IMG/VR virus record: IMGVR_UViG_3300049846_001244
Span: 1 to 48,523 of that record
Reading direction: 5' to 3' (one strand)
DNA length: 48,523 bases
DNA from: a virus
The first letter of the stretch is position 1, and every line of letters begins with the position of its first letter. Under the pieces are notes generated by a model. The model saw only the letters and a list, made by a program, of their open reading frames with translations, was not told where the DNA came from and made no database searches. The position numbers were made by a program, and so were the translations under genes. Below are positions 1 through 48,523 of the stretch, in pieces.

Positions 1-96
1 CCACTTTTAAGGCCACTTTTAAGGCCACTTTTAAGGCCACTTTTAAGGCCACTTTTAAGGCCACTTTTAAGGCCACTTTTAAGGCCACTTTTAAGG
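1..96. repeat. Tandem 12-bp repeat, 8 exact copies, open at left edge
   Basis: Eight exact copies of CCACTTTTAAGG run from the first base of the window, so the true array may be longer. The 12-bp unit keeps every reading frame in phase. On the minus strand it reads LKVA without a stop and joins an ATG start at 157. The unit length equals that of the three xQLx-encoding arrays further right. Copies are identical at every position, which suggests recent expansion or conversion. An iteron-type role is an alternative. Confidence 0.95.
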
Positions 97-157
97 CCAG
101 GCTTAGCCTTTCCACATTTTTCCACCCTCGTGCACACGAAAGGCCCTCCGCTCCCAT
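1..157 (-). CDS. Candidate (LKVA)n tetrapeptide-repeat protein, partial
   Basis: An open frame starts at the ATG at 157 on the minus strand, 9 bases after the stop of the preceding minus-strand gene, with AGGTGG as a plausible ribosome binding site. About 20 unique residues (start MGAEGLSC) lead into LKVA repeats that stay open to the window edge, giving at least 52 codons. The array comes entirely from the exact 12-bp DNA repeats. No known family is recognised. The case for coding rests on the start, the ribosome binding site, the operon-like position and an open frame through the repeat; an untranslated repeat remains possible. Confidence 0.42.
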   Translation of the reverse strand, partial: MGAEGLSCARGWKNVERLSLALKVALKVALKVALKVALKVALKVALKVALKV

Positions 158-165
158 TATGCCAC

Positions 166-354
166 CTAATCTGGTTCACCCACCAAGGAAGGACTACGAA
201 TATCAACATATAATTCTCTGGCAAAGGCCACCATAGAATTAAATACTGGCCACCATTCTCCTATATCCACTGCCCAGGTCAATTCTGCCCGCAATTCCCA
301 ATATGGATTCACCTTATCATTAAAATCATATTGTAAACATAAATTTTTACTCAT
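166..354 (-). CDS. Small hypothetical phage protein, 62 aa
   Basis: I do not recognise this protein. The start at 354 is preferred over an in-frame ATG at 384 because it gives an ATGAGTAA overlap with the stop of the upstream minus-strand gene and has GGAAGG just upstream. The product is rich in Trp and acidic residues (WELRAELTWAVDIGEWW near residues 20-35) and has no membrane segment or signal peptide. It is the third gene of a minus-strand run (737 to 166) probably read from a promoter near 798-770. Confidence 0.6.
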   Translation of the reverse strand: MSKNLCLQYDFNDKVNPYWELRAELTWAVDIGEWWPVFNSMVAFARELYVDIRSPSLVGEPD

Positions 355-565
355 TACCTTCCAATAGTTTTTTAACCAAGTCATTCAATCTTACACTACT
401 AAAACTGGATGTAGCCAAATAGTTATCACCAGTTTTTTTATCATAAAGTTCCACTTCCAAATCGGATTCAATTGAAAGTCCAGGTATAACCGTGACATTC
501 AATTCCATCTCATGGCTAGCCAATAGACTATCCAATTCTATTAAGAATTCTTTCATTCTGCTCAT
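347..565 (-). CDS. Small hypothetical phage protein, 72 aa
   Basis: The function is unknown. I chose the start at 565 (MSRMKEFL) over the longer in-frame ATG at 616 because AGGAG lies a few bases before it and because the longer version would overlap most of the membrane-protein gene upstream. The product is acidic with alternating hydrophobic strands in the middle (LNVTVIPGL, DLEVELYD) and a helical C-terminus ending KKLLEGNE, consistent with a small globular protein. Its stop overlaps the start of the following gene, so translation is probably coupled. Confidence 0.65.
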   Translation of the reverse strand: MSRMKEFLIELDSLLASHEMELNVTVIPGLSIESDLEVELYDKKTGDNYLATSSFSSVRLNDLVKKLLEGNE

Positions 566-566
566 A

Positions 567-737
567 TTATCTCCTACCTTTGAAGGTGGTAACATTTTTA
601 CCAGGCATTCTGCCAAATTTTTTGGTATTGATTGCTTCCTGTTTGATGGCTCTACGGGTTATTATATTGCCGGCTATTAGTGCAGCCACTGAGCCTGTGA
701 GCATTCCGATTAATGTGGCGATACAAAGGGTTAGCAT
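567..737 (-). CDS. Small single-span membrane protein, 56 aa
   Basis: ATG at 737 is preceded by GGAG, and the 56-codon frame ends at TAA 569-567, one base before the next gene's start. Residues 1-26 form a long hydrophobic helix with small residues (MLTLCIATLI, then GSVAALIAG), followed by a basic tail with RR, KK and a final GRR. This fits an inner-membrane anchored phage protein with a cytoplasmic basic tail. No family is recognised. It is the first gene of the minus-strand run at the left edge. Confidence 0.65.
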   Translation of the reverse strand: MLTLCIATLIGMLTGSVAALIAGNIITRRAIKQEAINTKKFGRMPGKNVTTFKGRR

Positions 738-769
738 ATAAACTCCATAAAATAAGTAACTATTCTATA

Positions 770-798
770 AGTATGACAGATTTTGGGATGGTATTCAA
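770..798 (-). promoter_or_regulatory. Predicted sigma70-type promoter for the minus-strand run
   Basis: On the minus strand TTGAAT (798-793) and CATACT (775-770) are separated by 17 bp, the spacing used by every other early promoter here. It lies about 30 bp upstream of the membrane-protein start at 737 and is divergent from the plus-strand promoter at 846-874. Confidence 0.45.
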
Positions 799-820
799 CA
801 TATTTGAGAAGATCTAGGGG

Positions 821-874
821 GATTTCGTATATTTTAATATAATTGTTGCAATGTGGAATCAAATATGAGATGAT
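821..874 (+). promoter_or_regulatory. Predicted early promoter with upstream TTCGTA box
   Basis: TTGCAA (846-851), a 17-bp spacer and GATGAT (869-874) form a promoter with a weak -10. TTCGTATAT begins at 824, 22 bp before the -35, matching the box seen upstream of four other promoters in this region. Its position rules out an upstream ATG-less start at 843 for the DUF2786 gene. Confidence 0.5.
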
Positions 875-917
875 TAGATCATGGTTTTGGGAAAATTTAT
901 TAAAAAATGGGAAAATT

Positions 918-1604
918 ATGGAAATTATTGAAAAAATTCAGAAATTGTTGAAAAAAGCTGAAAATTCCGCCACAACCCCTCAAGAGGCCGCTATCTTTAT
1001 GGCCAAGGTACAGGAACTATTATTAGAACATAAACTTACAATGTCCGATTTGAGTGGGTCTGATGATGATATCACTGATAATCTGGATCCATTGTTTGAG
1101 GGTAATAATATTCATGTATGGAAATCAATATTAGCGAATGTATTGACTAAAGCTCATGGAGTCTATTGTCTTATCAAAAGAACACATAGTGGCAATAAAA
1201 TTGTTATGATTGGGCGCCCTAGTTCTGCCACCATTGTTAGATGTTTATTTGCTCATTGTCAAACTGAAATTGATCGTTTGGCTAAATCATCATGTAAAGG
1301 TCGTGGTGCTACATATGCAAATAATTTTCGTGTTGGTGCCGTGGCTGCAATCAATGATGCCATTAAAGAAGAATTGGCCCGTCAAAGATTAGCATATGCT
1401 GGCAATGAAAAGGCCTTAGTCATTATCAACCAGATGCCCATTGATTTGAACAATGCTAGAAACTTCTTGGCAAATCAAGGGGTTAGGACTAAAAACGTTG
1501 GGCAAAAGGTTCGATATAATGAGGATGGGCGGGCTGCTGGTTATAGAGCCGGGCAGGGAGTATATAACTCTTATGGTAAGAATCGTATTGGATATGATGG
1601 GTAA
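918..1604 (+). CDS. DUF2786-containing phage protein
   Basis: The first ~45 residues match the DUF2786 pattern: IEKIQKLLKKAEN, then PQEAAIFMAKVQELL and HKLTMSDL, a helical domain found in phage and bacterial proteins of unknown function. The rest (HVWKSILANVLTKAHGVYC, a middle YANNFRVGAVAAI helix, a C-terminal Gly/Tyr-rich tail) also fits the family; length is 228 aa from ATG 918. A longer frame opens at 843 but begins inside the predicted promoter, so 918 is preferred although its ribosome binding site is weak. DUF2786 proteins may bind nucleic acid, but that is inference. Confidence 0.8.
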   Translation: MEIIEKIQKLLKKAENSATTPQEAAIFMAKVQELLLEHKLTMSDLSGSDDDITDNLDPLFEGNNIHVWKSILANVLTKAHGVYCLIKRTHSGNKIVMIGRPSSATIVRCLFAHCQTEIDRLAKSSCKGRGATYANNFRVGAVAAINDAIKEELARQRLAYAGNEKALVIINQMPIDLNNARNFLANQGVRTKNVGQKVRYNEDGRAAGYRAGQGVYNSYGKNRIGYDG

Positions 1605-1818
1605 TATGGATCACTTAACTATGCAATTGCAATTTCTGGATGACACCACTTGGATGAAATTTGTGTTGTCCAGTTTTATTAGAAATGAATTTGATACTAT
1701 TTTGTATATGAAATTGTGGAGGGAGTATAGAGAGCCAATGTTTTTAAAAGTTGGCAATCAATTTGGATTACCAATATTAGAACAATTGGAGGATAGTATT
1801 AGGTATAAAAATAACTGA
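1597..1818 (+). CDS. Small protein with partial tetrad Leu/Phe periodicity
   Basis: This 73-aa frame begins in the last codons of the DUF2786 gene; ATG 1597 and ATG 1606 are both possible. No family is recognised. The middle shows hydrophobic residues about every fourth position (NEF-DTIL-YMKLW, then EQLEDS), reminiscent of the tetrad repeats in the next two genes, but the match is loose. It sits directly before the decayed tetrad-repeat gene at 1839 and may be a more diverged member of that group. Confidence 0.5.
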   Translation: MGNMDHLTMQLQFLDDTTWMKFVLSSFIRNEFDTILYMKLWREYREPMFLKVGNQFGLPILEQLEDSIRYKNN

Positions 1819-1838
1819 TTAGGAAAATTGGAAACTTT

Positions 1839-2048
1839 ATGGATTTTGATAACATTGAAGTGAAATTTGATAATTTATTAAGGTCTAATTTAGGGCAGCG
1901 CCTGGCGGAGGTGTTGTATGATATATTAGCAGACAGATTAAGGCATGATTTACATAATGAACTTGGGCGTACATTAGGGGACAAATTCTATGGCCAATTA
2001 AAACAACCACTTTGGACAATACTGATTACAAGGGATTCAGAATTATGA
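1839..2048 (+). CDS. Degenerate xxLx tetrad-repeat protein, 69 aa
   Basis: From about residue 12 the protein reads as twelve consecutive tetrads with Leu (once Phe) at the third position: NLLR SNLG QRLA EVLY DILA, then DRLR HDLH NELG RTLG, then DKFY GQLK QPLW. That is the same period and register as the near-perfect array encoded immediately downstream, while the DNA is no longer visibly repetitive. I infer a decayed paralogue. Its TGA stop overlaps the ATG of the array gene at 2045 (ATGA). Function unknown. Confidence 0.7.
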   Translation: MDFDNIEVKFDNLLRSNLGQRLAEVLYDILADRLRHDLHNELGRTLGDKFYGQLKQPLWTILITRDSEL

Positions 2049-2212
2049 ATATTGAGGACCAACTATCGGACCAACTATGGGGCCAACTAAGGGGCCAACT
2101 ATGGGGCCAACTATCGGACCAACTATATGTCCAACTATGGGGCCAACTATCGGACCAACTATATGTCCAACTATTGGACCAACTATATGGCCAACTATGG
2201 GAGGATTTATGA
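2045..2212 (+). CDS. Tetrapeptide-array protein A (12 xQLx units)
   Basis: The 55-aa product is the head MNIE, twelve xQLx units (DQLS, DQLW, GQLR, GQLW, VQLL and similar) and the tail EDL. Each unit is encoded by 12 bp containing an invariant CAACTA. The flanking residues vary among Gly/Asp/Val before Gln and Trp/Tyr/Ser/Arg/Leu after Leu. Similar arrays occur inside cellular DUF6745 proteins (recalled family knowledge); here the array stands alone, about 1.9 kb from a DUF6745-like gene. The start overlaps the previous stop, and the terminal codons supply the ribosome binding site of the next gene. Confidence 0.72.
   Translation: MNIEDQLSDQLWGQLRGQLWGQLSDQLYVQLWGQLSDQLYVQLLDQLYGQLWEDL
2057..2200 (+). 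repeat. 12-bp tandem repeat array A, 12 units
   Basis: Twelve in-frame units of the form GRC-CAA-CTA-NNN. The CAACTA core is identical in all units and variation is confined to the first and last codons. A 58-bp stretch encoding SDQLYVQLLDQLYGQL is shared with array C, suggesting exchange between arrays. Confidence 0.92.
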
Positions 2213-2442
2213 ATATTAATCGAAAAAATGAGAAATTTAGAAAGGCTTTAATGGACTACCCATACCATTTAAGTAATGATCTAAATTTGGTAACTATATG
2301 TGAGGCTAATGATAGGGTCGTGGGACTGTGGTCTAAAACAATTACAATTGAATTGTTTCCAACAACTTATGGTCAAATCCATGGGCAATTATGGAGTCAA
2401 ATGGAAGATGATTTACGAAATCTTCGTAGACGTCCAAAATAG
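2209..2442 (+). CDS. Hypothetical protein with degenerate tetrads at C-terminus, 77 aa
   Basis: ATG 2209 overlaps the stop of array A, and GGGAGG, which encodes the last Trp-Glu of the array, is its ribosome binding site. The N-terminal 50 residues (MNINRKNEKFRKAL, then LVTICEANDRVVGLW) resemble nothing I know. Residues ~54-72 read YGQI HGQL WSQM EDDL RNL, a decayed stretch of the same xQLx repeat, so this may be an array fused to another domain. The gene ends inside the upstream box of the next promoter. Confidence 0.6.
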   Translation: MNINRKNEKFRKALMDYPYHLSNDLNLVTICEANDRVVGLWSKTITIELFPTTYGQIHGQLWSQMEDDLRNLRRRPK

Positions 2443-2474
2443 CCCTTGTAATATGGAACCACATATGCTATACT
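2421..2474 (+). promoter_or_regulatory. Predicted early promoter with upstream TTCGTA box
   Basis: TTGTAA (2446-2451), 17-bp spacer, TATACT (2469-2474), followed by GGTATTATA as at 6769 and 7768. TTCGTAGA begins at 2423, 23 bp upstream of the -35. It lies 42 bp before the frameshifted gene at 2516. Confidence 0.75.
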
Positions 2475-2515
2475 GGTATTATAATGATAGATAAACAAAT
2501 ATAGGAGATAGTATC

Positions 2516-2801
2516 ATGGTGCAGGTAGGGGATACAACTTTTTGCATTAAATTGGACTGATGAGGAATCAGATAATTTTCACTATTTTGTTGAAAAATGT
2601 CATATTCTCAAGATACACCCAGATGGGCGAGTTATGACGCATTACAGCCATTCCATGGTGTTTAAGACCGAAAAACAAGTATTGGAAGAGTGTATTGAGA
2701 ATAATAATGATGTCCTTCAGGGGAAACTTAGAGAAGTGAGGCTCCTACAGGAACGAATAACGAAAGACCTAAACCGATTAAACAAATTAAAGGAGGAATA
2801 A
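2516..2801 (+). pseudogene. Frameshifted small coiled-coil protein gene
   Basis: ATG 2516 follows AGGAGA and a strong promoter, yet its frame stops after 14 codons. The frame one base over is open from the T-run at 2539-2543 to TAA 2801. Removing one T of the five would give a continuous ~94-aa protein whose frame runs MVQVGDTTF into ALNWTDEESDNF. The C-terminal third is a charged helix likely to form a coiled coil (LREVRLLQERI, DLNRLNKLKEE). The break may be a real mutation, a base-call error in a homopolymer or, less likely, programmed recoding. Family unknown. Confidence 0.7.
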
Positions 2802-2812
2802 TAAGAAATCCT

Positions 2813-2862
2813 CTTAGATTATCATAAAAGTGGTTGTAATCTGGCCACCTTTATGATATACT
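2813..2862 (+). promoter_or_regulatory. Predicted early promoter
   Basis: TTGTAA (2834-2839), 17-bp spacer ending TGA, TATACT (2857-2862). CTTAGATT at 2813 resembles the CGTAGATT part of the upstream box at nearly the same distance (21 bp) from the -35. It precedes the small membrane protein gene at 2893. Confidence 0.7.
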
Positions 2863-2892
2863 AGTATTATAATAAATGTTAGGAGAATGATT

Positions 2893-3078
2893 ATGACAGA
2901 TGGAAGAAGGAAAATGAGTGATCCTAATGCCGAGGCATTAAAAAGTGCTAAAATAGCATTCTTTGGAGTGTCAATTGGGACACTATTGGGCTTACTATTG
3001 GTGTTTGCTATAATGCAAATGCCTTTGGTGAGCAATACAATAAAACTTTTAATGATGGGACTCGACCCTGCACTATAA
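2893..3078 (+). CDS. Small single-span membrane protein, 61 aa
   Basis: A charged N-terminus (MTDGRRKMSDPNAEALKSAK) is followed by one hydrophobic helix at residues ~22-44 (IAFFGVSIGTLLGLLLVFAI) and a short tail. It is likely an inner-membrane protein with a cytoplasmic N-terminus. ATG 2893 is preferred to ATG 2887 because AGGAG ends only one base before the latter and seven before the former. It is the first gene after its promoter and is followed after 12 bp by the basic-protein gene at 3091. Function unknown. Confidence 0.68.
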   Translation: MTDGRRKMSDPNAEALKSAKIAFFGVSIGTLLGLLLVFAIMQMPLVSNTIKLLMMGLDPAL

Positions 3079-3090
3079 TATGGAGAATGA

Positions 3091-3375
3091 ATGGAAACAC
3101 AAACACAACAAACGGAAACAACAAAAGCCCCTTTACCTAAAAAGCGAAGGAAATATAATCGTAGGAGTGCCTTTGAAAAGAAGGAATTCCTATCTTTTAT
3201 CAGCCAAACACTAGGAACAAATATAGTTACCAGGAAGCAACTTGTTACCTTGATATCTGAAGGTGATGGGAGACCATGGAACGCATTCTCATTTATTGTT
3301 AATGATAAGGCTTGCTACGTGGCGGGGTCCAGAGGGGTCTATGATTTGACAAAAGTTCCACTAAAGGAGGATTAA
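3091..3375 (+). CDS. Basic-N-terminus hypothetical protein, 94 aa
   Basis: The first 17 residues are Thr/Gln-rich and low complexity, followed by a strongly basic patch (PKKRRKYNRRSAF) that could contact nucleic acid, then a compact segment (FLSFISQTLGTNIVTRKQL and FSFIVNDKACYVAGSRGVY). The C-terminal half looks like a small helix-strand fold, but I cannot assign a family. GGAG a few bases before ATG 3091 is the ribosome binding site. It is probably co-transcribed with the membrane protein at 2893. Confidence 0.65.
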   Translation: METQTQQTETTKAPLPKKRRKYNRRSAFEKKEFLSFISQTLGTNIVTRKQLVTLISEGDGRPWNAFSFIVNDKACYVAGSRGVYDLTKVPLKED

Positions 3376-3404
3376 TAAAATATCACTATCAGGGTAGAAA
3401 TATC

Positions 3405-3433
3405 TTGACGGTGACTAAATAATGTGCTATTAT
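3405..3433 (+). promoter_or_regulatory. Predicted sigma70-type promoter
   Basis: TTGACG (3405-3410), 17-bp spacer, TATTAT (3428-3433), 35 bp before the gene at 3468 and probably also reading the two tRNA genes. No TTCGTA box is visible upstream. Confidence 0.75.
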
Positions 3434-3467
3434 AGTATCAGTAATTAATTATTTTTGGAGAATTTAT

Positions 3468-3776
3468 ATGTTTTATCGACATGGGGATGTAATTTTAAAG
3501 AAAGTGAAAAATGTCCCAACTAAAGCCACTGCCGTAAAGAATGACAAAAGAGTATTGGCATATGGGGAAGTAACCGGGCATTCTCATCGTTTTGTTGAAA
3601 GTCCAGATCCGATGCCTTTCTTTAAATTTGATGACAAAACTTATTGTCAGGTCACGGGATCAAATGCTATGTTGATCCATGAGGAGCATAATGCTCTAGT
3701 TATTCCTGAAGGAGTTTATGAAATTGTCATCCAACGGGAATATACTCCTGAGGGGTGGAAGAAAGTGGTCGATTAG
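3468..3776 (+). CDS. Conserved small protein with GEVTGHSHR and QREYTPE motifs
   Basis: The 102-aa product has landmarks of a conserved family seen in phages, cyanobacteria and planctomycetes: HGDVIL at the N-terminus, YGEVTGHSHRF at ~residues 32-42, LIHEEHNAL at ~69-77 and VIQREYTPEGW near the end. The fold is probably a small beta barrel; the conserved His and Glu residues could bind a metal, but no function is known to me. In cellular genomes I recall it near DUF6745 genes, and here a DUF6745-like gene lies 300 bp downstream, consistent with a functional link. It has its own promoter and GGAG ribosome binding site. Confidence 0.75.
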   Translation: MFYRHGDVILKKVKNVPTKATAVKNDKRVLAYGEVTGHSHRFVESPDPMPFFKFDDKTYCQVTGSNAMLIHEEHNALVIPEGVYEIVIQREYTPEGWKKVVD

Positions 3777-3784
3777 TATAATCC

Positions 3785-3800
3785 GGGCCCATTTGGGCCC
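3785..3800. terminator. Short GC-rich hairpin between CDS and tRNAs
   Basis: GGGCCC, ATTT loop, GGGCCC: a 6-bp self-complementary stem directly before tRNA-Pro. Only two T residues follow, so it is a weak terminator at best. It could also act in tRNA precursor processing. Confidence 0.4.
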
Positions 3801-3802
3801 TT

Positions 3803-3879
3803 CGGAGTGTAGGTCAATTTGGTAGACCGCCCGGTTTGGGACCGGGAGGCTGAAGGTTCAAATCCTTCCGCTCCGACCA
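3803..3879 (+). tRNA. tRNA-Pro (anticodon UGG)
   Basis: A complete cloverleaf is visible: acceptor 3803-3809 pairs with 3869-3875 (one T-G wobble), anticodon stem CCCGG/CCGGG surrounds loop TTTGGGA with anticodon TGG at 3837-3839, the T arm carries GGTTCAAAT, and CCA is encoded at 3877-3879 after discriminator A. It probably supplements host decoding of proline codons in this AT-rich genome. Confidence 0.96.
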
Positions 3880-3885
3880 ATACTT

Positions 3886-3961
3886 TGGCAAGTAGTTCAG
3901 TAGGTAGAACGGGTGGCTGTTAACCACTTGGTCGTAGGTTCGAGTCCTACCTTGCCAGCCA
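3886..3961 (+). tRNA. tRNA-Asn (anticodon GUU)
   Basis: Acceptor TGGCAAG (3886-3892) pairs perfectly with CTTGCCA (3951-3957). The D stem is GTTC/GAAC, the anticodon loop CTGTTAA gives GTT, the T arm carries GGTTCGAGT, and CCA is encoded at 3959-3961 after discriminator G. It is six bases downstream of tRNA-Pro, so both are likely cut from one transcript. Confidence 0.96.
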
Positions 3962-3993
3962 CTAAGAAAATTTTGTGTATATGAATATAATGT

Positions 3994-4022
3994 TTGTATT
4001 GGAGTGCCGGATTTGATATAAT
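3994..4022 (+). promoter_or_regulatory. Predicted promoter for the DUF6745-like gene
   Basis: TTGTAT (3994-3999), 17-bp spacer ending TTTGA, consensus TATAAT (4017-4022). TTTTGTGTATAT about 22 bp upstream is a weak relative of the shared box. Confidence 0.72.
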
Positions 4023-4067
4023 GTTTATATTAGTGATGATTAATCTTTAACGTGAAAGTGAGAACAT

Positions 4068-4943
4068 ATGAGTAAAAAAATCAGCAAATTAACAGATGAG
4101 CAAGTTGCCGGAATAGAACGGGACAAAGAACGGGTCCTAAAACATTTCCTTGATGATGCAAAATTAAATAAAGAAGCCGTGGAACGCATTATGACTAAAA
4201 TGTATCAGGAATTGGGAAAACCACAACCCGAATTCTTTTATGTTGATTCTCCTTTTGCTGCAATCAATTTAATTAATGAAAAATTGAATCTCCCAAAATC
4301 CACATATCATCGCCCATTCCATTGCGGGATATCTGAACTATATTGGGTTGAATTCTATAAAATCATTGAACGTAATGTTGACGGAGTGAATTATGAGGCC
4401 GGACTAAAAAATCGATTAGATGAGTATCATGAATTGATCCTAGCATCGGGTCATATATTTACTTTCGAGGATTTCTGTGTTGTATCAGATCATCCTATTA
4501 GAGTATCATTCAATGATGAAAACCGGTTAAACCGTATTAACGGAAAGGCAATTGAATTCAAAGATGGATATGGCGTTTATGCATTTAATGGAGTTCGGGT
4601 TCCTGAAAAATATGGAAATACTGAACCACATACATGGAACGCCAAGGAAGTTATTTCTGAATCAAATGTTGAAATTCGACGTGTATTAATTGAAGTGATG
4701 GGATATGAGAATATCATTTCCCAATTAGGTGCTACTGAATTGGATTCTTGGAGGGAATATACTCTATTGCAATTTGATTCTCCTGTTGAGGGTGATGAGG
4801 CTTACACTGTCCTAAAAATGACATGCCCTAGCACCGCTCATATTCATGCATTGCGAGTACCACCAGAATTCACAAAAGCACGAGAGGCGGCAACCTGGGT
4901 TAACCATGGAATTGATCCCATGGACTTTGAATCTGAAACCTAA
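4068..4943 (+). CDS. DUF6745-like protein lacking the internal tetrapeptide array
   Basis: The 291-aa product matches the DUF6745 pattern as I know it: an N-terminal helix then VDSPFAAINLIN (~residues 58-70), ELYWVEFYKII (~90-100), FEDFCVVSDHPI (~138-150), a GYGVYAFNGVRVPEKY core (~178-193), EIRRVLIEVMGYENII and the closing RVPPEFTKAREAATW. Many cellular members carry long DQLW-type tetrapeptide arrays between the first two motifs; here that interval is only about 20 ordinary residues, while free-standing arrays lie at 2045, 5545 and 6325. It has its own promoter and is followed by a hairpin. Biochemical function unknown. Confidence 0.8.
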   Translation: MSKKISKLTDEQVAGIERDKERVLKHFLDDAKLNKEAVERIMTKMYQELGKPQPEFFYVDSPFAAINLINEKLNLPKSTYHRPFHCGISELYWVEFYKIIERNVDGVNYEAGLKNRLDEYHELILASGHIFTFEDFCVVSDHPIRVSFNDENRLNRINGKAIEFKDGYGVYAFNGVRVPEKYGNTEPHTWNAKEVISESNVEIRRVLIEVMGYENIISQLGATELDSWREYTLLQFDSPVEGDEAYTVLKMTCPSTAHIHALRVPPEFTKAREAATWVNHGIDPMDFESET

Positions 4944-4955
4944 AAACTATAATTT

Positions 4956-4983
4956 AAGATCCCCGTAATGGGGCGGGGATCTT
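4956..4983 (+). terminator. Strong hairpin after the DUF6745-like gene
   Basis: A perfect 10-bp stem (AAGATCCCCG pairs with CGGGGATCTT) with loop TAATGGGG begins 12 bp after the stop codon. The trailing sequence is TGGGTT rather than a T-tract, so it may be a partial terminator or mRNA stabiliser. It ends seven bases before the next ATG. Confidence 0.6.
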
Positions 4984-4989
4984 TGGGTT

Positions 4990-5178
4990 ATGTATATGAA
5001 TGAACAAAATTTGGATTTCACTTATATGATGGTCGATAGGCTGATTGGCTCTAAATTAGATACAGAATTATGGAATTTATTGTCCCGGCAGTTAGGTAGT
5101 CGCCTCACCGATGATTTATGGTTTAATATATTGGTTGAATTAACATCAAGAGGTAGTGATTTTTCGTATATTCCATAA
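4990..5178 (+). CDS. Degenerate xxLx tetrad-repeat protein, 62 aa
   Basis: After a 14-residue head the sequence falls into tetrads with regularly spaced Leu: SKLD TELW NLLS RQLG SRLT DDLW. I infer a diverged relative of the xQLx arrays and of the 1839 protein. ATG 4990 is used; ATG 4996 is an alternative, and no good ribosome binding site is visible for either. The last codons (SDFSYIP) lie in the TTTTTCGTATATTCC box of the following promoter, so the gene end and promoter share DNA. Function unknown. Confidence 0.58.
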   Translation: MYMNEQNLDFTYMMVDRLIGSKLDTELWNLLSRQLGSRLTDDLWFNILVELTSRGSDFSYIP

Positions 5179-5213
5179 TAATTGTTGCAATGTGGATTTT
5201 ATTATGATATACT
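5158..5213 (+). promoter_or_regulatory. Predicted early promoter with upstream TTCGTA box
   Basis: TTGCAA (5185-5190), 17-bp spacer ending TGA, TATACT (5208-5213). TTCGTATATTCC begins at 5163, 22 bp before the -35. The box and -35 region are nearly identical to those at 6719-6751. Confidence 0.8.
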
Positions 5214-5241
5214 GAAAGTATAATATAAAAGTGAGGTTATT

Positions 5242-5535
5242 ATGGATGAGACATTAGGCAAAAAACTAGCAAAGGCAGCCGGTTATACTGGTAGAAAAAC
5301 TCCTAGATTAATTAAGTTCAATAAGCCGTTCTCCATGGATTCATATTGGGACAGCGGTTCTAGGGATTATTACTATTGGGTGTCCCTCACCGGTGGCCAT
5401 GTTAAAGCCGTACCACAAAATGGTACACCATTTGACCAAAGGAAATGCGTATGTGACGGAATCCCCGAAGGATATGCCCTAGTTCAATTATCCATATTCA
5501 GGGGCAATCATGAAACTCCTAGAATTTACTATTAA
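5242..5535 (+). CDS. Conserved-looking small protein with KAVPQNGTPFD motif, 97 aa
   Basis: I do not know the function. The central part (SGSRDYYYWVSLTGG, then VKAVPQNGTPFD and IPEGYALVQLSIFRG) is strand-rich and looks like a conserved single-domain protein; I have a weak recollection of similar proteins in the same cellular neighbourhoods as DUF6745. GTGAGGT precedes ATG 5242. It is the first gene of a unit that continues into array B, the 5769 and 5984 genes and array C. Confidence 0.68.
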   Translation: MDETLGKKLAKAAGYTGRKTPRLIKFNKPFSMDSYWDSGSRDYYYWVSLTGGHVKAVPQNGTPFDQRKCVCDGIPEGYALVQLSIFRGNHETPRIYY

Positions 5536-5544
5536 GGATGATTT

Positions 5545-5772
5545 ATGAATATTGAGGACCAACTAAGGGGCCAACTATATGGCCAACTATGGGGCCAACT
5601 ATGGAGCCAACTAGGGGGCCAACTATGGGACCAACTATGGGACCAACTAAGGGGCCAACTATGGAGCCAACTAGGGGGCCAACTATGGGACCAACTATAT
5701 TGGCAACAATATGACCAACTAAGGGCCCAACTATCGGACCAACTAGGGAGCCAATTATGGGAGGATTTATGA
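5545..5772 (+). CDS. Tetrapeptide-array protein B (17 xQLx units)
   Basis: The 75-aa product has the same head (MNIEDQL) and tail (LWEDL) as array A with seventeen xQLx tetrads between; one unit is altered to WQQY and the last uses TTA for Leu. AGGATG precedes the ATG. An internal near-duplication (GQLW SQLG GQLW DQL occurs twice) shows expansion within the array. The last codons again provide GGGAGG and an overlapping ATGA for the next gene. The minus-strand frame here (GPIVGPLVG repeats) is a mirror of the repeat and not a gene. Function unknown. Confidence 0.74.
   Translation: MNIEDQLRGQLYGQLWGQLWSQLGGQLWDQLWDQLRGQLWSQLGGQLWDQLYWQQYDQLRAQLSDQLGSQLWEDL
5557..5760 (+). repeat. 12-bp tandem repeat array B, 17 units
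   Basis: Seventeen in-frame 12-bp units with the CAACTA core (one CAACAA, one CAATTA). The first codon varies GGC/GAC/AGC/TGG/GCC and the last TGG/AGG/GGG/TAT/TCG. It contains a repeated block of four units, consistent with slippage or unequal exchange. Confidence 0.92.
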
Positions 5773-5966
5773 ATTTTGAAACAATTGAATTGCTTTTTGA
5801 TTGGGGATTTGAAATTGAACTATACGAAACGATTTTAAATGATATTCCTATCATAGGAATTACTGTCCCCAACATTCAAGAATTGTATGCCATAGAAGAA
5901 TTCTTAAACGAAAATGTTATACCCTATGAGGTGACAAAATTAGAAGATAATTGGCTGATATCATAA
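5769..5966 (+). CDS. Small acidic hypothetical protein, 65 aa
   Basis: ATG 5769 overlaps the stop of array B (ATGA) and uses the GGGAGG encoded by the array's last Trp-Glu as ribosome binding site, exactly as at 2209. The product (MNFETIELLFDWGF, then PNIQELYAIEEFL) is acidic with alternating helices and strands, but I recognise no family. Its sequence is unrelated to the protein that follows array A, so the arrays sit in front of different partners. Confidence 0.65.
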   Translation: MNFETIELLFDWGFEIELYETILNDIPIIGITVPNIQELYAIEEFLNENVIPYEVTKLEDNWLIS

Positions 5967-5983
5967 TTTAATAGGAAACTAAT

Positions 5984-6349
5984 ATGGCAACTAGAGCATT
6001 TATCGCAATGGTAAACGAATCCGATATTTCCGCAATATACACCCATTGGGATGGGTACCCAGACCACCATCTCCCAATATTAGAGAAATCCTTTAACACA
6101 CCAGAAAGGGTAAAGGAACTAATTTCCCTTGGTGATTTATCCATATTAGGTAATCGAATAGTACCAGAAATAGAATTCGATACTCCGGAACGTGATGTTT
6201 GCGTACCATATACCGCCAGAGGCGAGAAATTGAATATCACTAAGGCCTACACTAATCCTGGTTTGGTAAATAAAGCCAAACACCAAGGAGCTGAATACTT
6301 GTATACATTTAAAAAAGACAGACTATGGTACGTCATGAAATTACTCTAA
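5984..6349 (+). CDS. Conserved phage protein of the HWDGYP type, 121 aa
   Basis: The N-terminus MATRAFIAMV with IYTHWDGYPDHHLP (~residues 18-31) and LISLGDLSIL (~45-54) matches a conserved family of unknown function common in T4-like and other phages. Later blocks (FDTPERDVCVPYTARGE, then the closing LYTFKKDRLWYVM) also fit. GGAAAC precedes ATG 5984. The gene's last 8 codons are overlapped in another frame by the start of array C. Probably cytosolic; role unknown. Confidence 0.75.
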   Translation: MATRAFIAMVNESDISAIYTHWDGYPDHHLPILEKSFNTPERVKELISLGDLSILGNRIVPEIEFDTPERDVCVPYTARGEKLNITKAYTNPGLVNKAKHQGAEYLYTFKKDRLWYVMKLL

Positions 6350-6528
6350 GAGACCAACTATGGGGCCAACTAAGGGGCCAACTAAGGGGCCAACTATATG
6401 GCCAACTATGGGGCCAACTATCGGACCAACTATATGTCCAACTATTGGACCAACTATATGGCCAACTATCGGACCAACTATGGGACCAACTAGAGGACCA
6501 ACTATGGGACCAACTAATGGGCAATTAA
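6325..6528 (+). CDS. Tetrapeptide-array protein C (14 xQLx units), unusual start
   Basis: Fourteen xQLx tetrads are preceded by MVRHEITLR and end in GN. Unlike A and B, the array lacks the MNIE head and LWEDL tail. Its only ATG lies within the preceding gene in another frame without a clear ribosome binding site, and the CDS overlap is 25 bp. The product may be made by coupled reinitiation, or the array may be an untranslated remnant that lost its head. Part of the array matches array A closely. Function unknown. Confidence 0.5.
   Translation: MVRHEITLRDQLWGQLRGQLRGQLYGQLWGQLSDQLYVQLLDQLYGQLSDQLWDQLEDQLWDQLMGN
6352..6519 (+). repeat. 12-bp tandem repeat array C, 14 units
   Basis: Fourteen in-frame 12-bp units with an invariant CAACTA core. 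Units 6-10 reproduce a block of array A nearly base for base. The array begins immediately after the stop of the 5984 gene. Confidence 0.92.
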
Positions 6529-6718
6529 ATTAGTAAAAGTCGATAACTATGTTTTACCCATTCCCACCCCTCAATATAAGATTTGGAAACGTAATAACCC
6601 GAAAATGAGTCTCCGAGGATGCTCACCATTCGATTATTCTAGCATGGTTATAGTAGTACTATCAAAATGAGCCCAAAATGAATGGTTAGCGTATATAAGA
6701 CCGATATAATGATCTAGT
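6529..6718. other. Intergenic DNA after array C
   Basis: About 190 bp with no convincing gene. Two short overlapping frames of about 20 codons start at ATGs near 6549 and 6605, but neither has a ribosome binding site or a recognisable product. A TATAAT occurs near 6704 without a good -35. Confidence 0.5.
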
Positions 6719-6774
6719 GATTTTTCGTAGATTCCAAAATAATTATTGCAATACGGAACCCCATATGCTATACT
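6719..6774 (+). promoter_or_regulatory. Predicted early promoter with upstream TTCGTA box
   Basis: TTGCAA (6746-6751), 17-bp spacer, TATACT (6769-6774) followed by GGTATTATAG. TTCGTAGATTCC begins at 6724, 22 bp before the -35. It drives the gene at 6810. Confidence 0.82.
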
Positions 6775-6809
6775 GGTATTATAGTGAATGAGTTATTGAG
6801 GAAATTGAT

Positions 6810-7514
6810 ATGAACGACCGACGTTATTACATCTCAACCGGCAGCAAGGGTGCTCAATTTACCCTCCGATGTGAATGGCTGGATCGTGGATATCTCAAGG
6901 ACAATTATGTTTGCAACCTCGGCACTAATCCTGAAGTGGCGGTGGAAAAGGCTCGTCGCCTTTCCGGGCAAAAAAGTTTTACGTTTGCCTGCGGTAAATC
7001 CCTAAATCCTTATGGCTCTAATGAAGATTCAAATGATGCCCATGATGGGCATGTTGTGCAATTTGGAAAATATAGGGGCTATGCTATCCTTGATGCAATT
7101 GCAGAGGACCCTAATTGGGTTATGTGGTATGCTGATGATACGTCCGCAAAAGTAGATCCTTGTTATGATGATGAACTGCAATCAATCCGATGGGCTAATG
7201 TTATGGAGCACGAAAGGCGTTCCGAGGAGCGTTACCTTGCATCTTTGAATAGAGCACCAATCACCTGGAAGGAAGGTGATAAAATTCAATTCACCGGTGA
7301 GGTGATTAAAGCCGAATCCGGTCGCGATAAATTTGGATACCATGAAAAATATACAGTTAAGTCCTTCGATGGAAACCTATTCTGGTTTAAGACCACCAGC
7401 AATTCCTTTGCTGATGTTACTATTGGAAGTAAGATTACCGTAAAGGGAACCGTTAGTGGAGTAAAAGATACTATGACGTTTATTAAAAGCCCAAAATGCA
7501 TCAATATCGTATAA
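6810..7514 (+). CDS. FGKYRG (ExoX-C-like) plus OB-fold-like protein
   Basis: In this 234-aa protein, residues 82-110 contain FGKYRG and EDPNWVMWYAD, matching the short domain found at the C-terminus of exonuclease X/RNase T-like proteins and in phage DNA-metabolism proteins. Residues ~151-234 (ITWKEGDKIQFTGEV, FKTTSNSF, GSKITVKGTV) look like an OB fold, suggesting single-stranded nucleic acid binding. The N-terminal ~60 residues are unassigned and there is no exonuclease catalytic domain. It has its own boxed promoter and heads a unit with the 7529 gene. The nucleic-acid role is inference. Confidence 0.65.
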   Translation: MNDRRYYISTGSKGAQFTLRCEWLDRGYLKDNYVCNLGTNPEVAVEKARRLSGQKSFTFACGKSLNPYGSNEDSNDAHDGHVVQFGKYRGYAILDAIAEDPNWVMWYADDTSAKVDPCYDDELQSIRWANVMEHERRSEERYLASLNRAPITWKEGDKIQFTGEVIKAESGRDKFGYHEKYTVKSFDGNLFWFKTTSNSFADVTIGSKITVKGTVSGVKDTMTFIKSPKCINIV

Positions 7515-7528
7515 TGAGGAGACACACC

Positions 7529-7729
7529 ATGGGAATAGATGTTAAAACATTAGAAATTACCGTATCATTAGATGATATTAAACAGATTACTGGAGATGAT
7601 ACCATTGAATTAAGTGAGTTCGACCATGAGTGCCTAATATATGAATTGGAACAAAAGATTACTCAAGAATTCCTCCGTGGTGCAATATTGGAATTAATTG
7701 GTAAATATTCAAATAAGAGATTTTCGTAG
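7529..7729 (+). CDS. Small hypothetical protein, 66 aa
   Basis: ATG 7529 (MGIDVKTLEI) has GAGGAG upstream; an earlier in-frame ATG at 7496 lies inside the previous gene and is rejected. The sequence alternates a beta strand (TLEITVSLDDI) with an acidic helix (LIYELEQKITQEFLRGAILELIG). No family is recognised. The stop codon lies within the TTTTCGTAG box of the next promoter, as in the gene at 4990. Confidence 0.65.
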   Translation: MGIDVKTLEITVSLDDIKQITGDDTIELSEFDHECLIYELEQKITQEFLRGAILELIGKYSNKRFS

Positions 7730-7773
7730 ATATCCATATTGTCCTTGCAATACGGAATCCACTATGCTATACT
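7719..7773 (+). promoter_or_regulatory. Predicted early promoter with upstream TTCGTA box
   Basis: TTGCAA (7745-7750), 17-bp spacer, TATACT (7768-7773), then GGTATTATAG. TTCGTAGATATCC begins at 7723, again 22 bp before the -35. Confidence 0.82.
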
Positions 7774-7830
7774 GGTATTATAGAGTAAATTAGAGGATGA
7801 ATTAAGATTTTTACTGTAAGGAAACAAACC

Positions 7831-8256
7831 ATGGCGTACTTTTCCCAAGAAATGAAAAAAGAATTGGCACCGGCCGTTAATGCGGTTCTAAAAAAATACG
7901 GCGTTAAAGCAACCTTAGCGGTCCACAATCATCTTTCCTTTGTTGTCAATATTAAATCCTCCAAACATGATTTCCTTGGTGTGTTTCAAGCCTGTAATGA
8001 TGAAGAGGCTGAACGACGTGGTATAAAAAAATGTAATATTGGTACGTACCTCCAAATTAGTGAATATCACGTTGCCGATCAAATGAGGAGCCAGGGCAGA
8101 GAGGACCTCGCATGTTTCTTCGAAGAACTAATCTCCGCAATGAAGGGAAATAGATGGTTCGATAAAAGTGATATACAATCAGATTATTTCCATATTGCAT
8201 ATTACCTCGATATCAATATTGGAAAATGGAATAAGCCTTATGAACTTATCAAATAG
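7831..8256 (+). CDS. Conserved phage protein (MAYFSQEMKK family), 141 aa
   Basis: The head MAYFSQEMKKELAPAVNAVL, the middle LSFVVNIKSS and the end SDIQSDYFHIAYYLDINIG with GKWNKPY are hallmarks of a family I recall in many phages and some bacteria, with no established function. The fold appears to be mixed alpha/beta; no catalytic motif or membrane segment is visible. AAGGAAAC precedes ATG 7831. It is co-transcribed with the cREC-like gene ten bases downstream. Confidence 0.72.
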   Translation: MAYFSQEMKKELAPAVNAVLKKYGVKATLAVHNHLSFVVNIKSSKHDFLGVFQACNDEEAERRGIKKCNIGTYLQISEYHVADQMRSQGREDLACFFEELISAMKGNRWFDKSDIQSDYFHIAYYLDINIGKWNKPYELIK

Positions 8257-8265
8257 TGGACTAAC

Positions 8266-8589
8266 ATGAAAGTATACCTAGACGATATAAGAAAAACTCC
8301 ACCAGGATGGACCAGAACATACACCGCAAAGGAGACCATTGAACTATTGAAAACCGGCAAGGTCACAGAACTATCCTTAGACCATGATCTAAACCTCATA
8401 GATGCTAATGACAAGGAAGAAACCGGCTATGATGTCCTACTATGGATGGAGAAGGAGGTCTTTATGAATCACAATGTAAAGGTGGTGCCTAAGGCGATTC
8501 ATTTGCACACTGATAATGCTGTTGGTAAGGCAAAGATGAGGAAGGCCGTGGAGGTAATAATGAGGAAAGTGGAATCATTGGGGGAATAA
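8266..8589 (+). CDS. Cyclic-phosphate processing receiver-like (cREC) protein, 107 aa
   Basis: The layout of a cREC/REC-like domain is clear: LDD at residues 5-7 after the first strand (MKVYLDDIRKTPPGWTR), ELSLDHDL at 35-42, TGYDVLLW at 53-60 and IHLHTDNAVG at 78-87. These acidic and His residues match the pattern used to predict that the family acts on cyclic phosphates, which is a published prediction from sequence and not, to my knowledge, shown biochemically. The protein is a stand-alone domain, as usual. A substrate such as a host cyclic nucleotide or RNA 2',3'-cyclic phosphate is speculation. Confidence 0.78.
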   Translation: MKVYLDDIRKTPPGWTRTYTAKETIELLKTGKVTELSLDHDLNLIDANDKEETGYDVLLWMEKEVFMNHNVKVVPKAIHLHTDNAVGKAKMRKAVEVIMRKVESLGE

Positions 8590-8597
8590 TATTGGAG

Positions 8598-8632
8598 CGG
8601 GATCCTGTTTCAGGCAGGATAATGGGATCCCG
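8598..8632. repeat. Inverted repeat with alternative stems
   Basis: CGGGATCC (8598-8605) pairs with GGATCCCG (8625-8632). An alternative inner stem, ATCCTG (8602-8607) with CAGGAT (8615-8620), excludes the outer one. It lies between converging genes and could terminate transcription from either side, although neither flank has a T-tract. Confidence 0.55.
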
Positions 8633-8744
8633 TGATTCCCATTTTGACTTCTACTACCGGCAAACCACCACCCACACGTTGGCCTTCCACTATGATCACT
8701 GTGCGATCAACATCCTCAAAATTTTTGCGGCAAAATTTTTTCAC
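8610..8744 (-). CDS. Possible small minus-strand protein, 44 aa
   Basis: A GTG-initiated frame at 8744 reads 44 codons, including RTVIIVEGQRVGGGLPVVEV, and stops in the inverted repeat. It lies downstream of the 8764-9669 gene on the same strand. The plus strand also has an open frame here (TTG 8592, 65 codons) with unusual C-ending codons. I cannot tell which, if either, is used, and no family is recognised. Confidence 0.22.
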   Translation of the reverse strand: MKKFCRKNFEDVDRTVIIVEGQRVGGGLPVVEVKMGITGSHYPA

Positions 8745-8763
8745 CTTATTACGGATCAATTAT

Positions 8764-9669
8764 CTACCAAGGATCTCCAGAAAATTTAATAGGACTAGCA
8801 AGTTTTTCTGACTCAAACTTGGCACGCATCTTCAGTAGTTTTTTACTACCAGCACTAACACCTATCGACTCATTCCCAACTTTTTCAAGTTTAATTTGTC
8901 CTGTTCTCAGGGCACTCAGCTTTTCATTATTTAAGGGATCATCAACTTTTGCGGTGAAAGGTGACTTGTTCCCCATTCCTGTTACTTTAATATATGGAGG
9001 AAACAAATTCTCATTGGCATCCATCCACCCATTTAAAATATATTTACGAAGATCATTTTGATTCATAGATGATAACTTTTTCATCAATGCATCTCGAATT
9101 TGTTCCAGTACCTTGCTCCCTAATGCTTGTGTTTGTGCCTGCACTGCGGCGTTTGCTCTAATTGCGGATTTTCTTGCACTAGCACTCTGTGGTAGTTTAA
9201 ATTTTTTAATTGCATCGGTTTCACCTTTTGCAACAATTGCTTTTAGGTTTATCTTCAGGTCTTTCTCTATGGTTCCCATCCCAGGATTTTTAAAACCTAT
9301 GTCGCCCTTTCCTTTTGTGGACTTTGCTGATACACCTAGAAACTTTTTACCTTCAAATTCTAATAGAATATCGGAAGGATTCTTTTTGGAATCTACATCT
9401 TTTCCGACGGCTGCGGATAGAACTCCAGGTCGAGCAGTCCAATATACCTTTTTAACTTTCCCTTTATATCCATTTGATGCTGCCCACTTCATTACCTCAT
9501 TTGCCATTACCTTAGCCTTTTCAGATTGGGCTAATATGTCATCTCGGGTGGCTTGCTTTTCACGCATCTTGAGCTGTTTATCAGCTTCAGTATCAAAAGA
9601 TTTTTGATTGTTTAGGTAGAATCCGAGCATTATTTCATTAATGTCGGCAAGAATTGTATTGGCACTCAT
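8764..9669 (-). CDS. PD-(D/E)XK-like phage protein, putative late
   Basis: The 301-aa protein has a helical N-terminus, then NPSDILLEFEG (D100) and FLGVSAKS (K116), a spacing that resembles a PD-(D/E)XK nuclease core with Ser in place of the second acid, followed by DIGFKNPGMGTIEKDL. Long helices follow (AVQAQTQALGSKVLEQIRDALM). AGGAG precedes the ATG, and an ATAAATA late-type element lies 53 bp upstream on the same strand. Late expression of a nuclease-like protein would fit a capsid or injected protein, but that is inference; catalytic activity is unproven. Confidence 0.6.
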   Translation of the reverse strand: MSANTILADINEIMLGFYLNNQKSFDTEADKQLKMREKQATRDDILAQSEKAKVMANEVMKWAASNGYKGKVKKVYWTARPGVLSAAVGKDVDSKKNPSDILLEFEGKKFLGVSAKSTKGKGDIGFKNPGMGTIEKDLKINLKAIVAKGETDAIKKFKLPQSASARKSAIRANAAVQAQTQALGSKVLEQIRDALMKKLSSMNQNDLRKYILNGWMDANENLFPPYIKVTGMGNKSPFTAKVDDPLNNEKLSALRTGQIKLEKVGNESIGVSAGSKKLLKMRAKFESEKLASPIKFSGDPW

Positions 9670-9721
9670 TTATACTCCTGTAATCTGTCCACTAGTTTGG
9701 ACCATAGTAGAGAATCGGTCA

Positions 9722-9728
9722 TATTTAT
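9722..9728 (-). promoter_or_regulatory. Putative late promoter (ATAAATA, minus strand)
   Basis: ATAAATA on the minus strand at 9728-9722, 53 bp upstream of the start at 9669. The core is the one used by T4-like late transcription; distance is slightly longer than the 31-36 bp seen at most plus-strand late genes here. Confidence 0.5.
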
Positions 9729-9852
9729 TAAATCCTATCCAATGGATAAAATAGGATGATAGGCGATAATCTTTTCTTTCAGTAAGTTTATACAAAATTC
9801 CAAATCATTTTCTCCTATAACAAAAAATAATATTGCGGCCAATGAGGTGATA

Positions 9853-9881
9853 TTGACAAAGATAAAGATCAAATATATTAT
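9853..9881 (+). promoter_or_regulatory. Consensus-like TTGACA-17-TATTAT
   Basis: TTGACA (9853-9858), 17-bp spacer, TATTAT (9876-9881) is one of the best sigma70 matches in the window, but it overlaps the likely TTG start of the gene at 9853. If used, the transcript would begin near 9888 and could only express a shorter product from ATG 9898. Confidence 0.4.
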
Positions 9882-10044
9882 TCATGTTGAGGGGTCTATG
9901 GGGCCATTGCTGACGGGTTCTGGTGTTGATGCTTTTGATGCTTCCGAATTAAAGGGAATCAAATTGGTAAAAGTGAAGAACCCCAATATGGCTGCGGAGA
10001 AGGTTAACCGCCTAGTGAATATTGCTAATGCAACAAACAAATAG
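9853..10044 (+). CDS. Small hypothetical protein, 63 aa, TTG start
   Basis: TTG 9853 is preceded by GAGGTGAT, an excellent ribosome binding site, and the first residues (KIKIKYIIHVEG) form a plausible beta strand, so the long version is preferred; GTG 9847 and ATG 9898 (MGPLLTGSG, with GAGGGG upstream) are alternatives. The remainder, FDASELKGIKLVKVKN then AAEKVNRLVNIAN, looks like a small alpha/beta fold. No family is recognised. The TTG start coincides with a promoter-like TTGACA. Confidence 0.5.
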   Translation: MTKIKIKYIIHVEGSMGPLLTGSGVDAFDASELKGIKLVKVKNPNMAAEKVNRLVNIANATNK

Positions 10045-10073
10045 TTGCCTGGTTGTTTCTATTGTGATATGAT
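10045..10073 (+). promoter_or_regulatory. Predicted sigma70-type promoter
   Basis: TTGCCT (10045-10050), 17-bp spacer ending TGTGA, TATGAT (10068-10073), 20 bp before the ATG at 10093. The spacing and TGA before the -10 match the other early promoters. Confidence 0.65.
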
Positions 10074-10092
10074 GATTGCATAGTGTATAATA

Positions 10093-10329
10093 ATGGACGG
10101 ATGTAAGATGAATATGCAAGAGCAATCAAACGTCAATAGACTCGAAAAGGAGATTATAGGCGTATTAGGTCCAATCTGGGTTTTAGATTGGATAGATTCT
10201 GATTTATTTGCAACCAATATTGAAACACAAGAAACGTTCAAACTCTGGATACCAAGGTGGGTGAATAGTACCAAAGAAGAAAAATTGCTGGCCATTCTTA
10301 GTCAAATTAAATTTAAAATTAAGGAATAA
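10093..10329 (+). CDS. Small hypothetical protein, 78 aa
   Basis: The product has a helical N-terminus (QSNVNRLEKEIIGVLG), a Trp-containing strand region (PIWVLDWIDSDLF and TFKLWIPRWV) and a basic C-terminal helix (LAILSQIKFKIK). I recognise no family. ATG 10093 has no clear ribosome binding site; ATG 10108, which follows GGATG, is an alternative start. It is the first gene after its promoter and is followed four bases later by a micro-ORF at 10334. Confidence 0.62.
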   Translation: MDGCKMNMQEQSNVNRLEKEIIGVLGPIWVLDWIDSDLFATNIETQETFKLWIPRWVNSTKEEKLLAILSQIKFKIKE

Positions 10330-10333
10330 TATT

Positions 10334-10486
10334 ATGTGGATTTTAATAATCATTGCTACTTACCAAGACCCGTCATTAGACCATATAGAATTTAATAGAA
10401 AAGAAGATTGTGAACACGCCCAAGCGGTGGTCACTAGTTCAAAAGCGTGGGCGACTATACATGCGTATTGCGTTTATAAGGGTTAA
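10334..10486 (+). CDS. Short protein with hydrophobic N-terminus, 50 aa
   Basis: The frame reads MWILIIIATYQDPS, then HIEFNRKEDCEHAQAVV and AWATIHAYCVYKG. AAGGA lies about five bases before the ATG, and the frame sits tightly between two genes. The short hydrophobic start plus two Cys late in the sequence resembles small phage proteins of unknown role; it may be membrane associated or exported, although the N-terminal segment is too short to be certain. Confidence 0.62.
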   Translation: MWILIIIATYQDPSLDHIEFNRKEDCEHAQAVVTSSKAWATIHAYCVYKG

Positions 10487-10489
10487 CAT

Positions 10490-10714
10490 ATGCTTTGTCA
10501 CCTAAACATATCTGAAGATTTAAAAAAGTTATACTCAAAATTATCAACAGAAGTGAATGAATATTTGGCTGAGTTGGATGCACCTTTATATGATCAGGTT
10601 GAATTGGTAAGAAAAGTGATATTATCTGATAACTATATTAATATATTCGTTTCTATGCGTGATTTGGAAATTGAAATAATGTATGATATTATAGTTAGAC
10701 ATTTATCGCAATAG
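10490..10714 (+). CDS. Small helical protein with partial Leu tetrads, 74 aa
   Basis: The protein is mostly helical, with a short tetrad-like stretch (KKLY SKLS TEVN EYLA) followed by LYDQVELVRKVIL and an acidic C-terminal helix. It resembles the Leu-tetrad proteins at 1839 and 11947 more than any known family, though the periodicity is lost after four units. The gene begins four bases after the previous stop and overlaps by 12 bp the 3' end of the convergent minus-strand gene. Confidence 0.6.
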   Translation: MLCHLNISEDLKKLYSKLSTEVNEYLAELDAPLYDQVELVRKVILSDNYINIFVSMRDLEIEIMYDIIVRHLSQ

Positions 10715-11227
10715 TTTCAATAAACGTTTATCCAGAATACCATACGTTGATACACTGCCCGAATGGTATTTCATTCCTTCATTTTGGATTATGGCATTGA
10801 ACCCAGCCTCTTTAATGATCTTCAGTATGTCATTAACGTGAACCCATTCCCATACTTGTTTGTGCCCAGCAAATTTTAATTCTCGGCATCGTTCTACCAA
10901 ATTGATTGCTTTGGTTTCATTTATTTTGCGGGTTGCAAATCTCTCTTCTAATATTTGTTCAATGAGTCTCTCCTGTATGTCCTTGTACTGTACTGATGTC
11001 TCTACAGCCCTATATCCTAGGTTGAGTGGTTCTAATTTTGATAGATCCAATGAGAATGTCTTTAGTTCCCCGTCTTTGCTTTGGTATATTTCGGCGTGTT
11101 CTTTGGATGTGGATACCCAGATAATATCTTTGGTTTTGGATTCATCAAATTTGGATGATAGCCCTCTGTATACCTCTATGGTGACTTCATTAATTTGGAA
11201 GAATGTTTGAAAGTTTTTTATTGCCAT
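10703..11227 (-). CDS. ADP-ribosyltransferase-like protein, putative
   Basis: The 174-aa protein carries EVYRGLSS (R21) and IIWVSTSKEHAEIY (STS at 39-41), which resemble the R and STS motifs of R-S-E-type ADP-ribosyltransferases, and a C-terminal AGFNAIIQNEG region where an ExE would be expected but is not clear. T4 encodes ADP-ribosyltransferases (Alt, ModA, ModB) that modify host proteins, so such a protein would make sense here. The start at 11227 lacks a ribosome binding site, and an ATAAATA core lies only eight bases upstream. The match is at motif level and could be wrong. Confidence 0.5.
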   Translation of the reverse strand: MAIKNFQTFFQINEVTIEVYRGLSSKFDESKTKDIIWVSTSKEHAEIYQSKDGELKTFSLDLSKLEPLNLGYRAVETSVQYKDIQERLIEQILEERFATRKINETKAINLVERCRELKFAGHKQVWEWVHVNDILKIIKEAGFNAIIQNEGMKYHSGSVSTYGILDKRLLKLLR

Positions 11228-11241
11228 ATGGTATTATTTAT

Positions 11242-11270
11242 TTGAATTGGTGGGGTTGGTGTGATAGAAT
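11242..11270 (+). promoter_or_regulatory. Predicted sigma70-type promoter
   Basis: TTGAAT (11242-11247), 17-bp spacer ending TGTGA, TAGAAT (11265-11270), 45 bp before the gene at 11315. It is divergent from the minus-strand gene starting at 11227. Confidence 0.62.
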
Positions 11271-11314
11271 GGATATATGGTTTTGGTAAAAAAAATCTTT
11301 AGGAGTTTAAGGAA

Positions 11315-11719
11315 ATGAGACAGAACGGAAATGTTTATAAAGAATTGGTTTCCATTGTTGAACCAAACTTAAAATATTATAGAAATGATCTATTGGTCCA
11401 TGATAGGGAATTGATTGAATTGAACCCCAATGTTTCGTTTTTGCACAGCCATAATGATAGCCATACTTCTATGATTCTCCTATGGCCTATCGGCAGGTTT
11501 AAGGATGAAAATGGTTTCTTTGTGTCAAGAGATTTCAATACGTATCGAAATTGGTCTGAGGCCAAATTGCATTGTTATGCTGAGGATACTTGGTTGTTTC
11601 ATGATGCTAAAGCCACACGTGGTAGACTAATAAAGAAAATAACAATTGCACAGGCAAAAGAAATATGCAATAATCATATTGAAAGCATAGGTAGACAAAG
11701 GAGACTCGCCGGTGTGTAA
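11315..11719 (+). CDS. Hypothetical protein with HSHNDSH motif, 134 aa
   Basis: A His-rich block (FLHSHNDSHTSMILLWPIG, ~residues 43-61) is followed by FFVSRDFNTYRNW, AEDTWLFHDA and a basic C-terminal helix (IAQAKEICNNHIESIGRQRR). It may be a metal-binding alpha/beta protein, but I cannot assign a family. AAGGAA precedes ATG 11315. It is the first gene of a run that continues through five small, overlapping Leu-rich genes to 12778. Confidence 0.65.
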   Translation: MRQNGNVYKELVSIVEPNLKYYRNDLLVHDRELIELNPNVSFLHSHNDSHTSMILLWPIGRFKDENGFFVSRDFNTYRNWSEAKLHCYAEDTWLFHDAKATRGRLIKKITIAQAKEICNNHIESIGRQRRLAGV

Positions 11720-11954
11720 TATTGTAATAGAACTTGATAGAGATTCAAAATATTCTGGTGTGGTTTTATGGAGACAATTGCACACGGAGTTGGTTATCAT
11801 CGGAGCCAATGATCTTAGTTTTGTACATTTGGATTTGTTATTATTGTTGCATCTTCCACTACAGTCATTTGCATTAATTCAAAGAATGATAGATGATGAT
11901 ATGCAGTTTCATTTTAATCGAAATAATTTATATGGGGCTATCATTGATGAATAG
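11712..11954 (+). CDS. Small Leu-rich protein, 80 aa, GTG start
   Basis: GTG 11712 overlaps the end of the previous gene and has AGGAG eight bases upstream. Short tetrad-like stretches appear (VVLW RQLH TELV; later QSFA LIQR MIDD) around a very Leu-rich centre (LDLLLLLHLPL). It is probably a diverged member of the tetrad-repeat group; the hydrophobic centre is too short and broken for a secure membrane helix. Function unknown. Confidence 0.55.
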   Translation: MCNIVIELDRDSKYSGVVLWRQLHTELVIIGANDLSFVHLDLLLLLHLPLQSFALIQRMIDDDMQFHFNRNNLYGAIIDE

Positions 11955-12138
11955 TGGAAATATTGGTGATGAACTCTATACTAAATTAATTCGAGTAATG
12001 AACTTTGAATTGCAACATAGTCTATGTAGTAAACTTTGGTTGGAGGTCATGCTCATGCTCATGGATAGAACTGATGGCAGATTGGACCCATACCGTTTTG
12101 TCCAAATGGAATTAATAGATTATTTTGGAAGATTATAA
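11947..12138 (+). CDS. Degenerate xxLx tetrad-repeat protein, 63 aa
   Basis: After MNSGNIG the protein reads as eight tetrads with a hydrophobic residue at position three: DELY TKLI RVMN FELQ, then HSLC SKLW LEVM LMLM. This is the pattern of the 1839 and 4990 proteins. ATG 11947 overlaps the stop of the preceding gene. An earlier in-frame ATG at 11893 lies inside that gene and is rejected. Function unknown. Confidence 0.58.
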   Translation: MNSGNIGDELYTKLIRVMNFELQHSLCSKLWLEVMLMLMDRTDGRLDPYRFVQMELIDYFGRL

Positions 12139-12326
12139 TGGATAAAAATATTAGATTATCATTTAGTAGATATTCCGGCTATTGTATATGGCTTAGGCTT
12201 TATTATGATCTTGCTTTTCACATATCGGAATCTAATGTATCTGGTTCTATTTTATCAGATTTGAAATCAAGTATACAATTATTAGATTTATTTGAGGCAC
12301 AGTATTATGAGCAGTATTATGAATGA
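12138..12326 (+). CDS. Small aromatic-rich protein, 62 aa
   Basis: ATG 12138 shares one base with the previous stop (TAATG). The N-terminal half (FSRYSGYCIWLRLYYDLAF) is Tyr-rich and the C-terminal half is helical (ILSDLKSSIQLLDLFEAQ), ending in YYEQYYE. There is only a hint of the tetrad pattern. It belongs by position and size to the run of small overlapping genes; I recognise no family. Confidence 0.52.
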   Translation: MDKNIRLSFSRYSGYCIWLRLYYDLAFHISESNVSGSILSDLKSSIQLLDLFEAQYYEQYYE

Positions 12327-12582
12327 ACATATATTTCATGAAATACAAAACAACATCTCTACAAGATTTTCTTTATATAAAAACATTCAACATGATATTA
12401 ATTATGGTTTGGTGGTTGATAATTCTTTACATAGTGCATTAGTCAAACAAATGGAATTTGATATCCAATGGTATATTCATGTATTTTGTCATATTGATGA
12501 ATTGGATGCAATTGATGAGATTATCAAGTTGGATTTGTATGAGAAATTTTATACTAATGTTTTTGATTTATGGGGCGAATAG
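12319..12582 (+). CDS. Degenerate tetrad-repeat protein, 87 aa
   Basis: Two stretches fall in tetrads with Ile/Leu/Met/Phe at position three: HEIQ NNIS TRFS near the start, and NSLH SALV KQME FDIQ WYIH in the middle. The C-terminal part is acidic (IDELDAIDEIIKLDLYEKF). ATG 12319 overlaps the previous stop (ATGAATGA); ATG 12307 is an alternative start. It ends FDLWGE, two bases before the next gene. Function unknown. Confidence 0.55.
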   Translation: MNEHIFHEIQNNISTRFSLYKNIQHDINYGLVVDNSLHSALVKQMEFDIQWYIHVFCHIDELDAIDEIIKLDLYEKFYTNVFDLWGE

Positions 12583-12583
12583 A

Positions 12584-12778
12584 ATGGGCAATATTCGTAT
12601 AGTTAAATTTCCTGAATTTAGAAATTTTGATGAGTTGATGTTTAATGAATACATGAGACATAAACTATTTAAAATTCAAGAAATCAAGGATCTTTATTTT
12701 GGTTTGCGTGATTATTTTGATGGTGGCATTTATGAGATGGTTGATGATGAGTGGATGTATATTAATATCCAGTTTTAG
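12584..12778 (+). CDS. Small hypothetical protein, 64 aa
   Basis: ATG 12584 (MGNIRIVKFPEF) begins one base after the preceding stop codon and has GGGGCGA upstream. The protein is acidic and aromatic (DLYFGLRDYFDGG, then MVDDEWMYIN), with no membrane helix or clear repeat. It is the last gene of the small-gene run and converges with the minus-strand gene at 12789, 10 bp away. Confidence 0.58.
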   Translation: MGNIRIVKFPEFRNFDELMFNEYMRHKLFKIQEIKDLYFGLRDYFDGGIYEMVDDEWMYINIQF

Positions 12779-12788
12779 TTTTTCACCA

Positions 12789-13292
12789 TCAGCCACAAAT
12801 TGTAGTTAAAGTAAACGAATCAATCGTAAACCTATCAGTATTCCAATCTTGATTAATTGGTATATTACAGACATATAAAACATATTCATGTTCTTCCAAT
12901 ACGAGGGCCATTGTTCTCGGTTGTCTAATGGAATTCAATAGTGAATGTGACGATGGAATATAAAGATTGTTATTAGAATGTGTTGCTTTTATTTTGATTT
13001 TGTCGGCAACAAATGGTATTATGTTATCACCAATTTGAAATGAAGCACTTTTTGCATATTGAACATCTTTATAATAAAACTCTGTTAAATTGACTTTAAG
13101 ATTAAACAAATATAGAGTCAATGGAATGTTCATTTCATCCAAAATCCAAGGAGATGGGATTATATATCTCTCTTTCAATATTTCTGGAATTTTATTAAAA
13201 ATTTCTGGGCGGTAATCATATTCATCTGGTACATTATAAGTTTGCAGTAATTGCTTTGGATCAATCTTAGATGTTGACTTGAGTTTAAACAT
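12789..13292 (-). CDS. Hypothetical early protein, 167 aa
   Basis: I do not recognise this protein. Start 13292 (MFKLKSTSKIDPK) is chosen because AGAGGC precedes it and because the longer frame from 13355 would begin at the -35 of a promoter on the same strand. The sequence is strand-rich in its second half (FQIGDNIIPFVADKIKIKA, MALVLEEHEYVLYVC, FTIDSFTLTTICG), suggesting a beta-sandwich-like fold. It is a single-gene unit oriented against its neighbours. Confidence 0.6.
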   Translation of the reverse strand: MFKLKSTSKIDPKQLLQTYNVPDEYDYRPEIFNKIPEILKERYIIPSPWILDEMNIPLTLYLFNLKVNLTEFYYKDVQYAKSASFQIGDNIIPFVADKIKIKATHSNNNLYIPSSHSLLNSIRQPRTMALVLEEHEYVLYVCNIPINQDWNTDRFTIDSFTLTTICG

Positions 13293-13326
13293 GTTGCCTC
13301 TAATATAAAATGTTTCACTAACAATC

Positions 13327-13355
13327 AATATATCACAGTGGTTATCACATTGCAA
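13327..13355 (-). promoter_or_regulatory. Predicted early promoter, minus strand
   Basis: On the minus strand TTGCAA (13355-13350), 17-bp spacer ending TGTGA, TATATT (13332-13327). The TTGCAATGTG start matches the plus-strand promoters at 846 and 5185. It fixes the start of the 12789-13292 gene. Confidence 0.68.
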
Positions 13356-13387
13356 TAGTAAAAAATCTTAGACAATAAAAAAGATTA

Positions 13388-13417
13388 TTGACCAATGCGT
13401 TTTATTGGTGTTATCAT
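13388..13417 (+). promoter_or_regulatory. Predicted sigma70-type promoter
   Basis: TTGACC (13388-13393), 18-bp spacer, TATCAT (13412-13417), 34 bp before ATG 13452. It is divergent from the minus-strand promoter just upstream. Confidence 0.5.
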
Positions 13418-13451
13418 AAAAAGTGTAACATTTTTATTCTTGGTGAAGATT

Positions 13452-13886
13452 ATGAGTAACTTTAAAGATGATCTATTCAATATGCTGAACTATACAACAT
13501 ATGAGCAATTTGAAATGGATTTTGTTCACTTCTATGGCTTTGTTGCTGATGAGGATGGTGAGACGTTTCGTAAATCTGGAATAGAGGCTAGAATTGATTT
13601 GGATCCTAGGCAATTATCAATTCGATTAATGAACCCATTTGACATAAGCAATCTAATACAGCAAAGGAATCAGGATGAGTTTTCTTTAACCATGATTCGG
13701 AACTATGGAATTTATGATGAAAATTCTTTCATTGTAATCTATAATGATGAAGATACAAAATATCAGGCGAATGGTCCTATGTGGCTTAAAGGTGATAAAG
13801 TGAATTTGGAGGTTAAGAATTATTTGTTTACAAAATTGGAGGAACTTGGGGCTTTAAAGATTATTGGTAATAAATTATTGGCGTAA
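13452..13886 (+). CDS. Hypothetical acidic protein, 144 aa
   Basis: ATG 13452 (MSNFKDDLFNML) is preferred to ATG 13395 because the latter lies inside the predicted promoter, while GGTGAAG stands before 13452. The protein is acidic, alpha/beta, with strands GIEARIDL, QLSIRLM and NSFIVIYND and a C-terminal helix (YLFTKLEELGALKII). No family is recognised. It is followed after 23 bp by the broken nuclease gene. Confidence 0.65.
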   Translation: MSNFKDDLFNMLNYTTYEQFEMDFVHFYGFVADEDGETFRKSGIEARIDLDPRQLSIRLMNPFDISNLIQQRNQDEFSLTMIRNYGIYDENSFIVIYNDEDTKYQANGPMWLKGDKVNLEVKNYLFTKLEELGALKIIGNKLLA

Positions 13887-13909
13887 AATATAAATGTGAA
13901 GGTGATGTT

Positions 13910-14526
13910 ATGTTATGTAAAAAGAAATTGATAGAATCTACGGCGGTTGAACTGTTTGAAAGGTTTCCACATAAGGCGGCCGCCAGGCGGCCGCCATTAT
14001 TGGTAATTGTTCTGAAATTGCTGCAAAGAATTTCTTGATAAAAGGGGGATGGGAAGTGCAGGAGCCAGAAAATGAGTCAAGTGGTTGGGATTTAAAAATC
14101 AGAAAACATAAAAATCAAAAATGGATAAAGACTCAGGTGAAGAAGATTCCCGAAAATATGCCGGTGGGCACCGTCGCCGGTAAAAGGAAAGAGTATTACG
14201 TTAAGGGGGAGGGTAGAATCTCTTCGGCCGATGCAAAAAGGCGTGGAATAAAACCAAAAATAAAAAAGAATAAACACACACGTAAAAATGTACCAAATGG
14301 AACAAATATAAATGGCACTGTAGAGTTGGCGCCAAGTAAGAGGGGAGGGTGTTATAAGACTAAAGATATTGATGGGTTTATTTTTGTAAATTCTTGTATT
14401 AAGGGATTAGGTAATTTTTATTTAATACCCACCAGCAAAATGCCAAAAAATCAAAGAGATAAATCTAAGGTGGCCCACAAGATGAGGATTCACAGAAACG
14501 AACTGAAGAAATATGAAATTAAATAG
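13910..14526 (+). pseudogene. PD-(D/E)XK (QVK-type) nuclease gene broken by 11-bp duplication
   Basis: From ATG 13910 (MLCKKKLIEST) the frame runs to a tandem AGGCGGCCGCC duplication at 13974-13995, shifts and stops at 14038. Deleting one copy restores a ~201-codon protein: CSEIAAKNFLIKGGWEV, GWDLKIRK, then KWIKTQVKK, a PD-(D/E)XK pattern (helix Glu, Asp, Gln-Val-Lys) seen in small phage and bacterial nucleases, followed by DIDGFIFV and FYLIPTSKM typical of the same group. As it stands only the C-terminal part could be made, from TTG 14035 or a later start, losing the Glu helix. The duplication may be real or an assembly artefact. Confidence 0.75.
13974..13995. repeat. 11-bp tandem duplication (AGGCGGCCGCC x2)
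   Basis: Two exact 11-bp copies, each containing the palindrome GGCGGCCGCC with a NotI site, in otherwise AT-rich DNA. The length is not a multiple of three, so it shifts the nuclease frame. Confidence 0.95.
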
Positions 14527-14541
14527 TATAAATGGCGGAAT

Positions 14542-14817
14542 ATGAATAAAAATAAATGGCTGATATTACCAAAAACTATTGGAGATGAGTTTTATAACAT
14601 TAAGCAAGAATTGATGCTTGATATGCACAATGAAGTAAAAAATAATCAAACATCATTATCAAGGTATTTGTCCTGTTCTCTTCTTAGTATAAATCAGAAG
14701 GAAGGGATTATGTTTCAGGTATTTAGGGATGGCCTTCGATCTCCACTTAATACTAAAGAAGACTTGAGGGAGGTTTTTGCGAATTATAGTATGGTAAATG
14801 AAGAGTATATAGAGTAA
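14542..14817 (+). CDS. Hypothetical protein, 91 aa
   Basis: The product begins MNKNKWLILPKTIGDEFY and continues as an amphipathic helix (IKQELMLDMHNEVKNN), a Ser/Leu-rich centre and an acidic helix at the end. No family is recognised. ATG 14542 follows GCGGAAT, a weak ribosome binding site, 15 bp after the nuclease gene, and the phosphoesterase gene follows nine bases after its stop, so the three are probably co-transcribed. Confidence 0.62.
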   Translation: MNKNKWLILPKTIGDEFYNIKQELMLDMHNEVKNNQTSLSRYLSCSLLSINQKEGIMFQVFRDGLRSPLNTKEDLREVFANYSMVNEEYIE

Positions 14818-14825
14818 TAATCAAT

Positions 14826-15341
14826 ATGGCACACAATACTTGGTTCATAGCAGATACTCATTTTGGACATAACAATATTATCCAATATTGTGATCGCCCA
14901 TTTGAGGATATCCGTGAACACGATCAAAAACTAATGGAGAATTGGAATAAGCATATCAAGGGCAAAGATACGGTATACCATCTAGGTGATTTTGGATGGA
15001 ATACCGATATTCTTTCCAAATTGCACGGCAACATTCACCTGATTCGTGGTAATCATGATAAAGATATTGTGCTAAATCATCCTCGTTTCCTAAAGACTGG
15101 GGTGAAGCATGTGCATATTCTTAAACGTAATAAGGTGATATACTACCTTTCACATTATGCTCATAGATCGTGGCCACATCAATTCCATGGGTCTATCCAC
15201 TTGTTTGGGCATTCGCATGGAAATTTGGAAGATTTTGGAAGATCAACCGATGTTGGTGTTGATAGATGGGAATATGCTCCAGTGTCCATAGAGCAGATTA
15301 ATGAATATATGGCAGATGTAAAGATTGAAACGGAAAAATAG
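14826..15341 (+). CDS. Calcineurin-like metallophosphoesterase, 171 aa
   Basis: All metal-binding motifs of the superfamily are present: FIADTHFGHNN (D10, H12), LGDFG (D55), RGNHD (75-78), LSH (H110) and GHSHG (128-132). They would coordinate two divalent metals and hydrolyse phosphoesters. The protein is a compact, single-domain, cytosolic form like those common in phages; the substrate (nucleotide, nucleic acid end or protein phosphate) cannot be told. It follows the broken nuclease gene and precedes a new promoter at 15354. Confidence 0.9.
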   Translation: MAHNTWFIADTHFGHNNIIQYCDRPFEDIREHDQKLMENWNKHIKGKDTVYHLGDFGWNTDILSKLHGNIHLIRGNHDKDIVLNHPRFLKTGVKHVHILKRNKVIYYLSHYAHRSWPHQFHGSIHLFGHSHGNLEDFGRSTDVGVDRWEYAPVSIEQINEYMADVKIETEK

Positions 15342-15353
15342 TTAAAAAATATG

Positions 15354-15382
15354 TTGAAGGTGAATTCAATTATTGATACAAT
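15354..15382 (+). promoter_or_regulatory. Predicted sigma70-type promoter
   Basis: TTGAAG (15354-15359), 17-bp spacer ending TTGA, TACAAT (15377-15382), 33 bp before ATG 15415. It probably drives the run of small genes from 15415 to 17499. Confidence 0.6.
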
Positions 15383-15414
15383 GGTAATTGAAGTATAGAT
15401 GGGAGGTGATTATT

Positions 15415-15729
15415 ATGATTGATTTGGAACGTAGTGTAGTGGATTTGATTGATAATGATATTGTTTCGGGTAAAATGGATCCAGATCTTTTGCTTGAAGA
15501 AATAAAAAATACCATCAACCAATCATTGGCACCACAACGGGAAGAACTTGAAAGGCTCAATGCAGATTTAACGGCGCTATTGGTTAAACATAGTGCTATT
15601 ATTACCGGTGATATTAGACTATGGCAAAAGAATAGACAATATAAATTGGAATGCGGAAGATTTGTTCCTGTGTATGGGCAAGCGGATAGTGAGGATAATA
15701 TAATGATAGGAGACGATGATGGGATCTAA
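15415..15729 (+). CDS. Acidic coiled-coil protein, 104 aa
   Basis: ATG 15415 is preceded by GGGAGGTGAT, a near-perfect ribosome binding site, which decides this start. The protein has an acidic N-terminal helix (LERSVVDLIDNDI), a likely coiled coil (REELERLNADLTALLVKH, ~residues 43-60) and a mixed end (YKLECGRFVPVYG, then an acidic tail). No family is recognised. It overlaps the next gene by 14 bp. Confidence 0.66.
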   Translation: MIDLERSVVDLIDNDIVSGKMDPDLLLEEIKNTINQSLAPQREELERLNADLTALLVKHSAIITGDIRLWQKNRQYKLECGRFVPVYGQADSEDNIMIGDDDGI

Positions 15730-15997
15730 ACGGGACTCTAAAAAATTCAAAGTATTGAATGATCAATACATTGAATATGATGGTGCGGTATATGAAAAAC
15801 TAGAAGGTGAAACGGAATCAATTCAGTTTACTTTTAACTCAGATGATGATATACTTGTAAGCAAATTAAAAACTATCATGAAGGATGATGGGTTTGTAAA
15901 CATACAAGAACTAATTCGACATGTAATCAGACAGGAGATTGTAAAAAAGAAAGGCGAAGAACTTGTAAAACTAGTTGGTTTAAATTTGGAGGAGTAA
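15716..15997 (+). CDS. Ribbon-helix-helix-like small protein, 93 aa
   Basis: Residues ~35-80 read as a strand (SIQFTFNSDDDILV) and two helices, the second being GFVNIQELIRHVIRQEIVKK, which matches the helix-2 signature of CopG/Arc-type ribbon-helix-helix DNA-binding proteins. The N-terminal 20 residues are basic (GSKRDSKKFKVL). A role as a small transcription regulator is inferred. AGGAGA precedes adjacent ATGs at 15716 and 15719, either of which may be used. Confidence 0.58.
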   Translation: MMGSKRDSKKFKVLNDQYIEYDGAVYEKLEGETESIQFTFNSDDDILVSKLKTIMKDDGFVNIQELIRHVIRQEIVKKKGEELVKLVGLNLEE

Positions 15998-16001
15998 TAT
16001 C

Positions 16002-16355
16002 ATGGGATATGGAGTATCATTGAAAAATCCAACAACCGGAGAAATTGTGGAGTTGGAGTCACCACAATCTGAAGGTTCTACATTTGCAATTGGTGGTTCT
16101 GTTGATGCAAGAATGGGCATAACATATAACTATGCCGATATTTATAGATTGTTTAATTTTAATGTAACTGATGATCTAAATGGAAAGAAGGCGGGAGAAA
16201 CTCGCAAAGTCCTAAAGAAATTAGTTAAGAAATTGGGAACAAGGCAATATAGCCGAGATTATTGGGCACCAACACCAGGTAATGCGGGCCATGCATTATC
16301 AATATTATTGGACTGGGCTAATAGTAACCCCGATGCAGTTTGGGAGGTGGATTAA
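16002..16355 (+). CDS. Conserved phage protein (ITYNYAD / DYWAPTPGNA family), 117 aa
   Basis: The protein contains the landmarks of a family I recall in many tailed phages: a Gly-rich N-terminal strand region ending ARMGITYNYADIYR (~residues 36-50), a helix with NGKKAGETRKVLKKL, and DYWAPTPGNAGHAL with ILLDWANSNPDAVW at the end. The function is not known to me. GGAGG precedes ATG 16002, and its TAA overlaps the next start. Confidence 0.76.
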   Translation: MGYGVSLKNPTTGEIVELESPQSEGSTFAIGGSVDARMGITYNYADIYRLFNFNVTDDLNGKKAGETRKVLKKLVKKLGTRQYSRDYWAPTPGNAGHALSILLDWANSNPDAVWEVD

Positions 16356-16636
16356 TGAATAGAAAATATTTACTAATAGCATTGTTGATTCCAAGTATTT
16401 CTTTTGGTGATAATTGTGATTCTAAAAAAACATCTTATGCCATATCAAAGCGTGATTATGAGCAATGTACTAAGGCTAAAAAATCTTGTGATAACGCATT
16501 AAGTAAAATGTTTACTAGTGCCGATAAATATTTTCAATGTGTAAGGAGTAATGGAGAAAGTGCAATTAAGTTGCAAGAAAAGCGTGATAAGGTGATTATT
16601 GGTCTATTGTTGTCCTTCTTAAAGAGCCAAAGGTGA
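16355..16636 (+). CDS. Exported Cys-containing small protein, 93 aa
   Basis: ATG 16355 (GGAGG upstream, overlapping the previous stop) opens a clear signal peptide: basic MNRK, hydrophobic YLLIALLIPSISF and a likely cleavage after FGD or SFG. The mature part has four Cys (DNC, EQC, KSC, FQC) and many Lys, then a hydrophobic C-terminal segment (KVIIGLLLSFLKSQR). It should reach the periplasm, where the cysteines could pair. A role in superinfection exclusion or lysis control is a guess; no family is recognised. Confidence 0.7.
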   Translation: MNRKYLLIALLIPSISFGDNCDSKKTSYAISKRDYEQCTKAKKSCDNALSKMFTSADKYFQCVRSNGESAIKLQEKRDKVIIGLLLSFLKSQR

Positions 16637-16639
16637 TAT

Positions 16640-16888
16640 ATGAAAGTTAAAGAATTAATTGAATTGCTATCGAAGATTAATCCCGAGTATGAAGTTATGA
16701 TATTGGGTGATGAGGGCGCTGGAGTTTGTGGCATTCTTTCCATTAGTGAACCGGAAGAATTCCTTTTGAATTATAACAATGATCAGTGGAGTGGCCCACA
16801 CGAACGATTGGTAGATGCCAATGCATCTAAGCCAAACCAGAAGGTGACAGGAGTGATACTGTACAGGGATTATTCTCAAAGGAGTTAG
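16640..16888 (+). CDS. Conserved small phage protein (MKVKELIELL), 82 aa
   Basis: The start MKVKELIELLSKINPEYEVMI is typical of a widespread family of short phage and bacterial proteins of unknown function, whose C-terminus usually gives a value-type strand as here (VTGVILYRDY). The centre holds GDEGAGVCGILSI and acidic stretches. AGGTGAT precedes ATG 16640. It is in the middle of the run of small genes read from 15354. Confidence 0.7.
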   Translation: MKVKELIELLSKINPEYEVMILGDEGAGVCGILSISEPEEFLLNYNNDQWSGPHERLVDANASKPNQKVTGVILYRDYSQRS

Positions 16889-16890
16889 TA

Positions 16891-17088
16891 ATGACAGAAG
16901 AGCCACTATTAAATATTCTCATTGATGAATTAAATGATATCCAATACACAATTGAGTTATTGGGAAACGAAGAAGTAGGCGAAGATAATATCAATGCACT
17001 ATTGGATTGCTTACGGGGAATGCAAAGAAATGTGCAATCATTAAATAATTTTTATGAAGCCTCCTTAAATAAATTAAAGAGGAAATAA
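16891..17088 (+). CDS. Small helical acidic protein, 65 aa
   Basis: An acidic, fully helical protein (LLNILIDELNDIQYTIELLG, then INALLDCLRGMQRNVQSLN) with a short basic tail (LNKLKRK). It looks like a two-helix hairpin that could oligomerise. The start follows AAAGGAG and lies two bases after the previous stop. No family is recognised; two similarly sized helical proteins follow at 17091 and 17278 and may be distant relatives. Confidence 0.65.
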   Translation: MTEEPLLNILIDELNDIQYTIELLGNEEVGEDNINALLDCLRGMQRNVQSLNNFYEASLNKLKRK

Positions 17089-17090
17089 AA

Positions 17091-17276
17091 ATGAATTTAG
17101 AATTGCAGCGAATTAAAATATCAGAAATTTATGATTTGAAAAATGTAATGAAACTTTGTAAGGAAATTTTAGAAACCATAAATAATATACATCCAGACAA
17201 GCGTAAGGATGCATTCGAAGAATTAATTCAGGCCCGGCAAGAATATACAAGGATTATTCAAACATTGGTTCACTAA
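17091..17276 (+). CDS. Small helical protein, 61 aa
   Basis: A helical protein of unknown function (LQRIKISEIYDLKNVM, LCKEILETINNIHP, AFEELIQARQEYTRI), with charged residues spread as in a helical hairpin. AGAGG precedes ATG 17091. Tight spacing (two bases before, one base after) places it in the same transcript as its neighbours. Confidence 0.62.
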   Translation: MNLELQRIKISEIYDLKNVMKLCKEILETINNIHPDKRKDAFEELIQARQEYTRIIQTLVH

Positions 17277-17277
17277 T

Positions 17278-17499
17278 ATGGACGATAATGTGGAAACAAA
17301 AAGCGAGCCAACGTTAGGTGAAATATCCACCGTTCTTGGTAAATTGGTGGCAGCCATGAGAGACTTAGAGGTGTGTATACTTCAAACCGATTCAAATACA
17401 CCAGTTCATGAAGTTATGGAATATATCAATAAATTAAAACTTGGGCATAACACCATTGAGAAATTCTTAAAGGAATTTAAAACCGATAATGTGCATTGA
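17278..17499 (+). CDS. Small helical protein, 73 aa
   Basis: After an acidic N-terminal tail the protein forms helices (LGEISTVLGKLVAAMRDLEV, then VHEVMEYINKLKLGHN and IEKFLKEFK). No family is recognised. It is the last gene of the small-gene run; the next gene has a late-type promoter element. The ribosome binding site is weak, suggesting translational coupling to the gene one base upstream. Confidence 0.6.
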   Translation: MDDNVETKSEPTLGEISTVLGKLVAAMRDLEVCILQTDSNTPVHEVMEYINKLKLGHNTIEKFLKEFKTDNVH

Positions 17500-17515
17500 T
17501 TATTTTTAACATAGC

Positions 17516-17522
17516 ATAAATA
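17516..17522 (+). promoter_or_regulatory. Putative late promoter (ATAAATA)
   Basis: cATAAATA, 34 bp upstream of ATG 17557, the same distance as at other late genes here. A second weaker TATAAATG lies just downstream. Confidence 0.6.
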
Positions 17523-17556
17523 TCCTTATAAATGTATTATATTAAGGAGAATTATT

Positions 17557-18579
17557 ATGCTATATGGTATCGATTATCTCGGTGGTGCAAAATATCAAAG
17601 ACTAATATTGGACGAACACCCAAGTGGATGGGCCGCAGGATTTTTCGTTCAGCCTGAACTTTTTGGTGATCCGGCTCCAGTCATCAGGACGTTGGCAGGG
17701 AGTGGTCGGTGTCCCTTAATTAGAATCAATCTTGCATGGTCAGATGAACACATCTTTAATGAATCCGATTTTCCTGGTATTGTTGTGAGGGCCCAACGAT
17801 ATACCAAAATGGCAAATAGATATCCTAACGTTCGTTGGTATTTTTCTGGAGCAACTGAACACCAATTAAATGCTCAACTAGCTAAAAAATTAGCAAATCA
17901 AGTATTGTCGGTGATGCCCGCTAATGCGATATATGTAAATAATCCTTGGGGTGGTAGGGGTGAATTGATTACAGGGAATAGAATAATCAATGAAGTGCAT
18001 GGCACAAAGGAACACGCACCTAAGGGGCCATTCTTTTTTTCTTATGATGGTAGTAGTTGTGTTGATGACGATGTTGAATTGAGAAAACGAAAAATGAAAG
18101 ATGCGGAAGTATTCTTCTTTTGGCATCCGGCTTGTAACGGCAGACTCACGACCCAAGATAAAACTAAAAGGCCAGATCGCCAAGCATATCCGACAAATGA
18201 ATTGCTAGATTCAATGATATATTTACACAATTCACCCGGAGTCGGAATTAATATTCCAGATGGTTGGATATGGAAAAGCCATGCTGATAGGCATAAAACT
18301 CCACCAGAACCTAGGGAATATAAACCAGTTTTACTATCACCGATTCAAGCGAATAGATTTGAATTGGTTGCCGAAAATGGCCAAGTGGTTGCAGCTTCGG
18401 CTCCCGCTGAGCCGTTTAAAGATGGCGGCTGGAGATATTATTTTCCAGATTTTGGATATAATTTGGCAGAAAAGGCCAGACGAATCCAAAAAGGCAATCC
18501 AGTTTGCTCTTTAAGGGCAAATGGAAAGATCCATGGAAAAGTAAATCCCGCATTTAGGGCAGGAACCTTCAGAGACTAA
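17557..18579 (+). CDS. Putative TIM-barrel-like late protein, 340 aa
   Basis: Successive strand-helix elements in the first 220 residues (CPLIRINLAWSDE, VRWYFSGATEHQ, NAIYVNNPWGG, GPFFFSYDGSSCVDDD, DAEVFFFWHPACNG) suggest a TIM-barrel, with acidic and aromatic residues at strand ends as in glycoside hydrolases. The C-terminal ~100 residues (YKPVLLSPIQANRFELVAEN onwards) look like a small beta domain. There is no signal peptide. The late promoter and GGAG support expression with the structural genes. A cell-wall or capsule hydrolase is a reasonable guess; I cannot name a family. Confidence 0.45.
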   Translation: MLYGIDYLGGAKYQRLILDEHPSGWAAGFFVQPELFGDPAPVIRTLAGSGRCPLIRINLAWSDEHIFNESDFPGIVVRAQRYTKMANRYPNVRWYFSGATEHQLNAQLAKKLANQVLSVMPANAIYVNNPWGGRGELITGNRIINEVHGTKEHAPKGPFFFSYDGSSCVDDDVELRKRKMKDAEVFFFWHPACNGRLTTQDKTKRPDRQAYPTNELLDSMIYLHNSPGVGINIPDGWIWKSHADRHKTPPEPREYKPVLLSPIQANRFELVAENGQVVAASAPAEPFKDGGWRYYFPDFGYNLAEKARRIQKGNPVCSLRANGKIHGKVNPAFRAGTFRD

Positions 18580-18588
18580 AAATAATTG

Positions 18589-18617
18589 TTGAATGTGATA
18601 TCATAATTGTGTATACT
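18589..18617 (+). promoter_or_regulatory. Predicted sigma70-type promoter
   Basis: TTGAAT (18589-18594), 17-bp spacer, TATACT (18612-18617), 30 bp before ATG 18648. It probably drives the small-gene run to 21625. Confidence 0.7.
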
Positions 18618-18647
18618 AAAAAGAGATGAAAAAATATGTAATATGCC

Positions 18648-18899
18648 ATGAAAAAAGAAACTATAAATTTTATCAGTGCAACTAAAGAAGAGGCTTTTGC
18701 CGCAAATCAAAATGGCAAAATCGTTAAGATCCAGGCTGTGGGACTGGAAGGAGTTTCGGCACAATTGAAATATCCATACAGCCAAGAACAATTTGATGCC
18801 AAATTGAATTTATTTCATGCAATGTATGGAAAAGGTAGAGCGTTGGAATTTTTTATAGAGAGTGAACCAATTGATGAAAAAGTGAAAACATTATTTTAG
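18648..18899 (+). CDS. Small hypothetical protein, 83 aa
   Basis: The protein begins MKKETINFISATKEEAF, continues with a strand (GKIVKIQAVGL) and two helices (EQFDAKLNLFHAMYG, PIDEKVKTLF). I recognise no family. There is no strong ribosome binding site; ATG 18648 is the first in-frame start after the promoter. It is followed eight bases later by a micro-ORF for a membrane peptide. Confidence 0.62.
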   Translation: MKKETINFISATKEEAFAANQNGKIVKIQAVGLEGVSAQLKYPYSQEQFDAKLNLFHAMYGKGRALEFFIESEPIDEKVKTLF

Positions 18900-18907
18900 G
18901 AGTGATT

Positions 18908-19039
18908 ATGGGAGATATATCGTTTGATATTTTGGAATTCGCATTTGTGATGTTTGGTCTTATATTTTTTATATCCGCACTTATTGTTATGGTTTTTAGT
19001 TTTGGTATGACTGATGATGACGACAATATAGATCTTTAG
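18908..19039 (+). CDS. Membrane micro-protein, 43 aa
   Basis: AGGAG lies just before ATG 18908, and the frame ends at TAG 19039. The sequence is a single hydrophobic helix (residues ~9-33: FAFVMFGLIFFISALIVMVF) with a strongly acidic tail (TDDDDNIDL). It is a small inner-membrane protein like several others here. Its stop is followed at once by AGGAG for the next gene, which supports the assignment. Confidence 0.7.
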   Translation: MGDISFDILEFAFVMFGLIFFISALIVMVFSFGMTDDDDNIDL

Positions 19040-19049
19040 GAGAATCAAT

Positions 19050-19289
19050 TTGAATAAAGATGATTTCATTTTAGACTTTGGTGAAACTAGCAGATGCCCA
19101 GTTTACTATTCCTGGCAGGCAGCAAACAGGTTGAAGAAAAAATATCCAAAGATACCATTAGAAATCTTAGAAGATTGTTGCTATAATTTTAGAAAGGATA
19201 AGTATAAAAATTTGGAGTATTGGGCAACATTGGCATGGAATTCAATTTACAATAGTGATTATAATGTAGATTTTAAACTTGATTTATAG
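19050..19289 (+). CDS. Small hypothetical protein, 79 aa, TTG start
   Basis: TTG 19050 is chosen because GGAG stands at the right distance and no ATG precedes the conserved-looking DDFILDFGETSR segment. The centre carries PVYYSWQAANRLKKKYP and ILEDCCYNFRKDK, then aromatic-rich helices (YWATLAWNSIY). No family is recognised. It sits between two membrane-protein genes. Confidence 0.6.
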   Translation: MNKDDFILDFGETSRCPVYYSWQAANRLKKKYPKIPLEILEDCCYNFRKDKYKNLEYWATLAWNSIYNSDYNVDFKLDL

Positions 19290-19298
19290 AGTGATTTT

Positions 19299-19571
19299 AT
19301 GATAATATTATTATGTATGGGCATTTTAAGTGTAGTAAGTGTAATTGGCTTTATGCATGGTTATAACTGTGGAGTAAAAATTGAGAGGTCCTTTTTATTG
19401 GGCGATCTTTATGCTCAGGCCGGTATGATTATAGCGGCATTGGCAATATTAAAACAAGAATGTAAAATTGCAGGAGAAAATTTAACAGAAATTGATATAA
19501 AAGAAGTCAACAAAAGATTGAATGATATAATACAAAGGGAGTATTTAAAAAATGGAGAATCAAGTGAATAG
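19299..19571 (+). CDS. Small membrane-anchored protein, 90 aa
   Basis: Residues 1-20 are a hydrophobic helix (MIILLCMGILSVVSVIGFM) that could be an uncleaved signal anchor, a second weaker one follows (AGMIIAALAILK), and the C-terminal half is a charged helix (LTEIDIKEVNKRLNDIIQ). No family is recognised. The last 20 bases overlap the next gene in another frame. GAGTGAT precedes ATG 19299. Confidence 0.62.
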   Translation: MIILLCMGILSVVSVIGFMHGYNCGVKIERSFLLGDLYAQAGMIIAALAILKQECKIAGENLTEIDIKEVNKRLNDIIQREYLKNGESSE

Positions 19572-19830
19572 TGAAAAACCACAACCTCAAGTATTGGGGG
19601 TAGAGGGTATTGGTAGTTCTGAAGGTGTTATGAATACACCCACACCAGCAGATAAAAAAATTGATCCAATAGTTATGAAAAAGTATCAAGCAATTCAAAG
19701 AAAGTACATGGAAGTTTATGGTAGGTATCACACCAGAAAAAATTGGATTAAGAAAGTAAAACTTGGCCAAAGATTAAACGAATTAGAAACCGAATTGAGT
19801 AAATTAGAAAAAAGTTTATATATTGATTAA
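19552..19830 (+). CDS. Small basic coiled-coil protein, 92 aa
   Basis: A Pro/Gly/Ser-rich, probably disordered N-terminus (~40 residues) is followed by a basic helical part (YQAIQRKYMEVYGRYHTRKN) and a short coiled coil (LNELETELSKLEKSL). It starts inside the previous gene (20-bp overlap), with AGGGAG about 14 bases upstream. No family is recognised; two bases separate it from the next gene. Confidence 0.6.
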   Translation: MENQVNSEKPQPQVLGVEGIGSSEGVMNTPTPADKKIDPIVMKKYQAIQRKYMEVYGRYHTRKNWIKKVKLGQRLNELETELSKLEKSLYID

Positions 19831-19832
19831 TT

Positions 19833-20153
19833 ATGGATATTTTAGATGAATTCAATACATTGGTCGAAAATAGTAATGTGCCTCCAATTAATTATAATGA
19901 TTGGAATGATATTAATGTTGTTCGGCCATGTATAGTTATGTTGGTGGTCATTGATCTGGTTTCGAGTAATGCTATTGCATATCTAGAACTGGACACCGTA
20001 AACGATAAACCAAAATGGGTATTATATGATGGTGGTGAAGTTGAATATAGTGTGGTTAGGTATTGGAAGCCACTATTTAATGATTATATGAAATGCGTTG
20101 AATATGGTGAAAGGCTAAAGGCTAAACATGAAAAAAATAATAGAACCAAGTGA
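19833..20153 (+). CDS. Hypothetical protein, 106 aa
   Basis: An acidic N-terminus leads into a strand-rich core (RPCIVMLVVIDLVSSNAIAY, LELDTV, PKWVLYDGGEVEYSVVRYW) and a basic C-terminal helix (CVEYGERLKAKHEKNN). The fold is likely a small beta-sheet protein; DUF551-type phage proteins have a similar VVRYWKPL ending, which I note only as a weak resemblance. The end overlaps the next gene by 26 bp. Confidence 0.6.
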   Translation: MDILDEFNTLVENSNVPPINYNDWNDINVVRPCIVMLVVIDLVSSNAIAYLELDTVNDKPKWVLYDGGEVEYSVVRYWKPLFNDYMKCVEYGERLKAKHEKNNRTK

Positions 20154-20343
20154 TCATATATTATTTGATGAAGTGAGAAAATCTTTAGTTAGATTACTTA
20201 GAGATTCTTTGGAATGGAATGCTAGGCAAATGGACTCACCCAGAAAGATTGAAGCCGAAAATGAAATTATGGAAGATTTCCTAAACGTTTTAGATTATCT
20301 AAAAATTCAGAGCCTCCGAAATAAAAATATCAATGAATTATAG
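20128..20343 (+). CDS. Small helical protein, 71 aa
   Basis: A helical, charged protein of unknown function (FDEVRKSLVRLLRDSLEWN, then KIEAENEIMEDFLNVLDYLK). It begins within the previous gene (26-bp overlap), with AAAGGC upstream of the ATG. No family is recognised. The tight overlap on both sides indicates translational coupling in the 18.6-21.6 kb run. Confidence 0.58.
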   Translation: MKKIIEPSDHILFDEVRKSLVRLLRDSLEWNARQMDSPRKIEAENEIMEDFLNVLDYLKIQSLRNKNINEL

Positions 20344-20354
20344 TGGAAATTCTT

Positions 20355-20708
20355 ATGGAGCACAAAAAAGATTTTGTAAAATTATGCCCATTGTTGTATA
20401 ATAAAATAAGACCAAATAGAATTTTCTTTGATTCGGGTTGGGATAATTTGGTTAAAGATGTATCTATTAAAATTGAAAAGATTATTGAGAAAATGCCAGA
20501 AGAAGTCCAAAGTAATTTTTATGCAACCCAAATAAAGGAAAAATTCGGATCATTGAGATTTTATATGTCAAATAGTACAGAGGAAATCGATCAATTGATT
20601 AAAGAAGCCGAAAGGAAAAGTGTTGAAATATGTGAATGTTGCTCCAGACCAGGAACGATTAAACCCTCACCATGGTTAAAATGTTTATGTGAAAGTTGTA
20701 GGAAATGA
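20355..20708 (+). CDS. Conserved phage zinc-knuckle protein (KEKFGSLRFY), 117 aa
   Basis: The protein matches a family seen in many phages and prophages: CPLLYNKI near the start, SGWDNLVKDVSIKIE, the hallmark QIKEKFGSLRFYM (~residues 59-71), AERKSVEICECC (C93, C96) and CLCESC (C112, C115), where two Cys pairs would bind zinc. Function is not established. ATG 20355 is preferred to a GTG at 20343, which is the last base of the preceding stop; the ribosome binding site is weak. Confidence 0.75.
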   Translation: MEHKKDFVKLCPLLYNKIRPNRIFFDSGWDNLVKDVSIKIEKIIEKMPEEVQSNFYATQIKEKFGSLRFYMSNSTEEIDQLIKEAERKSVEICECCSRPGTIKPSPWLKCLCESCRK

Positions 20709-20709
20709 C

Positions 20710-20907
20710 ATGGATGAAAGTGCTAAAATCAATAATATTTTGGGAGACATTCAACGAGAAAAACGAGTATACTTGGCATCTAAACAAATAGAGCCATTAT
20801 TGACGGAAACAAACGCTATTGTATCACAATGCAAGAATCAAATTGAAATATTAGAAAAATTGTGTAGATTATATGAAGAATTGTGGAGAATAACAAATGA
20901 TCTTTAG
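20710..20907 (+). CDS. Small coiled-coil protein, 65 aa
   Basis: ATG 20710 follows the previous stop by one base and has AGGAA upstream; an earlier in-frame ATG at 20689 lies inside the previous gene and is rejected. The product is helical with a probable coiled coil (AIVSQCKNQIEILEKLCRLY). No family is recognised. Its last codons overlap the next gene by 11 bp. Confidence 0.6.
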   Translation: MDESAKINNILGDIQREKRVYLASKQIEPLLTETNAIVSQCKNQIEILEKLCRLYEELWRITNDL

Positions 20908-21625
20908 TAAAATTTGGAGACAAAGGAAAAACAAAGGTGATAGTATAAATGACGCTCTAAATCTTTTAGCAAACATAGAAAGGCGGCACTGGCTTAGAAG
21001 CCTTTATAGAGATTCAATTTTTTATAAAATAGAACGATGGATTGCCTATCGTTTATATGACGTATATCATAAAGTTGATACTGGATTGCCTCCGGGATAT
21101 TATGACTCTTCTCATATTTTGTTACATGCCGCATTTGCAATTTTGGTTGATTTTGTTGAAAATGATTGCGGTTCTTGGGGTCGGCATGATAACCCACATC
21201 TTAGCCCAAGGGAAAGGGGATTAGATTATTTGGCGTTTTCTATTAATTTACCCCAAGAATTTTATGAAACCGATAAAGGTCGAGTTGATATTAATGAAAG
21301 CCAAAGAAAATATGCAACTGAAGTGAGGGAATTATATCTTTGGTGGAAAGACATCAGACCAAATAGAATAGATGGCTATGATTTTTATTTAAAAGATTTT
21401 TATAATGACATAGAATCCGAAGGCAGAGAAACCATGAAATTTGTTAAATGTGATGAACCTGGCTCTGAACATTTATCAGTCATGACAGATGATTTAACAG
21501 AAGAGGAAAGAAATACTAGAAGTGAATTATGGAAAAAATGCCGAGAACTTGAAGAGTCATACCATAAAGAAGATCAGGCAATGTTACATAGATTGATTGA
21601 TGTGAGGGATAATCTTTGGACGTAG
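20897..21625 (+). CDS. Conserved phage protein, 242 aa
   Basis: The layout (WIAYRLYDVYHKVDTGLPPGYYD, LLHAAFAILVDFVENDCG, LSPRERGLDYLAF, YATEVRELYLWWKDIRPNR, then an acidic DDLTEEE stretch and a long C-terminal helix) matches a family I recall in T4-like and other large phages, of unknown function. It is helical and probably cytosolic. It ends the run of early/middle genes; an ATAAATA element follows three bases after its stop. Confidence 0.7.
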   Translation: MIFSKIWRQRKNKGDSINDALNLLANIERRHWLRSLYRDSIFYKIERWIAYRLYDVYHKVDTGLPPGYYDSSHILLHAAFAILVDFVENDCGSWGRHDNPHLSPRERGLDYLAFSINLPQEFYETDKGRVDINESQRKYATEVRELYLWWKDIRPNRIDGYDFYLKDFYNDIESEGRETMKFVKCDEPGSEHLSVMTDDLTEEERNTRSELWKKCRELEESYHKEDQAMLHRLIDVRDNLWT

Positions 21626-21627
21626 CA

Positions 21628-21634
21628 ATAAATA
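21628..21634 (+). promoter_or_regulatory. Putative late promoter (ATAAATA)
   Basis: aATAAATA, 30 bp upstream of ATG 21665 of the hub/spike gene, in the short gap after the last early gene. Confidence 0.7.
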
Positions 21635-21664
21635 AACATCATAATAATTATTTTAATTAGATGT

Positions 21665-24364
21665 ATGTTAAAGAATTTTATTGGACTTGATCAATTTATT
21701 TGGTGGCAAGGCGTTGTAGAGGACCGAAACGATCCGTTATTTTTGGGTCGAGCCAAGGTTAGAATTTTTGGTTGGCATACAGAAGATAAGACATTAATTC
21801 CAACTGAACATCTTCCCTGGGCCAACACCTTAATGCCACCAGATAATGGCAACAATCCCGTTGGACCAAAAGAAGGTGATTGGGTTGTTGGATTTTTTAG
21901 AGATTCACTAGTTGCCCAAGAACCTATTATCTTAGGCGTATTACCGGGCATCAATACTCAAGTTGCAAACCCAGAAGTTGGGTTTAATGATGCAACACCT
22001 CCAGAAAAATTATTTTCAGGCGAACTTCCTAGATCACCAGAATTTGGCGATGATATTAATTTTGCCGAATCTATGGTGACCGGAATTGAAAATGCCGCAA
22101 AGGATTCATTGACCTCACTTATCGGACCACTACAAAGTATTGTTCCAGAAGCTAAAGGATTAATGTCAGTGCTCCCACAACTCGATAGTAAATCATTTAT
22201 GAATATCGCTCAGGGTATTGTACAGAACCCGGGAAATATGGTTTCAACTTTAGCTAATGGAAATTTGACCGATGCCGTTAATAAATTGGGAATCACCTCA
22301 ATTGGTAAATTAGCCCCGGCGGCTCAAGCATCATTAGTTAATGGTCTAAATGGTGTAGTTAATCATGTTATTAATACACCAGGAATTCAAACTACATTTA
22401 TTAATACACTGAATAATCATATTACAAGTAACCTAAATTCATTTGTTAATAATAATATCCCAAAGGGAGTTAAAAGTGCATTCAATAAATTAGGCCCTGG
22501 GAATCCGCTTAATAAATTGATATCAACAATGGATGCTGGAGGTGGCTTTGATGTTAAGGGATTATTTGATGGCAACATTACGAATAATGTTACCGATATA
22601 ATCAATTCAATAATACCATTAGATGATCCACAAAAAATGTTGGCTAAACTTGGTGAAAAAGCCGCACAAAAGATTGCCGATTTTTTAGGGTTGGAGTTTG
22701 GACCAGGAGATACTGAATTAGTTGAAAAGGTCGAAGAACCATTATCACCATTACTTGATGAATCGAAGGTTCCGTTTGTTAGTACTGGGTTCGGTATGCT
22801 CCAAAAGGAGTTTAGTTTAGAGGCGTTCCCCTTTGACCTAAATCGAAACGGAACTTTTGATTTGGGTGATATTGAAATTCTCATTAAACAGGCGGTTGGC
22901 GGATTCATTGATGGTGCTGGTGAACAACCAACAACACCCATACCGATATATCCAATGAGTCGTTATCCATTGGAACCATTTTTAAATAAGCCAACAACAT
23001 CACCACTAGCAATTGGAAATAAAGTATTGGTTGGTGATAAATTGGTCGAAGAGGGTAAAGAGGCCAAGGCTGCAATACTCGATAATTGGATTTTAAATCA
23101 AAAGAAAAAAAATGCATCAACGTTTTCAGCCGGGTCATATCAACCTATTCCGGGATTGAAATTAAGCGCACCAACAGAATCTTCATCATCCACATCAAGT
23201 AATACAAGATCACTTAGAACTTCAGCCGGCGATTCAGCTAAAACAGAACCAGTTGGTGCATTAAAAGACCAGGAGGCGGTTGAGGGCGAACCATTTGAAG
23301 AACCCGCCAGTCCATATAATGCGGTTTATCCATACAACCATGTTTATCAAAGTGAATCTGGTCATGCTATTGAAATTGACGACTCACCTGGTGCGGAAAG
23401 ATTACATTGGTATCACCGATCGGGCTCTTTCCGAGAAATGCACCCTAATGGAATTATCGTCGATAAGGCAATAGGTAAATTTTATACACTATCTAAAGAC
23501 GATCTATTTGTTGGTTCCGAAAAGAATATATTCATATCTTCAACCGAATCTACTAAAATGAAAGCAGACACCGAATGGGTTCTTGAATCCGGAACGGCGG
23601 CCATAACAACTGGTGCGTATTCTATAAAATCAGGAACTATAATGCAAATGACTGAGGGTGGTCATGCACAGAAGGTTGTTGATAATAAAGAAACTACGAT
23701 TGGTGGTGATTATATTATTAAAGTTAAGGGTAAATTAAAGATTCAAGCCGACACAATAGAGATTGATGCTAAAACCTATTCGATGATAAGGAGTGATGGT
23801 TTCATTATTAATGAAGCACCAATAGTGGGAAATAATGCCGATGAATTTAATGTTTCAGGGGTTGCCAATCTTAGGCCAACCTTTGCTGCCAAAGAAACTC
23901 CTAATCCAGTTCCACCATTAGAAGAAGAGGAAGAGGAGGAAGTGGTGTCACCATTTAAACCCGGATTTGTTTTAAAATTTAAAGGTGAAGAAAATGGTCC
24001 AGGTGATCCATATAATGATAAGTATCTATATAAACCTGTGTCGGACAGTAATGGCAAACCGGTAATATTAAATCCACCCGGGAGTGGTATACCTGTAATG
24101 TATGAAGCCATTCCAACTCCAGAATTTGAAGATGTCCTTATTGAATATCGGGCAGATGAGGGCCCCACAACTAAATGGCCAGTTAGGCGACCCGTACATA
24201 AAAAGGGAAGAGTAATTGAGGCTGGAGTATTTGCCGGAAATGCAAATGGTGGTCGAGATCATTATAGATTTTCAAAAAAAGCAAAAGATTATCCAAAACA
24301 ATTTATAGTTGCCGATGGTTCAAAAGAATTTATGGTATATGACGGTAAAATAAGACATGATTAG
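21665..24364 (+). CDS. 5: Baseplate hub/spike protein, gp5-like, 899 aa
   Basis: Residues 1-100 form the gp5/VgrG OB-fold (WWQGVVEDRNDPLFLGRAKVR, LPWANTLMPP, GDWVVGFFRDS, EPIILGVLPG). A long region rich in Asn and small residues follows, then a dockerin-like calcium loop near 391-402. Residues ~555-700 form a repetitive strand region (HAIEIDDSPGAERLHWYH, MHPNGIIVDK, then many short strands) like the gp5 beta-helix needle. A Glu-rich linker leads to a ~150-residue C-terminal extension. No T4 lysozyme domain is visible. It heads the late unit and should form the trimeric spike that punctures the outer membrane. Confidence 0.85.
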   Translation: MLKNFIGLDQFIWWQGVVEDRNDPLFLGRAKVRIFGWHTEDKTLIPTEHLPWANTLMPPDNGNNPVGPKEGDWVVGFFRDSLVAQEPIILGVLPGINTQVANPEVGFNDATPPEKLFSGELPRSPEFGDDINFAESMVTGIENAAKDSLTSLIGPLQSIVPEAKGLMSVLPQLDSKSFMNIAQGIVQNPGNMVSTLANGNLTDAVNKLGITSIGKLAPAAQASLVNGLNGVVNHVINTPGIQTTFINTLNNHITSNLNSFVNNNIPKGVKSAFNKLGPGNPLNKLISTMDAGGGFDVKGLFDGNITNNVTDIINSIIPLDDPQKMLAKLGEKAAQKIADFLGLEFGPGDTELVEKVEEPLSPLLDESKVPFVSTGFGMLQKEFSLEAFPFDLNRNGTFDLGDIEILIKQAVGGFIDGAGEQPTTPIPIYPMSRYPLEPFLNKPTTSPLAIGNKVLVGDKLVEEGKEAKAAILDNWILNQKKKNASTFSAGSYQPIPGLKLSAPTESSSSTSSNTRSLRTSAGDSAKTEPVGALKDQEAVEGEPFEEPASPYNAVYPYNHVYQSESGHAIEIDDSPGAERLHWYHRSGSFREMHPNGIIVDKAIGKFYTLSKDDLFVGSEKNIFISSTESTKMKADTEWVLESGTAAITTGAYSIKSGTIMQMTEGGHAQKVVDNKETTIGGDYIIKVKGKLKIQADTIEIDAKTYSMIRSDGFIINEAPIVGNNADEFNVSGVANLRPTFAAKETPNPVPPLEEEEEEEVVSPFKPGFVLKFKGEENGPGDPYNDKYLYKPVSDSNGKPVILNPPGSGIPVMYEAIPTPEFEDVLIEYRADEGPTTKWPVRRPVHKKGRVIEAGVFAGNANGGRDHYRFSKKAKDYPKQFIVADGSKEFMVYDGKIRHD
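22835..22885 (+). other. Dockerin/EF-hand-like calcium loop coded within the spike gene
   Basis: Residues ~391-407 read DLNRNGTFDLGDIEILI, matching the D-x-N-x-D/N-G-x(5)-D pattern of dockerin-type calcium loops, followed by the usual hydrophobic helix. Only one loop is seen, and it lies between the helical middle region and the needle. Confidence 0.65.
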
Positions 24365-24689
24365 AAATATATTACTATTTTGTATTGGTTTATTGATTAT
24401 ATTACAAGTTGCCGATGGAGTATTAACCTACTCAGGTGTTACGTATTATAAATCTTTAGAGATTGAAGGCAATCCATTTGTTAAATTTATTATGAGTATT
24501 TTTGGTGCGATTTTTGGTCTATTTTTATGTAAAAGTTTTGCTATAAGTATATTGCTACTTGCAAAGAAGTTTATAAAATATATTGAAAATTCCATAATCT
24601 GTTTAATTACTATGTTAATTACGACATCCCTATATTTGTATGCAGTAATTACCTGGATCTTACATTTTTATTTTTTGGCATTCGCATAA
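24357..24689 (+). CDS. Small polytopic membrane protein (DUF5658-like), 110 aa
   Basis: Three to four hydrophobic helices are visible (ILLFCIGLLIILQVADG, FIMSIFGAIFGLFLCKSFAI, IICLITMLITTSLYLYAV, ITWILHFYFLAFA). VADGVLTY followed by EIEGNPFVKF resembles the D-x-x-T and E-x-NP pattern of DUF5658 proteins. The gene overlaps the spike gene by eight bases. Its place in a late operon could suggest a lysis role, but similar proteins are not known holins, so this is speculation. Confidence 0.6.
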   Translation: MIRNILLFCIGLLIILQVADGVLTYSGVTYYKSLEIEGNPFVKFIMSIFGAIFGLFLCKSFAISILLLAKKFIKYIENSIICLITMLITTSLYLYAVITWILHFYFLAFA

Positions 24690-24692
24690 ATA
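24686..24692 (+). promoter_or_regulatory. Putative late promoter (ATAAATA)
   Basis: cATAAATA overlapping the end of the membrane-protein gene, 32 bp before ATG 24725 of the gp25-like gene. Confidence 0.7.
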
Positions 24693-24724
24693 CCCCAAAG
24701 CGTTTACCATAAAATATAAAATTA

Positions 24725-25132
24725 ATGGCAGTAAATCAAAAAAAATTCAGTGATTTGGATCTTTCATTTACTCCGCACCCAGACACAGGCGATTTAATTC
24801 CGTTACGTGGTGATAGGGCGGTTGCTAGAAGTATTCGCCAAATTGTTATGACTAATTTTTATGAGAAATTAAATAATCCAAGATTTGGTGGAAATATAGC
24901 ATCTCAATTATTTGAATTATGGACACCTCAAACTGAACACACAATTAGAACAACAATAAAGGAAGCCCTAAATCTATATGAACCTAGAATTGAATTGAAT
25001 AATGTTATAGTTGCGTTTCCAAATACCGCAATAGATGCCGATCAAAATACAATTAGAATTACAATAGAATTTAATATACTGGGCGAGGCGCAAAATAAAC
25101 AAGTAACGTTTTCTCTAAAGAGGGTTAGATAG
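24725..25132 (+). CDS. 25: Baseplate wedge protein gp25-like, 135 aa
   Basis: The pattern is that of the gp25/W family: FSDLDLSFTPHPDTGDLIPL, AVARSIRQIVMTNFYEKLNN, RFGGNIASQLFELWTP, then TIKEALNLYEPRIELNNV and a final strand. Length is close to T4 gp25 (132 aa). The protein links the baseplate wedge to the sheath. It follows a late promoter and is followed without a gap by the gp6-like gene, as in other T4-like phages. Confidence 0.93.
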   Translation: MAVNQKKFSDLDLSFTPHPDTGDLIPLRGDRAVARSIRQIVMTNFYEKLNNPRFGGNIASQLFELWTPQTEHTIRTTIKEALNLYEPRIELNNVIVAFPNTAIDADQNTIRITIEFNILGEAQNKQVTFSLKRVR

Positions 25133-26950
25133 GTGGCAGTAAAAAAATATACAGAACTTGATTTCGCTCAAGTCAAACAAAACCTAAAAGATTTCCTAAA
25201 GGGTCAGCCCGAATTTCAAGATTTTAATTTTGAAGGTTCAGGTATTAATATATTATTGGATGTATTGGCATATAACACCTCATATAATGCATTTTATTCT
25301 AATATGATCGCTAATGAAATGTTTTTGGATACCGCAAACCTTAGAAATAATGTAGTTTCTAGGGCTAAAGCCTTAGGTTATGTACCAACAAGTGTTCGGG
25401 CGCCATATGCGACAATTGGGCTAACAGTAACTTTGCCATTTAATAATACAAATCCAGAAAACATTATTCTTCCTCTTTTTAGTCGGTTTGGTGCCAGAGT
25501 TGGCAATGATATATTGCTGTTCCACACAATGGAAAGATTTGTTATACCAAAGATATCAACTTCAGCCAGCGAAGAGGTTTATTATTCTCCAGTAAAGATA
25601 TATCAAACCGAAAAACTAGTACACAAATTCGTAATTGATGAGGAGTTATTTCCTGGTCAAAGATTTATACTACCAAATGAAAATATAGATAGTACTAAAA
25701 TTTTCATATCTATTAAAAAAACACCAACTTCAGTATCGGGTGAGCCTTGGTTATTGGCGGATGATGTAACGACAATTTCCGGCGATGATAAAGTTTATTG
25801 GGCGCAAGAGGCTGATCGCCAACATTTAGAGATATATTTTGGAGACAACTTTATAGGTAAAAAGCCTGAAAACGGCAATGAAATTACCGTAACTTATTTT
25901 ACTACAAGTGGACCAAAATATCATGGTATTAACAAATTTGTTTCAGAATCACTAATCACTCCATCAGGATTGCTCATTGCTCCACAGTTTATTAGACTAA
26001 CGACGATTGAAGATACTAGATCTGGATCAGATTTAGAAAGCGTAGAGACTATAAAATTAAGAGCACCACAATATTATGACACACAATCTAGGGCTGTAAC
26101 AAAAAACGACTATGAAACTTTACTATTAAAAGATTATCCACAAATTGAACACGTTAGGGTTTGGGGTGGTGAAGAAAATTCTCCGCCAAAATATGGGGTA
26201 GTTTTTATTTCAGCAAAACCAAGAAATGCATTAACTTTTAATGTATTGGAAAAAGAATCAATAGTAAATACGGTAATTCGCCCAAGAAATATGGTATCTA
26301 TTGAAGTCGAAATTGTCGATCCTGAATATATGAACATAGTAATTGATTCCTTAGTAAAATACGAATCAAGAAAAAACAATAAATCACCAGGTGAAATTGA
26401 AAGTGCCGTTAGAAAGTCTATTGATACTTATGCTAAAGAGGCATTATCTGGATTTGATAGTGATTTTAGGTACAGTGCTTTGGTTTCGCATATAGACGAA
26501 GCAGATTCGTCAATCAATGGAAATATAACCAAATTACAATTAAAGTATGCAATCACACCACCGATTAATGTTAATAGAGGCATTAAGTTTTCATTCCAAG
26601 CACCGTTATCATTTGGGGATGTTTTACATGATGTTAGATCCGTGAGGAGTAGTTCGTTTATATACAATGGTTTTGAAACGTTTATTGCAGATGATGGTAA
26701 TGGTAATTTGTTTTCATTTAGAAATTTCGGCAACAGCAAAATTATAGTTGAACCAAATATTGGTGTTGTTGATTATGCAACGGGTGATATTAATATACCA
26801 TCATTAACGGTTCAGGGAATTGCCAATGGTGGAATTAATATATATTTCTATGCTATGCCAGCCGAAAATGATTTCTTTGCAAAGAGAAATCGAATATTGT
26901 TGATAGATCAAAATGACGTAAAAATTAGAATTAAAGACGAAAATAGATAA
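25133..26950 (+). CDS. 6: Baseplate wedge protein gp6-like, 605 aa, GTG start
   Basis: The N-terminus (YTELDFAQVKQNLKDFLKGQ, EGSGINILLDVLAYNTSYNAFYSNM, NEMFLDTANLRNNVVSRAKALGYVP) is diagnostic of the gp6/J family of wedge proteins, and the C-terminal half carries RSGSDLESVETIKLRAPQYY and AVTKNDYETLLLKDYPQIEH, also typical. Length 605 aa compares with 660 in T4. GTG immediately follows the gp25 stop; SD is weak, so translation is probably coupled. gp6 dimers join wedges to one another around the hub. Confidence 0.93.
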   Translation: MAVKKYTELDFAQVKQNLKDFLKGQPEFQDFNFEGSGINILLDVLAYNTSYNAFYSNMIANEMFLDTANLRNNVVSRAKALGYVPTSVRAPYATIGLTVTLPFNNTNPENIILPLFSRFGARVGNDILLFHTMERFVIPKISTSASEEVYYSPVKIYQTEKLVHKFVIDEELFPGQRFILPNENIDSTKIFISIKKTPTSVSGEPWLLADDVTTISGDDKVYWAQEADRQHLEIYFGDNFIGKKPENGNEITVTYFTTSGPKYHGINKFVSESLITPSGLLIAPQFIRLTTIEDTRSGSDLESVETIKLRAPQYYDTQSRAVTKNDYETLLLKDYPQIEHVRVWGGEENSPPKYGVVFISAKPRNALTFNVLEKESIVNTVIRPRNMVSIEVEIVDPEYMNIVIDSLVKYESRKNNKSPGEIESAVRKSIDTYAKEALSGFDSDFRYSALVSHIDEADSSINGNITKLQLKYAITPPINVNRGIKFSFQAPLSFGDVLHDVRSVRSSSFIYNGFETFIADDGNGNLFSFRNFGNSKIIVEPNIGVVDYATGDINIPSLTVQGIANGGINIYFYAMPAENDFFAKRNRILLIDQNDVKIRIKDENR

Positions 26951-29025
26951 TGTCATTAATCACTACTCAATCAATATTATCACAAGAGATTGTTCCGAAT
27001 TGCTCGGTGGTTCAAGTTATAGCACCAAGTGCAATTCTTTCTGAGGAAGTGGTCGGGCTTGGTGCAATAAATCGCCAATTGATTATTGCAAATGCCTCGT
27101 CTTTATTATCAACAGAAAATTTTGGTAGGCCGGAATTAATCCGCAGACCTAGGTTTGTTGAAAGTGTTGCTAAGATTGTTAGGCATCAGGTCCCCGATTA
27201 TGTAAAATCTGATTTTCCTAGATTTTTGGATTTTCTAGAAAAATACTATGAGTGGATGGAAATAAATGGAAATGCTTTACATTTATCTAAAAACCTTAAA
27301 AATTATCAAGATGTTGACACCACTTCATTAGATTTTTTACATGGGCTCCAAAAAGAAACAATGGCAAAATTGCCAAAAGAGTTGTATGTCGATCCTAGTG
27401 ATCCCAACAATAGGGTTAGTATTCAAAACACCATTAAGAACATCATTCAGTTTTATGGTGCAAAGGGCACAGAAAGGGCATATCAATATTTGTTTAGGTT
27501 AGTCTTAGGCACAGAAGTTGGATTTTATTATCCAAGAACTGATATGTTAAGACCATCAGATGGCAAATGGATTCAAAATTATACAATTAGAATTACGGTA
27601 CCAACCAATTCGACAGGAACGGGATTTGATTTTCTGAATCAAAAAATATTTGGCCTAAGCAGTTTAGCAACCGCATTGGTTGAATATGTTATAAAATTTG
27701 AAATTGGTTTTAATACAGTATATGAACTATTTTTAAATAGAAGTTCTATAACTGGTGACTTTTTTCCAGGAGAGGAAGTTATATCAAATGGGGCCCCTGG
27801 TGTTATTGGAAATCCAATTGCTTGTTTAACTTCCTTTAAATTATATGATCGTGGATCAGATTATTCAGAAGGCTCAATAATAACAAGTAATTTTGGAATA
27901 TTTGGAGTACAGGAATTTACTGGAATTGTTTCAACAATAAACAATACAGGTAATGTTCTTAAAGTTGATGTTATAGATCCTGGCTTTAATATTCCGCTTA
28001 ATGCATTTAGTGTTGTCAATCCACTAGATCGCACATATTTAGGATTGATTAATTATGAAACTAATGGTGATGATGAACTGCATATAATTCCACAAATTGG
28101 CACAATAATCAAATATAAGGGATTTTTTGCAAATGATGATGGAAAACTTAGTGATGCAAAATATATTCAAGATAGTTACTACTATCAACAATTTTCATAT
28201 GTATTAAAAGTAAATGAATCATTAAATGTATATAAATCACTAGTAGAAGATTTATTGCATCCTGCCGGATTAAAACTTTTTGGTAATTTTGTTAGTGAAA
28301 ATTTTGTAGAAAGCATTCCACAAATAGCAGAAAATGTCATAGAATTGATCATAAACTCATACAGTGTATATGATCAACCAACGGACCAACAAACTGAAAC
28401 CATATTAAAAATAACATTAGATGGTAACATTGAGCCAGAATTGGATGAGTACCAATTAGAAAGTTTGGTCTCATATAAACCCGGCGCCAGTTTATATTCT
28501 ATAGACAAGTTTAAATTTACGTATAAGCAGAATGATACTGGATTTGATGAGTATAGAATGAATCATCAAAATAATTATAATTATTGGAATAATGATTTTG
28601 CAAATTATCAAATTAAAGATCTATTTGACATAACAGTTGGTGACTTTTGGTTAAAGCCGTGGAAAAAAACAAAAATTCAACCTGAGCCAGTTCTTAGGGT
28701 TGCAACATCCCCAGATGTCAATGTTGATTATGATATTCCGGCCGCAATACCAGTATTCCCTGCACCATTTAATCAGACATTGGTTATACAAGTTGGTATA
28801 TCATCAAATGAATCTTTTGGTAATTATATTGTGGCTGGCCCCATCACATCAAATTCAATAAATGGTGGTGAAATATTTGGCACACCATCAATAAAAATAT
28901 ATCTATTAAATACTGGGATATTAACTGAAGAGGTATTTGGAAATCTGCAAGTTAACCTAAACATTAACTTACCAGGAATTACATCTCTTGAATTTGTTAA
29001 TACTCCTACTATAATAAATTCATGA
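26950..29025 (+). CDS. Baseplate wedge protein, gp7 position, 691 aa
   Basis: Residues ~70-190 hold the conserved core of a baseplate protein of marine T4-like phages: VPDYVKSDFPRFLDFLEKYYEWME, then IIQFYGAKGTERAYQYLFRL and FYYPRTDMLRPSDGKW. By position between gp6 and gp8 it is the likely gp7 equivalent, although T4 gp7 is longer and I see no direct similarity. Both termini carry short I-x-S-x-E-x-x-G motifs (ILSEEVVG, LLSTENFG; later ISSNESFG, ILTEEVFG). It overlaps the gp6 stop by one base. Confidence 0.75.
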   Translation: MSLITTQSILSQEIVPNCSVVQVIAPSAILSEEVVGLGAINRQLIIANASSLLSTENFGRPELIRRPRFVESVAKIVRHQVPDYVKSDFPRFLDFLEKYYEWMEINGNALHLSKNLKNYQDVDTTSLDFLHGLQKETMAKLPKELYVDPSDPNNRVSIQNTIKNIIQFYGAKGTERAYQYLFRLVLGTEVGFYYPRTDMLRPSDGKWIQNYTIRITVPTNSTGTGFDFLNQKIFGLSSLATALVEYVIKFEIGFNTVYELFLNRSSITGDFFPGEEVISNGAPGVIGNPIACLTSFKLYDRGSDYSEGSIITSNFGIFGVQEFTGIVSTINNTGNVLKVDVIDPGFNIPLNAFSVVNPLDRTYLGLINYETNGDDELHIIPQIGTIIKYKGFFANDDGKLSDAKYIQDSYYYQQFSYVLKVNESLNVYKSLVEDLLHPAGLKLFGNFVSENFVESIPQIAENVIELIINSYSVYDQPTDQQTETILKITLDGNIEPELDEYQLESLVSYKPGASLYSIDKFKFTYKQNDTGFDEYRMNHQNNYNYWNNDFANYQIKDLFDITVGDFWLKPWKKTKIQPEPVLRVATSPDVNVDYDIPAAIPVFPAPFNQTLVIQVGISSNESFGNYIVAGPITSNSINGGEIFGTPSIKIYLLNTGILTEEVFGNLQVNLNINLPGITSLEFVNTPTIINS

Positions 29026-29031
29026 TAAATA
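29025..29031 (+). promoter_or_regulatory. Putative late promoter (ATAAATA)
   Basis: gATAAATA at the end of the 691-aa protein gene, 35 bp before ATG 29067 of the gp8-like gene. Confidence 0.7.
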
Positions 29032-29066
29032 AAAACATAAAATTGATTTAAAGGTGTGGTGTATAA

Positions 29067-30719
29067 ATGGTAGCAATTATAACCAATAAATTCAGATTGG
29101 AACAGGCACAAATATTTAAAGATGCGATTGATGGTATTGCCGTCACTCCCGATCATTATTATCTATTTGTTGGTCGCCCTCAACCCTGGAACACCGCTCC
29201 CGTAAATGCTGATTTAATACCAGATGTTCCTAGTGACACACTATATTCAGAAAGGCGAATATGGGAAGGTATGATGGGTCTGAAAAAGATACTTCCTAAT
29301 AACACATCTTTCGTTATACCCAGATGGAACTGGGACGCAAGCGGAAATACAATATATGTTCCATATTCAGATCAGGATCAATATCTATTTGAACATCCAA
29401 CCACAAGTGAAATTGCTGATGGTAATACCAATGGCTACACACCAGGTACATTTTATGTAATGAATCAGTATTTCCAAGTATTTAAATGTTTATCAAATAA
29501 TGGTGGTGTCAAATCTACCGTTGAACCCGTCGCTGATGAAAGTTTTCCTTTGGTTCTGTTAAATTTGGCTGATGGTTATACTTGGAAATATATGTTTACG
29601 GTGCAGACTGGAGATGCCGTAAAATATTTAACAGATCATTGGCTGCCAGTAAAATTGTTATTGGCGGATGATGGGTCAAAACAATGGCTAGTTCAAAGTG
29701 GTGCGGCTGATACGGGGGTAATAGATTCCATACAAGTGATAGATCCAGGTAGCCTTTATAACAGAGTGTTGAATACAACCACAGTTGAAAATTTGGGCTT
29801 TGTTGGACCAAATCAGGCTGTAGGTGTTCCAAGTTCAAGTGCATCTACAAATAATGGATGGTACACAGGAACCACTTTATGGGTTGTTGCTGGAACTGGC
29901 CTTGGATCGTATTCCAAAGTTGTTGGATATTTGGGTGCTACTAAACAATTTTTATTAGAAAATACATTAACACTTGATTTAACTAGTCAATTTCAAATTT
30001 TACCTAGTGTTGAGATTGTTGGTGATGGTGCAAATGCGGTTGCTAAGGCTAATGTAAATTTAGTTACACCTAATGGAATAGAAAGTATTAGTATAATTAA
30101 TGCCGGGACGGGATATAATTTTGCAAGTGCGACAATTGTTGGTGGGCATAGTAATAATGATGATGCCATTTTAGAAGTAGTATTGCCACCAGAAGGTGGA
30201 CATGGTGCAAATCCCGTAACAGAATTGGGTGGGCATTATATAATGATTGATGTGAACTTAACATATGGTGAGGGTTCTGGTGATTTTCCAATCTCAAATG
30301 ATTATAGACAGATCGGCATAATAAAAAATCCAGAGCAATATAATAACCCAAATGTTCTGTTTACGAATTTATCCGCTTCGGCATCGGCGAGATTAACTGT
30401 AAACAATGTTGTTGGTACTTTTCCAACTGATAGCATTTTATTAGAACAATCACCTGGTGATGCTCAAGGATTCTTGATAGAGGTTTTGGATAATGGACTT
30501 AATAAAGATTTGGTGTATGTTCAATTAACGACAACTGGATTTGAAAATTTCACCATAGGCAATAATGTTACGGCAGCCGGTGCATCCGCAACAATTCAGT
30601 CAATAGTGAATCCTGAAGTGCAAAAATATACTGGCGATATTATATATTTTGAAAACCGTAGACCGGTATTAAGGGCACCGGATCAGTTAGAGAATATTAA
30701 AATAATAGTTGAATTTTAA
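29067..30719 (+). CDS. 8: Baseplate wedge protein gp8-like, 550 aa
   Basis: The N-terminal ~220 residues match gp8 of T4-like phages: ITNKFRLEQAQIFKDAI, HYYLFVGRPQPWN, MMGLKKILPNNTSFVIPRWNW, TFYVMNQYFQVFKCLSNNGG and LADGYTWKYMFTVQ. The protein is longer than T4 gp8 (334 aa) because of C-terminal insertions, as in marine relatives. It forms a dimer at the wedge vertex next to gp7 and gp10. It has its own late promoter and is followed by the homing endonuclease gene. Confidence 0.9.
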   Translation: MVAIITNKFRLEQAQIFKDAIDGIAVTPDHYYLFVGRPQPWNTAPVNADLIPDVPSDTLYSERRIWEGMMGLKKILPNNTSFVIPRWNWDASGNTIYVPYSDQDQYLFEHPTTSEIADGNTNGYTPGTFYVMNQYFQVFKCLSNNGGVKSTVEPVADESFPLVLLNLADGYTWKYMFTVQTGDAVKYLTDHWLPVKLLLADDGSKQWLVQSGAADTGVIDSIQVIDPGSLYNRVLNTTTVENLGFVGPNQAVGVPSSSASTNNGWYTGTTLWVVAGTGLGSYSKVVGYLGATKQFLLENTLTLDLTSQFQILPSVEIVGDGANAVAKANVNLVTPNGIESISIINAGTGYNFASATIVGGHSNNDDAILEVVLPPEGGHGANPVTELGGHYIMIDVNLTYGEGSGDFPISNDYRQIGIIKNPEQYNNPNVLFTNLSASASARLTVNNVVGTFPTDSILLEQSPGDAQGFLIEVLDNGLNKDLVYVQLTTTGFENFTIGNNVTAAGASATIQSIVNPEVQKYTGDIIYFENRRPVLRAPDQLENIKIIVEF

Positions 30720-30731
30720 ATTAAATTATGT

Positions 30732-30739
30732 TATAAATA
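30732..30739 (+). promoter_or_regulatory. Putative late promoter (TATAAATA)
   Basis: A full TATAAATA match, 28 bp upstream of ATG 30768 of the homing endonuclease gene. Confidence 0.7.
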
Positions 30740-30767
30740 AACCAGTATAAAGTACTGGAGGGTGATA

Positions 30768-32387
30768 ATGTTATTAATGGATGATGAAAAATTATATTTA
30801 CATAAATTTTATAATCAAAAAACTGGTAAATTAAATCCAAAATGGAGTAAGGTTTGTGATAATAGTCTTTTATTAAAAATTAAAAATTTCCATGGAATTA
30901 CATGGAATGAACGTTTATATAACGCATTAAAAGATCAAATTAATGGAGAATATTGCATATGCGGAAAATTAAAAAAATTCAATAAAACTGGTTATAGAAA
31001 AAGTTGCACTATCAGTTGTTCTCGTAGTCGAATATTTTGTGATTTATATGCGAAAGTTCTAACAATAGAAGAATGTAAACATGAACTATCGATAAAATCG
31101 AGGAATGCTATAAATTGGAACTCCGATTCCCTGAATAGGAGTATATACTTCCATACAAACTTTTTACCAATTAACACACACTGTCAACAAAGAGTATACC
31201 ATATATTAAATGATTTACGTCACATACCAACATGCTATTGCGGCCAGGATATTTCTTTTAGAAATTCCGATTACGGTTATAATAAATTTTGTTCATTAAA
31301 ATGTGCGGCGATTAAAAGTAGTAAATATCGAAAAAATGAATATAAAAATGGAAAAGTATTTAGGGAGGGTGCATATAAACTCAATCACGAGAATTTACTA
31401 AGTTTATATAATGATCATATTGTACATAAAAAAACAATTAAAGAATTGGCTCAAAATTATAATATGTCATCTTGGGGAGTTTGTCAAAGGTTAAAGGAAC
31501 TGGAACTTGATGTAAATATTTATGGCGGATCAACATATGAAGATACATTATGTAATTTTTTAGATTTATATAATATTCAATATATAAAAAATGATAGAAA
31601 ATTAATTAAACCACTAGAGCTGGACATATTTATTCCTAGTCATAATGTTGGGATAGAAATTAATGGTACATGGAGCCACTCCACACGACATGATAGGTAT
31701 AAAAATAATAAAAAATATCACCTAGAAAAAATGAATATATGTAAATCAAATAATATAAAATTATTGCAATTTTGGACATCGGAAATTGATAAAAAACTAC
31801 CGATAATACAATCAATAATTCTCAATAAGCTGGGGATTTCTAGGAAAATATATGCAAGAAAATGTGAAATTGTTTCTGTTGAAAATAAAATAGCAAAACA
31901 ATTCTATAACAATAATCATTTACAGGGTGGGTGTGCAAAGGCATCAGTTCACTTGGGGCTACATCATAATAATGAACTTGTGGCCCTTATGTCATTCAGT
32001 AAATGTAGATTTCATAAAAAGTATAATTGGGAATTAGTTAGATATGCTTGTGGGTTAAATTTACAGATAGTAGGAGGAGCTTCAAAGATATTATCCTATT
32101 TTACGAAAATTAATTCCGGTAATATTGTATCATATGCCGATTTAAGATATTCAAACGGCGATTTATATCATAAATTGGGGTTCACACTATCACACCAAAC
32201 TCCTGTAAATTATTCATATGTAATAGGAAGATCTTTACATTCAAGATATAAATTCCAAAAGAAATATTTAAGTACTAGGCTGCAATTTTACGACGAAACT
32301 TTGACCGAAGAAATTAATATGGAAAATAATAATATATATAGAGTTTATGATTGTGGTAATTTAGTATTTGTTTATGAAAACCAGTAA
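30768..32387 (+). CDS. Vsr-like/EDxHD-type homing endonuclease, 539 aa
   Basis: Two Cys-x-Cys zinc fingers (C63ICG with SCTISC; C156YCG with FCSLKC) are followed by a helix-turn-helix-like segment (IKELAQNYNMSSWGVCQRL), a Vsr-like nuclease core (STYEDTLCNFL, LELDIFIPSHNVGIEING, TWSHS, IKLLQFW) and a C-terminal GNAT-like region (~365-500: NNHLQGGCAKASVHLGL, ELVRYACGL, VSYADLRYSNGDLY). This is the arrangement of free-standing phage homing endonucleases of the EDxHD group. GGAGGG decides ATG 30768 over GTG 30762. The gene is more AT-rich than its neighbours, lies cleanly between gp8 and the DUF4815 gene, and has its own late promoter. Confidence 0.82.
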   Translation: MLLMDDEKLYLHKFYNQKTGKLNPKWSKVCDNSLLLKIKNFHGITWNERLYNALKDQINGEYCICGKLKKFNKTGYRKSCTISCSRSRIFCDLYAKVLTIEECKHELSIKSRNAINWNSDSLNRSIYFHTNFLPINTHCQQRVYHILNDLRHIPTCYCGQDISFRNSDYGYNKFCSLKCAAIKSSKYRKNEYKNGKVFREGAYKLNHENLLSLYNDHIVHKKTIKELAQNYNMSSWGVCQRLKELELDVNIYGGSTYEDTLCNFLDLYNIQYIKNDRKLIKPLELDIFIPSHNVGIEINGTWSHSTRHDRYKNNKKYHLEKMNICKSNNIKLLQFWTSEIDKKLPIIQSIILNKLGISRKIYARKCEIVSVENKIAKQFYNNNHLQGGCAKASVHLGLHHNNELVALMSFSKCRFHKKYNWELVRYACGLNLQIVGGASKILSYFTKINSGNIVSYADLRYSNGDLYHKLGFTLSHQTPVNYSYVIGRSLHSRYKFQKKYLSTRLQFYDETLTEEINMENNNIYRVYDCGNLVFVYENQ

Positions 32388-32393
32388 TAAATA
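32387..32393 (+). promoter_or_regulatory. Putative late promoter (ATAAATA)
   Basis: aATAAATA overlapping the endonuclease stop codon, 34 bp before ATG 32428 of the DUF4815 gene. Confidence 0.7.
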
Positions 32394-32427
32394 CACATAA
32401 GTAATAACCTTAAATAGATGACCATAA

Positions 32428-35400
32428 ATGGTAGATATTAAAGATCAATTAAAAAGTGCACCATATTTTGATGACTATTCAGAAAAAGATGGTTATTATA
32501 GAATGCTATTCAGACCAAGATTCGCAGTTCAGGCTCGTGAACTCACCCAGATGCAAACCATGTTTCAGACTCAAATTTCCAGAATGGGTCGGCATTTTTT
32601 TAAAGAAGGTTCATTAGTAATACCAGGAACATGCAATTACGATACAAATTATACTTATGTAAAAGTTTATATTAATCAAACGATTGACAATAGCATTTAT
32701 TTTACTGATGATGTTGCCATTAGAAATAATTTTATTGGTAAAGTTATAACTAGTCAAAGTGGAGTTAAGGCTAGAATTATTAATTATACTGAACCCGATT
32801 TAAATGGCATAATTAGGCTATATGTAAAATATAATCAAGCCGGTGAAAATAATAATGGTTCCGCAGTTAAAAGATTTCAAGCTAGTGAAGAGTTGACAGT
32901 TGATGATAGTGGTATTGTATTAGAAACGATTTCAGATAGTGCATTGGTTACGGGAACCGGAACAGGTGCAACAATAAAGGAAGGTGTTTATTTTACAAAT
33001 GGTTTTTTTGCTATTGTATTGGAACAAGCAATTGTTATTGATCCAGAAGGAACTACACCATCAATAAGTATTGGATTAAATGTATTAACTACCATTGTCA
33101 CACCAGAAGAAGATGAAGCATTATTGGATAATGCACAAGGTTCCCCAAACTATGCCGCACCTGGAGCACATAGACTAAAAATTGAATTGGTATTGAGCAC
33201 TAGACCAATCGATAGGATCACAACTGGAGAATTAACAAATACCGAATTTATTGAATTGATTAGATTGAATAATGGTTTAGCAGCCGAACCACCCAATAGA
33301 ACTGATTATAATATTCTTAGGGATGAAATGGCCAGAAGGACCTATGATGAATCTGGAAATTATGTTCTAAAGCCATTCGTTACCGTTGCACATGAATTTT
33401 TAAATGATGGAACGAATAATGGTTATTATACCCTAGATATGCTTAAACGATCAACTTCAAATGCAGCCAATGACGTTGGCGAGAAGTTATTAGGTATTAC
33501 GGGGTCACACCCCTTTGGTGATTATTTCCTACCAGGCAACAGTGAATCGGAATTTTTGGCGGCTGCCAATTCTAAATTAGCATATTTAATTGAACCAGGA
33601 AAAGCATATGTCCAAGGTTATGAAATAGAAAAATTAGATAGATCGGTGACAATAGGAAGAAAGGCCATTGATACAACAATAGCCAAACCTAATATTATTA
33701 AAACTATGAGGGGCCCCTTTTTTAAAATAACAAATATTAAAGGGTTGCCGGCATTGGCTTGGGGTGAGGCTAGAGATGTTAACCCATCCTTTGCAAAGAT
33801 TTTACTTTTTAGCAGAAAAAGGGAATTTCTAGAAAGCCCTAGTGGAATTCCAATTGCACCAGGAAGTTCAACTTTATCTGGAGCACCATTGACATTAAAT
33901 GAATCATCTCCATATTGTATTGGTGTTGCAAGGGGAATATTCCTTGAATATGATTCTGGTGTTCCTGGAAATGAAAAAGCATCTTATTTGTTGCACGTTT
34001 CTGATGTTAAAATAACAAATCCAGATTATAATATAGAACACATCCAATCAATGTATCAAACTCCCATTGGTGGTGTAATTTCCACTGTTGGATTTTCTTG
34101 TGATACATTTCAATATAGTTTACCACTATTGGGTGCAACGGTATCTTGTGCGGTTGCTAATTTTGGTAAAAAACAAATTGAAGCAAAGAATGCATATTGG
34201 AAAACATTAGCCGATCAAAGAATTAGTATAAATGATAATTTGGTTGTTGGTAGTGCCGCCGAAAATAATATCATATACCTATATGCCGCAGCACCGGCAT
34301 TAAACAATCAAACAATATCGGTCACTAGTAGTTCAAATGATACCTTTACCGATTTAGAAATATCAAAATTATATACACAATTAGAAGAGCAAGATTCGGG
34401 AACTTTATTATATCCACTCCCCAATGGATATGTTAATAATGTTGATCTTCAAAGTGTTGATTACATAACACAAAAGTTATTTGTTGAAACATCAACTGCA
34501 AATCAAATCACTATAACCATACCTAGTGGTGAGGGTATAGTAACCTCTTACTCACAAACAGAATGGTTTTTCTGTAATGCGGCTGGTGTACAATTACGAC
34601 CAATTTCGGTTGTAAATAATACAAGCACTCAAGTTACGGTCACATTTGATACTATTTCAAATCAACCAATTGTTGCTATAATTCCAGTAAGAATGAGTGG
34701 TCAAAATAGTGTAACTAAACGTGATAAAATATACAGACAAGGTATATATCAAAATACCGGAACACCATCAGGTCAACACTATTTAACGACTCCAATTAAT
34801 GTAACACCACCACAAACAATTTCTTTGGGTGTGAGTGATGTAATAAGAATCACCGCAATTTATATGGCTGGCGATTTTAGTACAGATCCAACCCCAAATG
34901 ATCCAAATATTATGGACAGATATGAGTTGGATAATGGGCAGAGGGATACCTACTATGGTATAGCGGAAATTAAATTAAAGCGTGGAGCACAAGTTCCAAC
35001 GGGTAGAATTACTATTGTTTATGATTGGTTTGAGCATACTACTGATGGATCATATTTTTGTATTAATTCATATCCATTGGGGCCTGGTTTTGATATTAGT
35101 GATATTCCTACATATACATCTGTAGATTCTGGAAGAAAATATTTCTTGGCAGATGTTTTTGATTTTAGATCAACAAAATCACTTTCGGGTGATATTAATG
35201 AAAAACTTTCATATTTGCCAGATGGTGATATTTTTGCCGGTTATACTCATTTTCTTCACCGTAAAGATAAACTTTATATTACCCCTCAAGGTGAATTTAG
35301 AATATTAGAAGGCATACCATCATTAAAGCCAACTCTACCACCAGATCCGGTTGATGGTATGGTATCAGCCGAATTAAATTTACCAGCATTAACAAGAAGT

Positions 35401-38400
35401 TCTAAAGATGTTGTTATTTCTCATAGAAATAACAGACGATATACCATGAGAGATATTGGAAAAATAGAACAAAGAATAGATCAAATTGAATATTACACTT
35501 CTCTTTCATTACTTGAAACCAATACCGAAAAATTAGTAATTAAGGATGCCCAAGGGAATGATAGATTTAAAAATGGTTTCATGGTTGATAATTTTAGAGG
35601 CCATGCTACGGGTGATACTATCAATATTGATTATAGTTGTGCAGTTGATCCAAATCTTGGAATATTAAGGCCCGCAATTGTAGAAAGAGGCGTTGAGCTA
35701 CTCGAAGTAAAACCATATGAAGTTAATTTATTGGGCTTTACCGGAATAGAAAATGAAACGGATAGAACAAATGCAAATTATACAAAAAAAGGTGACATAA
35801 TTTTACTAAATTACGAAACGGTTGATGCAAAAAATATGCAACAATTGTATGCAACCGATTTTGTTAATGTTAATCCATTTGAAGTTATATCATTTATTGG
35901 CAGATGCCAATTAACGCCAAGTTCAGATGAATTTAAAAGTACTGAGTTGGTCCCAGAAAGAATTGTGGATCTAGATACTGGATTGGCAAATGCATTAACC
36001 GACTTATCAAAGGGCCTAGGCACTGTATATACGTTTGACAGTGTAAAGTTTAATACACAATCTAGCGAACCGGTAATAACTACAGATACTATACAATCAC
36101 CGCCAATTCCTGCGGCCGCCTGGCACGTCAATGAAGATGGTAGTCTTGGTGTGCCTAACGAATTAGCAACACAATTAGCAAATCGCCAAAGTGCAAGAGA
36201 AAAACTTGCCAAAAAGGAAAAACTTATAAAGACATTAAAGGGCGAATTAAAGAGTGCTAAAGATAAAAAGACTAAGAAAGGTTTAAAAAATAAGATTAAA
36301 GCAATACAGGATGATATTGCGGAACTTAAACCGCAGGCAAGTTTACAAAATCCACCTCAGCCTAATTTTCCAAGTTTGTATATACAAGGTGAGCGCACAC
36401 AAACAAATAAAAGTGTTACGGCTAATGGTGGCAAAAAGATTAATGTTAAACAAACTGACATTAAAACATCACTAGGTGGGAGTGTGGTCAGCATTAATTT
36501 TGCTGAATTTTGTAGATCACAAATTGTTGAGTTTTCATTACAAGGATTGGCACCTGGTAGTAAAATCTATGCATTTATTGATGGTATACCGGTAACACAC
36601 TTCTGTATACCAAAATCTGCCGCCAATGAAATAATGATGCCCGCATGTGAAAGATCGCCTGCACCTTTTTCATTTTTTAAAAGATTCCATGAACCCGCTG
36701 GTGGAACAAATAATGGAATATTTCCAATAATTTCCGGTTCTGGTGCTACTGGTTATGTTGTATTTGATCCAACCCCAACAACTGGAATAAATGCAACAAA
36801 TGTGGCTTATTCGTTAACCGTAGATTCCGTTGGTTCATTAAATGGGTATCTATTCATACCAAACGGTTTACCAGTAAATATAGAAAGTGGAGAAAAATTA
36901 AAAGATTCTGCTTTAAATCCTAAATTTAAAACTGGCGAAAAACTAATACGATTTACCGACTCTCCACAAAATATTATATCAGAAAGTGATACTTCGTGTA
37001 ATGTTAAATTTCAATGTCAAGGGTTAATAGAAAAGAAGCAAAATACTATTGTATCCACCAAGGGCGCTGAAGTTGCAGTTGAATTCGCAAATGAAGAAAC
37101 AAAAGTAATTACAGATCTTAAAGAAACAAATTATAAATTAAGTTATGCTACATGGAATGATCCTATTGCCGAAACAATAACATGTGAAGAGCCGGGTGGT
37201 ATGTTTGTGACGGGTGTTACTGTTTATTTTAGAAATAAACCATATAAAGGACCTTCTGGGAAATCTATAAATTTTCACACAAGAGATAATATCGCAAATG
37301 CACCATTAAATCCGGTTGTTCCTATTTCCGTGGAAATAAGAGAAAACGCCGTTGGTTTCCCTGGCCCCTTAACATTGCCTGGCTCAAGGGTATTTCTGTA
37401 TCCAAATCAGATTGTAATTAATGATGTGGCCAATGATGTCGATCCACAAAAAGGTGATAATGGTGACAGATCAACTGGCCAACTTTTTATAAGCATTCCC
37501 TCATCAAATGTATTTGATGATACAAATGCGGCCATACATCAACATTACCCAAATGCCGTTACTGGGTACACTTCATTTTCTAGTGATGGAAAATATATTA
37601 ATGGTGGTGGAAATGTCGTTGAAGCAAATATGCCCGTTTGGAATCCTAAAACAAGAACACTTGCAGGAACCATGCCCGAATCAACCGAACATGCGGGATT
37701 TGTTGGAACATATTTTGAATTTGATTATCCAATATACTTACAAGAAAAAACAGAATACTCGATTGTTATAAGAGCAAACTCCCAAAACTATGAAGTCTGG
37801 TATGCCAGAATTGGTCAATATAAAATGGGAGAAAATGTTATATTAAATACTACCGGAAATTATAATGGTGTATTTTTAAAGTCGGCCAACTCATCAACAT
37901 GGACACCAGATCAAGAAGCCGATTTGATGTTTAAAATGCATAAAGCACAATTTCCTACCAATGTTACTGGTGAGGTTACATTTGTCAATCAAGATGGCTC
38001 TTTTGATAAACTCGAAAACAATCCATTTAAAATTGAAGCCGGATCAAATACGATTAAAGTTTATCATAAAAATCATGGACTAAGAAATCGACAATCCGCA
38101 GAGCAAAAACCAAGAATTAAAATTATGGGAGTTTCTTCTTCAGTTGGGGGAATTGATCCGATATACATCAATACCGAATCAACTGATAGTGTAAATAAAT
38201 GGCACGATGTTACTGTATTGGATTTTGATACATATTCATTTCAAGTCTTTGATGGCAACGCTAAACCCTTAGATTCTACGGAAACTATCTATAGAACGGG
38301 AGGGAGTACAATATTCACCACCTCAGATATTCAAGTTGATGAAATGTTAATTAATATATCAAATATTACATTTGATGATACAAATATTGATTATTCATAT

Positions 38401-39918
38401 AGAATTTGTTCGGGTAATGGTGTTCATGGTTTAACCTTTGAGCCATATGTTTTGCCAACAATTAATGATTTCATTGCATTTCAACCTGGTCAACAAATTA
38501 TATTTGATGAACCTAAATTGATTTGTGGTATAGCAAATGAAGGTAGATGGAATTACCTAGATAATTCGGTTAATGGAATAATGGACACACCCGGGAGTGC
38601 ATTGGGTTCTAGTAAAAGCCTATTTGTAACCGCATCATTGAGTACGGATAACCCTAATGTATCTCCAATAATTGATTTGGGTAAAACAAATGCGTTAATT
38701 ATTGGAAATAAAGTTTCGGATCCTGGTCTTGTTAATGAGTATAAGGCTTTCACGGAACCAAATGATTTAGTATTTTTTGGTTTTAAAGATTGTGGGGTTG
38801 TTACATCAATAAGCGGTGTCAATTTAATCGTAATTGATGGTACAAAATTTCACGTTAATGGATATGTCAAATTAATTGATCAAGATAATAAACCACATAT
38901 TAGAAAAATAATTTCAATATCCGGTAATGCATTAACTTTAGATAGTGTATTTCCAACATCAGTAACAGGTGGAACGGCACATTCATCTGGTTTAAATTTC
39001 TGGTCTTTTGGGGATGTACCTGAAGATGTAACTTCTGGTATAACCTTATCAATTAGTGGGGATACATTTGCATCCACTGATCCTGTGGTAATTTCCGTTT
39101 TAGCTGAAGTATTTCAGGGAACTTTAATAAAAATTATAGATAGCACTAGTGCAGAAATCGTAACTAGGATTATTAGTGTAATAAGAACAAGTTCAACAGA
39201 TATTACAGTAAGAACCGAATCCGATCTATCTACTTTGGTTGGTCCATTTTCAATTAAAGTATATAATGATGTATTAACTTGTTATGGTTCTGGTGCTACG
39301 GATGCCCCTTTAGCAAGATCTATCGGTAAAGCATTCCTCGCCTCTATGCAAGAAGGTCAATATATAAAAGTCATCAATACAACATCAAATAAAAATGATG
39401 CAACTTATGAAATTGTTAGAATTAAGGAAGTAATTGATGATACTGGAGTTGAATATAAACTTTTAGTTGAAGTGAATTATGATATAGATGAAGATGTTGC
39501 TCCACAAAATGTTACAATTGTTGGTATAGAAGATTTTTATTCATTGGAAAGTCCCGTTCGAGGAACTTCACCATGCTCATATATCACAAAACGTATGATA
39601 TTGGCAAACCCATGCACTGCATTGAAGGTTAAATTTTTGGCAAATGTGAGAAATGATCAAAATTTACAAGTGTTTGCCAAATTTTCTGGATTATCGACTA
39701 CGGAAAGTTTTGATAATGCGAGATATGAAGAATTAACTCCAGTTAATGGAAAAGTTCCTGCATTTGCATCCGATGATAATATATTTCACGATTATGAATA
39801 TGAGTCTGAATTTTTAACTCCATTTACGCAAGTTGCCATAAAAATAACATTACAGGGGACAGATTCTACAAAACCAATTAAAGTACAAGATTTACAAGTA
39901 ATTGCATTGGATTCATAA
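32428..39918 (+). CDS. Giant virion protein with DUF4815 domain, 2,496 aa
   Basis: The start (YFDDYSEKDGYYRMLFRPRFAV, QARELTQMQTMFQTQISR, HFFKEGSLVIPG) is diagnostic of DUF4815, found in baseplate-associated structural proteins of cyanophages and relatives. Further landmarks are KAYVQGYEIEKL (~400), DVFDFRSTKSLSGDINEKL (~910), and GKIEQRIDQIEYYTSLSLLE (~1,010). A Lys-rich coiled coil lies near 1,256-1,302, and the C-terminal ~1,000 residues are beta-rich with no assignment. By position it may take the place of gp10 and neighbours as a large peripheral baseplate or fibre-attachment protein; that is inference. Confidence 0.85.
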   Translation: MVDIKDQLKSAPYFDDYSEKDGYYRMLFRPRFAVQARELTQMQTMFQTQISRMGRHFFKEGSLVIPGTCNYDTNYTYVKVYINQTIDNSIYFTDDVAIRNNFIGKVITSQSGVKARIINYTEPDLNGIIRLYVKYNQAGENNNGSAVKRFQASEELTVDDSGIVLETISDSALVTGTGTGATIKEGVYFTNGFFAIVLEQAIVIDPEGTTPSISIGLNVLTTIVTPEEDEALLDNAQGSPNYAAPGAHRLKIELVLSTRPIDRITTGELTNTEFIELIRLNNGLAAEPPNRTDYNILRDEMARRTYDESGNYVLKPFVTVAHEFLNDGTNNGYYTLDMLKRSTSNAANDVGEKLLGITGSHPFGDYFLPGNSESEFLAAANSKLAYLIEPGKAYVQGYEIEKLDRSVTIGRKAIDTTIAKPNIIKTMRGPFFKITNIKGLPALAWGEARDVNPSFAKILLFSRKREFLESPSGIPIAPGSSTLSGAPLTLNESSPYCIGVARGIFLEYDSGVPGNEKASYLLHVSDVKITNPDYNIEHIQSMYQTPIGGVISTVGFSCDTFQYSLPLLGATVSCAVANFGKKQIEAKNAYWKTLADQRISINDNLVVGSAAENNIIYLYAAAPALNNQTISVTSSSNDTFTDLEISKLYTQLEEQDSGTLLYPLPNGYVNNVDLQSVDYITQKLFVETSTANQITITIPSGEGIVTSYSQTEWFFCNAAGVQLRPISVVNNTSTQVTVTFDTISNQPIVAIIPVRMSGQNSVTKRDKIYRQGIYQNTGTPSGQHYLTTPINVTPPQTISLGVSDVIRITAIYMAGDFSTDPTPNDPNIMDRYELDNGQRDTYYGIAEIKLKRGAQVPTGRITIVYDWFEHTTDGSYFCINSYPLGPGFDISDIPTYTSVDSGRKYFLADVFDFRSTKSLSGDINEKLSYLPDGDIFAGYTHFLHRKDKLYITPQGEFRILEGIPSLKPTLPPDPVDGMVSAELNLPALTRSSKDVVISHRNNRRYTMRDIGKIEQRIDQIEYYTSLSLLETNTEKLVIKDAQGNDRFKNGFMVDNFRGHATGDTINIDYSCAVDPNLGILRPAIVERGVELLEVKPYEVNLLGFTGIENETDRTNANYTKKGDIILLNYETVDAKNMQQLYATDFVNVNPFEVISFIGRCQLTPSSDEFKSTELVPERIVDLDTGLANALTDLSKGLGTVYTFDSVKFNTQSSEPVITTDTIQSPPIPAAAWHVNEDGSLGVPNELATQLANRQSAREKLAKKEKLIKTLKGELKSAKDKKTKKGLKNKIKAIQDDIAELKPQASLQNPPQPNFPSLYIQGERTQTNKSVTANGGKKINVKQTDIKTSLGGSVVSINFAEFCRSQIVEFSLQGLAPGSKIYAFIDGIPVTHFCIPKSAANEIMMPACERSPAPFSFFKRFHEPAGGTNNGIFPIISGSGATGYVVFDPTPTTGINATNVAYSLTVDSVGSLNGYLFIPNGLPVNIESGEKLKDSALNPKFKTGEKLIRFTDSPQNIISESDTSCNVKFQCQGLIEKKQNTIVSTKGAEVAVEFANEETKVITDLKETNYKLSYATWNDPIAETITCEEPGGMFVTGVTVYFRNKPYKGPSGKSINFHTRDNIANAPLNPVVPISVEIRENAVGFPGPLTLPGSRVFLYPNQIVINDVANDVDPQKGDNGDRSTGQLFISIPSSNVFDDTNAAIHQHYPNAVTGYTSFSSDGKYINGGGNVVEANMPVWNPKTRTLAGTMPESTEHAGFVGTYFEFDYPIYLQEKTEYSIVIRANSQNYEVWYARIGQYKMGENVILNTTGNYNGVFLKSANSSTWTPDQEADLMFKMHKAQFPTNVTGEVTFVNQDGSFDKLENNPFKIEAGSNTIKVYHKNHGLRNRQSAEQKPRIKIMGVSSSVGGIDPIYINTESTDSVNKWHDVTVLDFDTYSFQVFDGNAKPLDSTETIYRTGGSTIFTTSDIQVDEMLINISNITFDDTNIDYSYRICSGNGVHGLTFEPYVLPTINDFIAFQPGQQIIFDEPKLICGIANEGRWNYLDNSVNGIMDTPGSALGSSKSLFVTASLSTDNPNVSPIIDLGKTNALIIGNKVSDPGLVNEYKAFTEPNDLVFFGFKDCGVVTSISGVNLIVIDGTKFHVNGYVKLIDQDNKPHIRKIISISGNALTLDSVFPTSVTGGTAHSSGLNFWSFGDVPEDVTSGITLSISGDTFASTDPVVISVLAEVFQGTLIKIIDSTSAEIVTRIISVIRTSSTDITVRTESDLSTLVGPFSIKVYNDVLTCYGSGATDAPLARSIGKAFLASMQEGQYIKVINTTSNKNDATYEIVRIKEVIDDTGVEYKLLVEVNYDIDEDVAPQNVTIVGIEDFYSLESPVRGTSPCSYITKRMILANPCTALKVKFLANVRNDQNLQVFAKFSGLSTTESFDNARYEELTPVNGKVPAFASDDNIFHDYEYESEFLTPFTQVAIKITLQGTDSTKPIKVQDLQVIALDS

Positions 39919-39919
39919 T

Positions 39920-40177
39920 ATGAAAGAAAAATATTTAAAAGTGAAAGATAATGAAAACCTGATACGTGATACCACTAGTGGTGCAATATTAAACGTGGAT
40001 ACAAATTCATGGCAAGCATACCAAATAGAGAAACAAAGAAGGGCAATCATCAGAATTGAAAAAGAAAAGGAAAGAGCAACTATAAATAATCTAGAAAATG
40101 AAGTTCAAAATATCAAAGAAGATATTAAAGGAATCGAATCATTATTAAACAAAATTTTGGAGAAACTTAATGGCTGA
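39920..40177 (+). CDS. Small virion-associated coiled-coil protein, 85 aa
   Basis: The N-terminus (MKEKYLKVKDNENLIRDTTS, then GAILNVDTNSWQAYQIEKQRR) matches a short conserved protein of T4-like phages that pairs a RD-x-x-TGAIIN-type head with a helical tail; here the tail is a coiled coil (IRIEKEKERATINNLENEV, IESLLNKILEKLNG). ATG 39920 follows the DUF4815 stop by one base; the longer frame from 39902 lies inside that gene and is rejected. It overlaps the next gene by eight bases. It may be a small structural or assembly protein. Confidence 0.66.
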   Translation: MKEKYLKVKDNENLIRDTTSGAILNVDTNSWQAYQIEKQRRAIIRIEKEKERATINNLENEVQNIKEDIKGIESLLNKILEKLNG

Positions 40178-40394
40178 AATCCAAGTGCCCGATTATGCTA
40201 GTGTTAAACTTTGGTGGGAAAAAACCAACGAACTAGGCACGGCTATTGGTGATTTAGACAACTTTAATATATTGGTTGATCCATTATTTGGTGGTGCCAC
40301 AAACCCAAATATAGTTTCGGCAATAAATTCGTTATTTGTTTCATTTTCTGATAATGATCGGTTGGTTTTGGTTAGAGCAATAGCAATGAGTTAA
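40170..40394 (+). CDS. Small late protein, 74 aa
   Basis: The product (VPDYASVKLWWEKTNELG, LDNFNILVDPLFGG, IVSAINSLFVSFSDNDRLVL) is helical and slightly acidic, with no family that I recognise. GGAG stands before ATG 40170, inside the preceding gene. Its position in the structural operon between a coiled-coil protein and a beta-sandwich-like protein suggests a minor virion or assembly protein. Confidence 0.65.
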   Translation: MAEIQVPDYASVKLWWEKTNELGTAIGDLDNFNILVDPLFGGATNPNIVSAINSLFVSFSDNDRLVLVRAIAMS

Positions 40395-40402
40395 AGGAAT
40401 AT

Positions 40403-40756
40403 ATGGCGATAAACAGTAATTTTAAAAATGCTAATGTACCGAACGTTCCGTATCATGCTACAAATTTTGTAACAATTTATACGGCTCCAGTTAATGTTGT
40501 TAGTTATTTTATTCACATTAACGTTGCATCATTGGGCGCAGGGGGTCAAGTATCAATAAGGGTGTGGGATGATTCTGCCGGCACTTACACATATTTGGTT
40601 AAAGGTGGTGCAGTACCGGCAGGGGCCGCATTACTTGGATTGGTAGAAAGCAATAAACTTGTATTGGAAGGTCAAGATAGATTAGAAGTTAAATCGGATT
40701 CTCCTGGAATCAATTTTGATGTGCAGACATCATTTATTGAAGATGTAAACGCTTAG
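40403..40756 (+). CDS. Putative virion protein, beta-rich, 117 aa
   Basis: The sequence is almost all strands (NFVTIYTAPVNVVSYFIHINVA, GGQVSIRVWDD, TYTYLVKGGAVPAG, LLGLVESNKLVLEGQDRLEV), as in small jelly-roll or Ig-like virion decoration or fibre-connector proteins. No family can be named. AAGGAAT precedes ATG 40403. It lies directly before the collar-domain fibre gene, so it may help attach or fold that fibre; this is inference. Confidence 0.65.
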   Translation: MAINSNFKNANVPNVPYHATNFVTIYTAPVNVVSYFIHINVASLGAGGQVSIRVWDDSAGTYTYLVKGGAVPAGAALLGLVESNKLVLEGQDRLEVKSDSPGINFDVQTSFIEDVNA

Positions 40757-40763
40757 GAGTAAA

Positions 40764-43292
40764 ATGTCTTATATTGGAAATAATAAATCACCATTGATAT
40801 TTGGACCAAATACAAGGGACGATATTGTTCCAGATGGTGGTACTTCAGTGTTTAATTTGAGCCAAGAAGTTCCCGGTGGATATGAAGCTAACATTACTGT
40901 TTTACGGCAACGGTATATTAAGCAAAAATTAGTAACAGGCACCACTGCAATTACATATTCTTTAGCACCAGATGAGTTGATTATATCAGGTGATCAAGAT
41001 TTGTCGGCAGCATTTTCGAGGGTTAATATTGGCGATTTTATTGAAATTGAAGGAACTCCAGTTCCATCAAATATTGGAGTTTGGCAAGTTTTAAACGTTG
41101 ATTATGATGGCTCAACAATAACAATATCATTAAATGGAAATTTAGTATCAACTGGCCCATCACTTGTTACTGATATATTTTCTCATGGATTTTTTGGACC
41201 ATGGGAAGTATTAGAACCAGAAACCGATTATACAATATCAGGGATTGGAAACGACTACAATAAACAAATTTCATTCAATTATATACCACCAGAATCAGAA
41301 AGAATTTATGTGGTGCATCATGGTGAGGCCACATATAATTTTGTACCAACTCAAGGGAGTGTTGGTCCGGATCAACTACAACCCAATCTTAGAAATTTTG
41401 TAGTAGACCGATATACAGGTAATGCAATCAAAACAACATTTGCTTTGAGTCAGCCGGCTATAGATTCTCGCTCTCTGGTAGTTACTCTAGATGGTATTGT
41501 GACAGACGGTGATAGTATCTCATATTCGGGGGGCATTTGGAATTTAACAGAAAGTGTTCCTAGTTCTGGAATATTCGATCAAATAACTTTTGACACACCA
41601 CCGGCAAATGGAACTGCCATTCGCATATTGCATTTAACTTTTTCTACGGTAAGCAGGAGGGCACTATACTCCCCAGCACAATTACCATACGTTGTGCAGG
41701 ATAATAGTGTCTCTGCGGATAAACTTCAAAATAATTCAGTTACAGCAAGCAAATTGGCTGATAATTCAGTGGATAATAGTGCAATTATCGATGATAGTGT
41801 ATCTGGAAATAAAATATTACTCAATAATAATGAATACCTAAGATCGTTAGACAATACTTCATCACCTCAGGGTATTATTAAATTAGACACATCAAATAAT
41901 ATCAGTATTGAATCACCTAATGACATAAATGTTAATGCTGATATAATACCAAGTACACCTACAACATTAGGAAGCAATTCTAATCCCTTTGGTGCTATTC
42001 ATACAAATGGACCTATATTGGTTGATGGTGGTACTGTAACCATTGATTCGGGTACTGTGACTGCACAATCTGCAAATATTTCAGGTAATATTACCGTTGC
42101 CGGAACGGTCGATGGGGTTGATGTTTCAAGTCTAAATGCACAGGTTCAAGCCTTGGTGTTGGGATTTCCTGCCGGTGTTGTGTTACCATTTGCCGGCAAT
42201 GTGGTGCCATTTGGTTGGCTATTATGTGATGGTAGTTCATATAATATATCTAGTTATCCGACATTACATTCTGTTATTGGCTATCAATTTGGTGGTGGTG
42301 GATCGACATTTAATGTTCCCAATATGGGTGAAAAGTTTCCTTTAGGTTTAGGTGGAGCACTTTCTCTTGGTGATACCGGCGGTCAATTTGATCATTATCA
42401 CCAAGTGCCAGATCATACACATGATGATATTCATACCCATACAGTTGCCGGGCACAATCATGAAAATTTAGTTTCACAAGGTTCAACATTATCGGTAACT
42501 ATTCCATCGGGTACCCATACCACATCAATTGGACATTCACATACTGGCAGTATACCATCATCGGGGGTTCATGAACACTTTTTAGGTTCAACTGGTCAGA
42601 ACCTGCCAATTAATAGGCAGGTTTATGCATCTAATGAAAGTATACCAGTATCCGGTATATATCCCGATAGAGAACCAAAACACAATCATACAATATCAGC
42701 ATCTTCTGATAATGAAAGTTCAACCCATACGCACACTGTTAATATGGCTACTGAAAATGATCCAACACTAGCCGAACACACACATAATATAAAAACAGTT
42801 AATATTCAAAGTGCCGGAGCATATTCGAGTGGAGATCCTCATTTTGTTGTAGCCAATGGTCCGACCATATTAAGAGATATACATCCATCTAGTGCCACAT
42901 ATGACGGCCAACATACACATAGTTATACTGCCGTAACTACTGGTCAAAGTGCCCCACATAATCACGACTTTTCACAACCAACCGATACTACAAACTCAGA
43001 ACACGATCACATTGTTAGAGGAACCGTACCAAACACAAATTCGGCACATTCACATTCTTTGGTAATCGATACATTATCTGCAAATAGTGTAAGCACAGGA
43101 GAACACACACACCCAACAAATTCATTAACAGGAAAAATAGGAAAAGTTACCGGTGGGGTTTCAGGGGATTCCAATATAACAACTTCACAAAGAAGCGTTT
43201 CGGTGACAGGGCAAGTTTCATCTCCAGGTCCAGGAACAACAGATGCGGCCAACCCGCCATATATAGTATTGAATTATATTATAAAGTTTTAA
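40764..43292 (+). CDS. Tail-collar fibre protein with His-rich C-terminus, 842 aa
   Basis: Residues ~469-530 are a phage tail collar domain: FPAGVVLPFAGNVVPFGWLL, CDGSSYNISSYPTLHSVIG and FNVPNMGEKFPLGLG. Before it lie repeats of the D-N-S-V-x-x-x-K-L type (~310-345) typical of fibre shafts. The last ~300 residues hold many His pairs (THTVAGHNHEN, HSHTGSIP, THTHTVNMA, QHTHSYTAV, HNHDFSQP, HSHSLVID), comparable with the metal-binding HxH of T4 gp12. It ends with an NPPYIVLNYIIKF strand common to collar proteins. AGGAG precedes ATG 40764. It is probably the short tail fibre that locks onto the host surface. Confidence 0.85.
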   Translation: MSYIGNNKSPLIFGPNTRDDIVPDGGTSVFNLSQEVPGGYEANITVLRQRYIKQKLVTGTTAITYSLAPDELIISGDQDLSAAFSRVNIGDFIEIEGTPVPSNIGVWQVLNVDYDGSTITISLNGNLVSTGPSLVTDIFSHGFFGPWEVLEPETDYTISGIGNDYNKQISFNYIPPESERIYVVHHGEATYNFVPTQGSVGPDQLQPNLRNFVVDRYTGNAIKTTFALSQPAIDSRSLVVTLDGIVTDGDSISYSGGIWNLTESVPSSGIFDQITFDTPPANGTAIRILHLTFSTVSRRALYSPAQLPYVVQDNSVSADKLQNNSVTASKLADNSVDNSAIIDDSVSGNKILLNNNEYLRSLDNTSSPQGIIKLDTSNNISIESPNDINVNADIIPSTPTTLGSNSNPFGAIHTNGPILVDGGTVTIDSGTVTAQSANISGNITVAGTVDGVDVSSLNAQVQALVLGFPAGVVLPFAGNVVPFGWLLCDGSSYNISSYPTLHSVIGYQFGGGGSTFNVPNMGEKFPLGLGGALSLGDTGGQFDHYHQVPDHTHDDIHTHTVAGHNHENLVSQGSTLSVTIPSGTHTTSIGHSHTGSIPSSGVHEHFLGSTGQNLPINRQVYASNESIPVSGIYPDREPKHNHTISASSDNESSTHTHTVNMATENDPTLAEHTHNIKTVNIQSAGAYSSGDPHFVVANGPTILRDIHPSSATYDGQHTHSYTAVTTGQSAPHNHDFSQPTDTTNSEHDHIVRGTVPNTNSAHSHSLVIDTLSANSVSTGEHTHPTNSLTGKIGKVTGGVSGDSNITTSQRSVSVTGQVSSPGPGTTDAANPPYIVLNYIIKF

Positions 43293-43295
43293 AAT

Positions 43296-44378
43296 ATGTC
43301 AAAATACATTGGATCGGCAGGACCATACGGGGTATTTGAAAAACAAATAATTGTTGGAGACTCCCTTCAAACTGAATTTGATTTGATATATCAAGTTGGT
43401 CATCCCTCTTCTATTCTTGTATCAACTGAAGGTGTTTTACAGGAACCAAGTTCTGCTTATACCATTTCAGAGGGTGGGAGAAAAATAGTATTTTCATTTC
43501 CTCCGTTGGTTGGTGAAAGGGTGTTCATAATATATTTGGGAAGAGAATTATCTGTTCCGGCTGTATCTGGTAATTTCCCAATAAGAATTAGATTGGAAGC
43601 CCCTGTATTAAATGGTTTAGATAATGATTTTAATTTGCTGCCATATCTACCAGTAGAAGTTCAATTATTAAGGGAAGAGGGCACTATAGTTTTTCTTGAT
43701 GGTGTTGAATTAAAATTTGGCACAGATTGGACTTTAGACGTTGCACCAGATTATAAAGTTGGAAATGTAATACAATTCACATCAGCACCAAATGCATTAA
43801 GTGTTGTTGATATATACGTTCATGGCATAGAGCGGTCTGATATTAAGACGGTTGATCCGCATAGCATAACTGGAGACAAACTTACAAATAACATCACAAT
43901 TGGTGGTCCCACCAATAAATGTGAGGCAATTTATGTAAAAAACCTTTATGTTGATACGCCGATTGCATCTTATCAAACTGGTGAAGTTGTAATTAAAACT
44001 CACAATAATTTCACCAACTCCGAATCTCATATATTAACGGCCGCAATAACCACTTTAGACAATTCGCCAACAATCATATGGGATTATACTTTGTTTGTTG
44101 ATTCCATGATGTGGTTTGAAGTTGATCTGGTTGGATATAATGTTTCTATAGATGAAAATGTTTGGATCCACTTAAAGGGTGGAATCAAGCGTAAAGGTGG
44201 TGTTGCAAGTATAGTTGGTTTGACTATACAACATTTTGGTACTGATTCATCTGATTATACTGCATATGCAGAGGCTTCAGGAACCGACCTACAAATAAAA
44301 GTCGTTGGGCATCCAACAAATTCTATTAACTGGGGTGCAACGATTAAACACCAATCGATTACATACCTGGCACTATAA
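43296..44378 (+). CDS. Tail fibre protein, 360 aa
   Basis: The first ~190 residues are strand-rich, with FEKQIIVGDSLQTEFDLIYQ and ILVSTEGVLQEPSSAY, then FLDGVELKFGTDWTL, resembling repeated N-terminal fibre domains of phages in which a 'value plus offset' strand pair recurs; similar text occurs near residue 100-200 of the preceding fibre. A SITGDKL shaft element (~191) links to a C-terminal beta domain (~240-360). It starts three bases after the previous stop and ends just before a late promoter. Host-recognition role inferred. Confidence 0.7.
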   Translation: MSKYIGSAGPYGVFEKQIIVGDSLQTEFDLIYQVGHPSSILVSTEGVLQEPSSAYTISEGGRKIVFSFPPLVGERVFIIYLGRELSVPAVSGNFPIRIRLEAPVLNGLDNDFNLLPYLPVEVQLLREEGTIVFLDGVELKFGTDWTLDVAPDYKVGNVIQFTSAPNALSVVDIYVHGIERSDIKTVDPHSITGDKLTNNITIGGPTNKCEAIYVKNLYVDTPIASYQTGEVVIKTHNNFTNSESHILTAAITTLDNSPTIIWDYTLFVDSMMWFEVDLVGYNVSIDENVWIHLKGGIKRKGGVASIVGLTIQHFGTDSSDYTAYAEASGTDLQIKVVGHPTNSINWGATIKHQSITYLAL

Positions 44379-44379
44379 C

Positions 44380-44386
44380 ATAAATA
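44380..44386 (+). promoter_or_regulatory. Putative late promoter (ATAAATA)
   Basis: cATAAATA immediately after the 360-aa fibre stop codon, 49 bp upstream of ATG 44436. Confidence 0.62.
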
Positions 44387-44435
44387 ATATCCGTAATAAT
44401 ACATAACACCATAGTTATATAATTCGGGTATCAAA

Positions 44436-46895
44436 ATGTCAAAAACTAAAGGTATTGCCAAACTTGTCATTAATAGTGACACAAGCCCAACACCGCAAGA
44501 ACCATCTTTTGTTGAAACGGAAAGTAATGGTGTATTTGTGCACCATGAATCTGCAAATAAATCAAAAGTGTGGTTAAGTAATAATGATGGTATTGCCAAA
44601 GTCGAGTATTCGGCACTTGGTTTGGATATTGGCACAGAACTACCAAACACATTAACCAACAATGTTTCCATAAATTTTAAGGTAAGAGGCTCGAAGGTTT
44701 GGGAAATAGAAGGTGATGATTTATCTTCTGGTGATATTCTTCCCGTTAGTGATAATTTATATTCTATTGGTAGAACTGGTTTTAATCTTAAAGAGGCATT
44801 TACAAGAAAAATCACATCAGATAGTGCCTTGGATTTTTCTACATCTAGTTCGGTTAAATGGTCAATTAACACATCTGGGCATTTTTATCCATATTCAACA
44901 AATGTTTTAGATATAGGGACAACCTCTATCGCAGCCAGAGGGGTGTTTACAAGATTGGTATCATCTGATATTTCTCAGGCTTTGATTTTTGGTATTGGCG
45001 GGACAGGAAAATGGTATATCGCCTCTGGTGTAAATTCCGCACTATCTCCAATATCTAGTGGTTATGATTTAGGAACAGTATCAACTCCAATTGCATCAGC
45101 ATATACACAAATATTATTAGCATCAAATAGGGTTGAATCTAATATTATAACTAGTGATGCGCCTTCATCTTCATTATCATTCAGATTGGGTAATATCAAT
45201 AAATGGTCCATTGATATATCATCAAATTTTGTACCTAATGCAAATTTAGCACAAAATATTGGAAGTGGTTCGCTTCACATACAGGATGTATATCTTTCCA
45301 GAGCCGTAAGAAGTGATTCTAGTAATTTGATAGTGGGTACCTTAGGAAACGGCTCATTAGATTTATATACCAATAATGCATTGAGGTGGAGCATAGATTC
45401 TACCGGTTCATTAAATTCCAATGGCACACAATATATAAAATCACCTAGTGGAAATTTAGGTATTCAGGCAAGTTATACCTTTGGTGTTGGGGGAAGCGCA
45501 ATTGAATTAAATAGTGCCGCATTTGGATTAAATATAGTAACGCAAGGAGACGTAAGAACTTATACTGCTGGTGTATTGCGTTGGACAACCGACTCTGTTG
45601 GTAATATAGAACCGGCCATAGCAACTAATTATAGAATAGGAAATGCCAACCGGTTACTTGAATTAGGCACACAAACAATAACAAAATGTGAAAGTATTAG
45701 TGGACCAACAACAATTGTTATTAATCCACAAGCAGGTGGTCAAGTTTCAATAGATTCCACAGGAGCGGACAATTTATATCTTAAAAAAACTGGGGTGCTT
45801 ACTTGGGCATTTGGTGAAACTGCAATAAGACCAATTAATGCAAATAGGGACATTGGTTCTAGTTTAAACTTAGAACACATTGGTACAACATATACTAAAA
45901 ACATTTCCAATGCTGTTGGTACTCTAAGTTTATCATCTTCTGGTGGAACTTGGCAAATTAATGGTTCTGGTGATCTAGTTTCAACCACCGCAAAAATCTT
46001 GGATACTAATGGTGGTTCATTAAACACATCAACGGCAAATGTATCATTTGGTGTTTTTACACCAAATGTTTCATCGACATTGTATAATACTGATTTAACT
46101 TTACAATCTTCTGCAACACCACCATTTGGGATTAAATTCTATACCGGAGGAGTATTTCAATGGTTTATTGATAATGCAGGAAATTTAATATCATCGGCCT
46201 CGGGAAATTTAGGTAAACAAAATTCGATTTTACAAATTGGTTCAACCGCAACATCAGGGATAAATTCAGAAACAAGAATTATTAATGGCTTTGGTGGTGC
46301 TGGTAATATATTATTTCAATTTGGTGTAAATGCCGCACTAAATCGGTCAAACATTCCACTATTTTGTGATAATTCACTATATGTATTAGAACCATCTAAT
46401 GGCGTTTGTGGTGAATTTACAAGAAACACATCTTCCGGTTCAACGGCGGCCGTAGAAATATTTGATCAAGCAACCGGGCCAACAGGTGGGGGAAATCCCG
46501 CATTTAGAATTTCAAGTAATGGTGTTGTAAAATTTTATGTAGATAATGATGGTAATGCGGTTGGAACTTCCTTTGGTCCTAGTGATATTAGATTAAAAGA
46601 TAATATTATTCCATTAAATAATAAATCAAAAGATATTATTATGTCATTAAACCCGGTATCTTTTACATGGCTAAATTCAAAGAAACAAGATACTGGATTT
46701 ATAGCACAAGAAGTTTTTGAAGTAATACCCGAATCTGTTTTGGTTGGCGATAATGAAGAATTTACCGACTACACAGGAAAACCCTGGGCCGTATCAACCT
46801 CTCAGATTATGTCACATTTAACCAAAGCACTACAAATTGCATTTGAAGAAATAGAAGAACTCAGAAATCAATTAACTGAATTAAAGAATAAATAA
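44436..46895 (+). CDS. Tail fibre with S74 intramolecular chaperone, 819 aa
   Basis: Residues ~716-819 are an intramolecular chaperone auto-processing (peptidase S74) domain: SDIRLKDNIIPL with the catalytic Ser at its start, MSLNPVSFTWLNSKKQDTGF, IAQEVFEVIPESVL, MSHLTKALQIAFEEIEELR. In relatives it trimerises the fibre and cleaves itself off before the Ser. The preceding 650 residues contain about ten loose repeats with the elements IGT-S, FTRxxxSD, W-S-I-D-x-x-G, forming a beta-helical shaft. It has its own late promoter. Confidence 0.9.
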   Translation: MSKTKGIAKLVINSDTSPTPQEPSFVETESNGVFVHHESANKSKVWLSNNDGIAKVEYSALGLDIGTELPNTLTNNVSINFKVRGSKVWEIEGDDLSSGDILPVSDNLYSIGRTGFNLKEAFTRKITSDSALDFSTSSSVKWSINTSGHFYPYSTNVLDIGTTSIAARGVFTRLVSSDISQALIFGIGGTGKWYIASGVNSALSPISSGYDLGTVSTPIASAYTQILLASNRVESNIITSDAPSSSLSFRLGNINKWSIDISSNFVPNANLAQNIGSGSLHIQDVYLSRAVRSDSSNLIVGTLGNGSLDLYTNNALRWSIDSTGSLNSNGTQYIKSPSGNLGIQASYTFGVGGSAIELNSAAFGLNIVTQGDVRTYTAGVLRWTTDSVGNIEPAIATNYRIGNANRLLELGTQTITKCESISGPTTIVINPQAGGQVSIDSTGADNLYLKKTGVLTWAFGETAIRPINANRDIGSSLNLEHIGTTYTKNISNAVGTLSLSSSGGTWQINGSGDLVSTTAKILDTNGGSLNTSTANVSFGVFTPNVSSTLYNTDLTLQSSATPPFGIKFYTGGVFQWFIDNAGNLISSASGNLGKQNSILQIGSTATSGINSETRIINGFGGAGNILFQFGVNAALNRSNIPLFCDNSLYVLEPSNGVCGEFTRNTSSGSTAAVEIFDQATGPTGGGNPAFRISSNGVVKFYVDNDGNAVGTSFGPSDIRLKDNIIPLNNKSKDIIMSLNPVSFTWLNSKKQDTGFIAQEVFEVIPESVLVGDNEEFTDYTGKPWAVSTSQIMSHLTKALQIAFEEIEELRNQLTELKNK
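46888..46894 (+). promoter_or_regulatory. Putative late promoter (ATAAATA)
   Basis: aATAAATA overlapping the end of the S74 fibre gene, 31 bp before ATG 46926. Confidence 0.7.
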
Positions 46896-46925
46896 AAATT
46901 ATAATTTACTAGATTAAGGTAAACA

Positions 46926-48523
46926 ATGGCCAGAACAGAAATCAAAAGTGCTCAAATTAAAGACGGAGAGGTAAAACGCAGTGATTTAAATATCACAACT
47001 ACCGGAGATGCTGTTGTTCGAAAAATAATTGCAGGAACAAACGTCACAATATCATCAACCGGTGTGGATGCTGGAACTGGTGATGTTACAATAAATGCCG
47101 CTGCAACCTCAGGTTTAACTTCACTAAATTCACAAACCGGCTCATCACAGACATTTGCAACCGGAACATCAGGATCAGATTTTAATATAAATTCTGGTAG
47201 TAATATTCATACTTTTAATATTCCAGATGCATCAGGATCAAATCGTGGACTAATAACGACAGGTTCGCAGAGTATTGGTGGAAACAAAACGTTTACTAAT
47301 GGTTGGACTTTAGGTGCAAATGCTGATGCTGGTGGATTTAAAATAACAAATTTAGGTGCACCAACCAGTACAACTGATGCGGCAAGATTATTAGATTGTC
47401 AAGAGGCCGCCGCAGGGTTTGATGTTAAAGATCCATGCATTGTTGCTACTACTGCAAACATAACATTGTCCGGAACACAAACAATCGATGGCGTTGCTGT
47501 TATTGTCGGTGATAGAGTATTAGTAAAAAATCAAACAACTGCAAGCCAAAACGGAATTTATGTAGTTTCAGCAGGTGCATGGACTAGGGCAACGGATGCA
47601 GACAATACACCAAACGCAGAAGTAACGTATGGCATGTTCACTTTTGTCACATCAGGAACAGTAAATGGACAAACACAATGGGTTTTAACAACAAGTGGAA
47701 CAATTGTACTAGGAACAACTTCATTGACTTTCACTAGATTTGGTGTTGGGTTGGGCATTTCTACACTAAACTCCTTATCAGTAGATTCTCAAACTTTTGC
47801 CACCGGAACATCAGGTACCGACTTTGGTATATCAAGTTCAGGATCAACACACACTTTTAATATCCCAGATGCATCCGCAACGGCAAGAGGATTGATAACA
47901 ACCGGATCACAAACAATTGCAGGAGCAAAAACATTAACAGGAGTTTTAACCAGTGTAGGAATACAACCTACAGCAAACAATACATCTAATATTGGTTCAA
48001 CATCACTTGCATATGCTTCAACATTTACCCGAAACATATCATCCGATACATCACAAGATTTATCATTACAAACTGGTGGAACCACTAGGTGGGCAGTAAA
48101 AAATGATGGAACTTTAACAAATCCTCAATCTGGCATATCAGCAATTCAATGGACCGCAAGTAGTTCCGTAGGCAGAATCTTAGGAGCTTCAGATAATACA
48201 GGTAGATTACAGATAACTCCGGCATCTACGCCTTCAAGCACTGTGGGGCCTTATATTGATATGAATGCATCTACTGGTGATTTTGGTATTATTGCTAAAA
48301 ATGGATTTGGTATTAATTTCTTGACATCGGGGACGAGTAGATTACTTATAAACGACAATGGTGCAATAGGCATAAACACTACGGCCACATCAGATAAAGT
48401 AAACATAGCAGTAAATGTCCCAGATACGGGAATTACTATTGATGGAATCGGCTCCGGCACACGTTCGACTCTTACATTTAAATCTAGCGGAATAATTCAA
48501 GCATCATTAGGTTGTGATAATGG
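46926..48523 (+). CDS. Tail fibre protein, partial at right edge (at least 532 aa)
   Basis: The frame opens at ATG 46926 (MARTEIKSAQIKDGEVKRSD) and is open to the window end. Residues ~160-285 match a phage tail-repeat domain (KDPCIVATTANITLSG, IDGVAVIVGDRVLVKNQ, ASQNGIYVVSAGAWTRATDAD, FVTSGTVNGQTQWVLTT). A ~58-residue segment (FATGTSG, HTFNIPDAS, RGLITTGSQ) occurs before and after this domain. The later part resembles the shaft of the preceding S74 fibre (NIGSTSLAYASTFTRNISSD), so it may be a second, longer fibre whose C-terminal tip, perhaps with its own S74 domain, lies outside the window. Confidence 0.85.
   Translation, partial: MARTEIKSAQIKDGEVKRSDLNITTTGDAVVRKIIAGTNVTISSTGVDAGTGDVTINAAATSGLTSLNSQTGSSQTFATGTSGSDFNINSGSNIHTFNIPDASGSNRGLITTGSQSIGGNKTFTNGWTLGANADAGGFKITNLGAPTSTTDAARLLDCQEAAAGFDVKDPCIVATTANITLSGTQTIDGVAVIVGDRVLVKNQTTASQNGIYVVSAGAWTRATDADNTPNAEVTYGMFTFVTSGTVNGQTQWVLTTSGTIVLGTTSLTFTRFGVGLGISTLNSLSVDSQTFATGTSGTDFGISSSGSTHTFNIPDASATARGLITTGSQTIAGAKTLTGVLTSVGIQPTANNTSNIGSTSLAYASTFTRNISSDTSQDLSLQTGGTTRWAVKNDGTLTNPQSGISAIQWTASSSVGRILGASDNTGRLQITPASTPSSTVGPYIDMNASTGDFGIIAKNGFGINFLTSGTSRLLINDNGAIGINTTATSDKVNIAVNVPDTGITIDGIGSGTRSTLTFKSSGIIQASLGCDN
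47120..47935 (+). repeat. Duplicated fibre module within the partial fibre gene
   Basis: Two copies of a roughly 170-bp module, near 47120-47291 and 47762-47930, encode LNS-x(4)-SQTFATGTSG, HTFNIPDAS and RGLITTGSQ. They are similar but clearly diverged, and flank the inserted tail-repeat domain. Confidence 0.75.

Follow-up and report, generated by a model that had tools for sequence, protein, structure and literature searches.

Tandem repeats with a 12-bp period are found as small separate genes on either side of a DUF6745-like gene in the viral DNA analysed here, a stretch of 48,523 nucleotides referred to below as the window. This arrangement raises the question of whether the repeat proteins and the DUF6745 protein are parts of one system that has been split into several genes. 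The three xQLx arrays of 12, 17 and 14 units reported in a preliminary description made from the sequence alone were confirmed by TRF, which delimited the repeats at 2056-2202 (12.2 copies), 5559-5761 (16.9 copies) and 6352-6521 (14.1 copies), as well as by codon read-out, in which the unit reads NNC CAA CTA NNN and encodes xQLx; one of the 17 units of array 2 reads WQQY. Within the 48.5 kb, the only lag-12 array besides these three is located at the contig start (1-118), and no lag-9 or lag-15 array was detected anywhere in the window, indicating that the 12-bp period is specific. The features of the locus are listed in Table 1.

Table 1. Array genes, decayed array candidates, DUF6745 core gene and partner gene in the window
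Feature	Position	Strand	Remarks
Possible third decayed array, weaker	1606..1818	+	9/10 tetrads
Small ORF, tetrad periodicity decayed (L at every fourth position)	1839..2048	+	ATGA-coupled to array 1
Free-standing array gene 1	2045..2212	+	MNIE-(xQLx)12-EDL-stop
Conserved partner gene of the core	3468..3776	+	phrog_27831; GEVTGHSH...QREY protein
DUF6745 core gene, without internal array	4068..4943	+	291 aa; PF20530
Small ORF with decayed tetrad periodicity, first gene after the core	4990..5178	+	
Free-standing array gene 2	5545..5772	+	MNIE-(xQLx)17-EDL-stop
Free-standing array 3	6325..6528	+	14 xQLx units

In repeats of the window type, the neighbouring frame (MGPT) and the reverse strand are likewise open, so that an open frame alone is no proof of coding. 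The QL frame is backed by constant heads and tails and by ATGA coupling, both in the window and in other viruses. Array 1 takes part in ATGA overlaps at both ends, its start with the stop of ORF 1839-2048 and its stop with the ATG at 2209, and the stop of array 2 overlaps the ATG at 5769 of the next ORF. The MNIE head and EDL tail are present on two of the three arrays; array 3 has neither, shows no visible Shine-Dalgarno sequence and begins before ORF 5984-6349 ends, so that its translation is less certain than for the other two. Elsewhere, loci carry between one and about eight small array genes, the stop codon is part of an ATGA in 46 of 110 array ORFs, and tandem array genes that overlap by 4 nt (ATGA) and have constant heads and tails are found in L183, L206, L190 and L235. 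Judged from these sequences, the free arrays have the appearance of genuine genes. The exact 20-mer comprising the Shine-Dalgarno sequence and start in the window was found in only one other viral contig, suggesting that the exact cassette is lineage-specific, and a search with the pattern CCAACTA was discarded, as its 40 matches were mostly unrelated repeats in other frames.

Two additional ORFs absent from the earlier list, 1839-2048 and 4990-5178, look like further arrays that have decayed, with 10 of 10 tetrads hydrophobic in each case (permutation p = 4e-4). The candidate at 1606-1818 reaches p = 0.008, uncorrected for 12 ORFs.

The gene between the arrays was correctly recognised in the preliminary description as DUF6745-like. 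Its product matches PF20530 with 82 bits (cut-off 27; profile positions 24-201 of 206) and phrog_31813 with 84 bits, and its AlphaFold2 model is a complete fold with a mean pLDDT of 91, for which the best BFVD match is the DUF6745 protein of phage LMM01 (E = 1.1e-19). The claim that this core lacks an internal array also stood: the interval from DSPFAA to YWVEFY consists of about 26 ordinary residues, with a lag-4 identity of 0.16 compared with 0.53-0.94 in fused relatives, and the protein falls outside the fused array-DUF6745 class, which carries a tetrapeptide array between (D/S)SP and YW..FY. The window core occupies a long branch of the core tree, and a single-protein scan of viral contigs returned no close relative. 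No match was obtained in NCBIfam, in a PDB fold search with the window core and a fused model (E <= 0.001), or with PADLOC models against the core, partner and array (E up to 0.01). Relatives of the partner gene, which matches phrog_27831 at 1e-18 in the window and 2e-73 in the Microcystis phage MaMV-DC, are located near the core at 49 of 75 non-redundant loci, fused and array-less alike.

The arrangement of the window was then compared with 72 classified, non-redundant DUF6745 cores. The split architecture is defined here as an array-less core accompanied, on the same strand and at a distance of no more than 4 kb, by free array genes whose ends are constant; the window fits it, with an array-less core, three same-strand arrays within 4 kb and ATGA coupling. 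An internal tetrapeptide array is present in 38 of the 72 cores, always at one fixed position between (D/S)SP and YW..FY, and absent from the other 34; counted over the non-redundant loci, 38 of 75 have it. The same placement is seen in seven of nine closer cellular homologues, and fused cellular copies occur in Methylovulum, Mesorhizobium and Xanthobacteraceae, in agreement with the position given in the preliminary description. Free arrays within 4 kb accompany 26 of the 34 array-less cores and 1 of the 38 fused cores (p = 1.5e-11), and an array-agnostic scan alone gave a similar picture (22/30 vs 1/23, p = 2.3e-7). The sole fused exception, L245, contains cores of either type, and its arrays lie between these. 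The split of core and arrays proposed for the window phage is thus supported and recurs elsewhere, and the three outcomes named beforehand as counting against it, namely no DUF6745 match, cellular homologues normally lacking the array and no co-occurrence, all failed to appear. In eight of the array-less core clusters the 4-kb neighbourhood contains no array, and two of these eight carry arrays in another part of the contig, implying that the array is sometimes dispensable or unrecognisable.

An alternative explanation is that the arrays are 12-bp repeats, selfish or produced by mutation alone, which proliferate at any site where the reading frame permits, within a DUF6745 loop in some phages and between genes in others, and share no common function. 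Several properties are compatible with this explanation, which corresponds to the parasitic repeat considered in the preliminary description: synonymous positions of the constant heptamer (CCAACTA in the window) are conserved as well, array 3 resembles an intergenic insertion, decayed arrays exist, and whole runs of units are copied between arrays, with 68 bases identical between arrays 1 and 3, among them four whole units in a row, a degree of sharing reached by 6 of 3000 shuffled unit orders. However, the heptamer changes from virus to virus while the amino-acid pattern holds, with two hypervariable positions per unit and two conserved ones (Q and L/V, or A and T or S-Q-L in some lineages), and in all 28 genomes compared the variable codons are more diverse than the 4-fold synonymous sites adjacent to them (mean 0.45 vs 0.15). 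Repeats without function would also not readily account for the conserved heads and tails, the ATGA coupling or the near mutual exclusion of free and internal arrays: only two 12-bp arrays, both at L245, occur in 258 kb of fused flanks, compared with 95 in 212 kb of array-less flanks. Control periods of 9, 18 and 21 gave no arrays in any core flank, period 15 gave none in array-less and three in fused flanks, and the matches at period 24 were the 12-bp arrays again. The selfish explanation is accordingly disfavoured and regarded as unlikely. A diversity-generating retroelement, suggested by the mostly NNC first variable codon, is not supported, the variation sitting between the units of one array.

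Shared ancestry could produce the same pattern if a single viral lineage happened to possess array-less cores and, independently, many array genes, and about 20 split loci do fall within one large cluster of the core tree. Nevertheless, 11 switches between an internal array and none are placed on this tree, on which internal arrays are reconstructed as repeatedly gained or lost, and in the seven supported independent pairs free arrays changed in the opposite direction in four to seven, depending on the pairing (mean 5.7), and in the same direction in none. Over these pairs a sign test gives a modest result, with a median p of 0.03, or 0.06 once long branches are excluded. The association is also observed far from the large cluster, in L135/L094, L127/L134, L051/L097 and L183+L193/L174+L221+L053, which makes hitch-hiking on one lineage very improbable.

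A further possibility is that the arrays derive from the internal array and have become independent, for instance as small proteins that are structural or interact with the host, merely co-clustered with a core that they do not contact. In keeping with this, the array-less core models as a complete fold alone, free arrays lie 8-14 kb from the core on the L182 contig, and four contigs (L025, L054, L087 and L122), all possibly incomplete, carry arrays without a core. Against it, the repeated loss of internal arrays is accompanied by free arrays next to the core that have the matching unit type. Among sister loci, SQLx repeats are free in L135/L151 and fused in L094, xATx repeats are free in L241 and fused in L253/L236, xQVx repeats are free in L184/L219/L245 and fused in L227, and free DQLx in L049 has a fused [DG]QLx counterpart in L215. 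The easiest reading of this correspondence is that the core still receives the array function, and full independence of the arrays appears rather doubtful.

The reading preferred here, to which a probability of roughly 0.55 is assigned, is that the window carries the split form of a two-part phage system in which a constant DUF6745 core is served in trans by interchangeable array proteins. The constant part would be the DUF6745 protein, often with its phrog_27831 partner upstream, and the variable part would be the tetrapeptide array, either inserted into the core at a fixed place or detached as small genes nearby. The array proteins may dock on the core or substitute in trans for the internal array, thereby supplying an exchangeable, fast-evolving interaction surface, for which a host target, nucleic acid or further subunits of a polymer would be candidate ligands. 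One core might be served by several arrays, and the repertoire could be renewed through unit duplication and exchange between arrays.

Known systems resemble this arrangement in part. Fused DUF6745 proteins (PF20530/phrog_31813), such as UOF77368.1 of phage MW202476.1, have the core domain and repeat grammar in common with the window but keep the array within the core protein, whereas the window encodes it separately, in several small genes. The Microcystis phages LMM01 and MaMV-DC (ORF161L in MaMV-DC) likewise have a core without a tetrapeptide array, preceded by a phrog_27831 gene; MaMV-DC differs in having no 12-bp arrays in its entire 169-kb genome. Pentapeptide-repeat proteins of the Qnr/MfpA type have short units with a central Leu and variable neighbours, and also occur as small stand-alone phage and bacterial proteins. 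Membership in that family (A(D/N)LXX units) was ruled out by the period of four rather than five residues and by the lack of any Pfam pentapeptide match at E up to 1; weak Pfam matches of the arrays to Barstar and CvfB were judged to be chance. Instead of a pentapeptide beta-helix, AlphaFold2 gives low-confidence helices, as in the Gly-rich internal array of L134 (two helices, pLDDT about 50-80). Acidic DNA mimicry, suggested by the acidic look of the window arrays, is not general, as the arrays of L190 are near neutral by eye.

In TALE, PPR and PUF arrays, two positions per unit vary and the remainder is constant, and a hypervariable residue pair is present in each unit of the arrays described here. 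Their units comprise about 34-36 residues compared with four in the window, where the arrays are also separate from the core; the likeness stated here concerns the repeat pattern. That the arrays might constitute a compact modular recognition code, in which unit order spells specificity and libraries of array genes are plugged in trans into a DUF6745 effector, much as other recognition systems join variable to constant parts, is considered distinctly unlikely.

The preliminary description knew of no such split system, and the literature covered here likewise contained no account of a split array-DUF6745 system and no prior description of a putative constant-plus-variable design of this kind in phages. 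DUF6745 seems to be commoner in phages than in bacteria, with scores above the cut-off in 3 of 398 genomes for each of the two phyla searched and with 204 viral contig stretches found in one scan. If the preferred reading is true, phages would encode families of small hypervariable proteins acting as partners of a constant protein, and the coexistence of fused and split versions would provide a built-in Rosetta stone predicting which proteins should bind, with L094/L135, L253/L241 and L227/L245 as matched pairs. For DUF6745, a domain of unknown function, this would provide a first point of entry.

All three 12-bp tandem xQLx arrays of the preliminary description (12, 17 and 14 units) were recovered in the window, an IMG/VR virus record of 48,523 bases, with the in-frame unit NNC CAA CTA NNN, and the gene described there as DUF6745-like is a member of DUF6745 (PF20530) by every test run. 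As had also been claimed, this core lacks an internal array, its DSPFAA...YWVEFY interval consisting of ~26 ordinary residues. The core was modelled as a single complete domain (pLDDT 91). Every fold-search match among viral models was to a DUF6745 relative or an unnamed phage protein, and a search of the PDB gave zero matches. Arrays 1 and 3 have 68 identical bases in common, including four consecutive whole units, and since this run was reached in 6 of 3000 unit-order shuffles, unit runs have probably been copied between arrays.

Coordinates of features in the window and in related loci (L-numbers denote single loci or contigs)
Feature	Position	Description
Contig start	1-118	Falls within a perfect (CCACTTTTAAGG)8 array; one minus-strand frame reads ERLSLA, then repeated LKVA; may be a further tetrad array that interrupted the assembly
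DUF2786 protein	843-1604	DUF2786 and DUF7168
Small ORFs near array/core genes	1839-2048; 4990-5178	Hydrophobic residue in 10/10 successive tetrads (p = 4e-4 each); look like decayed arrays
Array 1	2056-2202	Repeat tract of the complete small gene MNIE-(xQLx)12-EDL-stop; ATGA overlap with adjacent genes at start and stop
phrog_27831 partner	3468-3776	
tRNA-Pro (TGG), tRNA-Asn (GTT)	3803-3961	Between partner and core
DUF6745 core	4068-4943	82 bits, cut-off 27
Array 2	5559-5761	Repeat tract of the complete small gene MNIE-(xQLx)17-EDL-stop; ATGA overlap at stop
Array 3	6352-6521	14 units; no MNIE head or EDL tail
cREC_REC (PF20274, 94 bits)	8266-8589	Cyclic-phosphate-processing receiver-like domain; gene-dense stretch shared with arrays and core
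L249, cellular contig with fused DUF6745	5203-5916	Separate 237-aa protein, DAARDAAW-type tetrad array
L076	2-490	Array, then apparent DUF6745 tail, middle absent; possibly a deletion remnant
L275, Microcystis phage MaMV-DC	7308-8681 (about 27.3-28.7 kb)	Three 15-bp-period arrays (five-residue units)

Relatives of the core were gathered by searching viral contigs with a degenerate xQLx pattern and by tblastn of phage records. In many of the viral proteins a long tetrapeptide array, with xQLx, xQVx, SSLx, SELx, xAVx or xATx as its unit, separates the (D/S)SP motif from YW..FY, and such an array, which the earlier description had ascribed to cellular proteins, is present in 7 of the 9 closer cellular homologues fetched. 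Cellular DUF6745 is rare, exceeding the cut-off in 3/398 genomes in the Methylovulum phylum and 3/379 in that of the Myxococcales bin. A model of one fused protein (L134) shows the array as a pair of long helices with low to medium confidence, a fold that is not reliable because some arrays have two glycines per unit.

A viral scan by core-only alignment, blind to arrays, yielded 80 loci; clustering at 90% identity and addition of the earlier loci left 75 non-redundant cores (38 fused to an internal array, 34 array-less, 3 unclear). Of the 34 array-less cores, 26 have free 12-bp-period arrays at a distance of up to 4 kb, with 95 such arrays across 212 kb of flank, as against one of the 38 fused cores, with 2 across 258 kb (p = 1.5e-11, Fisher test); the array-blind scan alone gave 22/30 versus 1/23 (p = 2.3e-7). 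The sole fused exception, L245, has an array-less core and a second, array-type core with the arrays between both, and two further array-less clusters have arrays more distant in the contig. Within the same 4-kb flanks, control periods 9, 18 and 21 gave zero arrays and period 15 gave none by array-less cores and three by fused cores, while period 24 matches were 12-bp arrays detected again. MaMV-DC, with an array-less core, has zero 12-bp arrays in its whole genome. The split of core and array, including the co-occurrence in other phages on which the preliminary description made its reading depend, is general beyond the window phage.

A tree of the 75 core C-termini requires 11 changes between presence and absence of the internal array. 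Among seven independent contrasts on supported branches, free arrays ran opposite to the internal array in 4 to 7 (random pairing; mean 5.7) and in the same direction in none (sign test, median p = 0.03; 0.06 without long-branch rows). The architecture has changed repeatedly, and that hitch-hiking of one lineage explains the association is highly improbable. Sister loci of different architecture share their repeat: SQLx in L135 and L151 (split) and L094 (fused), xATx in L241 (split) and L253/L236 (fused), [DG]QLx in L049 (split) and L215 (fused), and xQVx in L184, L219 and L245 (split) and L227 (fused). These shared repeats are the strongest evidence that free arrays are detached internal arrays, with core and array type paired.

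The free arrays look like genes rather than noise. L183, L206 and L190 contain tandem runs of them in which successive genes overlap by 4 nt, with heads such as MISVKDQL, MKSVSNQV and MKLKSV and tails such as QLREET and QVWDDIQ; the stop lies within ATGA in 46 of 110 array ORFs (24 loci; L201 and L206 are near-duplicates). About ten copies of the window's MNIE/EDL cassette occur in a relative, IMGVR_UViG_3300049846_001705. That the arrays are selfish repeats is unlikely. Variable-codon diversity (mean 0.45) exceeds the 4-fold-site diversity of the adjacent conserved hydrophobic codon (mean 0.15) in 28/28 genomes, which means that either selection diversifies two residues of each unit or the constant heptamer is constrained at the DNA level. 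Because this heptamer differs among viruses (CCAACTA, TCAAGTC, TCAGCTC, TCAATTA, ACAGCTC) while the amino-acid pattern is kept, the sequences favour selection on the protein. A modular recognition code with one hypervariable residue pair per unit is very unlikely.

The third component, constant in both architectures, is phrog_27831, a small GExTGHxH...QREY protein with no Pfam family match, which 49 of the 75 loci (19 fused, 30 not) have near the core, upstream as a rule, and which MaMV-DC also encodes. Among the papers searched, PADLOC and NCBIfam, there was no described counterpart of core, partner and detached hypervariable arrays together, in agreement with the preliminary description, so the whole would appear to be a categorically new kind of system.

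The core is constant, the arrays vary, and fused and split forms substitute for each other. Independent function of the arrays once detached from the core is rather unlikely. The likeliest reading, by a Rosetta-stone argument from the two forms, is that the array proteins of split phages would associate with the core in trans, that one core could be served by several arrays, and that the variable array residues would give an exchangeable surface.
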